The position numbers were made by a program, and so were the translations under genes. A stretch of DNA of 64,000 nucleotides, taken from assembly GCF_026210795.1 (NCBI RefSeq), contig NC_089433.1, positions 1,116,001-1,180,000 on the forward strand, in the 5' to 3' direction. The stretch is from Rhizophagus irregularis (lineage: Eukaryota > Glomeromycota > Glomeromycetes > Glomerales > Glomeraceae). The notes beneath the pieces are model-generated. The model did not search any database, was not told where the DNA came from, and saw nothing but the letters and a program-made list of their open reading frames with translations. Positions 1 through 64,000 of the stretch are shown piece by piece. The stretch's first letter is position 1. Each line of letters starts with the position of its first letter.

Positions 1-114
1 TATGAAGGAGAGGATTATAAAAAACTGATTAATAAATACAAAAATAATGGAGTAATCAAAGAATTTAGACATGAAACTTATAAGAACGTAGTAAATATGG
101 ACATTAAGATATGA
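1..114 (+). CDS. F-box family protein, C-terminal tail only (gene cut by window edge)
   Basis: The window opens inside a coding region. Frame 1 reads from base 1 to a TGA at 112-114 and encodes the last 37 residues of a protein. These residues (YEGEDYKKLINKYK, then NGVIKEF, then VVNMDIKI) are almost identical to the C terminus of the intact F-box gene at 1233-2726. The downstream flank (115-780) is also similar to the flank of that gene, so the two are recent tandem duplicates. The F-box itself lies outside the window. The identification rests entirely on similarity to the neighbouring paralog. Confidence 0.85.
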   Translation, partial: YEGEDYKKLINKYKNNGVIKEFRHETYKNVVNMDIKI

Positions 115-1232
115 GTAATATTTTAATAATATCACATTTTGGAATCAAATGAATGTATTAATATATAACAACTATCATATTAAGACCAAGTATTATTAAA
201 CGATTTTAACCTTCAAAATTTTCATTTAATATACGTTGCACTTGTGGGTTTAACGTTGTCAATTTTATCAAATTCCATATTTAAACATTTTTGCTTAAGC
301 TAATTAGTTGTACTTTGAAGCATTATTTATGGTCGCACAGAACAATCTAATTTGGCCAGAGTTTGGTTCAGTTGTTTAGGAATAATTAATTTATTTATTA
401 TCTTTTTAAAAAAAAAATAAATTGTTCAATATCATAAATATCATACAAATGTTGTATTTGATAGCATTTCCTGTCGCATTGTTAAGTTTATGTTTCATAA
501 CTAATGCCATTAAATCACCATATGCTTCACTTGAGTGATTAACATTAATTTCTGGTTGGATTCTAGGTATAAAATAAAGATTAATTTAGAACTGGTTTCA
601 CTATTTCTGTAAAAAGAATGTTTAAATATTCTTTGAAGTACAATCAAAATCTCTCTTTTCATGTCTAATGTGTATACATATTGTAAATATTTAAGTATTA
701 TAACCTTCAAAAATTTTGTAGATTTAATTACGAAATTTAATATTTACTTCATTTCACAAATGTAAAAATTTTGTCTATAAATAATCTTAACTCTCATTTT
801 TTTTAATGCTTTATTTCTGTTATCCAACGACTCCTAATAATAATTCATGATTTTTTTCTTGATATTCTCACAAATAATATTTATTTAAAAGATGGATAAA
901 AAGTTTGTCAATATTGGATAAAAAAATCTATCAATGTTATAATAAGTCTATCATTATTTAGTTTAAAAAGGTACAATATGTTTGGAACGCGTGATACACT
1001 GATACACATGAAGTATTTGACGTAATTGTTTTTGTTCTGTGAAACATTGTTTGATCATCAATTATCTTGTGCTCCTAATTTGGTTAATTAGCCGGAATTT
1101 AATTCCGTCGATATTTTATTTAATTGGAACTTATTCAATAATTTTCCTTGCCGATTAATATTTCAATACTTTGAAAGAATATATTTACTAATATCCCATT
1201 AAAAAAGATTTTTTTATTTTTTTAGACAAAGA
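115..1232. other. Intergenic spacer of the F-box tandem duplication
   Basis: There is no coding capacity here. The first part (about 115-780) is similar to the 3' flank of the next gene (2727-3290), and the last part (about 970-1232) is similar to 4165-4426. The spacer is therefore part of the duplicated unit (downstream plus upstream flanks). The last 150 bases carry the conserved upstream element annotated separately at 1092-1107. Confidence 0.7.
1092..1107 (+). promoter_or_regulatory. Conserved near-palindromic element upstream of F-box gene 1
   Basis: The near-palindrome CCGGAATTTAATTCCG lies 126 bases before the ATG at 1233. It follows an AATTTGGTTAATT stretch. Versions of the same block precede the other three intact paralogs at 4272, 13307 and 20692, at 120-175 bases from their ATGs. 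Conservation is seen directly; a role as a promoter or factor-binding site is inference and could also reflect shared descent of the flank. Confidence 0.45.
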
Positions 1233-2726
1233 ATGTTCAAACTTAATAAAGATATTCTTTTTCTAATATTTGAAGAATTGCAAGATGATTCGAAATCTCT
1301 CTTTTCATTCCTAATGGTCAATAGACTTTGGTGTGAAACAGTTATTCCGATTTTATGGAGGAATCCTTGGTGCTATGATATTGATTACAGTAATAAAAAT
1401 TATTTATTTATAATCGTTGCTTCTTATTTGTCTAATAATATTAAAGAATCCCTAACTAGACAAGGAATTCAATTACTGTCAGTTGAATATCAACCACTTT
1501 TGTTTGATTATTTATCTTTCTGTAGAAGTATTAATGTAAATACTTTAAATACTATATCTTCTATTGGATCATCTTTAGCTTATAATCAATTTCTTTTGCA
1601 ACAAGAATTTTATGGTCTCTTTATGAAGAAATTTTCAGAATTAAAGTATTTGGATATGAGATCAATTAGACATCAAATATTTTATTTTCCAGAAGCTAAG
1701 TTTCGCTTCGAATCACTTTGTGAATTAAAATGTGATACATCAGTTGATTCTTCGTATTTTTATGGATTGGCGCATTTATGTCAATATATACAGAGACTCG
1801 TCATTGTTAATACAGACCCAAGTGATTATTATGGGGTTTCTAAATTAATTGAAGTCCAGAAAAATTTAAAATATTTTGGATGGAAGGATGTCCATTCTAT
1901 ATATCGTCTATATCAGCCTGGGTATATTATAGAATCTTACAAACAGATTCTTCTTGCATTAGAAAAAAGTGCGAATATTATCAATCATTTAAATTTAAAC
2001 TTTATGTCTATTGATCGCACATTGCAAAGGGTACTCCCAAAATTTCATAAATTAAAAACATTGGCATATAATTTTAATAATTTCAGTGAAGAACAAATAA
2101 AAATGTGTGTTTATCGTGATCTTGAGATCCTTAAAATAGATCATTACGCTTTAAAAGCGGCCTCTATTATGATTGAAAATAACGGAGGATGTCTAAAGAA
2201 AATCTTATTGGAACCTTATGATTTTGATAAGCATGAAGTTGTTAACTTTAATGAGGATTCTCTTATTTTTATACGTAATATTCATAAAAATTGTCCTTCA
2301 ATTGAATATTTGTGTCTTATATTTTCACCATCAAATGAGCATTTTGCCGAACTTGAAAAATTATTAAAAAATTGCCAAAATTTGAAATCATTATTATTAG
2401 CTATGTTTGATTATACATATTATAAAGAATTGACTCATGAAGAAATTTTAGAATATGGAGAAAATTTATTAAGAATACTATTTAGTTCAGCACCGACCAA
2501 TATAAAAGAATTTAGATTTTGTGGTGATTTTGAATTCTCTTTAGAAGTTTTAGAAAAATTCTTAGAAACATGGGAGGGTTGTACACTTTCCATACTTACT
2601 TCAAATTATACTTATGAAGGAGAGGATTATAAAAAACTGATTAATAAATATAAATATAATGGAGTAATCAAAGAATTTAGATATGAAACTTATAAGAATA
2701 TGGTAAATATGGACATTAAGATATGA
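1233..2726 (+). CDS. F-box protein (paralog 1), 497 aa
   Basis: An intact single-exon gene encodes a probable F-box protein. The N terminus (residues about 3-46: LNKDILFLIFEEL, then SLFSFLMVNRLWCETVIPILW) matches the F-box pattern that binds Skp1 in SCF ubiquitin ligases. The remaining 450 residues are Leu/Ile/Asn-rich with irregular leucine-rich stretches such as CQNLKSLLLAM. They are the presumed substrate-binding part, but no exact LRR repeat is clear. The C-terminal block (ILTSNYTYEGEDYKKLINKYK) is shared by every paralog here. The start is the first ATG of the frame and lies just before the F-box core. The gene is closely related to the one at 4427. Substrate and biological role are unknown. 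Glomeromycotan genomes carry expanded F-box families, which fits this cluster. Confidence 0.9.
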   Translation: MFKLNKDILFLIFEELQDDSKSLFSFLMVNRLWCETVIPILWRNPWCYDIDYSNKNYLFIIVASYLSNNIKESLTRQGIQLLSVEYQPLLFDYLSFCRSINVNTLNTISSIGSSLAYNQFLLQQEFYGLFMKKFSELKYLDMRSIRHQIFYFPEAKFRFESLCELKCDTSVDSSYFYGLAHLCQYIQRLVIVNTDPSDYYGVSKLIEVQKNLKYFGWKDVHSIYRLYQPGYIIESYKQILLALEKSANIINHLNLNFMSIDRTLQRVLPKFHKLKTLAYNFNNFSEEQIKMCVYRDLEILKIDHYALKAASIMIENNGGCLKKILLEPYDFDKHEVVNFNEDSLIFIRNIHKNCPSIEYLCLIFSPSNEHFAELEKLLKNCQNLKSLLLAMFDYTYYKELTHEEILEYGENLLRILFSSAPTNIKEFRFCGDFEFSLEVLEKFLETWEGCTLSILTSNYTYEGEDYKKLINKYKYNGVIKEFRYETYKNMVNMDIKI

Positions 2727-3611
2727 ATAGTATTTCACATTTTGGAATCAATGTAATTAATATATAAATATTATAATATTACTAAGACCAAGTATTTAAT
2801 AAACGATTTAAACTTTCAAAATTTTCATTTAATATACGTTGAACTTAAGTTTTTGTTGTCAGTTTTATCAGTCCATATTTAGATTGAATATAACAAATTA
2901 TTTATGGTAGCACAGAACAATCTAATTTGATCGGTGTTTTGGTTCAATTGTTTAGGGATAATTTATTTATTTATTTATTTTAAAAAAAAAATTAGATTAC
3001 TCCATACCGTACAAATGTTGTATTTGATTAATTTAGAACGGTTTTCACTATTCTGGATAAAGAATGTCCAAATTCAATAAAGGTATTTTTTGAAGTACAA
3101 TCTAAATCCTTCTTTTCATGTCTAATATATACCTCATATTGTAAGTATTATAATAGATTATAACATTCAAAAATTTTGTAGATTTAAATTATAGAATGTA
3201 ATATTTATTTCGTTTATTATCTAATTTATCACAAATGTAAAAATTTTGTCTGTAAATAACACATTTTTTTTAATGCTTTATTTACTATTATCCCATGGTT
3301 TCTAATAATAATTCATGGTTTTTCTTTCTTTCGAATGATATATTAAAAAGATGGATAAAAAGTTTGTCAATATTTAGTTTGGAGTAATAAGAATAATAAG
3401 TCTATCGTTATTAGGTATATAAAAAGTTTTATGGTTGGAACCGTAAGTTATTTTTCCGTAAAATAATTATTACTTATTAAACTATAATTCACTTTTTTCA
3501 AGTTCACCGGTACGATATCAAAGAATTGTAAATCTATTCAGTAAAGTCAATTTTATAATTATGTGTGATAATATTTAAATAGAGGAAGTTGGGAAGATTG
3601 TAATTAAAATT

Positions 3612-4133
3612 GGTTATGGTACGTTCGCCAAGGCCATTTCGCTGAAGGGAAGTTTCGCTGAAGGGATTATTTCGTCGAATAGACGTTTTATCGAATAAAC
3701 ATTTCGCAATCCTTTTCCCCGAATCGTTCATTTCGTCGAAGGACATTACGCTGAAAATATTAATGATTAACATAATTGCTTAATCAATACAAAGAAAATA
3801 AAAAATGGTTCGGAAATTGATGATAAAATTGATTTTTTCCTTTACTGTAATTAAAATAAAATAAACAAATGCAACTTGTAATATGTGTGTAAATAATTCG
3901 TTTGTCTTATAAAAAAGAAAAGGAAATTGAAAATTCCATATCTTCGATCAAATGTCCCTTCGCCGAATTGGCTTCGGCAAAATGTCCTTCTGTAAAATGG
4001 TCATTCGGTAAAATATTTATTCGGGAAAATGGCATTTCAGCAAAATTGCACTTTGGTGAAACATCCCTTTGACGGAACTGCTTCGGTGAAATTGGTTTCG
4101 GTGAAATGGACTTTGGTGAAAAGTCCGGATACC
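3612..4133. mobile_element. Foldback/MITE element with periodic subterminal TTTCGNNGAA motifs
   Basis: This 522-bp element has imperfect inverted ends: it starts GGTTATGGTACG and its reverse complement starts GGTATCCGGAC. It is flanked by an identical 9-bp sequence ATTAAAATT at 3603-3611 and 4134-4142, which fits a Mutator-type target duplication, although the AT-rich sequence lowers certainty. Each arm carries a run of imperfect repeats about 15-16 bp apart (TTTCGCTGAAGGG in the left arm; the complement, GGTGAAATG and GGCAAAATG, in the right). A related element of almost the same length occurs at 26365-26881, and the motif recurs at 9941-10029, 20246-20395 and in the array 36029-37346. It has no coding capacity. 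Confidence 0.7.
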
Positions 4134-4271
4134 ATTAAAATTATAATTAGTAGCGAGTAATAAATTTAGTTTCGGAGTGTCGACAGTGTCGTACACGAAG
4201 TATTGACGTAATTGTTACGTTTTTCATTGTGATCATCATCTATATAGTATTCCTAATTTGGTTAATTCTTC

Positions 4272-4287
4272 TGGAATTTTAATTCCG
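4272..4287 (+). promoter_or_regulatory. Conserved near-palindromic element upstream of F-box gene 2
   Basis: The sequence TGGAATTTTAATTCCG lies 140 bases before the ATG at 4427. It is the counterpart of 1092-1107 with one substitution and one extra T. It is again preceded by AATTTGGTTAATT and followed by a TCGATATTTTATTTAATTGG-like stretch. Regulatory function is inferred only. Confidence 0.4.
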
Positions 4288-4426
4288 TCGATATTTTATT
4301 TAATTGGAACTTATTCAATAAACTTCCTTTTGCCGATTAATTTTTTAATACCTTGAAAGAATATATTTTCTAATATCCCTATTAAAAAGATTTTTTTAGA
4401 AATATTTTTAATTTTTTAGACAAAAA

Positions 4427-5899
4427 ATGTTCAAATTTAATAAAGATATTCTTTTTCTAATATTTGAAGAATTACAAGATGATTCGAAATCCCTCTTTTC
4501 ATATCTAATGGTCAATAGACTTTGGTGTAAAACAGTTACTCCGATTTTATGGAAGAATCCTTGGTGCTATGATATTGATTACAGTAATAAAAATTATTTA
4601 TTTATAATCATTGCTTCTTACTTGTCTGAAGATATTAAAGAATCCCTGACAAGAGAAGGAATTCAATTACCGCCAGTTACATATCAACCACTTTTATTTG
4701 ATTATATATCTTATTGTAGAAGTATTAATGTAAATACTTTGAATACTATAGCTTCTATTGGATCATCTTTAGCTTATAATCAATTTATTTTACAACAAGA
4801 ATTTTATGGTATCTTTATGAATAAATTTCCAGAATTAAAGTATTTGGATATGAGATCAATTAGACATCAAATATTTTATTTTCCAGGAGCTAGGGTTCGT
4901 TTCGAATCACTTTGTGAATTAAAATGTGATACATCAGTTAATTCATCATATTTTTATGGATTGGCGTATTTATGTCAATATATACAGAGACTCGTCATTG
5001 TTAATACAGACCCAAGTGATTATCATGGGGCTTCTAAATTAATTGAAGTCCAGAAAAATTTAAAGTATTTTGAATGGAAGGATGATCATGATATATATGC
5101 TCCTGGGCCAGATGGGGATTCTTATAAAGAGGTGCTTTTTGCATTAGAAGAAAGTGCGAATACTATCAACCATTTAGTTCTAGACTTTAAGTTTACTGAT
5201 CATACATCGCCAAAGGTAATCCCAAAACTTCATAAACTAAAAACATTGATAAATATTTTCAGTGATTTCAAAGAACAACAATTAAAAATGTGTGTTTATC
5301 ATGATCTTGAGATCTTTAAAATAGACTATTACAATTTAAAAGCGGCTTCCATTATAATTGAAAATAGCGGGGGATATTTAAAGAAAATCTTATTGGAACC
5401 TTATTATTTTAACAATTATGTTAATGATTTCAATGAAGATTCTCTTATTTTAATACGCAATATTCATAAATATTGTCCTACAATTGAATGTTTGTCTCTT
5501 ATATTTTCACCTTCAAATGAGCATTTTACCGAACTTGAAAAATTGCTAAAAAATTGCCAAAATTTGAAATCATTATTATTAGTTATGTTTGATCATGCAC
5601 AATCAACTCATGAAAACATTTTAGAATATGGAAAAAGTTTATTAGAAATATTAATTAGTTCAACACCAACCAATATGAAAGAAATTAGAATTTGTGGCGA
5701 GTTTGAATTCTCTTTAGAAGATTTAGAAGAATTCTTAGAATCATGGGACGGTTGCGCACTTTCCATACTTACTTCCGAATTTACTTATGAAAAAGAGGAT
5801 TATCAAGATCTAATTAATAAATATAAAAATAATGGAGTAATCAAAAATTTTATACGCGAATCTTATGAAAATGTAATAAATATTAATTTTAAGATGTGA
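4427..5899 (+). CDS. F-box protein (paralog 2), 490 aa
   Basis: An intact single-exon F-box gene and a close tandem paralog of 1233-2726. The F-box is at residues about 3-46 (FNKDILFLIFEEL, SYLMVNRLWCKTVTPILW). It shares the conserved middle block (YLDMRSIRHQIFYFPGA, then LCELKCDTSV, then QYIQRLVIVNTDPSDY) and the C-terminal ILTSEFTYEKEDY block. Differences from paralog 1 cluster around residues 220-300 and 395-420, including small in-frame deletions, so the presumed substrate-binding region is diverging faster than the F-box. It probably acts as an SCF adaptor. The substrate is unknown. Confidence 0.9.
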   Translation: MFKFNKDILFLIFEELQDDSKSLFSYLMVNRLWCKTVTPILWKNPWCYDIDYSNKNYLFIIIASYLSEDIKESLTREGIQLPPVTYQPLLFDYISYCRSINVNTLNTIASIGSSLAYNQFILQQEFYGIFMNKFPELKYLDMRSIRHQIFYFPGARVRFESLCELKCDTSVNSSYFYGLAYLCQYIQRLVIVNTDPSDYHGASKLIEVQKNLKYFEWKDDHDIYAPGPDGDSYKEVLFALEESANTINHLVLDFKFTDHTSPKVIPKLHKLKTLINIFSDFKEQQLKMCVYHDLEIFKIDYYNLKAASIIIENSGGYLKKILLEPYYFNNYVNDFNEDSLILIRNIHKYCPTIECLSLIFSPSNEHFTELEKLLKNCQNLKSLLLVMFDHAQSTHENILEYGKSLLEILISSTPTNMKEIRICGEFEFSLEDLEEFLESWDGCALSILTSEFTYEKEDYQDLINKYKNNGVIKNFIRESYENVININFKM

Positions 5900-6190
5900 T
5901 TACTATGCTACCATATTTTGTTATTATGATAGAAATTTTAAAATTATTTGTTGATTATATATTTATCAATTTATGGCGGGATTTATTTCATTTAACTGTT
6001 GAAAGTAGAAATTGTCAAAACCTTTTTAAACCTACTAGTTTAAAAATTATATAAATTATTTGTCATATAGTCACATGGTCGCACAGAAGATTTTTTATAT
6101 TTTGAAAGTTATTTCGCCTTTGTGTAAAATTATATTTAAAGTTATCTCTTGAAAAATATTTTAAAATCGTTTCTTGTTACTTTTAAATAA

Positions 6191-6660
6191 AGAATGTTAA
6201 ACTCAATAAAGATATTCTTTTCTTAATATTCTTGGTGCTATGATATCATGATAAAAATTATTTATTTCTTATTTTTATAAATTGGAATTTCTTTTTCGAA
6301 AAAACTATTCGGTACATATTTTCGTTATTGTTTATTCTACGTTAAGTATCATCACACGATAATATACTATCATTTTGCTTTTTGACGTACATACTGTGAT
6401 ATTAATAGTTAAAAAAAGGCTTATATCAAATAAGAATTAAAAAGTTAGTTGGTTTTTTTCTATTTTACTAGCCAGATGCCCACGTGAATACATATGTATA
6501 ATTATATATATACAGTATATAATAAGGATTAAGGAATTCAATTACCATTAAATCACTTTCGTTTGATTATTCATCTTTTTGCAAAATTATTTATATGAAA
6601 ACGATAACTTCTATTGGATCATTTTTAGCTTATAACAACAAGATATTTATGGCCTATAAC
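6191..6660 (+). pseudogene. Heavily decayed F-box paralog fragment
   Basis: Two short stretches match the F-box paralogs in order on the plus strand. At 6191-6260 there is a start-region remnant (ATGTTAAACTCAATAAAGAT) that jumps after the ILFLIF codons straight to the WCYDI codons, so about 40 codons are deleted. At 6532-6660 there is a remnant of the GIQLP to SLAYN part with frameshifts. The roughly 260 bases between them are not F-box sequence and look like an insertion. There is no usable reading frame. Confidence 0.65.
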
Positions 6661-7248
6661 TCAGTTATTGGATGAGAGATCAGTCTTTGACCGATATCTC
6701 TATTCCCCATCCAATAACTATTTAATATTACCTAAGATCTAAATGACTACCATTCAAACCAAATTATTGAGGGGAACCTGATTATGTCGATTTTATTTCT
6801 AATCTGGCAAGAAAATGAGGAGAATAAAGTTAGAAAAACATTAACAGTATAATTAATATGTAAAGTTAGATTAAACACACGTTATTAATACAGAATGTGG
6901 CGAGCAAAAACCTGTATATTTTTTATAATTTTTTTCATGGCTTTAAAATGAACAACTGCCAAATTTTTAATGGAACGTATACCATAGTTAAATCGCTTTC
7001 TTGAATTGCGGGCTAAAAAAACTGTCAATATACCTGAATATATTTTTTTTTGTTTAATCGCTCAGATTAATTAAAATTTTTCATAATAGTATGCACGTAT
7101 GATATTACCAAAATTATTTATTAACAAGCTTGTTCAAGTGAAAAAAATTAGACAATAAGGAGTTTAATTGCATAAATTATAAAATAAAGCACGTTTATTA
7201 TTTTAACTATAAAAACTTATAATCAATACTATTTAAATGAAATACATT
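6661..7248. other. AT-rich spacer between two convergent F-box pseudogenes
   Basis: I see no coding frame and no clear repeat family here. The plus-strand pseudogene ends near 6660 and the minus-strand pseudogene ends near 7249-7300, so this is the convergent 3' spacer between them. Confidence 0.5.
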
Positions 7249-9038
7249 TTAAAATGTTAACACATTATTAACAAATATGATAACATAATATTTAAATCTT
7301 AAATCAATATTAATTATATTAATAAAAGAATCACATCTAAAATCTTTAATTACTCCATTATTTTTATATTTATTAATCATTCTTTTATAATCTTTTATTT
7401 CATAAATATTTTCATAAATATAGTCGGGTGTAAGTATAGAAAGTTTCGATCCCTCCATTTTTCTAAAAATTCATCCAATGCTTCCAAAGAAAATTTAATA
7501 TAATGAAGAAATCTAATTTCTCTTAAATTAGTTGGTGCTGATTCAATTAATATTTTCAATAGTTCTTCACCATTTTCAAAATATTATTCTTCTAGTATTT
7601 CATCATTCGTATGTATCTCTAAAAGTAATGACTTTAAATTTTGACAAATTTTTAGTAATTTTTAATTTCATTAAAATGCTGCTTTAATGGTGGAAATACA
7701 AGAGACAAATATTCAATTGAAGGACAATTTTCATGAACCTTACGAATATAAATGAGAGAATCGTCATTAAAGTTTTTATATATTCATCAATATCATAAGA
7801 TGATCTAAATAAAATTATCTTTAGATGTTCTCCACTATTTTCAATTATAATAAAAGCTTTTTTTAATTCATAATGATTAATTTCAAAAATCTCAAGGTCA
7901 TGATAAACGCACATTTTTAATTGTTCTTCGTTAATAGACCAAAAATCCATTATCAACATTTTTAATTTATGAAATTTTGGGAGTATTTTTTGTAATATGC
8001 GATCTTTATATCGATAATTGAATAATAATTTCAAATAATTCATAATTGATATTATCCACCTTTTTTCCCAATGCAAGGAGAATCTCTTCATAAGGTTCTA
8101 ATTTAATAGTAGAAACCCCATTATCATCTTCCATTCACAATACTTTAAATTTTCTGAACTCCAATTATATTAGTTAATCCCATAATAATCATTCAGATTT
8201 ACATTTACAATGATGAGACTCTGTATATATTGACATAGCCAGCCCATAAATATGAAGAATCTATTGATTGATGTGTCACATGTTAATTCACAAAGTGATT
8301 CAAAACGAAACTTAGCTTCTGGAAAATAAAATATTTAATGCTTAATAGATTTCATATCAAAATACCTTAACTCTGAAAATTTTTTCATGAAGAGACCATA
8401 AAATTCTTTTTGTAAAAGAAATTGATTATAAGATCCAATAGAAGTTATAATTTTTATAGTATTTACACTAATACTTTAACAAAAGTAATTGATGTGAAAC
8501 ATCACGGCGGATTTATGAAATACCCTAAATTTGTCCGTCATGTCAAAGAAAATAAATATTTGACAGTCTTTTAGTCGCCAAATTTCCCAAATTTATTAGT
8601 GAACAGTCAAAAATGAGCCCTAAAAAATTTTTTTGTACCCCAAATCTTGCGTTTGACCAATTTTTCCAGTGTTAAAGGTGCGTCATATTTGACATTTTTT
8701 AGGAAAAAAGCTTAATGTTTCTGTAAGTCAATTTTAATTCCCCGAGGGCGAAGCAGGGTTTTTGCCAAATTTCATAAATCCGCCGCAATGACTAATGGTA
8801 ATTGAATTCCTTGTTTCGTTAAAGATTCTTTAATATCATCATAAAAAATAAGAAATAATTATAAATAAATAATTTTTATTATTATAATTAATATCATAAC
8901 ACCATGGATTTTCCATAATATTGGAATCACGATTTCACACCAAAGTCTATTGGTCATTAGGCATGAAAATAGGGATTTTGAATCATCTTTTAATTCTTCA
9001 AATATTAAGAAAAGAATATCTTTATTGAGTTTCGACAT
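7249..9038 (-). pseudogene. F-box pseudogene, frameshifted and split by a transposon
   Basis: Read on the minus strand, this starts at an ATG (9036-9038) with MSKLNKDILFLIFEEL, a clear F-box, and runs through the family blocks to LSILTPDYIYE and NKYKNNGVIKDF near 7330-7450. The frame is broken by several indels: only 7684-8091 and 7249-7458 stay open. The usual stop is mutated, so the tail reads on to 7249. A 291-bp inverted-repeat element (8500-8790) is inserted near codon 85-90, after GIQLP. It is the only F-box copy on this strand, facing the plus-strand copies. Non-functional as an F-box protein. Confidence 0.85.
8500..8790. mobile_element. MITE-like element inserted in the F-box pseudogene
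   Basis: The two ends are inverted copies of each other: the left end reads CGGCGGATTTATGAAAT at about 8505-8521 and the same sequence is found in reverse complement at 8769-8785. The match extends a further 5 bases outward with two mismatches. The element interrupts the otherwise collinear F-box pseudogene, so it is a real insertion. I could not define a target-site duplication with confidence. No ORF. Confidence 0.7.
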
Positions 9039-10574
9039 TTTTTTATCCCAACTTTGGATATTATTTTACGAAATGTTAAATTAATTTTTTTTTTAAAAAA
9101 AAAAATTAATAAATTAAATTGTGCAACAATAATGATGATCAAATAATGTTTCACATGACATTACGTAATCAATAACTTAAAATAATTCCTTATTAAAGTC
9201 TAAATATTATTTTCCAGTTTATTTCCTAGAACATCAATTTACTTCAATTAATTGAACAATCATTACATACAATAATTAACTTAATAACATCGCTAACAAT
9301 TCTTATTTAATATTGGCAATGGTAGCTCATCGGATGATCATTAATTGACGTACATCATACAGTCCATACATACTAATCGAACTCCGAACTCTTGGCGGTT
9401 TCCGGAATTTTTCTTCGGGCTTTATTGTACTCGTGACTTTATTTGTAAAATGTACGGATGTTATCAAATAAGTCTCTTCTTGTAGATATTTACATTAAAG
9501 TAATAATGAATTATCAGTTTTATTGAAATAAGCATAGCTTTACAGAAATTTGTATATCTAAAAAATATGTCAAAAGAAATACAAATGTGATATGTCTATC
9601 ATATTTTTAAGTCTATTGTAACTCGATAATAACAACTGGATCCGTTAATCCGGATATCAGATTTTGAGGTTATCCGTTCAATCCGAATAAACGGATAATT
9701 TTTATCCGAATTATCCGGATATCGAGGCCAATTTATAATTCCGGCCAGAATTGTCATTCGTGAAGTCTAACATTTTGATAGCCGCCCACAAAAAATAGAG
9801 ACATTGTGTAACATGAATTCCTCGAAGAATCTAGAGTTATGGACGTGTAATTCGATACAAAGAACCCTTCGGTTTTTGCCTCAAATTCGTTACAAGATTA
9901 TAGCTAAGGAATTAAAGTATTTAATTGGCTGATTCGTTATACCGTAACAAGGAATTTTTCCTTTGGCGAGATGAATTCGGTGAAATGAGTTTTGGCAAAA
10001 TAGATTTCAGTGAAACGTACTGTAACCGCCTTTATACTATATGATAATAATATGAGAATTGAGAAAACTTGAAAAGGATAATTAATCAGATCTCAGAAAA
10101 ATTAGATCTAATTGTGTTGAATTTTATACATTATTGGTTGATGAGAATAACATCAAATTACATATTATATTGAGTATGAAAGTAGAGCTGCGACCTGTTA
10201 TCTGTTTACCCGGATACAATCTGGGTATACTCAGGTATTTATGAATATCTGGGCTATGGAATAGCAAACGGGTAAAAGTGAGTAATACCCACTTTGTATC
10301 TGTTTTTATGTTAATGCATATATACCCATAGGTAATTACTCCAACTGAAAATGAAATGTTGCCAGAGTTAAGACGTTAACTCTGGCCAGAATGTTTATAT
10401 TGGTTTAATTTTTGGCCGAATGAAATGTTATTTAATCTGGTAAAATTAAAACTTTCAGCCAGAATTGAGGTGTGCTGACGGTATATCATAATTGAGTTTT
10501 GACGTTTTTTGATCCAAAGATAAATCTTCTATAATTGAAATTTTTGAAAGAAGACAATTTTGCAATTGAAATTC

Positions 10575-11250
10575 TTGTAATTAGTCAACTTTGGATACTA
10601 TTTTACGAAATACTAAATTAATTTTTTTTTAAATGGTGCAACCAAAATTGTAATCAAATAATGTTTCACATGAAATTATGTAATCAATAACTTAAAAGTC
10701 GGGAAATAAACGAAAATAATAGACACTTAAAAAACTTTAATAAGGAATTATTTTAAGAACATCAATTATTTCAATGAATTGAACAAATCTAATACAATCA
10801 TTACATACACTCATTAACTTAATAACATCGCTAACAATTCTTATTTAATATTGGCAAGGGTATTATAATTAATCGAGTTTGGTACGAAATCTCGAAGCTT
10901 AGAATCCCGAAGGTTACAATATCCGACACTTAAATCCCAAAAAATAAAAATAACGAAATGTTATAATTCCGACATTTCATAAGCCTGACTTCATAAGCTC
11001 GAAATTCAAAATACCGAAATGAAAAATCTTGAAATTTCATTAATAAAAGAAAGAAAATCGGTAGAAGTGTCGGGATTATAAAATTTCGAGCTTCGGGATT
11101 TTAGATGGATCCCCATTAATCGACATACACCATACAGTTACATACTAATCGAGCTCCGAACTCTCAGCAGTTCCAGGACTTTTCTCCGGGTTATTTTTTC
11201 TTCTTTGTTGTACTCGCGACTTTATTCGTAAAATGTACAAAATACTATCC
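10575..11250. repeat. Second copy of the F-box pseudogene 5' flank, split by a foldback insertion
   Basis: The stretch from CAACTTTGGATACTATTTTACG near 10579 through the block ACATCGCTAACAATTCTT (10826) to CGAGCTCCGAACTCTC (11148) repeats 9045-9400 in the same order. The copy is interrupted at about 10862-11105 by a roughly 245-bp insert rich in CCCGAAG, TCCGAC and complementary TCGGGAT motifs, which can fold on itself. No F-box coding sequence remains next to this second flank. Confidence 0.6.
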
Positions 11251-12362
11251 CTTCCTGCTGATATGTGCATTAAAATAATAATGAATTATCAGTTTATTGA
11301 AGTAAGCATAGAATAATATAATTGAATCTGTAAATCTATAAATATAAACTATTGATGAATTTGTGATAAAATATTTTTGAAAGACAAGCTTATATACTGT
11401 ATTTTGACTAATATATGCAACTAATACAAGTAATTTTTTTATTATACATTTCTGCTAATTTAATAGTCAGTAAGACATAAAACCTTTGCATTTCTTTATA
11501 GTGATCAATTATAAATATGTTAATAACGATATGAAGTTTCTGTTTAAAATTTATTAAATTACATTTTCCAATAATAACTTTAATAATCGAATTAAATCAA
11601 GATATACATATAAATTTACTAATATGATATTAAATCGATTATAATTATCACGTAGACTTTAGCGCTACTTGATTTTGAACTATTGTGGGATAAAATTCGA
11701 TTATAATTATTAACTTGAAAAAGACACGACAAAAAAATAGATAAATCATACATATCGACAGAATAAGCGTAGTGTACACTATCATACTAATCCTAATAAT
11801 GATGGACCGCAGCACAACCCAAGCACCACTTAATATTTGAATGGTTCATTTAAATAAATTCAATATTAGTATATTGATTTATGTGTATAATACGTTAAAT
11901 TAGTTTTTGTGGATTTTTTTCTTCAAGGTATTTATATAAAGAAATTCATTTGAATATTTTTTTATTCGCGATGTAATATTATTATTATTGACGAAAGCGA
12001 AAGGAACTTACTATAATGAAATTTCCACGAGTAATTTAATATGTCGCTTTAATATTCGGAAACTAGTGATATTTTATTATTAAAAAATGAAATGACCTGA
12101 AATGATGAATAGCACAATTACACAATATAATTTAACTGCGGAGAAAACGACCCTTCATGCCGGTTACATGTGATTTTGGATAATCATTTCAATTACGTCA
12201 GATTATCGATTTAAAATCAAATATTTATGTTTTCTTTTTTCTTCGCTATAATTTTTTTATAAACTCATTTAAAAGAAGAATAACTTAATAAACACAATCG
12301 ATATTTATAATTAAAAAATGTTCGTTCAAATTTTAAGTCATTAGAAAAATGAAAAGATATTA

Positions 12363-12791
12363 CAGTCGGACCTCTATGTACCGATACTGTTGTTTTTGGG
12401 AAAATATATTAGTATATCAAATTATCGTTACATAACCGTCATCAGTGAATCATAATGCGGGCCAAAATCCAATTCTTGCCAGCATTATGTAAACTCCGGA
12501 TAGCTAATATATTAAAATGTCATGTGATTTGGATGGAACCTTTATGTTAACTCCGGCCAAATTCATAGTGTTGACCCGAATTAATACCAGTGTAACCTAA
12601 AGTATCGGTACATCTTACTATGTATTAATTATAAAGGGGTAAAGAAAAGTATCGGTACATGTTACATCGTGAAACCATATATAATATCGGTACAACGAGA
12701 TTTTTTTATTAATTGTGAAACGGGACATAGAAAATTTATCGGTACAGGCAATTATCGGTACATAGGATATCGGTACATAGAGGTCTGACTG
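12363..12791. mobile_element. Tc1/mariner (pogo-like) MITE with TA target duplication
   Basis: This 429-bp element begins CAGTCGGACCTCTATGTACC and ends with the inverted copy of CAGTCAGACCTCTATGTACC (one mismatch). It is bounded by TA dinucleotides at 12361-12362 and 12792-12793. CAGTC-type ends with TA target sites are typical of pogo/Tigger-like Tc1/mariner elements. The interior has several further TATCGGTACA motifs and no ORF, so it is non-autonomous. Confidence 0.75.
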
Positions 12792-13306
12792 TATAGTGCT
12801 AAAATCATCAAACTATGTCAAGAATCCGTGAGGGCTTTAATAAGAATGCAATGCATTAGAATAATTATATTAGAAACATAAAGAAACATAAAGTTAAAAT
12901 ATTGTACATCGCAGTATATTATTCAAAACTACAACTATAAAATTTCTATTCGTAAAAAATCTTAATAACCTTAAAGTTCGATAATTTATTATCCGAAATC
13001 ACGTGTAACCGACAAATAAATCCGGCTACCGTCGTTCTGCGGAGAAAGTATGATCACATGTCTGGCGTGTCATTAAAATCGTCTAAAAAACTACGTGATA
13101 TACATAATCACTGATAAAATAAGCTTTAACTATATATATAATTACACTTCCTAACTAAGCTACTTCGTACAAAAAGGATAGGTAAGAATCGGGAGGGAAC
13201 GTGACTAAGCTTGTCCTACGTTATTAATTAAACGCATACCGTAAATCATAAATTTCATGATTTTTTGGTATGATCATCATAAAAAAATATTCTTAATTTG
13301 GTCTGT

Positions 13307-13323
13307 CCGGAATTTAATTCCGG
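13307..13323 (+). promoter_or_regulatory. Conserved palindromic element upstream of F-box gene 3
   Basis: CCGGAATTTAATTCCGG is a perfect 17-base inverted repeat (central T) lying 173 bases before the ATG at 13496. It is the cleanest version of the element found upstream of the other three intact paralogs. Regulatory function is inferred. Confidence 0.45.
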
Positions 13324-13495
13324 TGGTTTTATTGTAATGAGCTTTTTTAGTTTTCAAAGTTTTTAAACTTTTTTCTTTGTAATAAAATATTTCAATATTG
13401 CTAAAAACAATACTAAAATAATAACTCGATTGTGAAAAAGTTTTTTTAACCCATTTTTCCATTTTCATCGTTTTTTTTTTAACAACTGATAAAGT

Positions 13496-14986
13496 ATGTC
13501 CAAACTCAATAAAGATATACTTTTCTTAATATTTGAGGAATTGCAGGATGATTCAAAATCCCTCTTTTCATGCTTAATGGTAAACAAGCATTGGTGTGAA
13601 ACTGTTATCCCAATTTTATGGAAGAACCCTTGGAATTATAATATTAATTATCGTAACAAAAGTTATTTATTTGCCATTATTACTTTCTATTTATCCGATG
13701 ATATTAAAGAATTTCTAACAAGACAAGAAATCCAATTACATTCAATCTCATCCAAATCACTTTTTTTTGATTATTTATCATTTTGCAGAAGTATTAATGT
13801 AAATATTATCAATGCTTTAATATCTACTGGAACCTCTTTAGCTTATAATCAATTTCTTTTACAACAAGAATTTTACAGTCTATTTATGAAAAAATGTCCG
13901 GAGTTAAAGTATTTGGATATGAAATCAATTAAACACCAAATATTTTATTTCCCAGAAGCTAATTCTCGTCTTGAATCACTCTTTGAATTAGAATGTGATA
14001 CATCTATTGATTCTTTATTCTTTTATGGATTAGCACGTTTTTGTCGATATATACAAAGAATCATAATTGTTAATGTTGACCCAAATCCAAATCATCATGG
14101 AATTGTTAAATTGATTGAAGTTCAGAAAAATTTAAGGTATTTTGAATGGATTGATGATTTTGATTATGAAAAAGAATGTTTCACAGATGATTTTTATAAA
14201 GAAATTTTTCTTGAATTAAAAAATAAGGCAGATACACTAAATCATTTTAAATTATTTTATAATGATGATGAAGTTTATGGACGTGAAATTCTACAAGAGA
14301 TACTTCAAGTACTTCATAAACTGAAGACATTAATAATTAATGATTTGGGCACAATTAGTGAATATTTATTGAAGACGTTAATTTATAATGATCTTGAAAT
14401 CCTCAATATAAATTATATTACAATAAACGAGGCTTCTATTATAATTGAAAATAGTGGAGGACAACTTAAAGTGGTTTTATCAAAACCTTATTACCGTTTA
14501 TATAACGATGATTTTGATGAAGGTTCTCTCATGTTTATTCGTAAAGTTTATGAAAATTGTCCTTTAATTGAAGTTTTATCACTTGCATTTTCATCATCAA
14601 AGAAACATTTCGCTGAATTTGAGATATTATTAAACGTTTGTCAGAATTTGAAATCATTATTGTTGATTATAAGAAGTACTGATATAATTGAAACTGGAGA
14701 AAAAATTTTAGAAAATGGAGAAGAATTATTAAAAGTATTGATTAGAGCAGCACCAAAAAATTTAAGAGAACTCAGGTTTTTCAATAATTTTAAATTTTCT
14801 TTAGAAGCCTTGGATGAATTCTTAGGAAAATGGAAAGGATGTGCACTCTCCATTCTTACATCTGATATTATTTATGAAGAAGAAAATTATAAAAAATTAA
14901 TTAATAAATATAAAAATAAGGGAGTAATTAAAAGCTTTAGATGTGAATCTTTTATGAATGTAGAAGATATGAATTTTAAGATATGA
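13496..14986 (+). CDS. F-box protein (paralog 3), 496 aa
   Basis: An intact single-exon F-box gene. The F-box is at residues about 3-46 (LNKDILFLIFEEL, SCLMVNKHWCETVIPILWKNPW). The family blocks YLDMKSIKHQIFYFPEA, DPNPNHHGIVKLIEVQKNL and ENCPLIEVLSLAFSSSKKHFAE are all present. It is closer to paralog 4 (20833) than to paralogs 1 and 2, for example in EVLSLAFS and in FFNNFKFSLEALDEFL. Probably a Skp1-binding adaptor of an SCF ubiquitin ligase; the substrate is unknown. The start was chosen because it is followed directly by the conserved KLNKDILFLIFEEL block. Confidence 0.9.
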   Translation: MSKLNKDILFLIFEELQDDSKSLFSCLMVNKHWCETVIPILWKNPWNYNINYRNKSYLFAIITFYLSDDIKEFLTRQEIQLHSISSKSLFFDYLSFCRSINVNIINALISTGTSLAYNQFLLQQEFYSLFMKKCPELKYLDMKSIKHQIFYFPEANSRLESLFELECDTSIDSLFFYGLARFCRYIQRIIIVNVDPNPNHHGIVKLIEVQKNLRYFEWIDDFDYEKECFTDDFYKEIFLELKNKADTLNHFKLFYNDDEVYGREILQEILQVLHKLKTLIINDLGTISEYLLKTLIYNDLEILNINYITINEASIIIENSGGQLKVVLSKPYYRLYNDDFDEGSLMFIRKVYENCPLIEVLSLAFSSSKKHFAEFEILLNVCQNLKSLLLIIRSTDIIETGEKILENGEELLKVLIRAAPKNLRELRFFNNFKFSLEALDEFLGKWKGCALSILTSDIIYEEENYKKLINKYKNKGVIKSFRCESFMNVEDMNFKI

Positions 14987-15600
14987 TCAGATATGACAGT
15001 GTATTGTCATATTTTCCCGTTTTTAACATTTTAAATATGTAGAATATTAGGTTAATTGAAAGATTTTAGCCAACAAATGCTTGATTGTTCGGCTGAGACT
15101 GTGTTATTATTGGTCAAAGTTAGTGGACTAATGGTTTTATTCACTGGTGGTTTTTTTTATTAATGATTACATAGCATTATATTTTATAGTATAAGGTGGG
15201 TATTTATAGTACTACGCGGGTAATAAAAAATTATGAATCCATCTGATAGATCCGTCAATTGTAAAATTATGGGTTAATTAATGGAAGTTTCATTATTTTA
15301 TTTCGCATACAGTATATAAATAGTTTGCAAATTTTTGGTCATATATATATGTTGTGCGTCAGATAACAATTTGAGCTGACGTGCATCAGATGTAGATTGA
15401 TATCTGAGCGCGTTGTTATAATTAAGTTATATTTAAATTTTTTTTATTAAATAAGTTTATTAATTATATTGAAAAATATGTAATTCTAAAACATTAAATT
15501 GATTAGACTCAAACTCGTTGGAAAAGTACTTTATTCAAAAGTATTAATAAATTACAGGCAGATCTTATAACATACATTATGAAAATATTATACTTATTTA
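14987..15600. other. Gene-free spacer before the retrotransposon
   Basis: No coding frame is supported. Around 15343-15395 there is a segment (GTTGTGCG, then GCTGACGTGCATCAGATG) that reappears in imperfect inverted form at about 19570-19630, on the far side of the retrotransposon region. The rest is AT-rich and featureless. Confidence 0.5.
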
Positions 15601-16078
15601 ATTTATGTAAAATATATGTTTATATGTACAGTAGTATATATAACCGTTCACAAGACATAAGCAAAAGTTATGATCAAGTAAACCGTCCCTTCTCAAACTA
15701 TCCCTTAAACGCCTGCACATCCCGGCTAACATTATAACAATCCTTATTAATCTTTTTACTAATCGTTTTAACCAAATAATTTTACAAGATAAACTTAGTA
15801 CATCTTTCAAAGTACTACAAGGAATCGACTAAGGTGAAGTAGTTAGTCCAATTTTATGGATATGATATTACGATCTGATGTTCACCAAAATTAAAGAATC
15901 AAGAGATCAAACATCTCCAAACTACGGCCAACAAAATTAATCTGATCATCAACTAACCTTTAACGCAGCGGCGGTGGGCTACCTGGACAACACTAGCTGC
16001 AACTAGCCTAAAAAATTTAGAACACAATCTACAAACCACAAAAGAATTCTATGAATTCGCTAATATAAGGCCACACAA

Positions 16079-16375
16079 ATTCAATTTTTCGGTTCACGTA
16101 ACATTGAAATTTAAAATCAACCCGGGGACCCGGGGTTTATTGTTTATTAGTAAAAAAAGTTTATATATAAAATCGTGACATTTGATTGGTTGACTTTTAA
16201 AAGGGAGGAATTTATTTTCGCTCTAGAAGTTCTCAGCCGCGTGATAAACTTACCCGCTAATAAAATTACGTCCTGATCAAATGATAAATTTTTTATATAT
16301 AAACTTTTTTTTATTGAAATTTGAAAAAGTGACCCGGCCGGGTGAAGTGAACCGAAAATTCGAATTTGTGTGGCC
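16079..16375. mobile_element. Tourist-like (PIF/Harbinger) MITE inside the retrotransposon
   Basis: This 297-bp element starts GGCCACACAAATTC and ends with its reverse complement. It is flanked on both sides by TAA (16076-16078 and 16376-16378), the classical 3-bp target duplication of PIF/Harbinger elements. It interrupts the reverse transcriptase region, so it inserted after the retrotransposon. It has GC-rich inner blocks (ACCCGGGG and GACCCGGCCGGGT) and no ORF. Confidence 0.85.
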
Positions 16376-17715
16376 TAACCATAAACCACGACAAATACGA
16401 AATCTTAACTAACGACTCAACAGTTAGTAGGTCATCTAGTAATGAACCCTAGGAATCTATATTAACGCTTTTCACACGGAAGGCCCATCGATTAAAAAAA
16501 TGCGTCAAATAGTTATAATGAAAAACAAAAAAATCACACATGAACATTTGTTTTATGTTATCAACAAAGTCATAATACCTAAATTAGAATATACAAATCA
16601 ATTCGTTATTTAACAGAAAGTCAATGTAATATTATTTTGTCAACCCCTAAAAACCTTTTTTAAACGCCATCCATAACAACATCATTAACAACAAACTATT
16701 TCACAACATTAATAACTTTTACTACAACCAATTTTATGCACATTGTGCTATTACTAATGTTCTTTTTAATTCGAGATAATTTAAAGTAATAGGGCTACAG
16801 AAAATTTTACATACACAATACGAATATTGGTTACCTAACTTCCCTACACCAGAAGACCTAACGTCTTTACCAAAAGGCAAATCATCTTTATTGATCAAAG
16901 AAGTTAGTATTATATAACAAATTTCACATCACCTTTCTTCCGCACAATGATGTAACCATCGTAGGAGGAAATACTCCCATCATCCATCACATACCTAACC
17001 TACAACCTAATGGCTTAACATCTTTACATAGATGGCGGATATTTGGAAATCATGGAAATACTTACGCACCTTACTGACAATAATTTTAAAGAACGTAAAC
17101 CAAACTGGTTCCAAAATTGGAAACAGACGGAACTTTATCCAACTACAACAGAAGACTGATTTCACCACTTACTTCCTCTTCGATTAACAAATTATACTGC
17201 AAAACCCCTAAAATCCTTTCATCTTACTATTATAGACCTAACAACGAGACCAAAACTTGGGATCCGACTAACAATAACGAAATATACGGCAAAACGGTGG
17301 AACAGGTTAACAACCAGTTGGCTCAATTACATATAGAGAACATTACATACCTCACATCGACACCGACGAATCTTTATCGACTTTGACACCTCGTATACAT
17401 ACGCCAATATTACGCCCATGTAAGGGCTGTCGATTACACTCGCCGTATTAAAGACCTAAATGCGTCGTGATGACGTGCACAGAGCAAGTGAATGAAGTGA
17501 TTAAATTTTCAATTCATGCAAAACAATAAAAGCCAAAAGTGAACATGAAACCACTAAAAATAGTGTATTCCCCATTTCTAGTCTAATCAATTTGAGAACT
17601 TTCATACAAACCTACTCAGTCACGTGACTCATCTACACCTCCGGACCAAACTGACTCCGGACAAAATCAGTTCCCAAGATAATTAACTAACACAATTCAA
17701 CAAATTAAGAATAGC

Positions 17716-18264
17716 TTGATCGGAGATCAAGATAGCATTTTATTACTTATCAATCTAGCATCTCAATTACAACACCAAACAAATTTAACTTTTTATACTG
17801 ATGGATCGTTACGTACGCGTTCGCCTACACAACCTAATACCTTCTTGGGTGGAAGGCTTACCGCCATAACTTACAAAGGCAGAACTACATTCACCCCATC
17901 GCCGAGCAAGGCAGAAGGAATTGCCATTCTTACAGCAATACTTATTTGCTCGTCTAATAGTACGGTTGACATTTACACAGATTCACAAAACGCCATCTCT
18001 ACATACTATCGTATTTCAAACAAATTAACTTCAGAACGAAGGATTTTAAAAATTAGCAATCATCTCATTTGGAGACTCATTCACCATCTCATAACGTTCA
18101 ATAACATTCAACTCACCTTTCATAAAGTAAAAGCACACTCAGAAATTCACTTTAACGAACTAGCTGATACCTTAACGAAAGAAGATCAAGATATAAACCC
18201 TTCATTATTAACCCGAAAGTTTTACCTACTCCCTGATGACGCCTATATGGGATTCCATAGGTAG
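17716..18264 (+). CDS. RNase HI domain of the non-LTR retrotransposon (182-aa open fragment)
   Basis: This is the longest open piece of the retrotransposon. It contains a complete RNase HI catalytic set: D29 in FYTDGS, E67 in SKAEG, D89 in IYTDSQ, and D151 in FNELADTL, with H141 in KAHSE. In non-LTR elements this domain removes RNA from the RNA:DNA hybrid during target-primed reverse transcription. The ATG at 17716 is just the first in the open frame; the domain belongs to a larger polyprotein whose reverse transcriptase part is broken upstream. Independent expression is unlikely. Confidence 0.75.
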   Translation: MIGDQDSILLLINLASQLQHQTNLTFYTDGSLRTRSPTQPNTFLGGRLTAITYKGRTTFTPSPSKAEGIAILTAILICSSNSTVDIYTDSQNAISTYYRISNKLTSERRILKISNHLIWRLIHHLITFNNIQLTFHKVKAHSEIHFNELADTLTKEDQDINPSLLTRKFYLLPDDAYMGFHR

Positions 18265-18472
18265 GATCTATTGATAGGGACATTAGAAAATTTGGATTTA
18301 GAATCACAGAAGCGTACACACTCAAAACACTTTCTTACACAACAAACCCTTGCAACTACTATTTAATGAACATCGCCTTACAGATATTTAAGAGAGCATG
18401 GCAGAATAACAATGATACCACCGACATCTGCAGCGCCAACTAAAGCAAGAAAACGCTTTCAAAATTAAATGT

Positions 18473-18775
18473 TTGAACCTATATTACCGTGTAGAAACAT
18501 ATTACAAAAACATTATCCTCTTACCTTGTCTATTATGCAAGACACACAACGACACTAACCAACACCTAGTTTTCTGTCCTCCCTTAATACCACAAATCGA
18601 ACAGATTTTTAAAGAACAATCAATCCACCTAAGAACGCTCATGTTACCTCACATTAGCGATAATACCTTAACTTATTTTCTCAACTATTACAGATACGTC
18701 ACATCTAATTTATTTGGTGATTCACCAAATAGTCCCTCAAGAAATTGTAGACACCATTCAACGCTACGTGTCTAA
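18473..18775 (+). pseudogene. C-terminal Cys/His segment of the non-LTR retrotransposon
   Basis: The open stretch of 100 residues includes LPCLLCKTHNDTNQHLVFCPP. This is a C-x2-C-x7-H-x4-C arrangement commonly found after the RNase H domain of fungal and protist non-LTR elements. It is separated from the RNase H by about 200 frameshifted bases. The next stretch, to about 19240, reads as a Lys/Arg-rich then hydrophobic tail and probably covers the end of the element plus its 3' untranslated region. Confidence 0.6.
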
Positions 18776-19675
18776 ATTCAGTCTATTCTTATAGACTTTT
18801 TTACAATCTTTCATACGTCTCTAAAGTCATTGGTAGCATCATTAGTTGCTCAATACCCTAAAGAGATTTTTATGCAGGTTACCTTACAGAATTAAATACG
18901 CGATTATACAAACTCATTTGTCTGACCCGTAGTGAAGCTCTCATTATTTGGGAACGGGCCAATGATATCACACCAAAGAAAAAAAAATTATAGAAAGAAA
19001 TTTAAACACAAGAAACGACGTTCAACTAACAGACACGAGCCACCATCTTTATTATTAAATCGCAATATTTCTGATGAACATTTTATTCCGAGATGTGTCG
19101 TATTGATAACTTCAAATTATTTACACTCGGGTGGATGGTCATCGTTTATACCTGTTTATGGGAATGGATTGAATTTTTTAGAAAACATTCTAATTTTTTT
19201 TCTTTTTTTACTGGGTTTTCTTCTTTTTTACTATAGATAGTTTTATTCTCGTTCTTTTTATAATACGGGTGGAGAACTGGTTACGCCTTAAGTTGGAGTC
19301 AATATGAGGCGAGACGACTCTCATTTTGTGGGGTTGGAATATAACTTGTCTAAGTTTAGTTTAGTCTGGTATTTGTAATACTTGTAATGACCAATTCTGT
19401 TATTTCCCTACTAAAAAAATAAATGTCACATACAAGTTTACTTATGGAATAGCGGATTTTTGACAAGCAAACTAATTGATAGGCGCTTATCCAGTGATCT
19501 ATACATTTATACCAAAAAAGGATAGTCTAGGTGTCCCAACTGTGTCATGTGTATCGATTGAAAATCAGTTGGGAGAGCGATTCAGGTGACGCATGTCAGC
19601 TGCATCTGATGCAAATCGCACAACTTATATATATACACTTTCTTTGCTTTCTTTGAAGGGTTATTTATTAACTAA

Positions 19676-19857
19676 CCCTATAAAAATTTCTATCTGAATA
19701 TTTCCATTATTTCTTCGTGGATTTCGTAAAATTCCGTGAAAATTCACGGATATCCGTGTTAGAGAGATGAAAAATTTCCATGATTTTAGGTTCCATGAAA
19801 ATAGTACATTCACGGAAAAAACGTGGAAATATAAAACACGGATCAATATTCACAGGG
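19676..19857. mobile_element. Short MITE, copy A (CCCTATAAAAA ends)
   Basis: This 182-bp element has the same sequence and same orientation as 24274-24472. Shared blocks include GAATATTTCCATTATTTCT, CACGGATATCCGTGTTAG and AAAACACGGATCA. The ends are imperfect inverted repeats of the form CCCTATAAAAA-N-ATCCG, visible best in the other copy. The central CACGGATATCCGTG is itself a perfect palindrome. Confidence 0.7.
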
Positions 19858-20691
19858 AAATTACAATGAATTGATTTGTAGACGATATTAAGGTAAGAAG
19901 TACAATGTGTCAAATTCAATTTATCAAATATTATAAATTTTGTAAATCTATTATTACTATCACATGTATATAAACTGATTAAAATATAAATTAAAACTAT
20001 TTTATAACTTTTCAAATTTTGTATGTTTAATGAATATTTAATTATGTAATATTTTATTTCGTTTCATCATATCTTGTTCTTCGCAAATGTAAAAATTTTA
20101 TTTAAAAATGATCTTAACTCCTATTTTTTTTTTCTCTAATTCTATATTACTAACCATTATTCAAACTTTCATGCTTGTTTGATAATTTGATACTAGTGAT
20201 TAGCTGAACTACTAAGTACGTTCGGTTCACTTTTTAGAATCATTCATTTCACGGACAATCAATTCACCGAAAACACGCGGTGTGATGTATAAACATAATG
20301 GCCGGAGTTATGACATAATGTGGGCCAGGTGTTTAATTGTCACATAATATCGGTGAATTGATTTTCGTTAATACGTCTGTCGGTAAAATGAAATGCATAT
20401 TATTTAGGGGTCAATCCGGACGATTCAAAGAATAGTAAATTAATTCGGTGAATAAGAAATCGAATAGAATGGTAAAATTATTCAATGAATAAGGAGACCA
20501 AAATTGTTTTTTGGGGGAAAGGGGGTCGGACCAATTCAAAATTGTAAAATTTGGAGAAAATTGAAAGGTTTTTATATTAAAACTACAATTAAATCTTGGC
20601 AAAAAACTTCCGTGATCACGTGATATAGTATTGTTCTGTGAAACATTGTTTGATCTACAAATTAATTATGTTCCTAATTTGGTTAATTCTG

Positions 20692-20708
20692 CCGGGAACA
20701 TAATTCCG
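20692..20708 (+). promoter_or_regulatory. Conserved near-palindromic element upstream of F-box gene 4
   Basis: CCGGGAACATAATTCCG lies 141 bases before the ATG at 20833, again preceded by CCTAATTTGGTTAATTC. Although this is the most diverged version, both half-sites are kept. Regulatory function is inferred. Confidence 0.4.
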
Positions 20709-20832
20709 CCGATGTTTTATTTGATTAAAAGTTTTTCCGCGATAATATTCTTCAATTATAAAAGATCTTGTAGAAAAACATTTGTAGAAAAATATTTATG
20801 AGTTTTTTTTTCCATTTTTTTATTGACTAAGA

Positions 20833-22332
20833 ATGTTTAAACTTAACGAAGATATCCTTTTCTTAGTAATTGAAAAATTAAAAGATGATTCAAAATCCCT
20901 CTTTTCATGTTTAATGGTAAATAAACTTTGGTGTGAAAATACCATTCCGATCTTATGGAGAAATCCTTGGAGTTATGATATTGATTATTATAATGATAAT
21001 AATTATTTATTTACCATTATTATTTCTTATTTATCCGATGATATTAAAGAATTTCTAATTAGACAAGGAATTCAATTACCATCTCCATCAATTTCACCCC
21101 AATCGCTTTCATTTGATTATTTATCGTTCTGTAAAAGTATAAATATAATTATTATAAATATTATAATTTCAATTAAAACTTCTTTAATTTATAATCAATT
21201 TCTTTTACAACAAGAATTTTATAAATTATTTATGAAAAAATGTTCAGAGTTAATATATTTGAATATGAAATCTATTAAGCATCAAATATATTATTTTCCA
21301 GATGCTAATAATCGCCTTGAAACATTATATGAATTAGAATGTGATACATCAATTGATTCCTCATATTATTATGGATTGGCACGTATTTGTAAATGTATAC
21401 AAAGAATCATCATTTTTAATGTAAATCCAAAAGATAATCATGGAATTGCTAAATTAATTGAAGTTCAAAAGAATTTAAAGTATTTTGAATGGAATGATGA
21501 TTTTAAAAATATAGATTTTACATATGATCCTTATGAAGAAATCCTTTTTGAATTAGAAAAAAAGACAAATATTCTTAAACATTTAAAAATATTCTTACAT
21601 TATGTTGATAATTTTGAACGTTCATTATTATTATTACAAAATGTACTTATGAAACTTAATGGATTAAAAACATTAATGGGTGATTTTAGTATTTTTGGAG
21701 AACATGAAATGAAAATGTTATACTTTAATAATCTTGAAATCCTTCACATTGATTGTATTACATTAATTGAAGCTTCAATCATAATTGAAAATAGTGGAGG
21801 AAAACTTAAGGAAGTTTCAATAAAACCTTATGATTTTGTATATTATGAAGATAATTTTAGTGAAGACACTTTGATTTTTATTCGTAAGATTTATCAAAAA
21901 TGTCCTTTAATTGAAGTTTTATCACTTGCTTTTTCACTTTCAAAAGATCATTTTATTGAATTCGAAAATTTATTAAAAATTTGTCAAAATTTAAAATCTT
22001 TATTATTATTCACATCAAATTTTCATATACGTGAGACTGAAGAAAAAATTTTAGAAAGTGGTGAAGAAATTTTAAAAATATTAATTAGTTCTGCATCAAA
22101 TAATTTAAGAGAAATTAGATTTTTTAATAATTTCAAATTTTCTTTGGGAACTTTGGAAAATTTCTTAGAAAATTGGAGAGGTCGACCTGCACTTTCTATA
22201 CTTACTTCTAGTACTATTTATGAAGAGGAAGATTATAAAAATTTGATTGATGATTATAAAAATGATGGAGTGATTAAAACTTTTAAATATGAATCTGTTA
22301 TAAATGTAGAAAATATGAACTTTAGGATATGA
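20833..22332 (+). CDS. F-box protein (paralog 4), 499 aa
   Basis: An intact single-exon F-box gene. The F-box is at residues about 3-46 (LNEDILFLVIEKL, SCLMVNKLWCENTIPILWRNPW). The coding sequence is very AT-rich even compared with its paralogs, with Ile codons dominating residues 95-120. The family blocks YLNMKSIKHQIYYFPDA, KLIEVQKNLKYFEWNDDF and ALSILTSSTIYEEEDY are present. The last codons and the start of the 3' flank are repeated twice more downstream (see 22299-22500). Probably an SCF adaptor with unknown substrate. Confidence 0.9.
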   Translation: MFKLNEDILFLVIEKLKDDSKSLFSCLMVNKLWCENTIPILWRNPWSYDIDYYNDNNYLFTIIISYLSDDIKEFLIRQGIQLPSPSISPQSLSFDYLSFCKSINIIIINIIISIKTSLIYNQFLLQQEFYKLFMKKCSELIYLNMKSIKHQIYYFPDANNRLETLYELECDTSIDSSYYYGLARICKCIQRIIIFNVNPKDNHGIAKLIEVQKNLKYFEWNDDFKNIDFTYDPYEEILFELEKKTNILKHLKIFLHYVDNFERSLLLLQNVLMKLNGLKTLMGDFSIFGEHEMKMLYFNNLEILHIDCITLIEASIIIENSGGKLKEVSIKPYDFVYYEDNFSEDTLIFIRKIYQKCPLIEVLSLAFSLSKDHFIEFENLLKICQNLKSLLLFTSNFHIRETEEKILESGEEILKILISSASNNLREIRFFNNFKFSLGTLENFLENWRGRPALSILTSSTIYEEEDYKNLIDDYKNDGVIKTFKYESVINVENMNFRI

Positions 22333-22500
22333 ATTTTTAATATGTTGTCACATTTTAAGTATATGTAGAAAATATGAACTTTATGAATTTTAATATGTAT
22401 TTTAAGTATATTGTAAGATTTAACAATGTAGAAAATATGAACTTTAAGATATGAATTTTATTATGTATTTTAAGTATATAGTAAGATTTAGCAATCAAAA
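22299..22500 (+). repeat. Tandem triplication of the F-box gene 4 3' end
   Basis: The block GTAGAAAATATGAACTTTA, which encodes VENMNF near the end of the gene, appears at about 22305, 22367 and 22429. Each copy is followed by the ATGAATTTTAATATGTATTTTAAG-like 3' flank. Only the first copy is inside the reading frame. Copies are about 62 bases apart. Confidence 0.75.
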
Positions 22501-23099
22501 AAACTTTTTTTTTAAATTAAAATATTTATAATAAGAAATTAATAAAATATAAGAATATAATTTGCTTTAAAATAATCTGAAAATTTTTTTGATGAAAATG
22601 TGTAGAAACTTAACATGAGCCAAGATATCATCCAATAATATGTCATTATAATGAGATGTCATTATAACGGCGTGTACTTGTATATTGAAATATTTTTACG
22701 TTTGGATCTTTTACCAGCTTTAACAGTAATATCATAACATTTATCATTTTCCAAAACTTCTATGTAATCTTAATTTGACCTTCAAAGAAGATCATTTGTA
22801 TATTTCTTTTATTAAATTATTAAATGCAAAAAAAGGTGCAAAAAGAACTAATATTGAACAAATTAAATGACGTCAACATATAATTACGTAAAATTTATTT
22901 GATTGGGTGGTTTATATCAGTTCGAAAAGATTAATTCCCCGTAATAAATTTATTGCCTGCGATGTTGATATTGATGAAAGTTCCTTAACGTAATTTATTA
23001 TGAAATTGGAGGTATTTTTTCCTTTGAAATTTGTTTGTTATAATTTATCATTATTGCAGAATGCACTATAGTGAACTCCTTGTTAATTATTCCTAGAGA

Positions 23100-23520
23100 T
23101 ACTTATCACGTCAACTATCCACTGCGATCATCAGGTAGGTATTCACCCTCACCCGACAGATCAGTTCCATAGCTGGCATAGCAGGATTCGTTCAAACGGG
23201 TCATCAAGCTCAGGAATCACCGAACAGATCAGCAGGTGAAGTCATCGGGTATTCTCTGCCGCGATCATCACCGACAGATCCGTTCCATAGCAGGATTTGT
23301 TCACAAGCTCTGGAATCGCAGAACAGATCAGCAGGTAAGGTCATCAGGTATTCTCTGCCACGATCATCAGTAGGTCATTGACAGATCCGTTCCATAGCAG
23401 AATTCATTCAAACGGTAACAATCTCAGGAACCGCAGAACAGAACAGCAGGTAAGGTCTCGGGGATAATCCGCCGCGATCATCAGGTTCCACCCGACAGAT
23501 CCCAAACGGGTCAGCGAGTC
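23100..23520. repeat. GC-rich tandem repeat, about 107-118 bp unit
   Basis: About three and a half imperfect copies occur of a unit containing CCGACAGATC-GTTCCATAGC, a CAGGATTCGTTCAAACGGG-type stretch and GAACAGATCAGCAGGTAAGGTC. The GTTCCATAG block recurs at 23164, 23282 and 23389. The repeat is strikingly GC-richer than its surroundings. No reading frame runs through it, and its function is unknown. Confidence 0.75.
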
Positions 23521-23640
23521 CAAATTATTTAATAAGTTTATAAACCAAATCAATTAAAGATTTTGTTAATTATATTATAAATTCATATTGAATTTAATTA
23601 GTTAAAATTTTTAATAGATGTTGTTTTACATTATTGTGTT

Positions 23641-24937
23641 ATTGTCCGAAGCGTTAGCGAAGGACTAAATTTGTTTTAACCCCGTTTTTATCCCTGTCAC
23701 AATCGACAATTTTATTTCCTTTTTTTGAATATGTATCACGATTTATGTCACACTACTTATTTGACCCCTGAAATATGCCAAATAAATAAGTTTCCGTTTT
23801 CCTAGTATAGTACAAAACGCACCTCATTTAAATATTTGTTTGTGATTCATTTAACCTTTTTAAAGCAAATTACAGGGTCATTTTTATGATATTCTTTTGC
23901 AAATTATTTTTATTTATATTTCTAAATCTATCTACCCATTCAAAGAAATCCATCAATATTCGTTTACTATTTCTTACATTATATATTATATCTTGTATAA
24001 ACTTATTGATATCATGATTTTTAAAAGTTTATTGCAATACAAATAATTTTGTTTACTGTATTTACTGTATTGGTATTTTTATATGAGATATTTAGTTTGT
24101 TAAATTGGTATTTCATTGGTTATTTATAAAACTTATTATTTTTATTTTATTTTTTTTATTTTTTTTTTAGTTTTAGAATGAATTTGTCATTAGGAAATTT
24201 TTTAGGCGTAACCATGCGACGGGTGTAGGTTTTTGTAAATTTCTCATAAAAATTTACGTGAACTTGTGTAAACCCCTATAAAAAATTTTTATCCGAATAT
24301 TTCCATTATTTCTCCGTGTCTTCCGTAAAAATTCCGTGAAAATGATACATTCACGGATATCCGTGTTAGCGAGATGAAAATTTCCATGATTTAAGGTTAT
24401 TAATTCCATGAAAATGATACATTCACTGAAAAAACATGGAAAGATAAAACACGGATCAGATTTTTTACAGGGAACTTAATTCCCATTAGGAATAACTACT
24501 AAGATACTGTAATTTGGATGGTTTTCGAAAATTTACTAAAAATAATGGTTAACCAGATAGAAACCTCTTATTTTTGGGCCATATATTTCATTTTACATTG
24601 TGCAACATGTAAATTTTATACTTGTATTACCTTTCTATCGCTATATTTAGGTTAATTTAATAATAGGAAATAAATAAAAATAAAGAATATATTCTTAAAA
24701 ATTCTTGAACGGTTTCCTTTCCTAGTTATTGTACTGTACATAATTATTGATTTTAAAAAAATATTTTAAGTCCTTCGCGTTGCATAACTCACAGATGTTA
24801 CGATTGTTACGTGACCTACGTGTCATTTATTATTTATTTGGCATATTTCAGGGGTCAAATAAGTAGTGTTACATAAATAAAAGGAAATAAAATTGTCGAT
24901 TGTGATAGGGGGTTAAACAAATTTTGCTTCGGACAAT
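23641..24937. mobile_element. 1.3-kb element with long terminal inverted repeats
   Basis: The left arm, 23641-23789, and the right arm, 24829-24937, are inverted copies. Shared blocks include ATTGTCCGAAGC, CACAATCGACAATTTTATTT and GACCCCTGAAATATGCCAAA. The left arm carries about 40 extra bases. The interior has no transposase ORF but holds a second, nested MITE (24274-24472). Probably a non-autonomous foldback element; the family is not recognised and no target duplication could be fixed. Confidence 0.7.
24274..24472. mobile_element. Short MITE, copy B, nested in the 1.3-kb element
   Basis: This 199-bp element has ends CCCTATAAAAAATTTTTATCC and, in reverse complement, CCCTGTAAAAAATCTGATCC. 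It is the same family and orientation as 19676-19857. Like copy A it contains a CACGGATATCCGTG palindrome and a TTCCATGAAAATGATACATT block, here present twice in related form. Confidence 0.75.
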
Positions 24938-24968
24938 TATTTCTAATTACATACATGACAATCGTGGC

Positions 24969-25494
24969 TAGGGATGCTCATGGCTCGAACCAAACCGGTT
25001 CGGTTCATTGGCGGTTCGGCTCGGTTCAGTTCGTGAGTGAACCGGGTGAACCATCGACTCACGGCTAAATTCTGTAATTCTGGCCGGAGTTAACTAATGT
25101 CACGTGATGTTGCACTAATTTCCATATCTTACAAAAACTGAAAATGTGTTACACGGCATTCCAAAAATGGAATGTCACGTGATTTCCAGATAATTTCGGC
25201 CAGTTTCGGTAGCTTTGGCCAAGTTTCGGAAGTTTCGGCTAAGTTTTGGTAATTTCGGCCAGTTTCGGAAGTTTCGACCAGAGTTCAGCCAACTGGTTTT
25301 AGTTTTGGAAATCCAAAATTAGCTTTGGTAAGCAATATTAAAATTTAACTATCATTAATTAGATGATCTAAAATGCTATAAAAAATCAATTGAGTCAATG
25401 GTTCACCCAGTTCACTCACGAACCAAACTGAACCGAACCGCCTATGAACCAGCTCAGGTTTGAGTCATCAGTTAGTGAACCGTGATCATCCTTA
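24969..25494. mobile_element. hAT-type MITE with 8-bp target duplication
   Basis: This 526-bp element starts TAGGGATG and ends CATCCTTA (inverted, 7 of 8). It is flanked by an exact 8-bp direct repeat ATCGTGGC at 24961-24968 and 25495-25502. Both are hallmarks of the hAT superfamily. The subterminal arms carry GAACCGAACCG / CGGTTCGGTTC blocks in inverted orientation, about 85 bases per arm. The middle has repeated TTTCGGCCAG / TTTCGGAAG motifs. There is no ORF, so it depends on a transposase elsewhere; the decayed hAT gene at 27335-29300 is at least the same superfamily. Confidence 0.9.
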
Positions 25495-26364
25495 ATCGTG
25501 GCACATAAAACATAAACTAAATACAAAATCTAATTGGTCAAAAGTAAATGGTACCTATGCTACTCTTATTATTTAAAATTTTATTAACATATCCGCCGAT
25601 CTGCGGAATTAACAAAATTCATCTAAATTAAGGAATTTGACAATAATTTAATAAAAATTAGGTAAATTAAGTTTCGCAAAAATGATCCCACTTGTGCTAC
25701 ATGATCATATGACGGATATCAAGAAATTACTTCAACAAAAAAAGTAGCATTAAAAAATTTTCTTCTTTCGTAAACTCCCTATTAAACTCCCCATCAACTC
25801 CCCCATAAACTTTTCAACCAGTTTTTACATCAAGTAAGTTGAGAATTTCTGCAAGTATATTAATTATTTTATATTAGATACAACTTGGAGCTGTTTTTTT
25901 ATTTTTATTTTATAGTTTATAGAAAAAATTTATTTAGAAAGCAAAATTATTCAAAAAAAATCTCTCAATAAATAAATAACTCTAAATATTAATAATGATG
26001 TTTTAGTGAATTTAGATTATGTATTGATTAGCTGTTTAATTAAAATCTATTTGATATTTATTATTAATTATTTTTCAGTTAATTTTTTTTCGTTAAATCA
26101 TTAAATATTCTGGATTTTGTAAAGTTTTTCTTCTTTTTTTTTTTAATAAACTAACTTTATAATATTTTTTTCCTTTTTTTCCTAGAAACTCCTTCTATTG
26201 GTTTCAGTTTTAAGAGGTAAATATTTTGGGAGAGGTCTTAAAAGTTTTTTTTATATATTTTTTGACATTTTTTCTTACGTAGGAACAGGTTTTGCGCCAT
26301 ATAACTGATGATCGGCAAATTCTACAAATCGGTGTATATGATATAGCTTAAAATACATTGGAAT

Positions 26365-26881
26365 GGGTTACGTTTAATTCACTAACAATTACTTCACTGA
26401 CAACCATTTCACTAACAAATGTTTCACCGATATATATACAAAATTAAATATAAAATTTTATAAATATATCTTTATATGGAATAGGGGATTTTTTTTGTTA
26501 GTAACACGTATTTCTTTGTTAGATTTAATAAAATACAGAAAAACTACTACTATATATTTCCTTAGGGGAATAGCACATACTTTTTACAATTGTTTTGTTG
26601 TGATGATCAAAACAAAAAAGTTTATATATATATATATTTGTTAGTAACGCGCATTACTTTTATTATTTTAATGAAATTTATAATAACATATATAAAAAAA
26701 ATAAAAAAAAATACAATAGATATAACTATATGATATCCTATTTACTAACCCGTCTAAGATGGAAATAAGTATCAATTAGATCTAAACTAAATATCCAAAA
26801 AGTTTTTATAATAAAATATCTCATATTCAATATTTATTTTTTATGTCAGTGAAATGATTGTCAGTGAAATGAACCAAACCA
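26365..26881. mobile_element. Foldback/MITE element, second copy of the 520-bp family
   Basis: This 517-bp element starts GGGTTACGTTTAATTCACT; its right end in reverse complement starts TGGTTTGGTTCATTTCACT. It is flanked by the exact 8-bp repeat ATTGGAAT at 26357-26364 and 26882-26889. The arms contain TTCACTGACAACCATTTCAC-type motifs at about 15-base spacing, matching the style of the 3612-4133 element. The interior is AT-rich with no supported gene; the minus-strand ORF at 26827-27069 starts in the flank and ends in the arm. Confidence 0.75.
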
Positions 26882-27334
26882 ATTGGAATTTGTATAAAGG
26901 TCATGTTTATAAATTTATAAAATTTGTTGAAGGAAGTTTGAGAAGTATGAAAATTTAATTTTTTAAATATTTTAAAAGTGCAAGAAGTGAAAATTTTTGC
27001 AATTAAAATTTTTCTAAGATAAATGTTACGCAAAAAAGCAAATGAGGCTGATGCACCACAAAAAATCACATGGGAGTAGAAAAGTGATGGTGATACTGGG
27101 GTAAATTTGAATTTTCAGCATCGGTAAACTGTATAACTGAAACTGACTGGTAATTACCAATTACTGATACTGATTTACTTACTCTTGATGTTTTATGTTT
27201 ATTTTATTACAAAAAACTATATTAAAAAATAAAAACTATATATATATCACCATTTAATAATAACCTATCTAAATTTTATTATAAAATCTTAATTTTTTAA
27301 TACACAAAAAAAGATTTTCATATAGACCTATACT

Positions 27335-29300
27335 ATTAATCTAAAATACCTAAACAATACCAATGCTTTAAACACATAATAGCAATTGTTTCTGGTGCTC
27401 TATCTGATGTTACTACATTGAAAATATCCTTTCTGAAAGTACATTTGTGGCTAAAATATAAATGATTAAAAATAATACTAAATGATAATAAAATAGAACA
27501 GAAAATATACCTGGGATTCCTAAATAATCCTTTGCCTTGTGTCGCTATTAAATATTAATAAAACATAATAATATTTTAATTTTAAATAAATAAATGATAG
27601 TGTTTAAAATATTTTTTACCTTCCACCAATGGTATATGATCACCTTTGATAAATATATCAAACTCATTTGATTTTTCAATATGTTGTCATTTGGAATATG
27701 AGTAATAAGATCCTCATCAGATGAATCATATTCATTGCTAATGATGTTAATTTCTATTGGTGCATATTTTCCTTGTAAATTTCAAGCACCTATCAAAATA
27801 AAAAGTATAATTAAAATAAAATAAAATTTAAAATATAAAAAAAAAAAAATTAATACTTTTTTCTTTGCTGATTTAATCCATCATTTATCCCATTTTTGAT
27901 CTTTCATGTATTAAATTTTAAGTCATGGTTCTAGAACTATTGAAAAATAAAAATATAAGTTTAAAATTAAATTCAAACTTTAATGATTTACAAACTATCG
28001 AAAATTAATAACTTACCTAAAGAAATAGTGTATATAGATGTATCAGTTTTATCATAATATTCTAACAGTTTACTAATTGCATTACTTGCTGCTTCCTATA
28101 TATAATTTAATATAAGAATTTAAAATTTGAAATCAAATATAATTTAAACTCACCTTTCCCTCTTTTGAAACATTCAGGTGAATTCCAAAAATCTTCTAAT
28201 TTACTTATATTTTTTTTAGGGTTTTTTTAAAGTAGCAAAGCAAATATGTGCTGAAACTTATCAAACAATAGCATATTGTAATATTTGATAAGTTATAAAT
28301 TATAAATAAATGTTAAATATTAAAAATACTTTCAGTTTTTTAAATTTACCTTTAACATTAGCTCAATTTCTGCAAGACATTCCCATCTGTTTCATTCAGT
28401 GTAAAAGGATGGAGATTTGTATCACTATTGCTTAATGTATTTATTAATGGCTGTAGTAATAAGTTAATTTAATTCTTATTTTATTATAATAAATAAAATT
28501 TGAATACAATAATTAATTTTACTTCTTTTAATTCTCTTGCTCTAAACAGCATTTCAAAAGTGGAATTCCAATGAGTCCTTACATTTAATATGATCATTTT
28601 ATCAGGAACAACTGCAACTTTACATTAAGCACTAAATTTTTCTCTTTTTTGTGGGGAAGCTCTTATTTACAAATAAGAGTACGTAGCTATATTTATAATT
28701 TATTTAAATATTATTAAATATTATTAATTAAGTTATCAAATAATATTAACAATTAAATAAAAAATTATTTACTTTGCATAAATACTTCCAACTACTCCAA
28801 CTTGATTATTAATATTTTGCATATTTTCATGTTGTTTCAAAAAATTCATCTTCATTTGTATTCACAGTTGCTTTAAGTGATTTAAGTGACTCTTGAGCAG
28901 CAAGGTTGCCAAATAATGAACATGTTGATTAACATTATCCAATTCTATATTTTTTTCTGCAAGTTCATGCGAAACTTCTTCAAGAAAGGTATTGTTGTTA
29001 CTGGCATTATCAGTTGTAATACCAAGTATCTATAAAAAAGTATTTATTTGATTATTCTGTTATAACTTATAATTTACTTATAAAATCATTTAAATTAATT
29101 ATTTATAAAAACTAACCTTAATTATTTATAAAAAAAACTAACCTTAGTCATAATACCAAATCTTTCTTTTAAGAAATTATTCTTTAATATTTTTTCCAAA
29201 ATGTGATCCTTCAAGTTTAACAAAATCTAACAAAATATTTTTCAATTTCCATTCATTTGAGATCTAATGGGCAGTGCTTAAATTTGAATAAAAGTAGTCC
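27335..29300 (-). pseudogene. hAT transposase pseudogene with intron-like gaps
   Basis: Reading the minus strand from about 29300 to 27335 gives hAT transposase blocks in the correct order: ISNEWKLKNILLDFVKLEGSH, LGITTDNASNNNTFLEEVSHE (the catalytic-region DNAxNN), KVAVVPDKMIILNVRTHWNST, EAASNAISKLLEYYDKTD-SIYTI, AKDYLGIP, TNVLSERIFS and the dimerisation tail SDRAPETIAIMCLKHW. Several gaps begin GT and end AG and look like real introns, for example AKDYLGIPG/GTATATTTTC to ATTTTAG/CCACAAATG (about 27447-27510). Frameshifts and stops interrupt other blocks, including the WECLAEIELMLK block near 28380. The gene is not functional as it stands. The N-terminal BED finger is not visible. Confidence 0.8.
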
Positions 29301-29922
29301 ATTTTATGTTCAAAACCTTTTTTTGAAAGTCACATATAAAAAATGTTGTTTTTTTAGTTCAAAAGTAAATTTATTTTTAATCTGAAATAAAATTTGATGT
29401 TACTTATTTTTCCTAAATTTAATTTGATTAGTCAATTTTTTATCATTTTTTTATATTTTTATTAAAAGATTTTAAATATATGGATACCTTTTGTAGTCTC
29501 TAACTCTATACTGAAAAGTTAATAATATATTATTTTGGATAATAGTATCCAATTGTAATAAGTTTAAAATACAAATTTTTATACCTGTTTAAGTTTTATA
29601 TATTAGTAATAATTTCATAATATTATAATTTAATCAATTAATATTTAGTATTTTGATTATTTTCAGAAAATAGGAATACAAAAAGACTTGATCAATAATA
29701 ATTATTCATTATTTCAAGGCAGATATTAGGTGTAATGGTATCTCTAAGGTTAAGTCAAAAATTTTTTTTAAATATTTGAAGTATGGATTTGGATATTGAA
29801 CATAAATATTCTAAGCAAATTGCAAATAAACATTGTTTCAATAATTATCATTACTTGTATTTAATACTGTAAATACTGTAAAAGTATATATAATAATAAT
29901 GATTTCGTATATACAGTTAGAA
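29301..29922. other. AT-rich spacer, nothing recognised
   Basis: Spacer between the hAT pseudogene and the 3' end of the Sel1/kinase gene. I see no reading frame, repeat family or RNA gene. Confidence 0.5.
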
Positions 29923-32246
29923 TTAATAATCTTCAATCATACAATCAAACCCTTGAGACTCTACTTGAACTAAAATTTCAGTAAGTTTGCGACTTGTAAA
30001 ATGTGCTTGTGGATGAGATTGGATAATAGAAGTGTTTACTTGTTTTTGCACTAAAGATTTATTTGCTTCTACAAATTCAAGCATATCATTTGTTAACTGA
30101 TCATCAATATTAAGTAATCTATATTTATAATTTTCATCCCTGTTTACTTCATAATATTTATTAATACATCTAATCCATTCAGATATAATATTTTCAAGCA
30201 TTATTATAGTTGGTCTATTGGAAGGATTTAAATCCCAACATTTCTTCATTAAATTTGTATAACATTTTGGAGTATTTTTCGTAATTTTAGGACGTTTCCC
30301 TTCATAAACACTCAAGATAAAGTGATGATCATGTGCTTCATAGTTAAATGGAGGGATACCTGATGTAAATTCCCACATTATCATTGAAAGGCTATAAATA
30401 TCACTTGCTGAAGAGTATGGTTTTTTTCTTAATATTTCAGGCGCCATATAAGGTAAAACTCCATAAATTTCATTAATTTTTTTATCAGAATCTTGTAAAT
30501 CACTTATAGGTTTGCTAATCCTAAATCAATAATAAATAACTCATTGTAATTATCTGACATTAAAATATTACCATCATGAAAATCACCATGAGTTAAATTT
30601 GATTCATGTATTACTTTAAGTCCTAATATAATTTTTTTCAATAATCGTAACTTATCTTGCCATTTGAATTTAACTATATCAGGTAAACATTTTCTCAAAC
30701 TACCTTTTTTTGCATAACTCATTACTATTATATAATTTAAGTTATTTGGATCTTGGGTGAATCCAAAGAACTGTATAAATTTTGAAAATGATTTTTTCTG
30801 ACAATTATAATGATATTTCCACTATGTAAATAACAAAAATTATTAAACTTTTGTACAAAGAAATAAAATATGCTACTAAATATAAATACTATACCTCATT
30901 CAGAAATTCATTATTTAAACTTGATGAATTATTAAGTGATTTAAGAATAACCTCATAATATGTTTGCCTATTCCATTGTTGTTTATCAAAATTCCAACTA
31001 AAAATAGGTCCATCTGACCAGATAGCTTTATTAATTTCACTAAATCCTCCTTTAGCATAATAATCAATACTTGATAAATTATTGTAAGGTATCCACTCTA
31101 AAATTTCATAACTATTTTTAGCATTTAGCTGTGCTTCTTGAACAAATTCATCAATAAATTTATTTTTACTAGTCCACTTGAAAAATCTTGTTGAAATTGC
31201 TTAGTATTACATTGTTGGCACCATTGGTAATCAGTATTTAGTTGCTTGCATTCATTACAAAATTCATTTTTAGAACTTGTTTTGTTACTTTCTATTGCTA
31301 TTTGGTACCAATAAAAGGCCCTTTCTAAATTCCTTTTTGTTCCTTCTCCATTTCTATAACATGCAACTAAATTAAAAATTGCATCAATATGACTTTTTTT
31401 TGCTGCTTTTTGATACCAATGAAAGGCTTTTTCTAAATTCTTTTCTGTTCCTTTTCCATTTTTATAAAAATTGGCTAAATCAAACATTGCAATAATATGA
31501 TCTTTTTCTGCTGCTTTTTGATACCAATAAAAGGCTTTTTCAAAATTCTTTTCTGTTCTTTCTCCATTTCTATAAAATATGGCTAACTTAAACATTACAT
31601 TAATTTGACCTTTTTCTGCTGCTTTTTGACACCAATGAAAAGCTTTTTCTAAATTCTTTTTTGTTCCTTTTCCATAATAATAGTGAATGACTAAATTAAA
31701 CATTGCAATAATATGCTCTTTTTCTGCTGCTTTTTGATACCAATGAAAGGCTTTTTCAAAATTCTTTTCTATTCCTTCTCCATGTTTATAACGCACAGCT
31801 AAACTATACATTGCATCAATTTGACCTTTTTCTGCTGCTTTTTGACACCAATAAAAGGCTTTTTCAAAATTCTTTTCTATTCCTTCTCCATGTTTATAAT
31901 GCACAGCTAAATTATACATTGCATTAATTTGACCTTTTTCTGCTGCTTTTTGACACCAATAAAAGGCTTTTTCTAAACTTTTTTCTGTTCCTTCTCCATT
32001 TCTATAACATGTAGATAAATATAACATTGCATTAATATGATCATTTGCTGCTGTTTTTTGATACAAATAAAAGGCCTTTTCTAAATTCTTTTCTGTTCCT
32101 TTTCCATTCTTATAACAGTTCGCTAAACTAAACATTGCTTTTTTATCACCATTTTCTGCTAATTTTTCTAAAGAATCAATACATTCTTTACACCAAAGTT
32201 CTTCAGTAAAGGGCCTATTGCAATATAAACAATTTTTGGTGTTCAT
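29923..32246 (-). pseudogene. Sel1-repeat and protein kinase fusion gene with two single-base frameshifts
   Basis: The minus-strand gene starts at ATG 32244-32246. It begins with a Cys4 ribbon (C6, C9, C19, C22), followed by eight 36-residue Sel1 repeats (residues about 38-325; consensus AMFNLAxxYxNGEGTEKNLEKAFYWYQKAAEKxxI). Next is a second ribbon (CNEC-x8-WCQQC), then a TKL-like kinase domain: glycine loop YAKGGFSEINKAIW, VAIK-type lysine in VILK, catalytic loop HGDFHDGNIL, DLG in place of DFG, MAPE, and SDIYSLSMIMWE. The C-terminal SHPQAHFTSRKL tail follows. One intron lies at 30822-30894. The frame is lost near 31180 (after QQDF, expected KWTS) and near 30508 (after DLGLA); each needs one extra base, probably an A in an A-run. 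With both restored the product would be 750 aa. It is either a young pseudogene or carries sequencing errors. Confidence 0.85.
31125..32246 (-). CDS. Sel1-repeat protein (open N-terminal part, 373 aa)
   Basis: If the first frameshift is real, the gene makes a 373-residue protein of eight Sel1 repeats between two zinc-ribbon-like motifs and a 22-residue frameshifted tail. Sel1 repeats are TPR-like alpha/alpha helical hairpins that mediate protein-protein contacts in signalling and ER quality control. In glomeromycotan genomes they are often fused to or found near kinases. At the DNA level the repeats form a clear 108-bp tandem array at about 31280-32150, which makes this part prone to repeat gain and loss. 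Repeat 6 has ERTEKN where the others have EGTEKN or KGTEKN. Confidence 0.8.
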   Translation of the reverse strand: MNTKNCLYCNRPFTEELWCKECIDSLEKLAENGDKKAMFSLANCYKNGKGTEKNLEKAFYLYQKTAANDHINAMLYLSTCYRNGEGTEKSLEKAFYWCQKAAEKGQINAMYNLAVHYKHGEGIEKNFEKAFYWCQKAAEKGQIDAMYSLAVRYKHGEGIEKNFEKAFHWYQKAAEKEHIIAMFNLVIHYYYGKGTKKNLEKAFHWCQKAAEKGQINVMFKLAIFYRNGERTEKNFEKAFYWYQKAAEKDHIIAMFDLANFYKNGKGTEKNLEKAFHWYQKAAKKSHIDAIFNLVACYRNGEGTKRNLERAFYWYQIAIESNKTSSKNEFCNECKQLNTDYQWCQQCNTKQFQQDFSSGLVKINLLMNLFKKHS

Positions 32247-33497
32247 TGTATCAGTATCTTTATCTGGTTATTTTAGAAGTTTGTTTTACTGAAAAAAAAA
32301 TTTTTTCTAGACAAAATTTTTTAAAACAAATAATATTCATGAATGAATCAAAGTAGAAAAGAATAATTGTTTCGGGCCGTATTTCCCGATGCACTCAATG
32401 AACTGATCTTCATTGAGAAATTCCAACTATGGGGTCGTCTAAAACGGGTAGTTTTGTCCAACATTACAATTTGACAACCGTGATGTAGATCAATGCATCA
32501 GAAAAGATATATCCCAAAAACGAGTTTACCACACTAAATTGTGTGAGTTGTGTATCTTATATATAAAACAAAATAAAGTTAAATAAAAATAAAATAATTT
32601 TTAAGAGAAACTTTGAAAAATATCCTCCGCGTAGCGCCAAAAAGATAGGAAAACTACGAAGTAGAAATAAGTAGATCGGGACCCAGAAATATATATATAG
32701 GGGTCAGGTGATGAAGAAAATTTTTTACTATGAGCTGACGCATTATTTCAGGGCCGGAATTATGATAATGTCAGTCGGTTACTATAATGGGAAATAAAAT
32801 TCTGACTGGAATTATCAAAAATTATCTAAAAAAAGTGATTTTTATATTTCAAAATACGCAAACTCAAACCTGACCCTTTTATATATATTTATGGGTCAAA
32901 AATCGCGTCATCAATAGATTTTTAATAAAAAAATTTTTTTCTGCAAGAGATAACTCATGATGATTATTGATTATATGATCATGTGATCATGCGCATGTGC
33001 ATAATATCAAGATGACGTTTGTACACATACCAAAACCTCCGTTTCATGAAAAAAACGTTGAAACGCGATTTGCATATTATAAATATTATCATTATACAGC
33101 GGTATGGTTTTTATTTTATTTTAACCTTTACGATAAGTGTATTAAAATTTTCTGATAATTATAACATTTTTTTTTGTGTCGTGATAATATCACGTGATAG
33201 AATATTACATAATGTGTTGTGTTTACGTAATTTTTTTTTTTGGAAAATAAAATATAAAGGTTAACGTTAGGCAGAACGAAAAAAAAAAGTTTTTATCACA
33301 TAATTATTACATCACGGGACTAGCACTAGCTAATGAGTAATCACGTAATTGGCGTAATCGGCGTAAATAACTTATTGTATAACATGATATCAAATAAATA
33401 CATCGACTTTTTGACGACTTAATACGTAGAAAAAAAAATGAACCACCAATTTGATGGACTTCTCCTACTAACAATAATTGCGGTGTACCTATAAAAT
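32247..33497. other. Spacer upstream of the Sel1/kinase gene
   Basis: This holds the MITE 32679-32898, described separately, and otherwise AT-rich sequence. The plus-strand ORF 33019-33264 is Phe/Ile-rich, reads through homopolymers and resembles no protein I know. No gene is supported. The 5' region of the Sel1/kinase gene (about 32247-32330) is A/T-rich with no clear motif. Confidence 0.5.
32679..32898. mobile_element. MITE with GGACCCAGAAATATAT ends, copy 1
   Basis: This 220-bp element has inverted ends GGACCCAGAAATATATATA and, in reverse complement, TGACCCATAAATATATATA, each followed by GGGTCAGGT. It is the same family as 62196-62428 but in the opposite orientation: the TTTGAGTTTGCGTATTTTG block of that copy is inverted here. 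This copy shows no clear target duplication, unlike the other. Confidence 0.8.
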
Positions 33498-35130
33498 ATG
33501 AAACTCTCGCCAATAAGTGCAAGTGGTTCTAAAAATCATGAAAGTTTAACTAATGACTTTATAAATTATGAAATTCCTGATAAATTCTCCTTTAATAATC
33601 GACAAGTAAATGGTGATAATGGTTCTTGTCAGATTATTTCTGAACCAGATCATACGTTTCTTAAAAGTAATGATTTTGAAAACAAATATTTGGAAATTTC
33701 TAATTATATTCTTATTGAATCAAAACAAGGAAGAATACCTCGATGGTACACGTTTCTCAAAGACAAAATCACTCTCCAATCTCTCCAATCCAATACTGGA
33801 CGCCTCAACATTGATCTAGGCCACAACTTAATTCAAAATTCACGGGTCCAGCGTCCCCGTCCTCCGCCTGTACAATCTGATCATATTACGCACAAAGGAA
33901 AAGCGAGTGGTTTGCAACCTGGGCCAACTCTACTTCAGACGCTATATATCAAACTATTAACTTCAACACACTTTGCCAACACTGCTCCCGTTATGTATCT
34001 TGAACATTGGATACCGGTTCCTGGAATCAATACTTCTAATAATAACAATCTTACACCTAGATCTCCCAATATCATTTCCCCTATTATATTGGCAACCAAA
34101 CTCCGAAATGCATCTTCTTGAAAATGACGCATCAAGCAGTTATTCAAGATTCTCCCGTATCGACCGCTTACGTAATGATCTCCAAACCTTACCGAAAAAT
34201 ATTCAAATATTAAATCATCATCACACACATTATAGAATTTTAACATATAATGACTACCTTATTCAACGTAATCTAACACCGTTACCTCAAATACTTCACC
34301 ACACACCTGTTAACTCACAACTCATAACAGCTCAGAACCACGCTTTGATTAATAGATTGATCAACGAACGTGAAGTAGAGAACAACTTTGCGCAGCTACT
34401 AAAATAATTTCAATTCCGTAGAATTAATTCTACATAGATGGTTCGTTTCAAAAGGATATATCCGCCAACGAATTTCACATGGGATACGGTTGGACCACAT
34501 CGAATCTTTATAATTTCGATGTCACTTATAATTTATAAAGGTGCTATTGAATTCCTCTTCCTCGACAAAAGCCGAAATTATGGCCATTTTAACCGCACTC
34601 ATGGTCTATACACCCGCTGCTACAGTAATTATACACACTGACTTACAAGCTGCGATAGATGGATATAACAAATCATCTACAGAGTATCTCACCACGACGC
34701 TTTAACAAAATTAATAACACATCCTTATGGGCAGCCATACATTTTATAATTAAAACCTTACACTCACCTTCACTTTCGACAAAATCTAAGCTCATTCTGA
34801 CATTACGTTCAATAATATTACTAACACTTTAGCAAAAACGGGGCGCTTTGAATCCACACCCTCCTCTATCATACACAATTACATACCAACGCAGACGGTT
34901 ACAGTGATCTGGGATAAGATTGTTATTGGTGACCTTTTTCTTTCACCGTCTGTCCTGGCTTGATCGGAGTCCAGGATAGTTTTTTCTTTTTTTTCTATTT
35001 CCAGTAAGGGTCCGCTCCAGAGATTTCATATTGTTGGTTTGGGTAAAGTTTTATAATGGTTTCCGATACTTTTATTCGTGATGTGATTTTCATTGTAATT
35101 CTCTTTACTATACATAAAATAAATAAATAT
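33498..35130 (+). pseudogene. Second non-LTR retrotransposon fragment (linker and RNase H)
   Basis: Plus-strand frames give ISEPDHTFLKSNDFENKYLE and then GRIPRWYTFLKDKITL (about 33730-33775), a type of sequence that lies between RT and RNase H in these elements. A frameshift is followed by RIDRLRNDLQTLPKNI and NALINRLINE (to 34407), and then an RNase H remnant: FYIDGSFQKDISANEFHMGYG (34428-34490), SSTKAEIMAILTALMV and VIIHTDLQAAIDGY, with frame changes between them. The catalytic DGS, KAE and TDL positions are still visible, but the domain is not in one frame. A 3' tail ends in an A-rich tract near 35130. Only loosely related to the copy at 15640-19425, so a different subfamily. Confidence 0.75.
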
Positions 35131-36028
35131 AACACTTCAGACGATCCAAATAATTTAAATGATGAAATTATTTATTATAAAATTTTCTTATATAATTTTA
35201 TATCTTTATCACAATAAAAATTCAATTGATACTAATCTCTCATCTCAACCACAATTAAATTATCATGATCCTGAAATTATATTAATTACGAAATTAATTA
35301 TAAATATTCATATTTTTCATTACAGAACCTTGTATACAAAAATCATCAGAAATTCAGAATGGAAATTGCTTATTCTTGAAATAGCTATAACTTCAAGATC
35401 AAGATAATTAACAGTATTTCAAAGCATTACAAGAAATTTAGGATGGTCAAATTACTTTAAATACTTGGAATTTCTCATATCAAAAAGCCACAACATTTGA
35501 ACAACAATAAATAGTTTTTTTTTTTCTGGAAGAGACCAAGTCCTCCTAGAGTCCAGATTACCCTTTTTAGGCTTTTTTATTATTTCATTTTCATTTTATT
35601 TTATTTTCACTTTCATTTTATTTCATTTTTTTTCGTTTTCATTTTATTTTTTTTTCACCCTCATTTTTATTTTTTTCATTTTCATTTTATTCTTTTTATT
35701 TTATCTTATTTCTTTTTAACTTTAAGGAATCGGTATAATCAAAATTTTTAAAATTTAATGATAAACATGGATATTAGTTAACCCATTAAATTAGAGTAAA
35801 TCATCAATATTGCCAATAAGATTATCCAGGGACGAAGTTTCTAGTGTTAAACGTATTTCCAGTTATAATAATAATAAATATTATGTCTAGGGGAATGAAA
35901 TCCCCCAAAATCACGTAGTTATATAGGTGATCATCATTTTTTTTCCGTATTTCACTCATTTTATTGAAACCTGTCACCATTTCAAGACATTTTGCCGACA
36001 TGATCGACATAATATTGACGTTCTGTAT
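35131..36028. other. AT-rich spacer with a T-rich low-complexity tract
   Basis: No gene is supported. Positions about 35560-35720 are an almost pure tract of CATTTTATTTT-like repeats (plus strand T and C only, with A). The ORFs at 35159-35407 and 35822-36046 have no recognisable features. Confidence 0.55.
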
Positions 36029-37346
36029 GCTTTTACAATTTAGCACGAAATAATTTGTAAGGAGTGAGGCGCAGCTAATAAATTTTTCGGTGAAATGGTA
36101 AGTCGGGTAATTTTACTTCCCGGTGAAATGGAGTAGAAGTAGGTAAATTTTTCATGTCGGTAAAATGAAAGTCAGCAAAATGGCGTCGGTTAAATTTCAT
36201 GTCAGTAAAATGAATCTATAAATTGTACTGTACATTCATTTTACCATTTGTTTTCTGTATTTTTTAACTATCTTATTTTTTTGCTTTTACAATTTAGCAC
36301 AAAATAATTTGTAAGGAGTGAGGCGAAGCTAATAAATTTTTCGGTGAAATGGTAAGTCGGGTAATTTTACTTCTCGGTAAAATGACATTTCGGTGAAATG
36401 GAGTGGGAGTAGGTAAATTTTCATGTCGGTAAAATGAAAGTCAGCAAAACGGCGTCGGTTAAATTTCATGTCAGTGAAATGAATCTATAAATTGTACTGT
36501 GCCCTCATTTTTTCCATTTTTTTTCTGTATTTTTTAACTATTTTATTTTTTTGCTTTTACAATTTAGCACGAAATAATTTGTAAGGAGTGAGGCGCAGCT
36601 AATAAATTTTTTCGGTGAAATGGTAAGTCGGGTAATTTTACTTCTCAGTAAAATGAAAGTCAGCAAAATGGCGTCGGTTAAATTTCATGTCAGTGAAATG
36701 AGTCTATAAATTGTACTGTACATTCATTTTTATCATTTGTTTTCTGTATTTTTTATTTATTTTTTTGCTTTTACAATTTAGCACGAAATAATTTGTAAGG
36801 AGTGAGGCGCAGCTAATAAATTTTTTCGGTGAAATGGTAAGTCGGGTAATTTTACTTCTCAGTAAAATGAAAGTCAGCAAAATGGCGTCGGTTAAATTTC
36901 ATGTCAGTGAAATGAGTCTATAAATTGTACTGTACATTCATTTTTATCATTTGTTTTCTGTATTTTTTATTTTATTTTTTTGCTTTTACAATTTAGCACA
37001 AAATAATTTTAAAGTAATAAATTTTTCGGTGAAATTTGGTAAGTGAGGCGAAGCTAATAAATTTTTCGGTGAAATGGTAAGTCGGGTAATTTTACTTCTC
37101 GGTAAAATGACATTTCGGTGAAATGGAGTGGGAGTAGGTAAATTTTCATGTCGGTAAAATGAAAGTCAGCAAAATGGCGTCGGCTAAATTTCATGTCAGT
37201 GAAATGAATCTATAAATTGTACTGTGCCCTCATTTTTTCCATTTGTTTTCTGTATTTTTTAACTATTTTATTTTTTTGCTTTTACAATTTAGCACGAAAG
37301 AATTTGTAAGGAGTGAGGCGCAGCTAATAAATTTTTCGGTAAAAGG
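36029..37346. repeat. Tandem array, 5 units of 214-297 bp, made of GTCGGTAAAATG-type motifs
   Basis: The block GCTTTTACAATTTAGCACGA starts at 36029, 36283, 36553, 36767, 36982 and 37279, giving units of 254, 270, 214, 215 and 297 bp. Each unit contains GGAGTGAGGCGCAGCTAATA and a series of CGGTGAAATGG, CGGTAAAATG and CAGCAAAATGG motifs, ending with TCTATAAATTGTACTGT. The fifth unit has an internal partial duplication. The short motifs match those in the 520-bp foldback family, so the array may have grown from such an element. It ends exactly against the broken Harbinger transposase. Confidence 0.85.
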
Positions 37347-38227
37347 GTAATCTACAACAACTCTATGTTTTGAATGAATAAAGTTAAATTGACGTTGTTG
37401 ATGATTAAAAGGATTTTTAAAAAGAGTAATAAAAAAAGAAGAGATTGGATACGCTAAATCACCTAACACATATATAATCATCTCCTTCAATATATTTTGC
37501 TTTATTAAGAAAAAATCTGAATTAGCATAGACTATTGCATCATGCACTGACCCTGGCCATCCTATTATATAATTAATAAAAATTCCTTTAATATCAACGA
37601 TTCCTTGACAATGAATTGCATATCTTTTTTATTCTTGTAAAAAATGCTGTTTGATCTTGTGCAGGTGCCTCATTTAAAATAAAATGAGTCCCATTATCCC
37701 ATCTATTGCTCCAATAACATTCTGAAACCCCAATAGCTTGAAAAAATCCTGCATGAATAATAGCACGATTATTATTCTTAGGCCATTGAACAAACTCCAA
37801 TTTTTTAAGAATTACAGTACCTTTAAATATTCCAAATCAAGAACAAATACTTAAAATATCATCTTTAGAACCTAAAAACCTAAGAAATATTACTAATTGA
37901 AATTCAACTGGTGCCTGTGGCTTATTTCCTTTGTTTTGAAAACTGTATCATTCCGTAATAATTGCACTAGCTTGTTAAATTGTTGTTTTTCCATTCGTAA
38001 AACTTTTTTAAACAATATATCATCATATAATGGTAAGATTTCATGATACCAATGTTGAGACTTAGGAACATGGTTTCGTGAGAACAAGATAATGTAAAGA
38101 GGATAAGCAAGAAGTATTTCTTCTTATTATTATTATCTAATTCATCATCATTAAAAGAGTCAAAAGAGTCATTTAAATCCTGTGTTGTTAATAACATTAA
38201 AGCATATTCAATATCCTTTATAGACAT
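37347..38227 (-). pseudogene. PIF/Harbinger (HARBI1-like) transposase pseudogene, C-terminally truncated
   Basis: The minus strand from ATG 38225-38227 gives an N-terminal region (HWYHEILPLYDDILFKKVLRM) and then the DDE_4 nuclease blocks in several frames: NGTHFILNEAPAQDQTAFFTRIKK, RYAIHCQGIVDIKG, GWPGSVHDA, YVLGDLAYPISSFFITLFKNP and FNFIHSKHRVVVD. At least three frameshifts separate them. The reading breaks off immediately after RVVVD, where the family normally continues into the catalytic glutamate; from there the tandem array begins. It is therefore both frameshifted and truncated, with no possible activity. The outer terminal repeats could not be identified. Confidence 0.85.
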
Positions 38228-38469
38228 AATTATAAAAAGAAAAATATTGGGACAGAATGGAATAGATAATCACGTGGATTTTTCTGCTCAATTTACGCTG
38301 TTTTTTGATTGGTCAAAAAAAATTCTGTGAAAATCGGATCAAATCGGAATGGAACAGGGCTAGTGATTGTGCGGTATAAGAAATCCACGCTACATTTTTT
38401 TATGTTAAAATTAAAAATAAAAAGAGATATTTTTTATTTTTTTTTGTTTTATTTTTTTTTTATGGGTGA

Positions 38470-41400
38470 ATTTATTCCTCACCCCGGGTGAGATTTAATA
38501 TTCTTCACCCCTAAAAATTTTTTTATTTTTTGTTATGTATTTATATGCGTTTTATAATATATTATATATAAAAAAAAATAAAGTTATATTTATTGTATGC
38601 CAAATATATACATATCGTTGATCAATCTTTATTGTTTGATTTCGCCAAATAAACGTAACAATTGAATTGTATCGCACTACTACTAAACAAAATACAAAAT
38701 AATCTTCGCTATAAACATGTGATTATGTAAAGTTCATTATTGTTTTGAACAAGTATTACGATAATGACCGTTTTCTCCACATAAACCACACTTACGACCT
38801 TTATCACCAGAAATTGCTTGTTCACTCCCATTTTTGACTTTATTTGAACCTGATTTTTCAAAAGATGATTTTAACCGCTTCGTTGCGGGTCTACCCTTTG
38901 GTTGATGCTTTAACGGATCCATTATTTGATTAGAATCAACCAATACTCCCCTTGTATTATGAAAAACTCGATTATCATTTGCAATCATTTTTCTTCTTAC
39001 TAAATCTTCTTGTTGTCTAATTGATTCCGCTTGAATTAATTGAGCTTCCCTTCTTTTGTTATATTCTCTTATAAACTGAATTAGTTCTTCATCATCATCT
39101 TGAATCGCAAATTGAATTGCCTTTTTGGCTTCACCCATTAAAGTACCAAATTTCAATTGTTTTTGTGATATTTGCCTGGAATAGCTCTCTGAAAGATCAT
39201 TTACAGTATATTTTCGCGTAAATTCTAAAGTGATTTGTGTATTATTTTGATCATTTTGGCAACTATTCATTATTATTTCACTAGAAGAGATATCACTTGA
39301 AGTGATATATTCATCTTTATACCAACGCTTGGGAATCAACACCAAATGAAAATATGCTTTAGGAGTTTCAACAAACACTTTAAAAAAATGTCTGCATATA
39401 ATACCATGCGTTACAAGCATGAAACAAGTGCATAAATATTCTCCGGTATTAAGCAAAATCACATGTTGATAACACTTCGGAAAATTATACCGAGAGACCT
39501 TCCAAATTTCTAAAATATCGTCTGAGTTAACCATTGAAATCAAGGATTTTAAGTCAAGTTCCCGATCCTCATCAGCTTCAATAGGTGTTTCAATAGAATC
39601 ATCTACTTCTTTATCAAAAAAAGGTTCAAATGAATCGTCATCTGATGCTGAAATTTCGGAAAATGGTACTTGATGTGTACGATAACATACAGATTGGCAC
39701 ATCTGCTTATAATGTGCATCATGAATTGGTTGAGTGAGATACTTTTTCATGGTAATATCAATGTCTTTAAAAAACGTTTGAATAACAAAGGGTTGTGTAT
39801 ACTGTAATGTTGAGGATTTCCAAATTGAATAACGATTGTTAATCAACTCAAATTCTAGCCGATTTTCAATTGATTCTTGAACTTGTGAAAGAAAAAAACT
39901 TGACTGTACAGCCTTCTGTATCAACGCATTTTCTGATTCTACGCGTTGTGTGGATTGTGTTCCCGCCGTGAAATGCCTTGATGTAAAACACTTTACCCAC
40001 GTATGTTTTCTATTTAGTAGCATTGTAGTTATATATTTTTTCCCTGCTTCATATTTTTCAACTATACCTGCAGACCGGCGTTCAAATACACTTTCACAAT
40101 GAGAACGTTGGATTGCCCTAAAATCTTTGAGAAACTCTTGATAAAGAGGTGATCCTAAGCATGAACGAAGATTTTTTGGAAGATTTTGGTAAAGATGGTA
40201 TAAACATTGCATATGATGAGTTTCTGGAAATACTGTAGAAATGGCTGCAATCATGGCAGGATCGGCATCAGTAACAAATGTCAATGGAGGAATTTCACAT
40301 GCTTCAAGACAACATCGAAGCAACCATTCATAAGATTCTTGTTTTTCATCTTGTATGAAGGCTTGGGCCGCCAACCTGCTCTTGTTATAATTATCAATTA
40401 AAATAAAGAGGCTTAATGGGTAGTTATACTTGTTAGTTCGCGCAGTATTGTCATGGATAATAATGTCATAAAATTTAGACCATCTTTCACGTTGTTCTGG
40501 TGACATCCAGAAAATACCAATTAGCCGGTTACTTGTATCATCTATTAATGGCTTTACAAACCATGCAGGATCATCTGCTTGCAATTCAAGAAGTCTCATT
40601 AATAAAGATGCTGCATCTCCTAAATTATTAAGGCCTTTTTCTTGTTTGATCTTTTGAATTGCATTTCCCAAGTCTTGGGTAAGAAATACACGATCAGGAT
40701 ACTTTGGTTGAAGAAGATTCCTAATTGTTCCTGCATCACATCGGCCATGCACAACATAAAATTCTATCTGTTCCATAATTTCTTCAGTAAAATTTTTGTA
40801 ACAAGTGGAGAATTTTATGGTATCGGTGAGAATCTCATGATTGTGTTCGTTATTAAATAACGTTACAGTTACTATGGGTGAATTTATTCGTCTATTAACA
40901 TTCATTTGCCACATACAGCCCTGTTTTTTGGTTCCTTTACTTTTTTCTTTACCTAATGTTGGCCTTAAAAGCTTCTCAGTATACCTTCCTCCTAAATCAC
41001 ACTTAAATACCCTTTTTCTACAAGTACCATCCGGAAATTTTTCACTTTTATGCTTAAAGACAGCAAAATTATTCTGAAGAGCGTACTGTTCTATAAAATG
41101 TACTGCAATTTCCATGGAATGAAACCTTGTTCCATTCTCAATCTCGATTAGAGTATTAATTAACGGAAAGCCACCAACATAATCTTTAAGTTCGGCACCT
41201 AATACACTTTTAACAACATATTCCTCACTATTATCATCATGATTGGTGGGTTCTGTAAAAGGTGAAACCTCATATAACATGATTAACCAAGCACAAAAAG
41301 CAAAGAACATGCAAGAGCAAATACTATTACGGTGCGTATTATGTAGCATGCATGTGAAAAACGCGTGACTGTGGCTTATAATTTATACTGTTTATTTTAT

Positions 41401-41510
41401 AATACAAACGCGTAGGTTCCAATCAAATTTATTATAGTTTATTACACAAGCACGTGAATAAATACTAATAATATATAGGGGGTGAGTAATCACCCGGGTG
41501 AGGAATAAAT
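38470..41510 (-). mobile_element. Mutator-like element (MULE) with short terminal inverted repeats
   Basis: The left end ATTTATTCCTCACCCCGGGTG (38470-38490) and the right end, read in reverse complement from 41510 (ATTTATTCCTCACCCGGGTG), are inverted copies with one extra C on the left. Both are followed inward by TCACCCC-type sequence. They frame a single large minus-strand transposase gene (38737-41349). The total of 3.04 kb and the gene layout fit a complete MULE. I cannot call the 8-11 bp target duplication because the flanks are T-rich. Confidence 0.75.
38737..41349 (-). CDS. MULE transposase with FAR1, MULE, SWIM and CCHC modules, 870 aa
   Basis: An intact 870-residue transposase. Residues about 85-175 resemble the FAR1/WRKY-GCM1 zinc finger (C110, C117, C145, H169/H171 in EHNHEI). 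Residues about 290-395 are the MULE nuclease: D300 in IIHDNTARTNKYNYPL, D361 in FVTDADPAMIAA, C382/H385 in CLYHL. The likely catalytic glutamate is E471 in TQRVESENALIQKA. A SWIM zinc finger follows (C640, C642, C652, H654), then an AT-hook-like KGRPATKR (818-825) and a CCHC knuckle (C854, C857, H862, C867). The enzyme would cut and rejoin DNA at the element's ends. The whole open frame, with every module present, suggests recent activity. The ATG at 41349 precedes a hydrophobic, Cys-rich stretch; a later start, such as M79, is possible. Confidence 0.9.
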   Translation of the reverse strand: MLHNTHRNSICSCMFFAFCAWLIMLYEVSPFTEPTNHDDNSEEYVVKSVLGAELKDYVGGFPLINTLIEIENGTRFHSMEIAVHFIEQYALQNNFAVFKHKSEKFPDGTCRKRVFKCDLGGRYTEKLLRPTLGKEKSKGTKKQGCMWQMNVNRRINSPIVTVTLFNNEHNHEILTDTIKFSTCYKNFTEEIMEQIEFYVVHGRCDAGTIRNLLQPKYPDRVFLTQDLGNAIQKIKQEKGLNNLGDAASLLMRLLELQADDPAWFVKPLIDDTSNRLIGIFWMSPEQRERWSKFYDIIIHDNTARTNKYNYPLSLFILIDNYNKSRLAAQAFIQDEKQESYEWLLRCCLEACEIPPLTFVTDADPAMIAAISTVFPETHHMQCLYHLYQNLPKNLRSCLGSPLYQEFLKDFRAIQRSHCESVFERRSAGIVEKYEAGKKYITTMLLNRKHTWVKCFTSRHFTAGTQSTQRVESENALIQKAVQSSFFLSQVQESIENRLEFELINNRYSIWKSSTLQYTQPFVIQTFFKDIDITMKKYLTQPIHDAHYKQMCQSVCYRTHQVPFSEISASDDDSFEPFFDKEVDDSIETPIEADEDRELDLKSLISMVNSDDILEIWKVSRYNFPKCYQHVILLNTGEYLCTCFMLVTHGIICRHFFKVFVETPKAYFHLVLIPKRWYKDEYITSSDISSSEIIMNSCQNDQNNTQITLEFTRKYTVNDLSESYSRQISQKQLKFGTLMGEAKKAIQFAIQDDDEELIQFIREYNKRREAQLIQAESIRQQEDLVRRKMIANDNRVFHNTRGVLVDSNQIMDPLKHQPKGRPATKRLKSSFEKSGSNKVKNGSEQAISGDKGRKCGLCGENGHYRNTCSKQ

Positions 41511-44024
41511 TTTCTCTTTTTTTATTTATATTTTTTTTTGTAAATTTCAAATTTCATTTAAACATATTTCTTTTGGACACAATCCTAAAAATCATAAACC
41601 CGAAACCACATTATCCCTGACACTTATTATCCTTTTTTAAGATTTTTTTTTAAAAATTTAGTAATGAGATAACATTAAACATTTTTAATTAATTTGATAA
41701 TGATCAACAAATGATCGGAAAATTTCGATAAATACCCGTTGCAAATGAGTTTGTTTAAATAGAAAAATTTAGTATTATAATGTAATACTAAGTAAATTAA
41801 AGATGGTTATAGTAGTTTTTTTGTTTCCATTTAATAAAGTGAATATTTTTAAAAATTATTTATCTATATTATTAATATCATATTTCATTAAATTATCCGG
41901 TTTTTAATATCAGGTGACTCGGTTAGGTTGACTCGTACTGTTTTTTTTTATTAAACAAATAAAAATCTTTTTTTTTTAATAAAAACGAAAAACAACTGAT
42001 TTTTTTTACTAAATTATAAAAAAATCAGTTTCTTTCTTTTCATTTTAATAATCGTTCTTTTTTTTTATTAAAAAAATACTAAATTTTTTTATAAACTAAT
42101 TACGGAAATATGGTTACTCACGGAAGCTAAATATTTATTGTAGAAAAAAATATGTAACGTAATTTTAATTAAACAAATATAATTTTATATACTTAAGCCA
42201 AATATAAATTTGGTTCTTAATAGAGAATTGTTTGTAAAAAAGTTTGATCCTGTAGATAAAGGAGGTTTAGTTTTCTATGAAAATTATTTGCAAAATGATA
42301 TCGAAAATTATCCGATTTTTTTGATTTTCTTTATTACTAAATAAGTCATACATTTTGTTAATTTATTTCATTTATTCAAAAGATTATAATCCATTTCTTA
42401 AACGAAATAATACTTTAATGGCAATAGTAAACATTATATGACTTGAAGAGATATGCAATGGTCATCCGCCATTAAAAAAATCCGGCGCTGAGGCGTTGGG
42501 TCCACAAAGCGCTTGAATTTTAAATATTTCTCGCGATTATCCATTAAAGCTAGAGAAAATTTCAAATATAAAAGATCTTAAGTTTTCGACCTTCTTACTT
42601 TTATTTGTAATCGAAAGAGCTATTTTAAACAACATATAAAAAATTGACTCAGATATTTATTCTCTTTTTATTAAATTTTTCATTATTAAATAGTTATTGG
42701 ATACTAGATATCGGTCGAACACTGGTCGAACACAATACTGCGGTGACCAATAGGAATTAATGCTACTAATAACGATTTAATATAATCCCGCATATTCCTA
42801 ATCGACTGAACAACAACAAAATATTATTAAATTTCCTACCCAAGTTGAAAATATTATAAACCATTTTTTTAATGTTTCTTAATTTATTAAAATTTTAATT
42901 CTAGTAAATATGATATGACAGAATTTAGCAATAGCTAAATTTTAATATGCCTACATTTCATTACTATTTGATATTCGAATGATAAACATTTGTTTGTCAA
43001 AGTTAACCTTTATTATTACGATCGTACAAGTTTAGGTGTTATGCATAAATGTATATGATATACATGCATAAACTTTATTTTTACTAGTATCTACTCTTAG
43101 CGCTCTAGTATGTTCGTGGAGAACGAGGCATATTTACTCAAGTATGAAGAATAAGACTAATTAAAAATTGTAATATAATTAAGAAAAATCGTTATTATTA
43201 GTTTATAATAAAAAAAAAATCACACTGGTCCTATCAAATTCACAATAACTGCGCAATTCCTAAAAATAATTTAAAAAATCAAAATTAATATTTAATATTT
43301 TACCGCTAAACTATTTTGGTATATTTACGTAGTAATAGTCGTACGAAAAGAAGTAAAGAAGCCCGCGTCCTTTTTCATGATACATTATTAAGTAATATAT
43401 TTATAATCCATTTTATTATTTTATTGAAAGAAAAAAATAGATTATATAATTAAATGCAATGAAAAATACAAAGACTACTTGCGATTGATTAAGCATCATA
43501 TGATTTGAAGCGTAATACTTTCTTAACCACTGTTTAAATAACACGTACATACTAGGACAAATTAGGAAATAAAGGCACATATGACTTGTACTATCAATAA
43601 ACATTTGTAATTAATGCTTTTGTTGAAGATCCTTTAAAAAAGGGGAACTTTCTCCGATTTGATAATCTTGATTTAATCATCTGACTGACTGGTTTTTGTC
43701 TCTTAATTTAGTATAAAAAAATTTTTATTGTTTTGTTTCCAACTTTGTTACTTTTTTTTTCTTTCTCTTAAAAAAAATGTATATATGATTTTCATTATCA
43801 TTACCTATCAAATATATCAAATATGTAAATATTTACGTTTAAAAAAAAAAGTTCTACCAAGTCGTTTCATATTAAAGTTTTTAGTATGATCGACAAAAGT
43901 AGTAAATAGATTAGAGATAACGTTCATTTATGAAATTAATTATATAAACCTCACTTTTATCAAAAAATGTTAATTTTTGGCATGACCCTTTTATCCTATT
44001 TTAAATTATATTATTGAAATATTA
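41511..44024. other. 2.5-kb spacer upstream of the RdRP gene
   Basis: AT-rich sequence with many poly-T and poly-A runs. A short GC-richer patch at about 42480-42520 (ATCCGGCGCTGAGGCGTTGGG) stands out but has no recognised role and does not fold as a tRNA. The minus-strand ORF 43416-43604 has no supporting features. No gene or repeat family is supported. The last 200 bases would contain the RdRP promoter. Confidence 0.5.
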
Positions 44025-47000
44025 ATGAAAACACTCGTTCGTCCTTCATATAGTAAGGATTTTTTAGACCGCGGGACATTAAACGGGGGATATTTTCACA
44101 ATATTGGAAATATTAATAATATCCAACGACACGATGATAGATATTCGATTAAGGCTGAAAGCTTAGATATGGGCGTTTATTTACAAGAAGATACTTTTGT
44201 CTCTGAAATTAAATATACTAAATTAGTTTATTTCATCATTGATTATCAAAAACGTAATATAAAGGTAGAATTTGATGTTCATGGTAAATTATATTCATTA
44301 GAAAATGAATTCAATAATATTGAAGGTGAAATTTATGTTGAACAACAAAGACCTTATTGGTCTATTACCATCGCAAACAAATTTCCGCCAAGGTATTCAA
44401 TACGTGATGATAACAAACGTTCTTTTAAACGAATGACGAGAATACAAAGTTTAAGAAAAAGTAATGAACCACTTCAACCACATATGTCTGATAATAGTGA
44501 ACAATTAGGCAAATGGGTAGTTTTTAGAATATCCTTTAACAATCAAGCTAATAATCAATTTTATCGTTTTATAAATATGATTGATAAAGCTAGAGATTAT
44601 TCATTAGTATCTAAATTTAATAAACCATTAAAAATAGTAGCTGGGTCAACTTTAAACAAATATGTGAACCGTTCAAATTTAGATTTTGACATCCTATATA
44701 TGATCGAATGTAACCTTTCTTTTAATTACATTCACGATTATAATTTAAATGAAGATTTTTTTTCCTTTTTATCCGTTCAACCAAAAGACGCTGTAATTTA
44801 TGTTTTGGAAAAAATATTTGAAGAGAAAAATCGTATATACGATCCTTTATTATATTTACGTTCAGAGATCAAGAAACGTATTAATGTTTCTGTCAAATTT
44901 AATGAAGTACCTAATCATTGTGCAATGATGCGTAAGGTAGTAGTAACTCCTACTACTATGTATATGTTACCTCCAACTATGGAAACTTCTAATCGAGTGA
45001 TTCGTAATTATGAATATAAAAAAGATAATTTCTTACGAGTACATTTTTCTGATGAAGCATCAAATCCAATCGGTTCATCAAGTGGAAATTTTAATGATAC
45101 TTTTAATGATGCTTTATATAATAGGATTTATTATACATTAAATAATGGTATTAAAATTGGAAATGTACATTATGAATTTTTGGCCTTTTCTTCAAGTCAA
45201 TTGAGAGATCATTCTTGTTGGTTTTTCGCATCAACTGAGGATTTAACCGCAAATAATATAAGAAAGTGGATGGGTGATTTCTCGGATATCAAAACTGTTG
45301 CAAAATATGCTGCACGTATGGGTCAATGTTTTTCAAGTACTAGAGTGATTCAATATGTTCCAGTTAGTGATATTAAAGAAATTCCCGATATAATTAGAAA
45401 TGGGTATACATTTTCTGATGGTATAGGAAAAATATCTTTTTCATTAGCAGAAGTAATTGCAAAAGAATTAGATTTAAAAAGAATTCCAAGTGCTTTTCAA
45501 TTTAGAATGGCGGGATATAAAGGAGTTTTATGTCAATCACGTTATTTGAGAGCAAATCAAGTTCAAGTTCGTCCAAGTCAACATAAATTTAAATCAAATC
45601 ATAATATATTGGAAATTGTTAGATGTTCATCTTACCTTCCATCTTATCTTAATAGGCAAGCCATTACATTATTATCAGCATTAGGAATACCAGATGATGT
45701 ATTCATTCGAATGAAGGATCAACAAGTCAGTGAATTGAGTAGAATTTTTGAAAGTGATCTTTTAGCGTTAAATGTTTTACAACAAAATATTGATGAATAT
45801 GAAACTTCACAATCACTTATAGAATTAGTAAAAGCTGGATTCCTACAATCAAAAGATCCTTACTTAATTAATTTAATTTCTTTATTTCGTATCAAGATGT
45901 TACAAGATCTTAAAAAGAAAGCAAAAATTCGTGTGGGTAGAGGAGCATTTTTAATGGGTGTATTAGATGAAACGAAAACTTTAAAAGATAATGAAGTGTA
46001 TTGTTGTATATCTGATCCTTGTAATCCATCTAAAAGAAAAGTAATTACTGGAACTTGTATTGTATACCGTAACCCTTGTTTTCATCCTGGAGACATACGA
46101 ATCGTTAAAGCTGTATATTGTAATACTTTGAGCAATCTGATGGATGTATTGGTATTTCCTTCAGTTGGATATCGTGATATTCCAAATCAATGTAGTGGTG
46201 GTGATCTAGACGGTGATGATTTTACGTATGTACAATAATTAAACTATGTTAAATTTATATTAATTATTAAAAACAAAATCTAACTATTCCTCTTTTTAGA
46301 ATAATTTATGACGAACATCTAATCCCAAGTGAAGCGCATGAACCCATGAATTATAAATCTAAAAAACCAAAACCGGTCGATCATGTAACTATGGAAAGCA
46401 TTAAAGCATTTTTTGTAAATTATGTATTTTCTGATCAACTTGGTAAGATCGCCAATGCTCATTTGGCAAAAGCGGATTCTTTTCCAAATGGCGCACTCCA
46501 TGGACAATGTAAAGCTCTCGCTCATTTACACTCGGATGCTGTAGATTTTCCAAAAACGGGAATACCGGCAATAGTTCCACAGGAACTTCGTGTAGAACGC
46601 TTTCCAGATTTTATGGAAAAACATGATAAACTAAGTTACGAATCTGAAAAAGTTCTGGGTATTTTATATCGTTCTATTAAAGTAGTAGACTATGAACGAT
46701 ATACTAGTTTGAATTTCGATAAAAGGTTATTATATGTTGAAGGATATGAAAAATATTTAAATAATGCATTAAGACTTAAACGTGCATATGATGCAGAGAT
46801 AAAAGGGGTCATGAATCAATTTGGAATTATGACCGAATTTGAAGTAGTTAGTGGATACATTATTAATACAATTACCAAAATTGATAAGAAAAAACCAAGA
46901 AATGTAATAAAATCTGTAATGGATACAATAATTCCAATTAGAAAAAGTTACCGAAAAAAATTTGAGGAAGAGTTTTATGAAGAAGGAACTAAAATTATTC

Positions 47001-47146
47001 CATCAACAGCTTCTGATCAAATGAAATCAAAAGCCGTTGCTTGGTACTGTGTAACGTATGGATTGAAGGATGAAGATATGATATCTTTTCCTTGGATTGT
47101 GTACGACATTTTATGTGAAATTGTTAAAAATAGTAAGATTAAATGA
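44025..47146 (+). CDS. RNA-dependent RNA polymerase of the RNA-silencing pathway, 1015 aa, two exons
   Basis: Exon 1 is 44025-46225 and exon 2 is 46300-47146. The intron 46226-46299 has a GTATGT donor, a CTAAC branch site and a TTTTTAG acceptor; it splits the Thr734 codon and joins DGDDFT to IIYDEHLIPSEAHEPM. This is a cellular eukaryotic RdRP (QDE-1/RDR class). The two-barrel catalytic core holds YTFSDGIGKISFSLA (about residues 462-476), VRPSQHKF, IRVGRGAFLMGVLDE, NPCFHPGDIR and the active-site CSGGDLDGD with aspartates 727, 729 and 731. Such enzymes turn single-stranded RNA into double-stranded RNA for Dicer and small-RNA silencing of transposons and foreign RNA. At 1015 aa it is shorter than QDE-1 (about 1400), mostly at the N terminus, but no core block is missing. 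Glomeromycotan fungi have many RdRP copies. No frameshift is seen. Confidence 0.93.
46226..46299 (+). other. Intron of the RdRP gene
   Basis: A 74-bp intron: GTATGT at the donor, CTAAC near 46280, and CTCTTTTTAG at the acceptor. Without splicing, the frame stops four codons after DGDDFT; with splicing, the conserved RdRP sequence continues. This supports the exon model strongly. Confidence 0.9.
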
Positions 47147-47270
47147 TTATTCAACCTAATTTTTTTTTAGGTCAAATTATTATATTTTATATATTCATAT
47201 TTAAGGTTATTATTATTGATATTTATTCATTTTATTATTTTAGTATGTATGTTATTGTAACAAATTAAGT

Positions 47271-47420
47271 AAATTATAATTTGTGCCATGTCGCCATTGC
47301 GCTGGTATTAAATTTGGTGTTAGTTTAGGATGGTTATTATTAGAATTTTGGATGTTTTACTATTGAATGTCACACCATTATATCATACCAGCGCTGTGGC
47401 GCCATGGCATTAAATTATAA
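47271..47420. mobile_element. 150-bp hairpin/MITE directly downstream of RdRP
   Basis: The two arms, 47271-47308 and 47384-47420, are inverted copies of AATTTRTGCCATG-CGCCA-GCGCTGGTAT with several mismatches. The middle (about 75 bases) is AT-rich. The size and arms fit a small MITE. The position only 125 bases after the RdRP stop also means a transcript could carry it as a stable hairpin in the 3' end. No clear target duplication. Confidence 0.65.
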
Positions 47421-47817
47421 AATTCATTAAATAAATATATTATTTTTTTATGATTATTATTTTATTTATTGTGCGTTTTTTTTTAAAAAAAAAATTATCT
47501 GATTATAATTTTATAAGATAAAAACAGGTAATCTAAAAATTGTATTTAACTATTTACTATTTTAATTTATTTAGCCTCGCTCTTGTTAACCATTTAAAAA
47601 ATTTTATTAATAATCGTAAAATATTATCCAAGAAAAGTAATTTAATTAAGCCGAAAATTGCATGATTTATTCAGGATAATTTCTTAACGAGACTTCCGGG
47701 AAATGTTAGCACGTGATTCTCATTCACGCGAATCAAAATTCTTAGAAATTTCAAACATATTATATATTGAAGGATATTTTTTAGTAATTTAAGGGAGAAA
47801 AAATTTTTTTTCAAAAG

Positions 47818-47831
47818 TTCCCGAAGAATTC
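47818..47831 (+). promoter_or_regulatory. Possible heat-shock element
   Basis: TTCCCGAAGAATTC contains alternating TTC and GAA modules (TTC-cc-GAA, then GAATTC), similar to a heat-shock factor site. It lies about 280 bases upstream of the small heat-shock gene start. The third module is out of the strict 5-bp spacing, so this is a weak, context-supported call. Confidence 0.3.
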
Positions 47832-48107
47832 TCACGCAACATGTAGAAAAATTCTAGCATATCATAAATAAAAATTAATTTTTTTTATGTAAAGTTCATA
47901 ATTTAAGTAAGAATTCTCATTGCATCTGTCTGTTTGCATCATATTTAAATTTTACTTACAAATCTTCATCTCTAGGAATCATGAGAAAATTAAAATGCGA
48001 TTATAAATATATCTTGAATTCGGAGTTTTCCTAGCCCTCTTAATTTCATCAAGGACAAAAATGTACAAATCAAATTTTTCTATAAACATTACGGTTATTA
48101 AAACAAG

Positions 48108-48608
48108 ATGTCTCTAATTAGCAATAATTGGATGGATTCTGTTAGTAGAATCTTCGATGATCTTATTAAAGATTTGAACGTCGCTAAACGTGGCAACACT
48201 CGCACTCGCCGCTTTCCTGCGTTGGAAGTTCATGAAACTGAGAAAGAATATATAGTCTATGCAGAATTGCAGTATATAATTGATTTTTTTTCATTATATT
48301 TACGTATTCTTTGAATCAAATAATGAAACATTATTATTTTATAGGGATTTAGTAAGGATCAAATTAACGCTGATGTTCGTGACAACGTTCTTGTCATCTC
48401 CGGTGAATTCAAGAATGACCAAAAATTTCAAGACGGAAAACTCTTGTCAAAGAACGTCGTTATGACAACTTTCCTCGTAGTATTTCGATACCTCCAAATA
48501 TAAAAACTGAAGAGGTTACGGCCAAATTTGAAAATGGTGTTTTACGAAATGAGACTTCCCAAGTCAGCCCCGCAAGAAAATCGATATCAAATAAAAAGAC
48601 AGCACTAG
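48108..48608 (+). pseudogene. Small heat-shock protein (HSP20/alpha-crystallin) gene with three frameshifts
   Basis: Exon 1 (48108-48271) reads MSLISNNWMDSVSRIFDDL, then RRFPALEVHETEKEYIVYAEL, the start of an alpha-crystallin domain. An intron (48272-48344, GTATAT to TATAG) follows. Exon 2 contains GFSKDQINADVRDNVLVISG, then EFKNDQKFQDGKLL, then ERRYDNFPRSISIPPN and TAKFENGVL, and finally LPKSAP and NRYQIKRQH before the TAG at 48606-48608. These pieces lie in different frames: one base is missing at the exon 1 edge (TTGCA where TTGCCA is expected), one in the TCAAAG run near 48450, and one near 48550. HSP20 proteins bind unfolding clients as oligomeric chaperones. As written the gene cannot make a full protein: it is either a recent pseudogene or an error-affected functional gene. 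Confidence 0.85.
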
Positions 48609-49172
48609 TAGCAATAGTCTTTGTAAATTTCAATGTTTTAAACAATAATATAATTGTTATAAATAATAAATCATTATTTTTTCCATCAACAAATGGAAGT
48701 TATAAAAACTAAAATATGTAATGTGAGCGCCAAATATTTTTATTCTGTTAATTTAATTAATTTAACACCTAATACGCTGTTTACGTTTCTAGTAAATATG
48801 TAAACAAAATTGAAGAACATTAACTTATTAAAGTTTTTGAGACAATGTGATTATTAATAATACGTAATTCGCGTCAATAATTTCGAAATTTTTTTACCGA
48901 AAATTTAATTTTTAAATCTTGAGGCTCAAGGTCTAACCGTCTTGAAAAAATATTTCTAAAATTTTATTATTAACTACAGGGCTAACTTACATGATTATGA
49001 TCTGATTATACTGCTAATTCTGGCCAATTATAAGCAAACTCTGGGCAAAATCTAGCATATTTCTAGCTATACTTTTCCCAACTTTCTGTATAAAACCGGT
49101 TGATGGAAAAGGCGATATAATAAATATAAAATTTTCAATTTTTTATTTCAAAATTTATAGAGGTTGGAACTA

Positions 49173-49375
49173 AGGGGATGGCCAGAAATAATTTAAATTT
49201 TAGGATTTTTGTCTTTTTGACCCCCCTCCCTATGTCATAATTCATTTTAGGAAATGTAAAATTAAAACATAATTCTGGCTAGAATTATGTTAATTACAAG
49301 TGTCTAAAAATGGAAGATGTGTAACATCATCATGGTCTTAACCTTAGGAAATGACGTCATTTCTGGCCATCCCCT
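49173..49375. mobile_element. MITE with AGGGGATGGCCAGAAAT ends
   Basis: A 203-bp element whose ends AGGGGATGGCCAGAAAT (49173-49189) and its exact reverse complement (49359-49375) are perfect inverted repeats of 17 bases. The interior is AT-rich with a CCCCCCTCCC stretch and further TTCTGGC motifs. No ORF; family not recognised; target duplication not certain. Confidence 0.75.
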
Positions 49376-50639
49376 AACCGATTAACAATCGATTAACCAG
49401 CTACCGTGATCAAATAATAATAATCAGTTAATTTTTGCAAATGTACGAATTTAAATAATAGAGGGGACAATTGAATCACGTGTGCTAACGATCAATTTAT
49501 TAATTGCAGCAAGATATTCTGAGTAAAAGATGCAAAAAACATATAATAATCAGTAAAGTCTATTTAATTTAAGCCGTTTAGTAAATAGGTGGGTAAATAA
49601 AGTTAATACTAAAATATTAACAAATTAGAATACAATAATTAAAGTTGATATACAATATAATGTAGAGTGAACAATAATTAAGGGTGCACTACGTGATCTA
49701 TTGTCCCTCTATTATTAATTTTTAAATGTATTTCATAAATTCGTACATTTGCTAAAATTAATATCATAACAAGAGGTCATTTTCATGGGGGAGCTTGACA
49801 TGCTTTTAAAAGATCTTTTAAGTGAATGTTATTGTAAAAAAAAATGACTTTTAATTTATAAATATACAAATTGTTGATCTCTCCTTTATAAATAAGCTTT
49901 GTTAAAACTAGGAAACGGGGAACCGTTGTAAGTCCGGAGCGAGGTATCATAATAATAATAAATAATAAATAATAATAAAGATGTTAACATATATCAAGAA
50001 TGGTAGCGATTTCCTACTAATTAGCAGCATAACGCCTTGGAATTCCGTGACACGTGATCGATCATTTTTCATAGTGCGTAGACATATATAGTCCTTCGCA
50101 TTCGCTCTAGACAATAAATAAATTTTTTAAATTTAGCTTTTTCTTAAATAAAATGAATAAACAAATGATTTTTTCTATTTATAATGAGTAAATTTAATAT
50201 AGAGAAATGGCAGATTTCGGTTTATTATAAGTTAAATAGTAAAATAGTAAAAATTTAAGAGAATTGCTAAATGTGTCCTGGGTAATTGTCGCCTGGAGGT
50301 TTTTTTCCAAGTATGTCACATGATGTACAATATATAGAGTAAATTTATTAATCGGCTGACAGCTGATTTTTTTAATTTAGCTAATTTTTGATCGGCTAAA
50401 CTTAAAATTTTATTGCAAAAGATATTTTAAAAAAACAATTTGCAAACATATTTATTCAAAATAATCTTATCTAATGAAATTTTATTTGCAAATATTAAAA
50501 TTTTAGTCACACATTTACGATTTTAAAGAAAAAAATTACCGTATTTTTAATGAAGTGATACAAATAAAAGAAACAATAGCAATAAATAAAAAGATAAGTA
50601 AATTACAATGATCAAGAAGAAAGATGCTAATAAAAAATG

Positions 50640-50945
50640 AAATAACAATGAAGTAATGGAAAGTAATAGAAGATGAAAGGGAGTAAAAGACGAGTAGTGA
50701 GAAGTGATAGGAAACAAAAAGGAGAAATATGGCATGATGGTAGATGAAGAGGAGTGTTGGGGAGGGAGACGAAAAGGAATGATAGGAGACGAAAAGGAGT
50801 GATAGGAGACGAAAAAGAGTGATGGGAGATGAAAAGGAGTGACGGAAAGATGAAGAGGAGTGATGGGAGACGAAAAGAAGTGATGGAAAGATGAAGAGGA
50901 GTGATGGGAGACGAAAGGGAGCGATGAGAGACAAAAAGAATTCGG
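50640..50945. repeat. Purine-rich minisatellite (about 18-20 bp unit GAGACGAAAAGGAGTGATGG)
   Basis: More than a dozen imperfect copies of GAGACGAAAAGGAGTGATGG and variants (GAAAGATGAAGAGGAGTGAT) run in tandem, with degenerate copies extending back to about 50640. The plus strand is nearly all purine, so the tract could form triplex or H-DNA. The overlapping minus-strand reading frames (Ser/Phe/Leu-rich) exist only because the repeat has no stops. Confidence 0.85.
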
Positions 50946-51645
50946 CCGATCATTTATCCAATCCTAGTAAAATTTTACTTATTTCTAATTAGCCAGGAGA
51001 TAAGTAATACTTACATATTCTCTTTTCTCATTTAAATTCTTTTTATCATAAGATTAAATATGAATATTATCATCCATTTCTATCAACTTGGTGACTTGGA
51101 CTATAATAAATGTTCTTAAATAAAGATAAACATTAAACTATCCATACCTAAACTTTTTTTTTCCGTAAAAATCAGCTTAAAGGTTTTTTGTACTTCTATA
51201 TAATTAAAATTGTTAAGAAGATTAGTTTTCACTCCAAGGATGTTTAATTTTTTTTTGTGAGATTGGGATTGGCTCTGAATTATATATGGACTCTTGTTAG
51301 TAGTGTGCATCTTGCTCTTGACCTTAGATACAAATACCTTTAGTATAACTGTCCCTTTAACCTTTGATGTATCCTACCATTGATTTTTGAGTGTATTCTA
51401 TTTTAAGCTTTGAGCATTTTTTCTTAATCTCACTCTTAAATTGATTGCATTTCTTTATTAATTCTTTTATTGTTATTTGGTAAAAAAGTATTACGTTAAA
51501 AATTGTAAATCACATGTATTACTATTTACATTAGTATAGCAGATTGTTTATTTAATTATTTAAATACTGTATCATGTGCGTGATATACGTGATATACATT
51601 AATTCATCATTTTTACTAAGAATTCAATTAATATCATCATCTCAC

Positions 51646-52963
51646 CCCTATGAAAAAAAATCATCCAATTTTTGTACAATATTTGTTCAAGTCCGTGTGG
51701 AAATTGTACAATTATTGCAGATTTTTGGATAAAAATAGCTATGAAGTTTTTCAAAGCATATTAAAAGATATAGAAAATGTTCAATTTTTGTGTGATTTTT
51801 ATACAACTTAAATTTAGGATACAGAAAGCAATTTTTGGGTAATCCTACTATACTACTTTCCATCTTACCTGTATGGTTACATTTGACCACTTTTAGGGTC
51901 AAATAGACCACTTTTAACCATTACAAATAGATTTTCCTAAGTAAAGTGATTTATGCAGTAAGGTTACATAAAATTCAACTGCATATTTGCTTATAAATGG
52001 GCATTTTCTGGACCCATTGGTGAAATTTTTGTATCATCTTGTAACTAAAAAAAAGTCAAAAACTTTTTATTAGGTTACACAATTAGTTCTGACCGGAATT
52101 ATAATTTTGCCAGAATTATGCGGTAAAAATCAACTCTTAAAATTATATATGTTGATCACGTGATCTGATCGTCAAAATAAATATGACGACGCGAAATGTT
52201 TTTGTTTATGTTTTTTTAACCTTTTAACTTTTCTTCAACTTTCTTTTAAAATATCAGGTAAGAAAAACTTGTGTTCTTTATCTTTTTATTTTCCTAACTT
52301 TTTACATTTTAATGTTACTAACTTGCTTTCTTCACTAACTTCATACTTTTTTTTATTACTAATACTAATAATTTACTTTTTAACATTACTAATTTGCTTT
52401 CTTCACTAACTTCATACTTTTTTATTACTAACACTAATAATTTAGTACTTTTTAACACTACTAATTTGCTTTCTTCACTAACTTCATACTTTTTTATTTA
52501 ATACTAATAATTTACTTACACTAATAATTTACTTTCTTCTTTGATAATACTAATTTACTTTCATGTTACTAACATACTTTATTTTATTTTATTTTCTTAC
52601 AAATTTTTATATTTATGATTATATCAAATTTAGTATTTTATTTATGAAATATTGTGTATATTTTTTATATTTTAAGTCAATAAAAAAAATTCATAATTTC
52701 ACTTTATAAATTGCCTGTTATTACTGTAAAATTTAACCTATAATTCCTAAAATATGGCCTAAAAAAATTTGGCTCAAAAATCACACAATAATTGTATAAA
52801 TTCAGGTCAAAAATAGGATAATTATTGAATGAATTACCATGCAATAATTGTGTGATTTATTGCAATTTTTAGCACAATTATTGTATGGTCAAATATACGG
52901 AAATCGTAGTGAATTTAATTGAATGATTTTTCAACAAAAATCACACAGACTTTTTTCATAGGG
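51646..52963. mobile_element. 1.3-kb element with CCCTATGAAAAAA inverted ends
   Basis: The left end CCCTATGAAAAAAAATC and the right end, in reverse complement CCCTATGAAAAAAGTCTGTG, are inverted. Both are flanked by CAC (51643-51645 and 52964-52966), a possible 3-bp target duplication. The interior has no transposase; it carries several AATTATTGTGTGATTT-like motifs near the right end and the 72-bp tandem repeat. Probably a non-autonomous element of unknown family. Confidence 0.55.
52305..52560. repeat. Tandem repeat, 71-72 bp unit
   Basis: The block TTCACTAACTTCATACTTTT starts at 52331, 52402 and 52474, each followed by TTATTACTAA-type and TAATTTACTTTTTAACA-type sequence. A fourth, shorter degenerate copy follows to about 52560. 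It lies inside the 51646-52963 element. Confidence 0.75.
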
Positions 52964-54165
52964 CACGATTTACAAATCTTAATAGAAATAGTGATACTAA
53001 ATTAGTTTATGCTGGAACAGCCCCAGTGCGAAGCAGCAAGTGATTGAAAATTTATTATTTCAATATTTACAAAATATTTGGCATTTTCTTTAATAGGATT
53101 ATTAACTGAAATGAAAGTAGAGTATGACTCATATGGTCATCAGGTACACTAAACCTGTTCGAAGTAACATACAGGTAGTATTGCAGAATAGCCATACGGA
53201 TAAAGGGTCAGTTATATGCTTAATATTTACCTTCAATATTAGCAATGAAGTGATTCCTTATATAATGAGTTTTGAAAAACAAATTTAATAAATTTAACGA
53301 TAAATCCAATACTACATTTTTTTAAAAATTACGTGAAAATTACTCAGCTGAGATCCTTTTAATGGAAGATGGAAGAGAAGATCCTATTTTCTAGAACATA
53401 AGTTTGGTTGGAATTCTGAACCAGAAGAATGACCATCCATTTGTTTGAATTGATAATAGATAAAATATGCAATTCGTTTATGTGATGATTTATAACCGCA
53501 AATATTCAAATTCACATAGACTAATAAGAAAATGAGATATATACTGTATATACAGCATATATAATTATCAGGTTAATTACCTAGTTTTTTTTTAATTAAT
53601 GTACAGTACAAAAAGATTCTTATATGCTGAAATCAGGGTGGAAATTTTATTATGTTCTTTAATACCTTTTTTTTTTAAAAAAAAAAAACCGTAACGCATC
53701 TCTTTATTAAGAATAGATATCCTATAACGAAATACCTAGAACCGCACATGCAAACACGATACGGCTATTACACGTAAAAAAGGATACCAATAATAAATAA
53801 AAACAAAATTGTATTCAACACAAATTTTTTAGATTAGATATTACTAACTTTATTTTGTAGGGTATAGGGAAGAAGGGTGGAATACACCTAAGTGCGAGTT
53901 GATGGACTCGTCTAATTAGTTAGCGTTAGACTTAGAGTTATTTCTATTTCTTTTTTTTCCCTACATAAATTAGGTTAATTTAGTTAGGTTTCATCAAAAT
54001 TAAATAGTGTATGGTCTTTCAGGTATAGTATTTATGGGATAAATTATTAGTAACGTATCATTTTGTTCGATTACTCTGTTATAGGGTTGTCACGTGATTT
54101 GCATGGTCGGCTCTAAGTATCTTGTCACTTGGGATACAAATCCTAATAAAGATGCGTTACAGTTT

Positions 54166-54326
54166 CCCAGTAGATAGTTTTTGTATAAATTTGTACCAAA
54201 TGGGCTCATCCATATATAATTGGCTCTATATTGGCTTAAATTTGGATTATTTTTTGCATAAATTTGAGCTAATTTCGAGCCAATGAGCCCGTTTGGTATA
54301 AATTTATACAAAAACTATTTACTGGG
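54166..54326. mobile_element. Short MITE (CCCAGTARATAGTTTTTG ends)
   Basis: A 161-bp element. The left end CCCAGTAGATAGTTTTTGTA and the right end in reverse complement CCCAGTAAATAGTTTTTGTA differ at one base, and the match runs on through TAAATTT-TACCAAA-GGGCTCAT, about 45 bases in all. TTT flanks both ends, a possible 3-bp target duplication. No ORF. Confidence 0.8.
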
Positions 54327-55654
54327 TTTAAAAAAAAAAACAAACAAACAAACAAACAAACACGATACGGCTCTATAACAGAGTGCAATCTATCCTAAAA
54401 CAAATAAAACTAAACTGCACCTAACTAAAATACTATCTACTAGTGATTACTATGCAGGGAAAAAAAACGCGAGAGAAAATTTGTTATAAAACTGAAAATT
54501 CAGACGGAGCCCAACAGCCCCACGTCCATTAGCAATTATCCCAACTTCTTCCCCCATCAAGTTTATCCCTATAAAAAAAAAGAAAAAATTAGTTATAGTA
54601 TGCTAACCCTATCTAGATTCTATAATATTATTTCGTTTGCATCTAAAAAATTTTTTATCGGTAAATTTTTTAACGTGAAATCACGTGACTTCGATTTTAA
54701 GATGCAAAAATCCGTCATTTAATATCCGTCCTCGCCTCAATTTATCCTTGCTTCTTCACTTTCTTTGTTACTTCTTCCTTCTTCACTTCTCTCTTCTGTG
54801 GTGACTCCAAGATTGGTCGTTTCTCTCCGATTTCTTTTTCGCCTGTCTTGCGATTTTCGTCCTTTAGTCTTTTTTTGAAATCATCATTAAGTGTGGTGTG
54901 TTCTTTAATACTTATTGTTTCTTTACTTCTATTGTTATTATAATTATATACTTACATTATATTTTCAATTTACTAGAAAAAATTTTTTGTTAGTTCAACA
55001 TCTTTTGTTTTATTATTATTAGTTGTTACTTGATACATTATTTGTTTTATCCCTATTTCTAGAAAAAGTCTAATAAATAATTATTTTTATGGGTATTATT
55101 CCAAAAAACTTGTATATATGATCAACTAGTAATAAAAATTTTTATTGGATACAAATTAAAAAATCAATTATCAAATGTGAGGTATTAAGATTGTTAAGAA
55201 GATTATTTACAAGACAAAGATAACCTTCTGAATTGAATGGACAAATGTAAAATTAATTGCTTTTTTGTCACTTAGATATGCTGGATATTTTCCATATACA
55301 TCTTTTGAAAAAAAGAAATTCATGATAAACTCGTAAATGACTACTGAAATAATTTTACAAATGCTGTAAACAAAAAAGTTCTAAAAAATATTTTACGATT
55401 TGACTATTGGACTGCCTGTTAGTGCCTATTATAAAGTTAAAATAATTATGTATAATTATATATAATGTAGTCTTAATAATATAATTTCTTAAATGTATAA
55501 ATGATATTTTTTTTAATTAATATTAAGAATAAAATTAACAATATAAATAAAATACAATTAGCCATTGAAGTGAATATAAAAAATTTTACATTATTTATTT
55601 TAATTTTTTATTTTGATAATTTATACTTAACATTTGGAAAAGTTAAAAAAAAAA

Positions 55655-55850
55655 GATTTATTTAAATTACAAACTAAGAAATTTGTAAAGTATTTACTAC
55701 TCTAGTCTTAATGTTTAAATAATTCTAAAAAAAGAGAATACATATGAATAAAATATAAAAAAAACGGAATTATTTAAATTACAAACTAAGAATATTGTAA
55801 AATATTTTACTAGTACTCTAGCCTTGGTGTTTAAATAAATCTAAACAACA
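55655..55850. repeat. Tandem duplication in the kinase 3' flank
   Basis: Two copies of a segment of about 110 bases: TTTAAATTACAAACTAAGAA, then TTGTAAA-TATTTACTA, then CTCTAG-CTT-TGTTTAAATA. The copies start near 55659 and 55773. The first 16 bases (TTTAAATTACAAACTA) also form the last bases of the window (63985-64000). Confidence 0.7.
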
Positions 55851-56002
55851 ATTTCTGTTAAATGCATGATATCAAATATCACATAAAAAAACTATAAATT
55901 CTTATAAAAACACGATTATTTTTTATCTGTTTTAAATAATTAAATAAATAAAATTAATTTCACATAAATAATTTGCAAAATTAATTCTTTTTATATACTA
56001 TA

Positions 56003-59000
56003 TTACATACCTAATGACTTCAAATTAACTATACAATCATCCAAATCTTTACTTACTAGCATTTCATTCACTTTTACACTATCTTGTGATTCTTCATTTT
56101 CTTCATTCACTTTTCCACTAGTAGATTGACTTCTACTTTTAAGAATTTCATTTAACTGTTTACTAGTAAAATCATGTAAACGACTTGTATAATATGCATG
56201 TGGATGAGATTCAGTAGCAAGATTATTGTTTTGCCCAACTGGTGCATTTATAAATTCCATAATGTTGCTTTTTAATTCTTCACTGACTTCATAAGGACGG
56301 AAAATCCAATTCCTAATAATTTTTAATACTTCTCTAGAAGATGGCCTTTTTAATGGGTTTTCATCCCAACACCTTTTCATCAAATCTACATAACATTGTG
56401 GAATATTTTCAATAATTTCAGGACGTTCATCTTCACAAATGCCTAAACTAAGTTGAAGATCATGTGCTCTATTATTAAATGGTGGTATTCCAGATGTAAA
56501 TTCCCACATAATCATAGAAAAACTATATATATCACTAGCTGGAGTATAAGGTTTGCCTCTTAAAACTTCAGGAGCCATAAATGGTATGACACCATGAATA
56601 TCATACTTTTTCAAAAACGATTTTACAGATTGACATAATCCTAAATCACTAATATAAATCTTATAGACATCCACACCATAATCATGATTTAAAATATTAC
56701 CATCATGAAAATCACAATGAATAAGATTTTTTTCATGTATCTTATCAAGTCCAGAAATAATTTCGTACAACATATATAATTTTTGATTCCAATTATTTTT
56801 GGCTATACTTATTAAATTTTCTCTTAAATTACCTTTATTTGCATGATCCATTACTACCATATATTTTGAAGTATTTGGATCTTTTGTAAATCCATAAAAA
56901 TCTATAATATTGAAATCAGATACAACACTTGCATGATGTTTCCACTATAAAAAGTAATAATAGTTTATTAATATAAATAAATTTAATTTAAATTAAAAAT
57001 AGAAAATAATATACTATCATACTTCTTTCAAAAATTCATTTAAATTTTCATTTAAATTCTTGTGACATTTAAAAATTACTTCAACCTCTTCATCTTTATC
57101 TCTGTTATTCCTTAACCAAATAGCACTGTATATAGTACCAAATCCTCCTTCATTAAGATATTCAACATTTTTAAATTTGTCATAAGGAATCCATCTTAAT
57201 CCTTCTTTAATAATAAAATCATCTATAATTGCATTTCCACTTTTCCCAAATCTATAAATTTAAATAATTAAAATTATATTATAGATTGTATTGTAATTTA
57301 TACAAAATAAATTATTACTTACTCTAAAATTTAAATTAGGGATTTAATGAAATATAAGTCTTAATTTTTAGATAAATACATATAATAACCTATGATTTAC
57401 AACTTACCAACTAAAGTAACAGATATTGATATTTTTCAAATAAAAGAATTCAGTTAACAAATAAATATTATATAAAACATATAACAATAGAGATACTTAC
57501 AAACTAGATCATAAATAATTTTTAAATAAAGAGATTAGATAATTTAAATTATATCATTATATGTAAATATTATAACAATAAGTAACAATAGAATTAAATA
57601 AATAACTTACTCTCTATATTATTTAATAATTTTTTAAATAAAGAAATTAGATAGTTTAAATTATATGTAAATATTAAAACAATAAGTAACAATAGAATTA
57701 AATAAATAACTTACCATCTATAAAATAATTTTTTAAATAAAGAAATTAGATAGTTTAAATTATATGTAAATATTATAACATTAAGTAATAATAGAATTAA
57801 ATAAATAACTTACACCCTATATCATTTAATAATTTTTTAAATAAAGAAATTAGATAGTTTAAATTATATGTAAATATTATAACAATAAGTGACATTAGAA
57901 TTAAATAAATAACTTACCATCTATAAAATAATTTTTTAAATAAAGAAATTAGATAGTTTAAATTATATGTAAATATTATAACAATAAGTAATAATAGAAT
58001 TAAATAAATAACTTACACCCTATATCATTTAATAATTTTTTAAATAAAGAAATTAGATAGTTTAAATTATATGTAAATATTATAACAATAAGTAATAATA
58101 GAATTAAATAAATAACTTACACCCTATATCATTTAATAATTTTTTAAATAAAGAAATTAAATAATTTAAATTATATGTAAATATTATAACAATAAGTAAT
58201 AATAGAATTAAATAAATAACTTACTCTCTATATTAATTTAATAAATAAAGAAATTAGATAGTTTAAATTATATGTAAATATTATAACAATAAGTAATAAT
58301 AGAATTAAATAAATAAATCATGACTTACCAACTAAATTAAATTACAAAATAATTTTTTAAATAAAGAAATTAGATAGTTTAAATTATATGTAAATATTAA
58401 AACAATAAGTAACAATAGAATTAAATAAATAACTTACCATCTATAAAATAATTTTTTAAATAAAGAAATTAGATAGTTTAAATTATATGTAAATATTATA
58501 ACAATAAGTAATAATAGAATTAAATAAATAACTTACACCCTATATCATTTAATAATTTTTTAAATAAAGAAATTAGATAGTTTAAATTATATGTAAATAT
58601 TATAACAATAAGTAATAATAGAATTAAATAAATAACTTACACCCTATATCATTTAATAATTTTTTAAATAAAGAAATTAAATAATTTAAATTATATGTAA
58701 ATATTATAACAATAAGTAATAATAGAATTAAATAAATAACTTACTCTCTATATTAATTTAATAAATAAAGAAATTAGATAGTTTAAATTATATGTAAATA
58801 TTATAACAATAAGTAATAATAGAATTAAATAAATAACTTACTATCTATAAATAATTTAATAAATAAAGAAATTAGATAGTTTAAATTATATGTAAATATT
58901 ATAACAATAAGTAATAATAGAATTAAATAAATAACTTACTCTCTATATTAATTTAATAAATAAAGAAATTAGATAGTTTAAATTATATGTAAATATTATA

Positions 59001-60157
59001 ACAATAAGTAATAATAGAATTAAATAAATAAATCATGACTTACCAACTAAATTAAATTACAAAATAATTTTTTAAATAAAGAAATTAGATAGTTTAAATT
59101 ATATAAATTATATGTAAATATTATAACAATAAGTAATAATAGAATTAAATAAATAACTTACACCCTATATCATTTAATAATTTTTTAAATAAAGAAATTA
59201 GATAGTTTAAATTATATGTAAACATGAATATTATAACAATAAGTAATAATAGAATTAAATAAATAACTTACCATCTATTTAAATAAAGAATTTAGTTAGT
59301 TTAAATTATATGTAAATATTATAACAATAAGTAATAATAGAATTAAAATAAATAACTTACTATCTATAAATAATTTTTTAAATAAAGAATTTAGTTAGTT
59401 TAAATTATATAAATAATAATAAAAAAACTAGATATCTATAACTTACACCCTAGTGTTGTTAATTAATTATTAGTTAAGTATAAATATAATATAAAATTAT
59501 TTACTGTAAATTAAATATATCACTTACAAACTAGTTGTTTAAATTAAGAATATAATTAGTTGAGTTATATAAAATATTAAACAAATAAATATGATATTAT
59601 AACTTACCTTCTGTAATACAATAATTATTAAATAGTTAATTAAATAAAGAATTTAGTTATTTGAATATTATGTAAAATAAACAAAGTAAAGAATTAAAAT
59701 TTAAATAACTAATAACTTACTGACTATAGTATTATTAATCATTAAATGAATTATTTAATTACATAAAATGTAATAAAAATGATAAGTAAATCCATTATTA
59801 TTCAATTATAAGATAACCTATTAACTTACAATCTATATTTGTATATTATATAAGGTGTAATTATAGATAGTATTTAAATGCATTTACAAATAAAAATTTA
59901 ATATTTTAGCATGTTTAATATACCTATAGATTCCTTGGTACAACTTTTTTCAAATTCTTCAAAGCCACTTTCTTTGAATTCCTCGAATTCCTCAGAGCCA
60001 CTTCCTTCAAATTCTTCAGTACTGCTTCCTTCAAGTTCAATATTACCAGAAACTAGTTTTATTATATTATAAATTTGTTTAAAATATTAGAATTCTAATT
60101 GTATTAAATGTTTATATTATATATATGATTATTACCCTTATCATTATTAAGAGCCAT
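56003..60157 (-). CDS. TKL-like protein kinase with a 26-member micro-exon array, predicted 465 aa
   Basis: Exon 1 is 60157-60136 (MALNNDK plus one base). Exon 2 is 60052-59924, an acidic stretch of EEFEGSGSEEFEEFKESG type. Then come 26 micro-exons (25 of 3 nt, one of 1 nt) between 59832 and 57323, exon 3 at 57251-57023 and exon 4 at 56944-56003. Lengths 22+129+76+229+942 give 466 codons in one frame with no internal stop. The kinase domain has a glycine loop EGGFGTIY (110-117), the lysine K137 in VIFKC, HCDFHDGNIL with catalytic D230, DLG (D252) in place of DFG, MAPE (275-278) and SDIYSFSMIMWEFTSG. It is of the soluble TKL-like type abundant in glomeromycotan fungi. The tail has the SHPHAYYTSRL block. 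Exons 3 and 4 are certain. The micro-exon part (residues 51-76) is a sequence-based prediction that needs RNA evidence. Substrate and role are unknown. Confidence 0.85.
56945..57022 (-). other. Intron between kinase exons 3 and 4
   Basis: A 78-bp intron with donor GTATGAT after codon FLKE and acceptor TTTTTATAG before WKHHASV. It falls at the same place as the intron of the Sel1/kinase gene (30822-30894, between FLNEV and WKYHYN), which supports both models. Confidence 0.85.
57253..59923 (-). repeat. Tandem array of introns separated by 3-nt (and one 1-nt) micro-exons
   Basis: On the minus strand, units of about 80-118 bp each begin GTAAGT and end in YTAG or TTAG (once CAG). The commonest unit starts GTAAGTTATTTATTTAATTC and ends ACTATCTAATTTC (branch-like CTAAT), then an A/T stretch and TATAG. 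Between each acceptor and the next donor lie only: ATT 59830, TCA 59721, AAG 59608, TTT 59528, GGT 59447, ATA 59361, ATG 59272, GGT 59162, TTG 59044, AGA 58940, ATA 58852, AGA 58745, GGT 58641, GGT 58537, ATG 58438, TTG 58329, AGA 58225, GGT 58121, GGT 58017, ATG 57918, GGT 57814, ATG 57715, AGA 57611, TTT 57501, TTG 57408, A 57323 (lower coordinate of each, in transcript order). The array encodes residues 51-76 of the kinase gene if all are spliced in. Confidence 0.9.
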
Positions 60158-60670
60158 TACTATATAATTATATTAAAATTCTTTCTTACTGGAAAAAAGA
60201 ATGATAATGTAAATATCTTTTTTATTATTAAACGCCTTTATTAATATAGGTATATATGGTGATAATATTTATGCAAAATGCATTATGCATGTATAACAAA
60301 CAAATTTTGCACATATATCTCAATCATTGTTGCACAGCAAAATCATAAAGCAAAGAAAAATTTCTTAATACATACTAGTTATAAAATCAGTTTTCATATT
60401 CTGGCCAGGTCAGTAAATTACAAATTCAAAAATTTTTTATAATTTTAATTTTTTTTTATATTAAGATAATTGGCCAATAAAAATAGTTTATATTTTATAA
60501 TATCATAATAACATGAAATCAATATCATCAATATCATAATAAATTGAGGCGGATAAATATTGCTTTAAAGAAAATTTCTTATTCGGATAAATGGAAAAAA
60601 AAAAATGTTAGCAATTTTATTTATTTTATTTTGTTAATTTTTATTTTAGAAAGTTTTTACTTCAAATCAC

Positions 60671-60780
60671 CGGGAGTGATCATCACCGTTGGCCAGAATT
60701 ATCAATTTTTACCGGCACTATATTCATTGTAATGCTGGTCAATCGTCATAATTTCAGTCACCGGTGATCATCACCTCCCG
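60671..60780. mobile_element. Small inverted-repeat element (CGGGAG-TGATCATCACCG)
   Basis: The left arm CGGGAGTGATCATCACCG and the right arm, in reverse complement CGGGAGGTGATGATCACCGG, are imperfect inverted copies about 75 bases apart. Both run into AGAATTATCA or GAAATTATGA, so similarity extends inward. A hairpin/MITE of about 110 bp without clear target duplication. Confidence 0.6.
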
Positions 60781-62195
60781 ATGATAGTTAGTAAAATTCT
60801 TTCAGATAATCATTATTATTAAAGGTCATAATATTAACTTCCAAATCGGTATCCTAATATAATTTATTCTTTTAGGACATAAATTGAATATAAATAAATG
60901 ATTAAATTTTGAATTTAAAAAAAGAATAATGATTAATTTACAAAATTAATTTATTTAAAAACGATTTCTGATGAATAAAAAGATTTAAGATCTCAAGTAA
61001 TTAATATGCACTTTGTTTATTATAATTTTTGTATATTTCTTAATCCATTAATCATTTACGCGTTTATTCTGTTTTATTTCTTTGTATAAGATATTATTTA
61101 TATTTAAGATAAGTATACTAGAAACTGGAAAAGTATATTAACAAAATTTATTTAATAATATTAAAATATAGTATTAAATAATGTATATCACCTTTTACAA
61201 AATTTTACTATGAATATTAACTTGTAAGAAATATTGGTGCGCAAATTTTTCAAAAATTAAGAGTAAACTGATCTTCTAACAGTGGTCGTAATTCTATCGA
61301 GGGATACAGTACCTTAAATCAATAAAGTTGCATATTTCAAGTTTTACATCAAAATCGACAGATATTTTACATTGTTTTTGTTTTTGATCGGGTATAACTA
61401 AACCTTGTTATATTTATATTTTAACAATTTCAACTTGCTACTAACATTTTATAATTTTTTGCGTACTATCTATCACATGACATAATTAATATTCTGAAAT
61501 ATATTTAATTACAAGAAATATTTATAAATAGCGTTAAAATTTTATTAGTTCAATATATATAAAGCTCTTCTCGGACTTAGAAGATAATTTTAATTTTTTT
61601 TATTTGTTGCTGCTGACTACTAGTTATTGATTCCAAAATGATGACATTTTCGAAATTGTAGTGGAAGACGCAACCTTTGATGACCCAAATAAAGATTCAA
61701 TACCTTCAACATTCTTATAGCCAATATATCATCATTCAGTTTGTTATCATCTATGTTAAATAGTCATTTTTAATAAGTTTTATTTAAATAAGATCAATTT
61801 AAATTATTTTTATTTTTTTTACGTAAATATATTAATAATAAAAATGTTTGTGAAACTGTTATATTTGTAATTCAACTAAATTTGTTAAAACTTTATCAAA
61901 ATATAATTATCTGTTCTGAAATGCATTTTTAACCGATTAAATTGATTAATTAATTAAATGAGATACCTTAATTGGTTAACCAACTTAATCGATTAATTAA
62001 TCGATTAATCTCCAACTTCTAAAAATTTAATCAATGTGTTCTATCACAAAAGTAAAGTTGCAAAATAAAAAAATTAAAACGAGTTTTATTAGTTTTATTA
62101 AGAATTTATCTGTAAAATTTTGAAACTTAAAAACAAATAATTGTTCTATTATAATATAATGTAATTTTCTTTGTTTTGTTAAGTGAACATGTACC

Positions 62196-62428
62196 AGGAC
62201 CCAGAAATATATATAAAAGGGTCAGGTTTGAGTTTGCGTATTTTGAACTAAAAAAATCATGAAAATCTTTCCTTTTTTAGATAATTTTTGATAATGCCAG
62301 TCAGAATTTTATTCCCTATTATAGTAACTGACTGGCATTATCATAATTCCGGCACTGAAAAAATGCGTACAGCTCATAGTAAAAAATTTTTTCATCACCT
62401 GACCCCTATATATATATTTCTGGGTCCT
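62196..62428. mobile_element. hAT-like MITE with 8-bp target duplication, copy 2
   Basis: This 233-bp element starts AGGACCCAGAAATATATATA and ends with the inverted copy. It is flanked by the exact 8-bp direct repeat CATGTACC at 62188-62195 and 62429-62436. An 8-bp duplication fits the hAT superfamily. The sequence is an inverted copy of 32679-32898, sharing CAAACTCAAACCTGACCC and AGCTCATAGTAAAAAATTTT blocks. No ORF. Confidence 0.88.
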
Positions 62429-64000
62429 CATGTACCACTGCAAGTTAAAACTTTTTAACCATGTTTTATTGTAAGTACCATAGTTCAACCTCTTCACAAA
62501 ATACCATAACTTTTATAAAAGCCCAAGAAGCTGCAACGCAGTGTTTCAATTTGTTTATCCGCAATCCGTATTCGTGGACGGATATCCACCATTTACGGTG
62601 TAATGCCGAAATTTACCTAATGAATTTATTAAATGTGGGGCGTAGTATTATATTTAGTTTAAATGTGTAATGAATATATAGGTAGCATGACAACTGATAC
62701 ATTTTCGATTCGGTTTACAGTAATTCAAATATGAATTGTTGTTACTGTTGTACATCAATAACGTCATCACATGTTCACTTTCTAATAAAATAAAGTAACA
62801 AAGGAAATGTAGATCAGATAATACAAGAATTACGTAATTATGTACTGTACATTGCGATAATAGTTAAGGATTTATGGAGTAATATCAATAATGAAAAGAT
62901 AATCTTCAGAATTATGAATTTTGTATAGAAATAATGAAAGAAAAGTTTAGAATATTTTTTTAAAAAGGAAATTAATTATAACAGGATGAAATTAACTTAG
63001 CCCAAAATATCTAAATTGAATAAATTAAGACACAGATCAAAATGAAACTTTAAAAATTTTAAAAGGGATTAATTTTGGAATTAAAAAGGGTAAATATTAG
63101 TAAGCGGGAAAATTGAATTATTTTATTAAGGATTTTGTTTTATTCTGATAGTATTTATTAATGTATTAATAAGCATAAAATGAGAAATATAACTATCAAA
63201 GTTTGACATTTGAAATTTAGGAAGTTGGGATTTTATTAATGATTTAGAATTTTGAATAAGAGATTATAAATGTCTACGCATTATGAAAAATGCTCAATCA
63301 CGTGAGTTTCTCTGTCCCTCATGTGACATCATCCAATGAAATCGCAAATGCGAGGTTTATCTTTTTAATCGCACTGGACTTCATTTCCTAGTTTATCAGT
63401 AGTTAAAAATTGTATAGTCTTTATTGATAATCATAGCGGAACCATCAATGATATCTACTTCCCTATGAAATAACTAACATTCCTATCAAAGTTGATAAGC
63501 ACAAATCAATCAAATCATAGATAAAATTACGTAAGTAAAAAAGTATAAATTTAATAATTACATAAGCTAATTCTAATTATAATATTATAAGCAACCTTTA
63601 TTATTGTTAAATAGGATAAATACAGTTATTACAGTTTATCTTACAGCCAAATAGGATTAATTAATATTGATGTTTTCTCATACTAAATAATATGTAAAAG
63701 TTAAAAGGACCTGTCATGTTAACATATACAATTATTATTGGTTATATTGTGGAACTGTAGAGTTTTACGCTTGCTTAAATAATTCACAATCTCGAATTGG
63801 TAAAATTTAAAAAATCCGCTGCAAAAATTTTTAAAAGAAAAAAAATATTTTTATACAAAATGTCAGAATTTTTTTTTTTTTTGAGATCAGAGTATCGTAG
63901 CGGCCCATTTCGGATATTTAACAGAACAATAGGGAAAACTTCACGAGAACTATAATGTATATTTATAAATAAAGTAAAAAATTATTTAAATTACAAACTA

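Follow-up and report, generated by a model that had tools for sequence, protein, structure and literature searches.

The window, by which we mean the whole 64-kb stretch of Rhizophagus irregularis DNA that was analysed, carries on its minus strand a protein kinase gene in which a predicted array of micro-exons and introns lies between the second and third conventional exons (Table 1). All 26 micro-exon sites claimed in a preliminary description of this DNA are present, 25 of them as AG-N3-GTAAGT and one as AG-N1-GTAAGT. The pattern TAGNNNGTAAGT is matched 25 times in the window, 24 times within the array, against a chance expectation of 0.31. The same description had taken most units for near-identical tandem copies, which holds for the centre of the array, where the repeat reaches 16.6 copies; the outer units on both sides are dissimilar and, though not near-identical copies, retain the same 3-nt spacing.

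Table 1. Predicted features of the micro-exon kinase gene (positions within the window)
Feature	Position	Strand
Exon 1, 22 nt, ATG start, MALNNDK + 1 nt	60136..60157	-
Exon 2, 129 nt, acidic, E/F/S-rich, 1 nt of codon at end	59924..60052	-
Whole array between exons 2 and 3, 26 micro-exons, 27 introns	57252..59923	-
Near-identical central units, period 104	57556..59278	-
3-nt exon 1 of array, ATT	59830..59832	-
3-nt exon 2 of array, TCA	59721..59723	-
3-nt exon 3 of array, AAG	59608..59610	-
3-nt exon 4 of array, TTT	59528..59530	-
3-nt exon 5 of array, GGT	59447..59449	-
3-nt exon 6 of array, ATA	59361..59363	-
3-nt exon 7 of array, ATG	59272..59274	-
3-nt exon 8 of array, GGT	59162..59164	-
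3-nt exon 9 of array, TTG	59044..59046	-
3-nt exon 10 of array, AGA	58940..58942	-
3-nt exon 11 of array, ATA	58842..58844	-
3-nt exon 12 of array, AGA	58745..58747	-
3-nt exon 13 of array, GGT	58641..58643	-
3-nt exon 14 of array, GGT	58537..58539	-
3-nt exon 15 of array, ATG	58438..58440	-
3-nt exon 16 of array, TTG	58329..58331	-
3-nt exon 17 of array, AGA	58225..58227	-
3-nt exon 18 of array, GGT	58121..58123	-
3-nt exon 19 of array, GGT	58017..58019	-
3-nt exon 20 of array, ATG	57918..57920	-
3-nt exon 21 of array, GGT	57814..57816	-
3-nt exon 22 of array, ATG	57715..57717	-
3-nt exon 23 of array, AGA	57611..57613	-
3-nt exon 24 of array, TTT	57501..57503	-
3-nt exon 25 of array, TTG	57408..57410	-
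1-nt exon (A), middle base of split GAA codon, restores kinase frame	57323..57323	-
Exon 3, 229 nt, FGKSGN...WIPYDKFKNVEYLNEGGFGTIY, kinase domain start	57023..57251	-
Exon 4, 942 nt, remaining kinase domain (HCDFHDGN) and tail, stop codon included	56003..56944	-

It had been proposed that one codon nucleotide from exon 2 and the 76 nt of the array together bring exon 3 into frame and yield a complete kinase, and this was borne out. With all 76 nt included, the spliced gene model reads in a single frame of 465 amino acids from exon 1 to the kinase stop, and the array contributes 76 of 1398 coding nt, so that micro-exons are not a large part of the coding sequence. The predicted protein matches the Pfam family PK_Tyr_Ser-Thr (PF07714) with 136.1 bits against a curated cut-off of 23.1 (E 1.8e-39). 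Because of the 1-nt exon the length of the array is 1 modulo 3, and skipping of the whole array is therefore out of frame; it is ruled out by a stop at codon 60 when exon 2 is joined straight to exon 3. Inclusion of the 1-nt exon, in turn, keeps the frame whatever the number of triplets. Short first exons like exon 1 were modelled at loci L005, L010, L024 and L025.

We characterized 600 distinct introns from such arrays, of which 527 begin with GTAAGT and 568 end with TAG (29 with CAG); the intron finder itself requires a GT or GC donor and an AG acceptor. The preliminary description saw a complete intron in each unit, and this stands for the donor and acceptor sites, but the branch-like motif is absent from some units. 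Of the 600 introns (26 loci), 430 have CTRAY 12-70 nt upstream of the acceptor, compared with 126 of 600 shuffled sequences. AG dinucleotides in the 25 nt preceding the acceptor number 6 where 73.4 would be expected, GC content is 38.7% in the triplets and 9% in the rest, and retention of 594 of the 600 introns would introduce an in-frame stop. By donor, acceptor, branch motif and AG exclusion, the array introns thus match U2-type spliceosomal introns and look genuine; their removal in vivo is inferred.

Recurrence of the arrays in a kinase family

The proposed model of 3-nt micro-exons was right for the window gene but too small, since the architecture recurs genome-wide. The pattern GTAAGT...TAG-N3-GTAAGT has 3738 matches in the genome and 23 in a backwards control, whereas its N2 and N4 versions, with 19 matches each (controls 22 and 23, respectively), stay at background. 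The closing 1-nt exon, together with its intron and the start of exon 3, occurs as an exact pattern at 79 places (control 0). It was present in 7/7 arrays first examined and by pattern in 14 of 20 homologues outside the 79 places. Homologues of kinase exon 3 give at least 151 matches in the genome, and arrays were found at 18 of 20 homologous kinase exons chosen from outside the 79 places.

The 3-nt size also emerges when exon length is left free. When 19 of the 79 anchored loci were sampled systematically, with lengths of 1-12 nt permitted, we obtained 449 exons of 3 nt, 20 of 1 nt (19 of them anchored), two of 6 nt and one of 2 nt. Across 49 loci, exactly 3 nt was found for 934 of 962 freely placed micro-exons, other lengths being represented by four exons of 2 nt, one of 4, four of 6, one of 10 and two internal exons of 1 nt. 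The splice models were trained on 3-nt-spaced sites from the first seven loci, contain no length term and were applied with length free. A first chain finder missed weak acceptors and donors, which led to long introns and a few apparent stops in translations; final counts come from a retrained finder, and both finders gave 0 stops in joins across introns up to 130 nt.

Exon 3 is in frame via the 1-nt exon at 21 of the 23 loci, out of 26, for which its start was found; L009 has a stop at the last join, exon 3 is out of frame at L018, and L026 and L044 have no intact array. Genome-wide searches with two patterns found no intronless or retroposed copies with joined triplets. A joined 3′-end pattern, with one mismatch allowed, gave two matches against two in the control, and the one inspected (L051) was without a kinase reading. 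A conserved-start pattern gave two exact matches (control 0), both rejected as processed copies: L049 is unrelated sequence inside a long open frame with a GSAGTGKS motif, and L050 is unrelated sequence with no kinase exon nearby.

Stop avoidance and triplet variation

When the triplets of 49 loci are joined to their neighbours in order, none of the 847 resulting codons is a stop, in contrast to 34 of 847 (~4%) when the order is reversed and 27 of 766 (~4%) when one triplet is skipped. An earlier count over 26 loci gave 0 stops in 623 neighbour joins, where within-locus shuffling gives 24.2 ± 3.7 and 0 of 5000 shuffles were as low as observed; reversed and skip-one joins at these loci produced 24 stops in 623 and 22 in 565, respectively. 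Twenty further loci added 154 neighbour joins, again with 0 stops. The avoidance is visible in the choice of neighbours, as the next triplet starts with AA, AG or GA in 0 of 250 cases after a T-ending triplet and in 124 of 597 otherwise (Fisher p 2.8e-21). These counts leave out joins across introns >130 nt. Three of the 28 joins left out would create a stop, and two of these three span a visible 3-nt unit that was passed over and has a weaker donor. In the absence of transcripts the splicing itself is inferred, but the stop-free neighbour joins are, on this evidence, the mark that translation of the completely spliced product leaves.

The triplets were also considered as whole codons (phase 0), since last-base changes such as GGA/GGC and ATC/ATT would then be silent. 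This reading was rejected because exons 2 and 3 fix the phase, because stop codons (TAA, TAG or TGA) would then appear at 4 of 934 triplets, and because neighbour joins avoid stops. Exon 1-2 models of other loci were not counted as phase evidence, as the search for them demanded phase 1.

Variation between units is concentrated in the triplets. In 107 within-locus unit pairs with identical outer flanks, held-out near flanks differ by 1.1% and triplets by 19% per base, a ratio of 16.9 (10.0-44.2, bootstrap over 16 loci). With triplets ~17 times more different than near flanks, the segment that they would encode is hypervariable; it varies among paralogues and among near-identical units, whereas conservation is seen at its two ends and in the kinase. 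The exon 3 sequences of L015 and L046 are 97.8% identical, and their triplets are largely different. Between loci, the three triplet bases differ at 0.24, 0.15 and 0.49, respectively, near flanks already differ by 6-8%, and the excess is smaller. No triplet difference was found in seven near-identical unit pairs of the window array, and the diversification signal therefore stems from other loci.

Within loci, the last triplet base, which adjoins the donor, changes most (0.33 per pair, against 0.14 and 0.10 for the others), and the middle base least. This ranking would also resemble wobble variation under the whole-codon reading; the anchoring of the frame and the avoidance of stops argue against interpreting it so. 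In the anchored frame the wobble position is the middle base of the triplet, and changes confined to it are few: within loci they make up 2 of 28 single changes under the strictest threshold and 5 of 44 under the loosest, and between loci 1 of 89.

Interpretation and relation to known systems

We interpret the array as a protein-coding series of single-codon exons by which a kinase family varies its N-terminal segment. We have high confidence in this reading, in which splicing, the segment's function and the attribution of its variation to selection are inferred. Each unit of ~95 nt would consist of a spliceosomal intron (GTAAGT donor, CTAAY-type branch region, AG-poor stretch and TAG acceptor) and 3 nt of message. 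Removal of all introns, in an order that can likewise only be inferred, would join exon 2, every triplet in order, the 1-nt exon and the kinase exon. Every codon would then be split between successive triplets, taking its first base from the end of one and its other two from the start of the following one. Duplication or loss of a unit would add or remove whole codons of the segment, and insertions or indels would land almost always in introns. The segment is inferred to confer specificity on a large kinase family, towards partners, ligands or in self/non-self recognition.

Individually spliced 3-nt exons are supported as the only reading we found that explains spacing, frame and stop avoidance together; splicing itself is deduced from signs of selection in the sequence, without transcripts. 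The tandem structure with its near-identical central units could also indicate a non-coding intronic minisatellite, a splice-edged unit that is copied tandemly while the real transcript bypasses it or begins beyond it, and copying alone would preserve the spacing within one array. We consider this very improbable, given that the direct join is out of frame, that the 3-nt spacing holds in dissimilar outer units and across 49 loci despite varying intron lengths, and that neither stop avoidance confined to forward neighbour joins nor the GC contrast (39% in triplets, 9% elsewhere) would be expected of non-coding DNA. It is just as hard to credit that the arrays are relics, dead first parts of genes in which translation of the kinase domain now begins further downstream: some copies are indeed broken (L018, L026 and L044), but 847 joins without a stop and a frame kept through the 1-nt exon at 21 of 23 loci can be explained only if the spliced product is, or was until recently, under selection. 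As in schistosome micro-exon genes, real micro-exons might instead be skipped in varying combinations, each gene thereby yielding many isoforms. Leaving out any of the 3-nt exons preserves the frame, and the kinase frame demands only that the 1-nt exon be present. Such combinatorial use seems unlikely, although low-level skipping is not excluded: skip-one joins meet stops about as often as reversed ones, and this lack of protection points to full inclusion as the selected product.

A mutation or conversion process that either targets the exon/donor edge or evens out the introns surrounding older triplets could have produced the triplet excess without selection on residues. The donor-adjacent base varies most, and the triplet-to-intron ratio exceeds what selection usually gives. 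Against this, wobble-only changes are rare, no stops are made, and selection acts on the survivors whatever produces the changes; we regard this origin of the excess as somewhat unlikely, though a serious contender. Under the protein-coding reading, a further proposal, which is possible but which we advance only tentatively, is that the arrays are an evolved diversity generator. Introns would serve as homology handles, single codons would be duplicated, lost or shuffled without damage to the frame, split codons would give new residues at each junction, and selection, perhaps with targeted mutation, would keep ~150 kinases different, yielding a repertoire of recognition kinases.

Among the open-licence papers listed in literature searches, we found no description of such codon-per-exon arrays and no precedent for a chain of dozens of 3-nt exons. 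The exons of schistosome micro-exon genes (MEGs) are 6 nt and longer. MEGs are variable protein families with many tiny symmetrical exons whose loss keeps the frame; micro-exons make up to 75% of the coding sequence, isoforms arise via exon skipping, and the proteins mostly carry a signal peptide (PMC4015677). The fungal arrays resemble MEGs in their many tiny symmetrical exons and variable protein family. They differ in their 3-nt exons (the smallest whole-codon size), closing 1-nt exon and kinase product, in the small micro-exon share of the coding sequence and in that skipping is not protected from stops.

At recursive splicing sites 0 nt remain, and in stwintrons one intron is nested in another. 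In both, splice sites nearly touch and introns are removed in succession, as we infer for the kinase arrays; unlike them, each step in a kinase array would leave exactly one codon's length of message. Single 1-nt exons needed for frame are described for APC11 of Arabidopsis, where the exon was tested in vivo (PMC4674806), and for CYP621A of Fusarium, which has read support and which its authors count as the second case, and the first among fungal genes (PMC12940212). These are isolated exons in one gene or orthologue group, whereas in the kinase family the 1-nt exon comes after an array of 3-nt exons and recurs, as an exact pattern, at 79 places. A 3-nt micro-exon is spliced in an animal, in Drosophila homothorax (PMC7392893), but as one alternative exon formed by the first 3 nt of a longer exon, and not as an array. 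In R. irregularis, an expansion of tyrosine-kinase-like genes has been noted (PMC4219462) and 2,533 kinase genes counted (PMC10234402); a term search of the latter text showed no mention of such arrays. The window gene is like these expanded kinases in its PK_Tyr_Ser-Thr family domain.

If transcripts bear the arrays out, existing gene models for this large family of kinases in an important plant symbiont are probably missing the hypervariable segment, because exons of 1 and 3 nt are hard to place by standard spliced alignment. Known 1- and 3-nt exons have so far been reported as isolated single cases. If confirmed by transcripts, the arrays would bring exon size to the coding limit on a large scale, with thousands of single-codon exons joined correctly in long series, and would test intron definition with almost no exons. 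They would also provide a living case for a long-standing idea, that introns aid the shuffling of coding pieces, with the piece here being one codon.

The window gene and its surroundings

The 2.7 kb between exons 2 and 3 of the kinase gene contain 25 exons of 3 nt (triplets) and one single base, with complete introns around each. The preliminary description had proposed a 30-exon model with 25 exons of 3 nt and one of 1 nt, built from units that are complete introns, and both points held: the sites are present, and the fully included array gives 30 exons in a single 465-codon frame. The predicted spliced protein reads MALNNDKVSGNIE...TKESI-DFKVWYNGFENKRWYVERWYGYEIF-EFGKSGN...WIPYDKF..., and its PK_Tyr_Ser-Thr kinase domain spans residues 105-360. 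When the array is left out, the frame stops at codon 60.

Other features of the window are listed with these exons in the table. The four plus-strand frames of about 490-499 aa, which were not compared with each other, perhaps represent a single gene family in many copies, or a mobile element. The GTAAAATG/GTGAAATG motif is also present at 3973-4121.

Features of the window and their coordinates
Feature	Position	Strand	Remarks
Open frame, 497 aa	1233-2726	plus	No Pfam match
Open frame, 490 aa	4427-5899	plus	No Pfam match
Open frame, 496 aa	13496-14986	plus	No Pfam match
Open frame, 499 aa	20833-22332	plus	No Pfam match
Sel1-repeat protein	31125-32246	minus	36-aa repeats correspond to a tandem repeat of 108 bp in the DNA, about 8 copies
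Tandem repeats, periods 270 and 214	36121-37009		Contain GTAAAATG/GTGAAATG motif
MULE/FAR1-type transposase frame, 870 aa	38737-41349	minus	
RNA-silencing type RdRP frame, 737 aa	44025-46238	plus	Spans profile positions 1-442 of 582
Second open frame	46346-47146		Just after RdRP frame
Exon 3 of kinase gene	57023-57251	minus	
Exon 2 of kinase gene	59924-60052	minus	
Short element with GGTGATGAT...GTGATTTGAAGTAAAAA	60650-60790		Upstream of kinase gene

Recurrence of the array and order of its triplets

The genome (146,748,485 bases in 32 contigs), in which the window lies at C5:1116001-1180000, was searched by patterns, with the reversed pattern as a backwards control. GTAAGT followed by 75-105 nt, TAG, exactly 3 nt and GTAAGT matched 3738 times against 23 in the control; across the whole genome, spacings of 2 nt and 4 nt each gave 19 matches (controls 22 and 23). 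A pattern combining the 1-nt exon with its intron and the opening bases of exon 3 matched 79 times (control 0), and exon 3 as a protein query gave at least 151 matches, a lower bound since only the best candidates were scored. From this match list, 20 homologues outside the 79 were picked by hand and 1.4 kb was fetched for each: 18 contain 4 to 13 AG-N3-GTAAG sites, one (L026) has none, and in another (L044) the splice sites have decayed and exon 3 is shortened. The 1-nt site was found by pattern in 14 of the 20. The predicted architecture thus recurs genome-wide, and the window array is no local accident. Contig C24 is rich in family copies, with 10 of the 79 array ends.

Our full sample of 49 loci comprised the window gene, the 6 first-listed arrays, 19 of the 79 (every fourth), the 20 homologues and 3 likely recent duplicates, modelled with exon length unconstrained at 1-12 nt. 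In the 19 systematic loci, 449 exons had a length of 3 nt, 20 of 1 nt, 2 of 6 nt and 1 of 2 nt; 19 of the 20 1-nt exons were anchored by design. Final counts, from retrained splice models applied to all 49 loci with the 29 anchored ends left out, were 962 micro-exons (934 of 3 nt, 18 of 1 nt, 4 of 2 nt, 1 of 4 nt, 4 of 6 nt and 1 of 10 nt). Among the 18 unanchored 1-nt exons, 16 form the last link of the chain in unanchored loci (A in 12 cases) and 2 are internal. The 29 longer loci have 3 to 56 triplets each; in some of them the fetched stretch or the chain truncates the array. The array of L046 (C14:1921584-1927166) has two AG-N2 sites and one AG-N4 site before GTAAGT and accounts for two of the 19 N2-pattern matches in the genome; it is either broken or uses other splice sites.

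Exons 2 and 3 set a frame in which each codon consists of the last base of one triplet and the first two of the next. No stop occurs in 623 neighbour joins from 26 loci; within-locus shuffling of triplets gave 24.2 ± 3.7 stops and never reached 0 in 5000 trials. Stops appear in 24 of 623 joins in reverse order, in 22 of 565 skip-one joins and in 4 to 6% at the other distances tried. The 20 extra loci gave 0/154 for neighbours, 9/154 reversed and 5/130 for skip-one joins, and a re-run on 49 loci gave 0/847, 34 and 27/766, respectively. When the last base of a triplet is T, its neighbour begins with AA, AG or GA in none of 250 joins, against 124 of 597 after other triplets (Fisher p = 2.8e-21). 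Joins across introns longer than 130 nt (30 of 942 introns in the 49 loci) were left out of these counts; 3 of 28 such joins make a stop, two of them with a visible missed unit between. Joins inside one locus are not fully independent, but the result holds when each distinct pair is counted once per locus (505 distinct pairs, 0 stops, about 22 expected). Because forward neighbour joins are free of stops, whereas reversed, skipped and shuffled joins are not, we infer that selection acts on each triplet as joined, in order, to the one next to it. This would be most simply explained if all introns are spliced out singly and the product is translated; splicing is here strongly inferred from selection, without RNA data.

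At the array end, joining the last triplet, a single A and exon 3 yields in-frame EFGKSGN, or a sequence close to it, in 21 of 23 loci, these being the loci, of 26, with exon 3 found by pattern (L003, L004 and L005, with variant exon-3 starts, were not counted). L009 has a stop at this join and L018 has exon 3 out of frame. As a logical consequence of the lengths, not a demonstrated function, the presence of the 1-nt exon means that the kinase can be read in frame only when the array end is included, whatever the number of triplets. In L036, L037, L041, L042 and L003, insertions or unrelated sequence separate the last micro-exons from exon 3, which is consistent with tolerance of insertions in introns.

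Among 600 distinct introns from 26 loci, 527 have GTAAGT donors, and acceptors are TAG in 568 and CAG in 29. The CTRAY motif occurs in 430 (126 after shuffling), and the 25 nt before the acceptor contain 6 AGs against 73.4 expected. GC content is 9% in introns and 38.7% in triplets, retention would introduce an in-frame stop in 594 of 600, and median length is 95 nt (689 introns). In the features tested, array introns look like ordinary spliceosomal introns, their removal from RNA being inferred. Pattern searches of the genome turned up no intronless copy of the array among the hits examined. A string similar to the GGTGATGAT...GTGATTTGAAGTAAAAA element lies inside an array intron of L001, near 4700; the element may be a mobile one that lands in introns, and no inverted pair was found around it in 60600-60850.

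Variation of the encoded segment

At its two ends the encoded segment is similar in many loci, with starts like A-L/F-D/N-D-W and ends like P/A-F-EFGKSGN, and its middle differs from gene to gene in length and residues. F, D, R, W, L, Y and N are abundant among the encoded residues (W 54/623). Two loci, L015 and L046, share 97.8% of exon 3 and have different triplets within almost identical introns. Within loci, unit pairs were picked by identical outer flanks, and their triplets were compared with held-out near flanks. The comparison took in 107 pairs in 16 loci. Differences affect 1.1% of near-flank bases and, in the triplets, 14% of first, 10% of middle and 33% of last bases, a ratio of 16.9 (bootstrap over loci 10.0-44.2). 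The excess is smaller between loci, at about 6-7% for near flanks and 24, 15 and 49% for triplet bases in the same order (strictest threshold). The 7 near-identical pairs of the window array show no triplet difference.

The middle triplet base is the wobble base in the anchored frame. Single changes within loci number 21 at the last, 5 at the first and 2 at the middle base (33, 6 and 5 at the loosest threshold); between loci they number 60, 28 and 1 (loosest threshold). Triplet variation fits diversifying selection on residues, a reading made without population data. Targeted mutation at the exon edge could also produce such variation, as could homogenisation of introns around older triplets, and neither is excluded.

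Relation to known systems and possible role

We know of no described system in which a stretch of protein is encoded with a single codon in each exon, and we therefore rate the codon-per-exon array as a new kind; by stricter standards it may count as an extreme form of micro-exon gene. Our literature search, which covered few subscription journals, returned no account of single-codon exon arrays and no description of micro-exons in R. irregularis among the papers listed. In the portions of the sources available, reports of isolated 1-nt exons concern Arabidopsis (PMC4674806) and Fusarium (PMC12940212), and a 3-nt exon is reported from Drosophila (PMC7392893). The schistosome micro-exon genes (PMC4015677, likewise available in part), previously suggested as the closest parallel, are indeed the nearest architecture found, but by the criterion of micro-exon share of coding sequence the window gene falls outside that class.

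We propose that short introns would be recognised as units, making exon length irrelevant, and would be removed successively to leave one frame. Duplication of a unit would add whole codons and create new split codons, and insertions, such as those of L001, L003, L037 and L041, would land in introns. The product would be a kinase with a private N-terminal segment, 57 residues long at most among the loci read, for which a role in recognition is a guess from its hypervariability, its residue composition and the size of the family.
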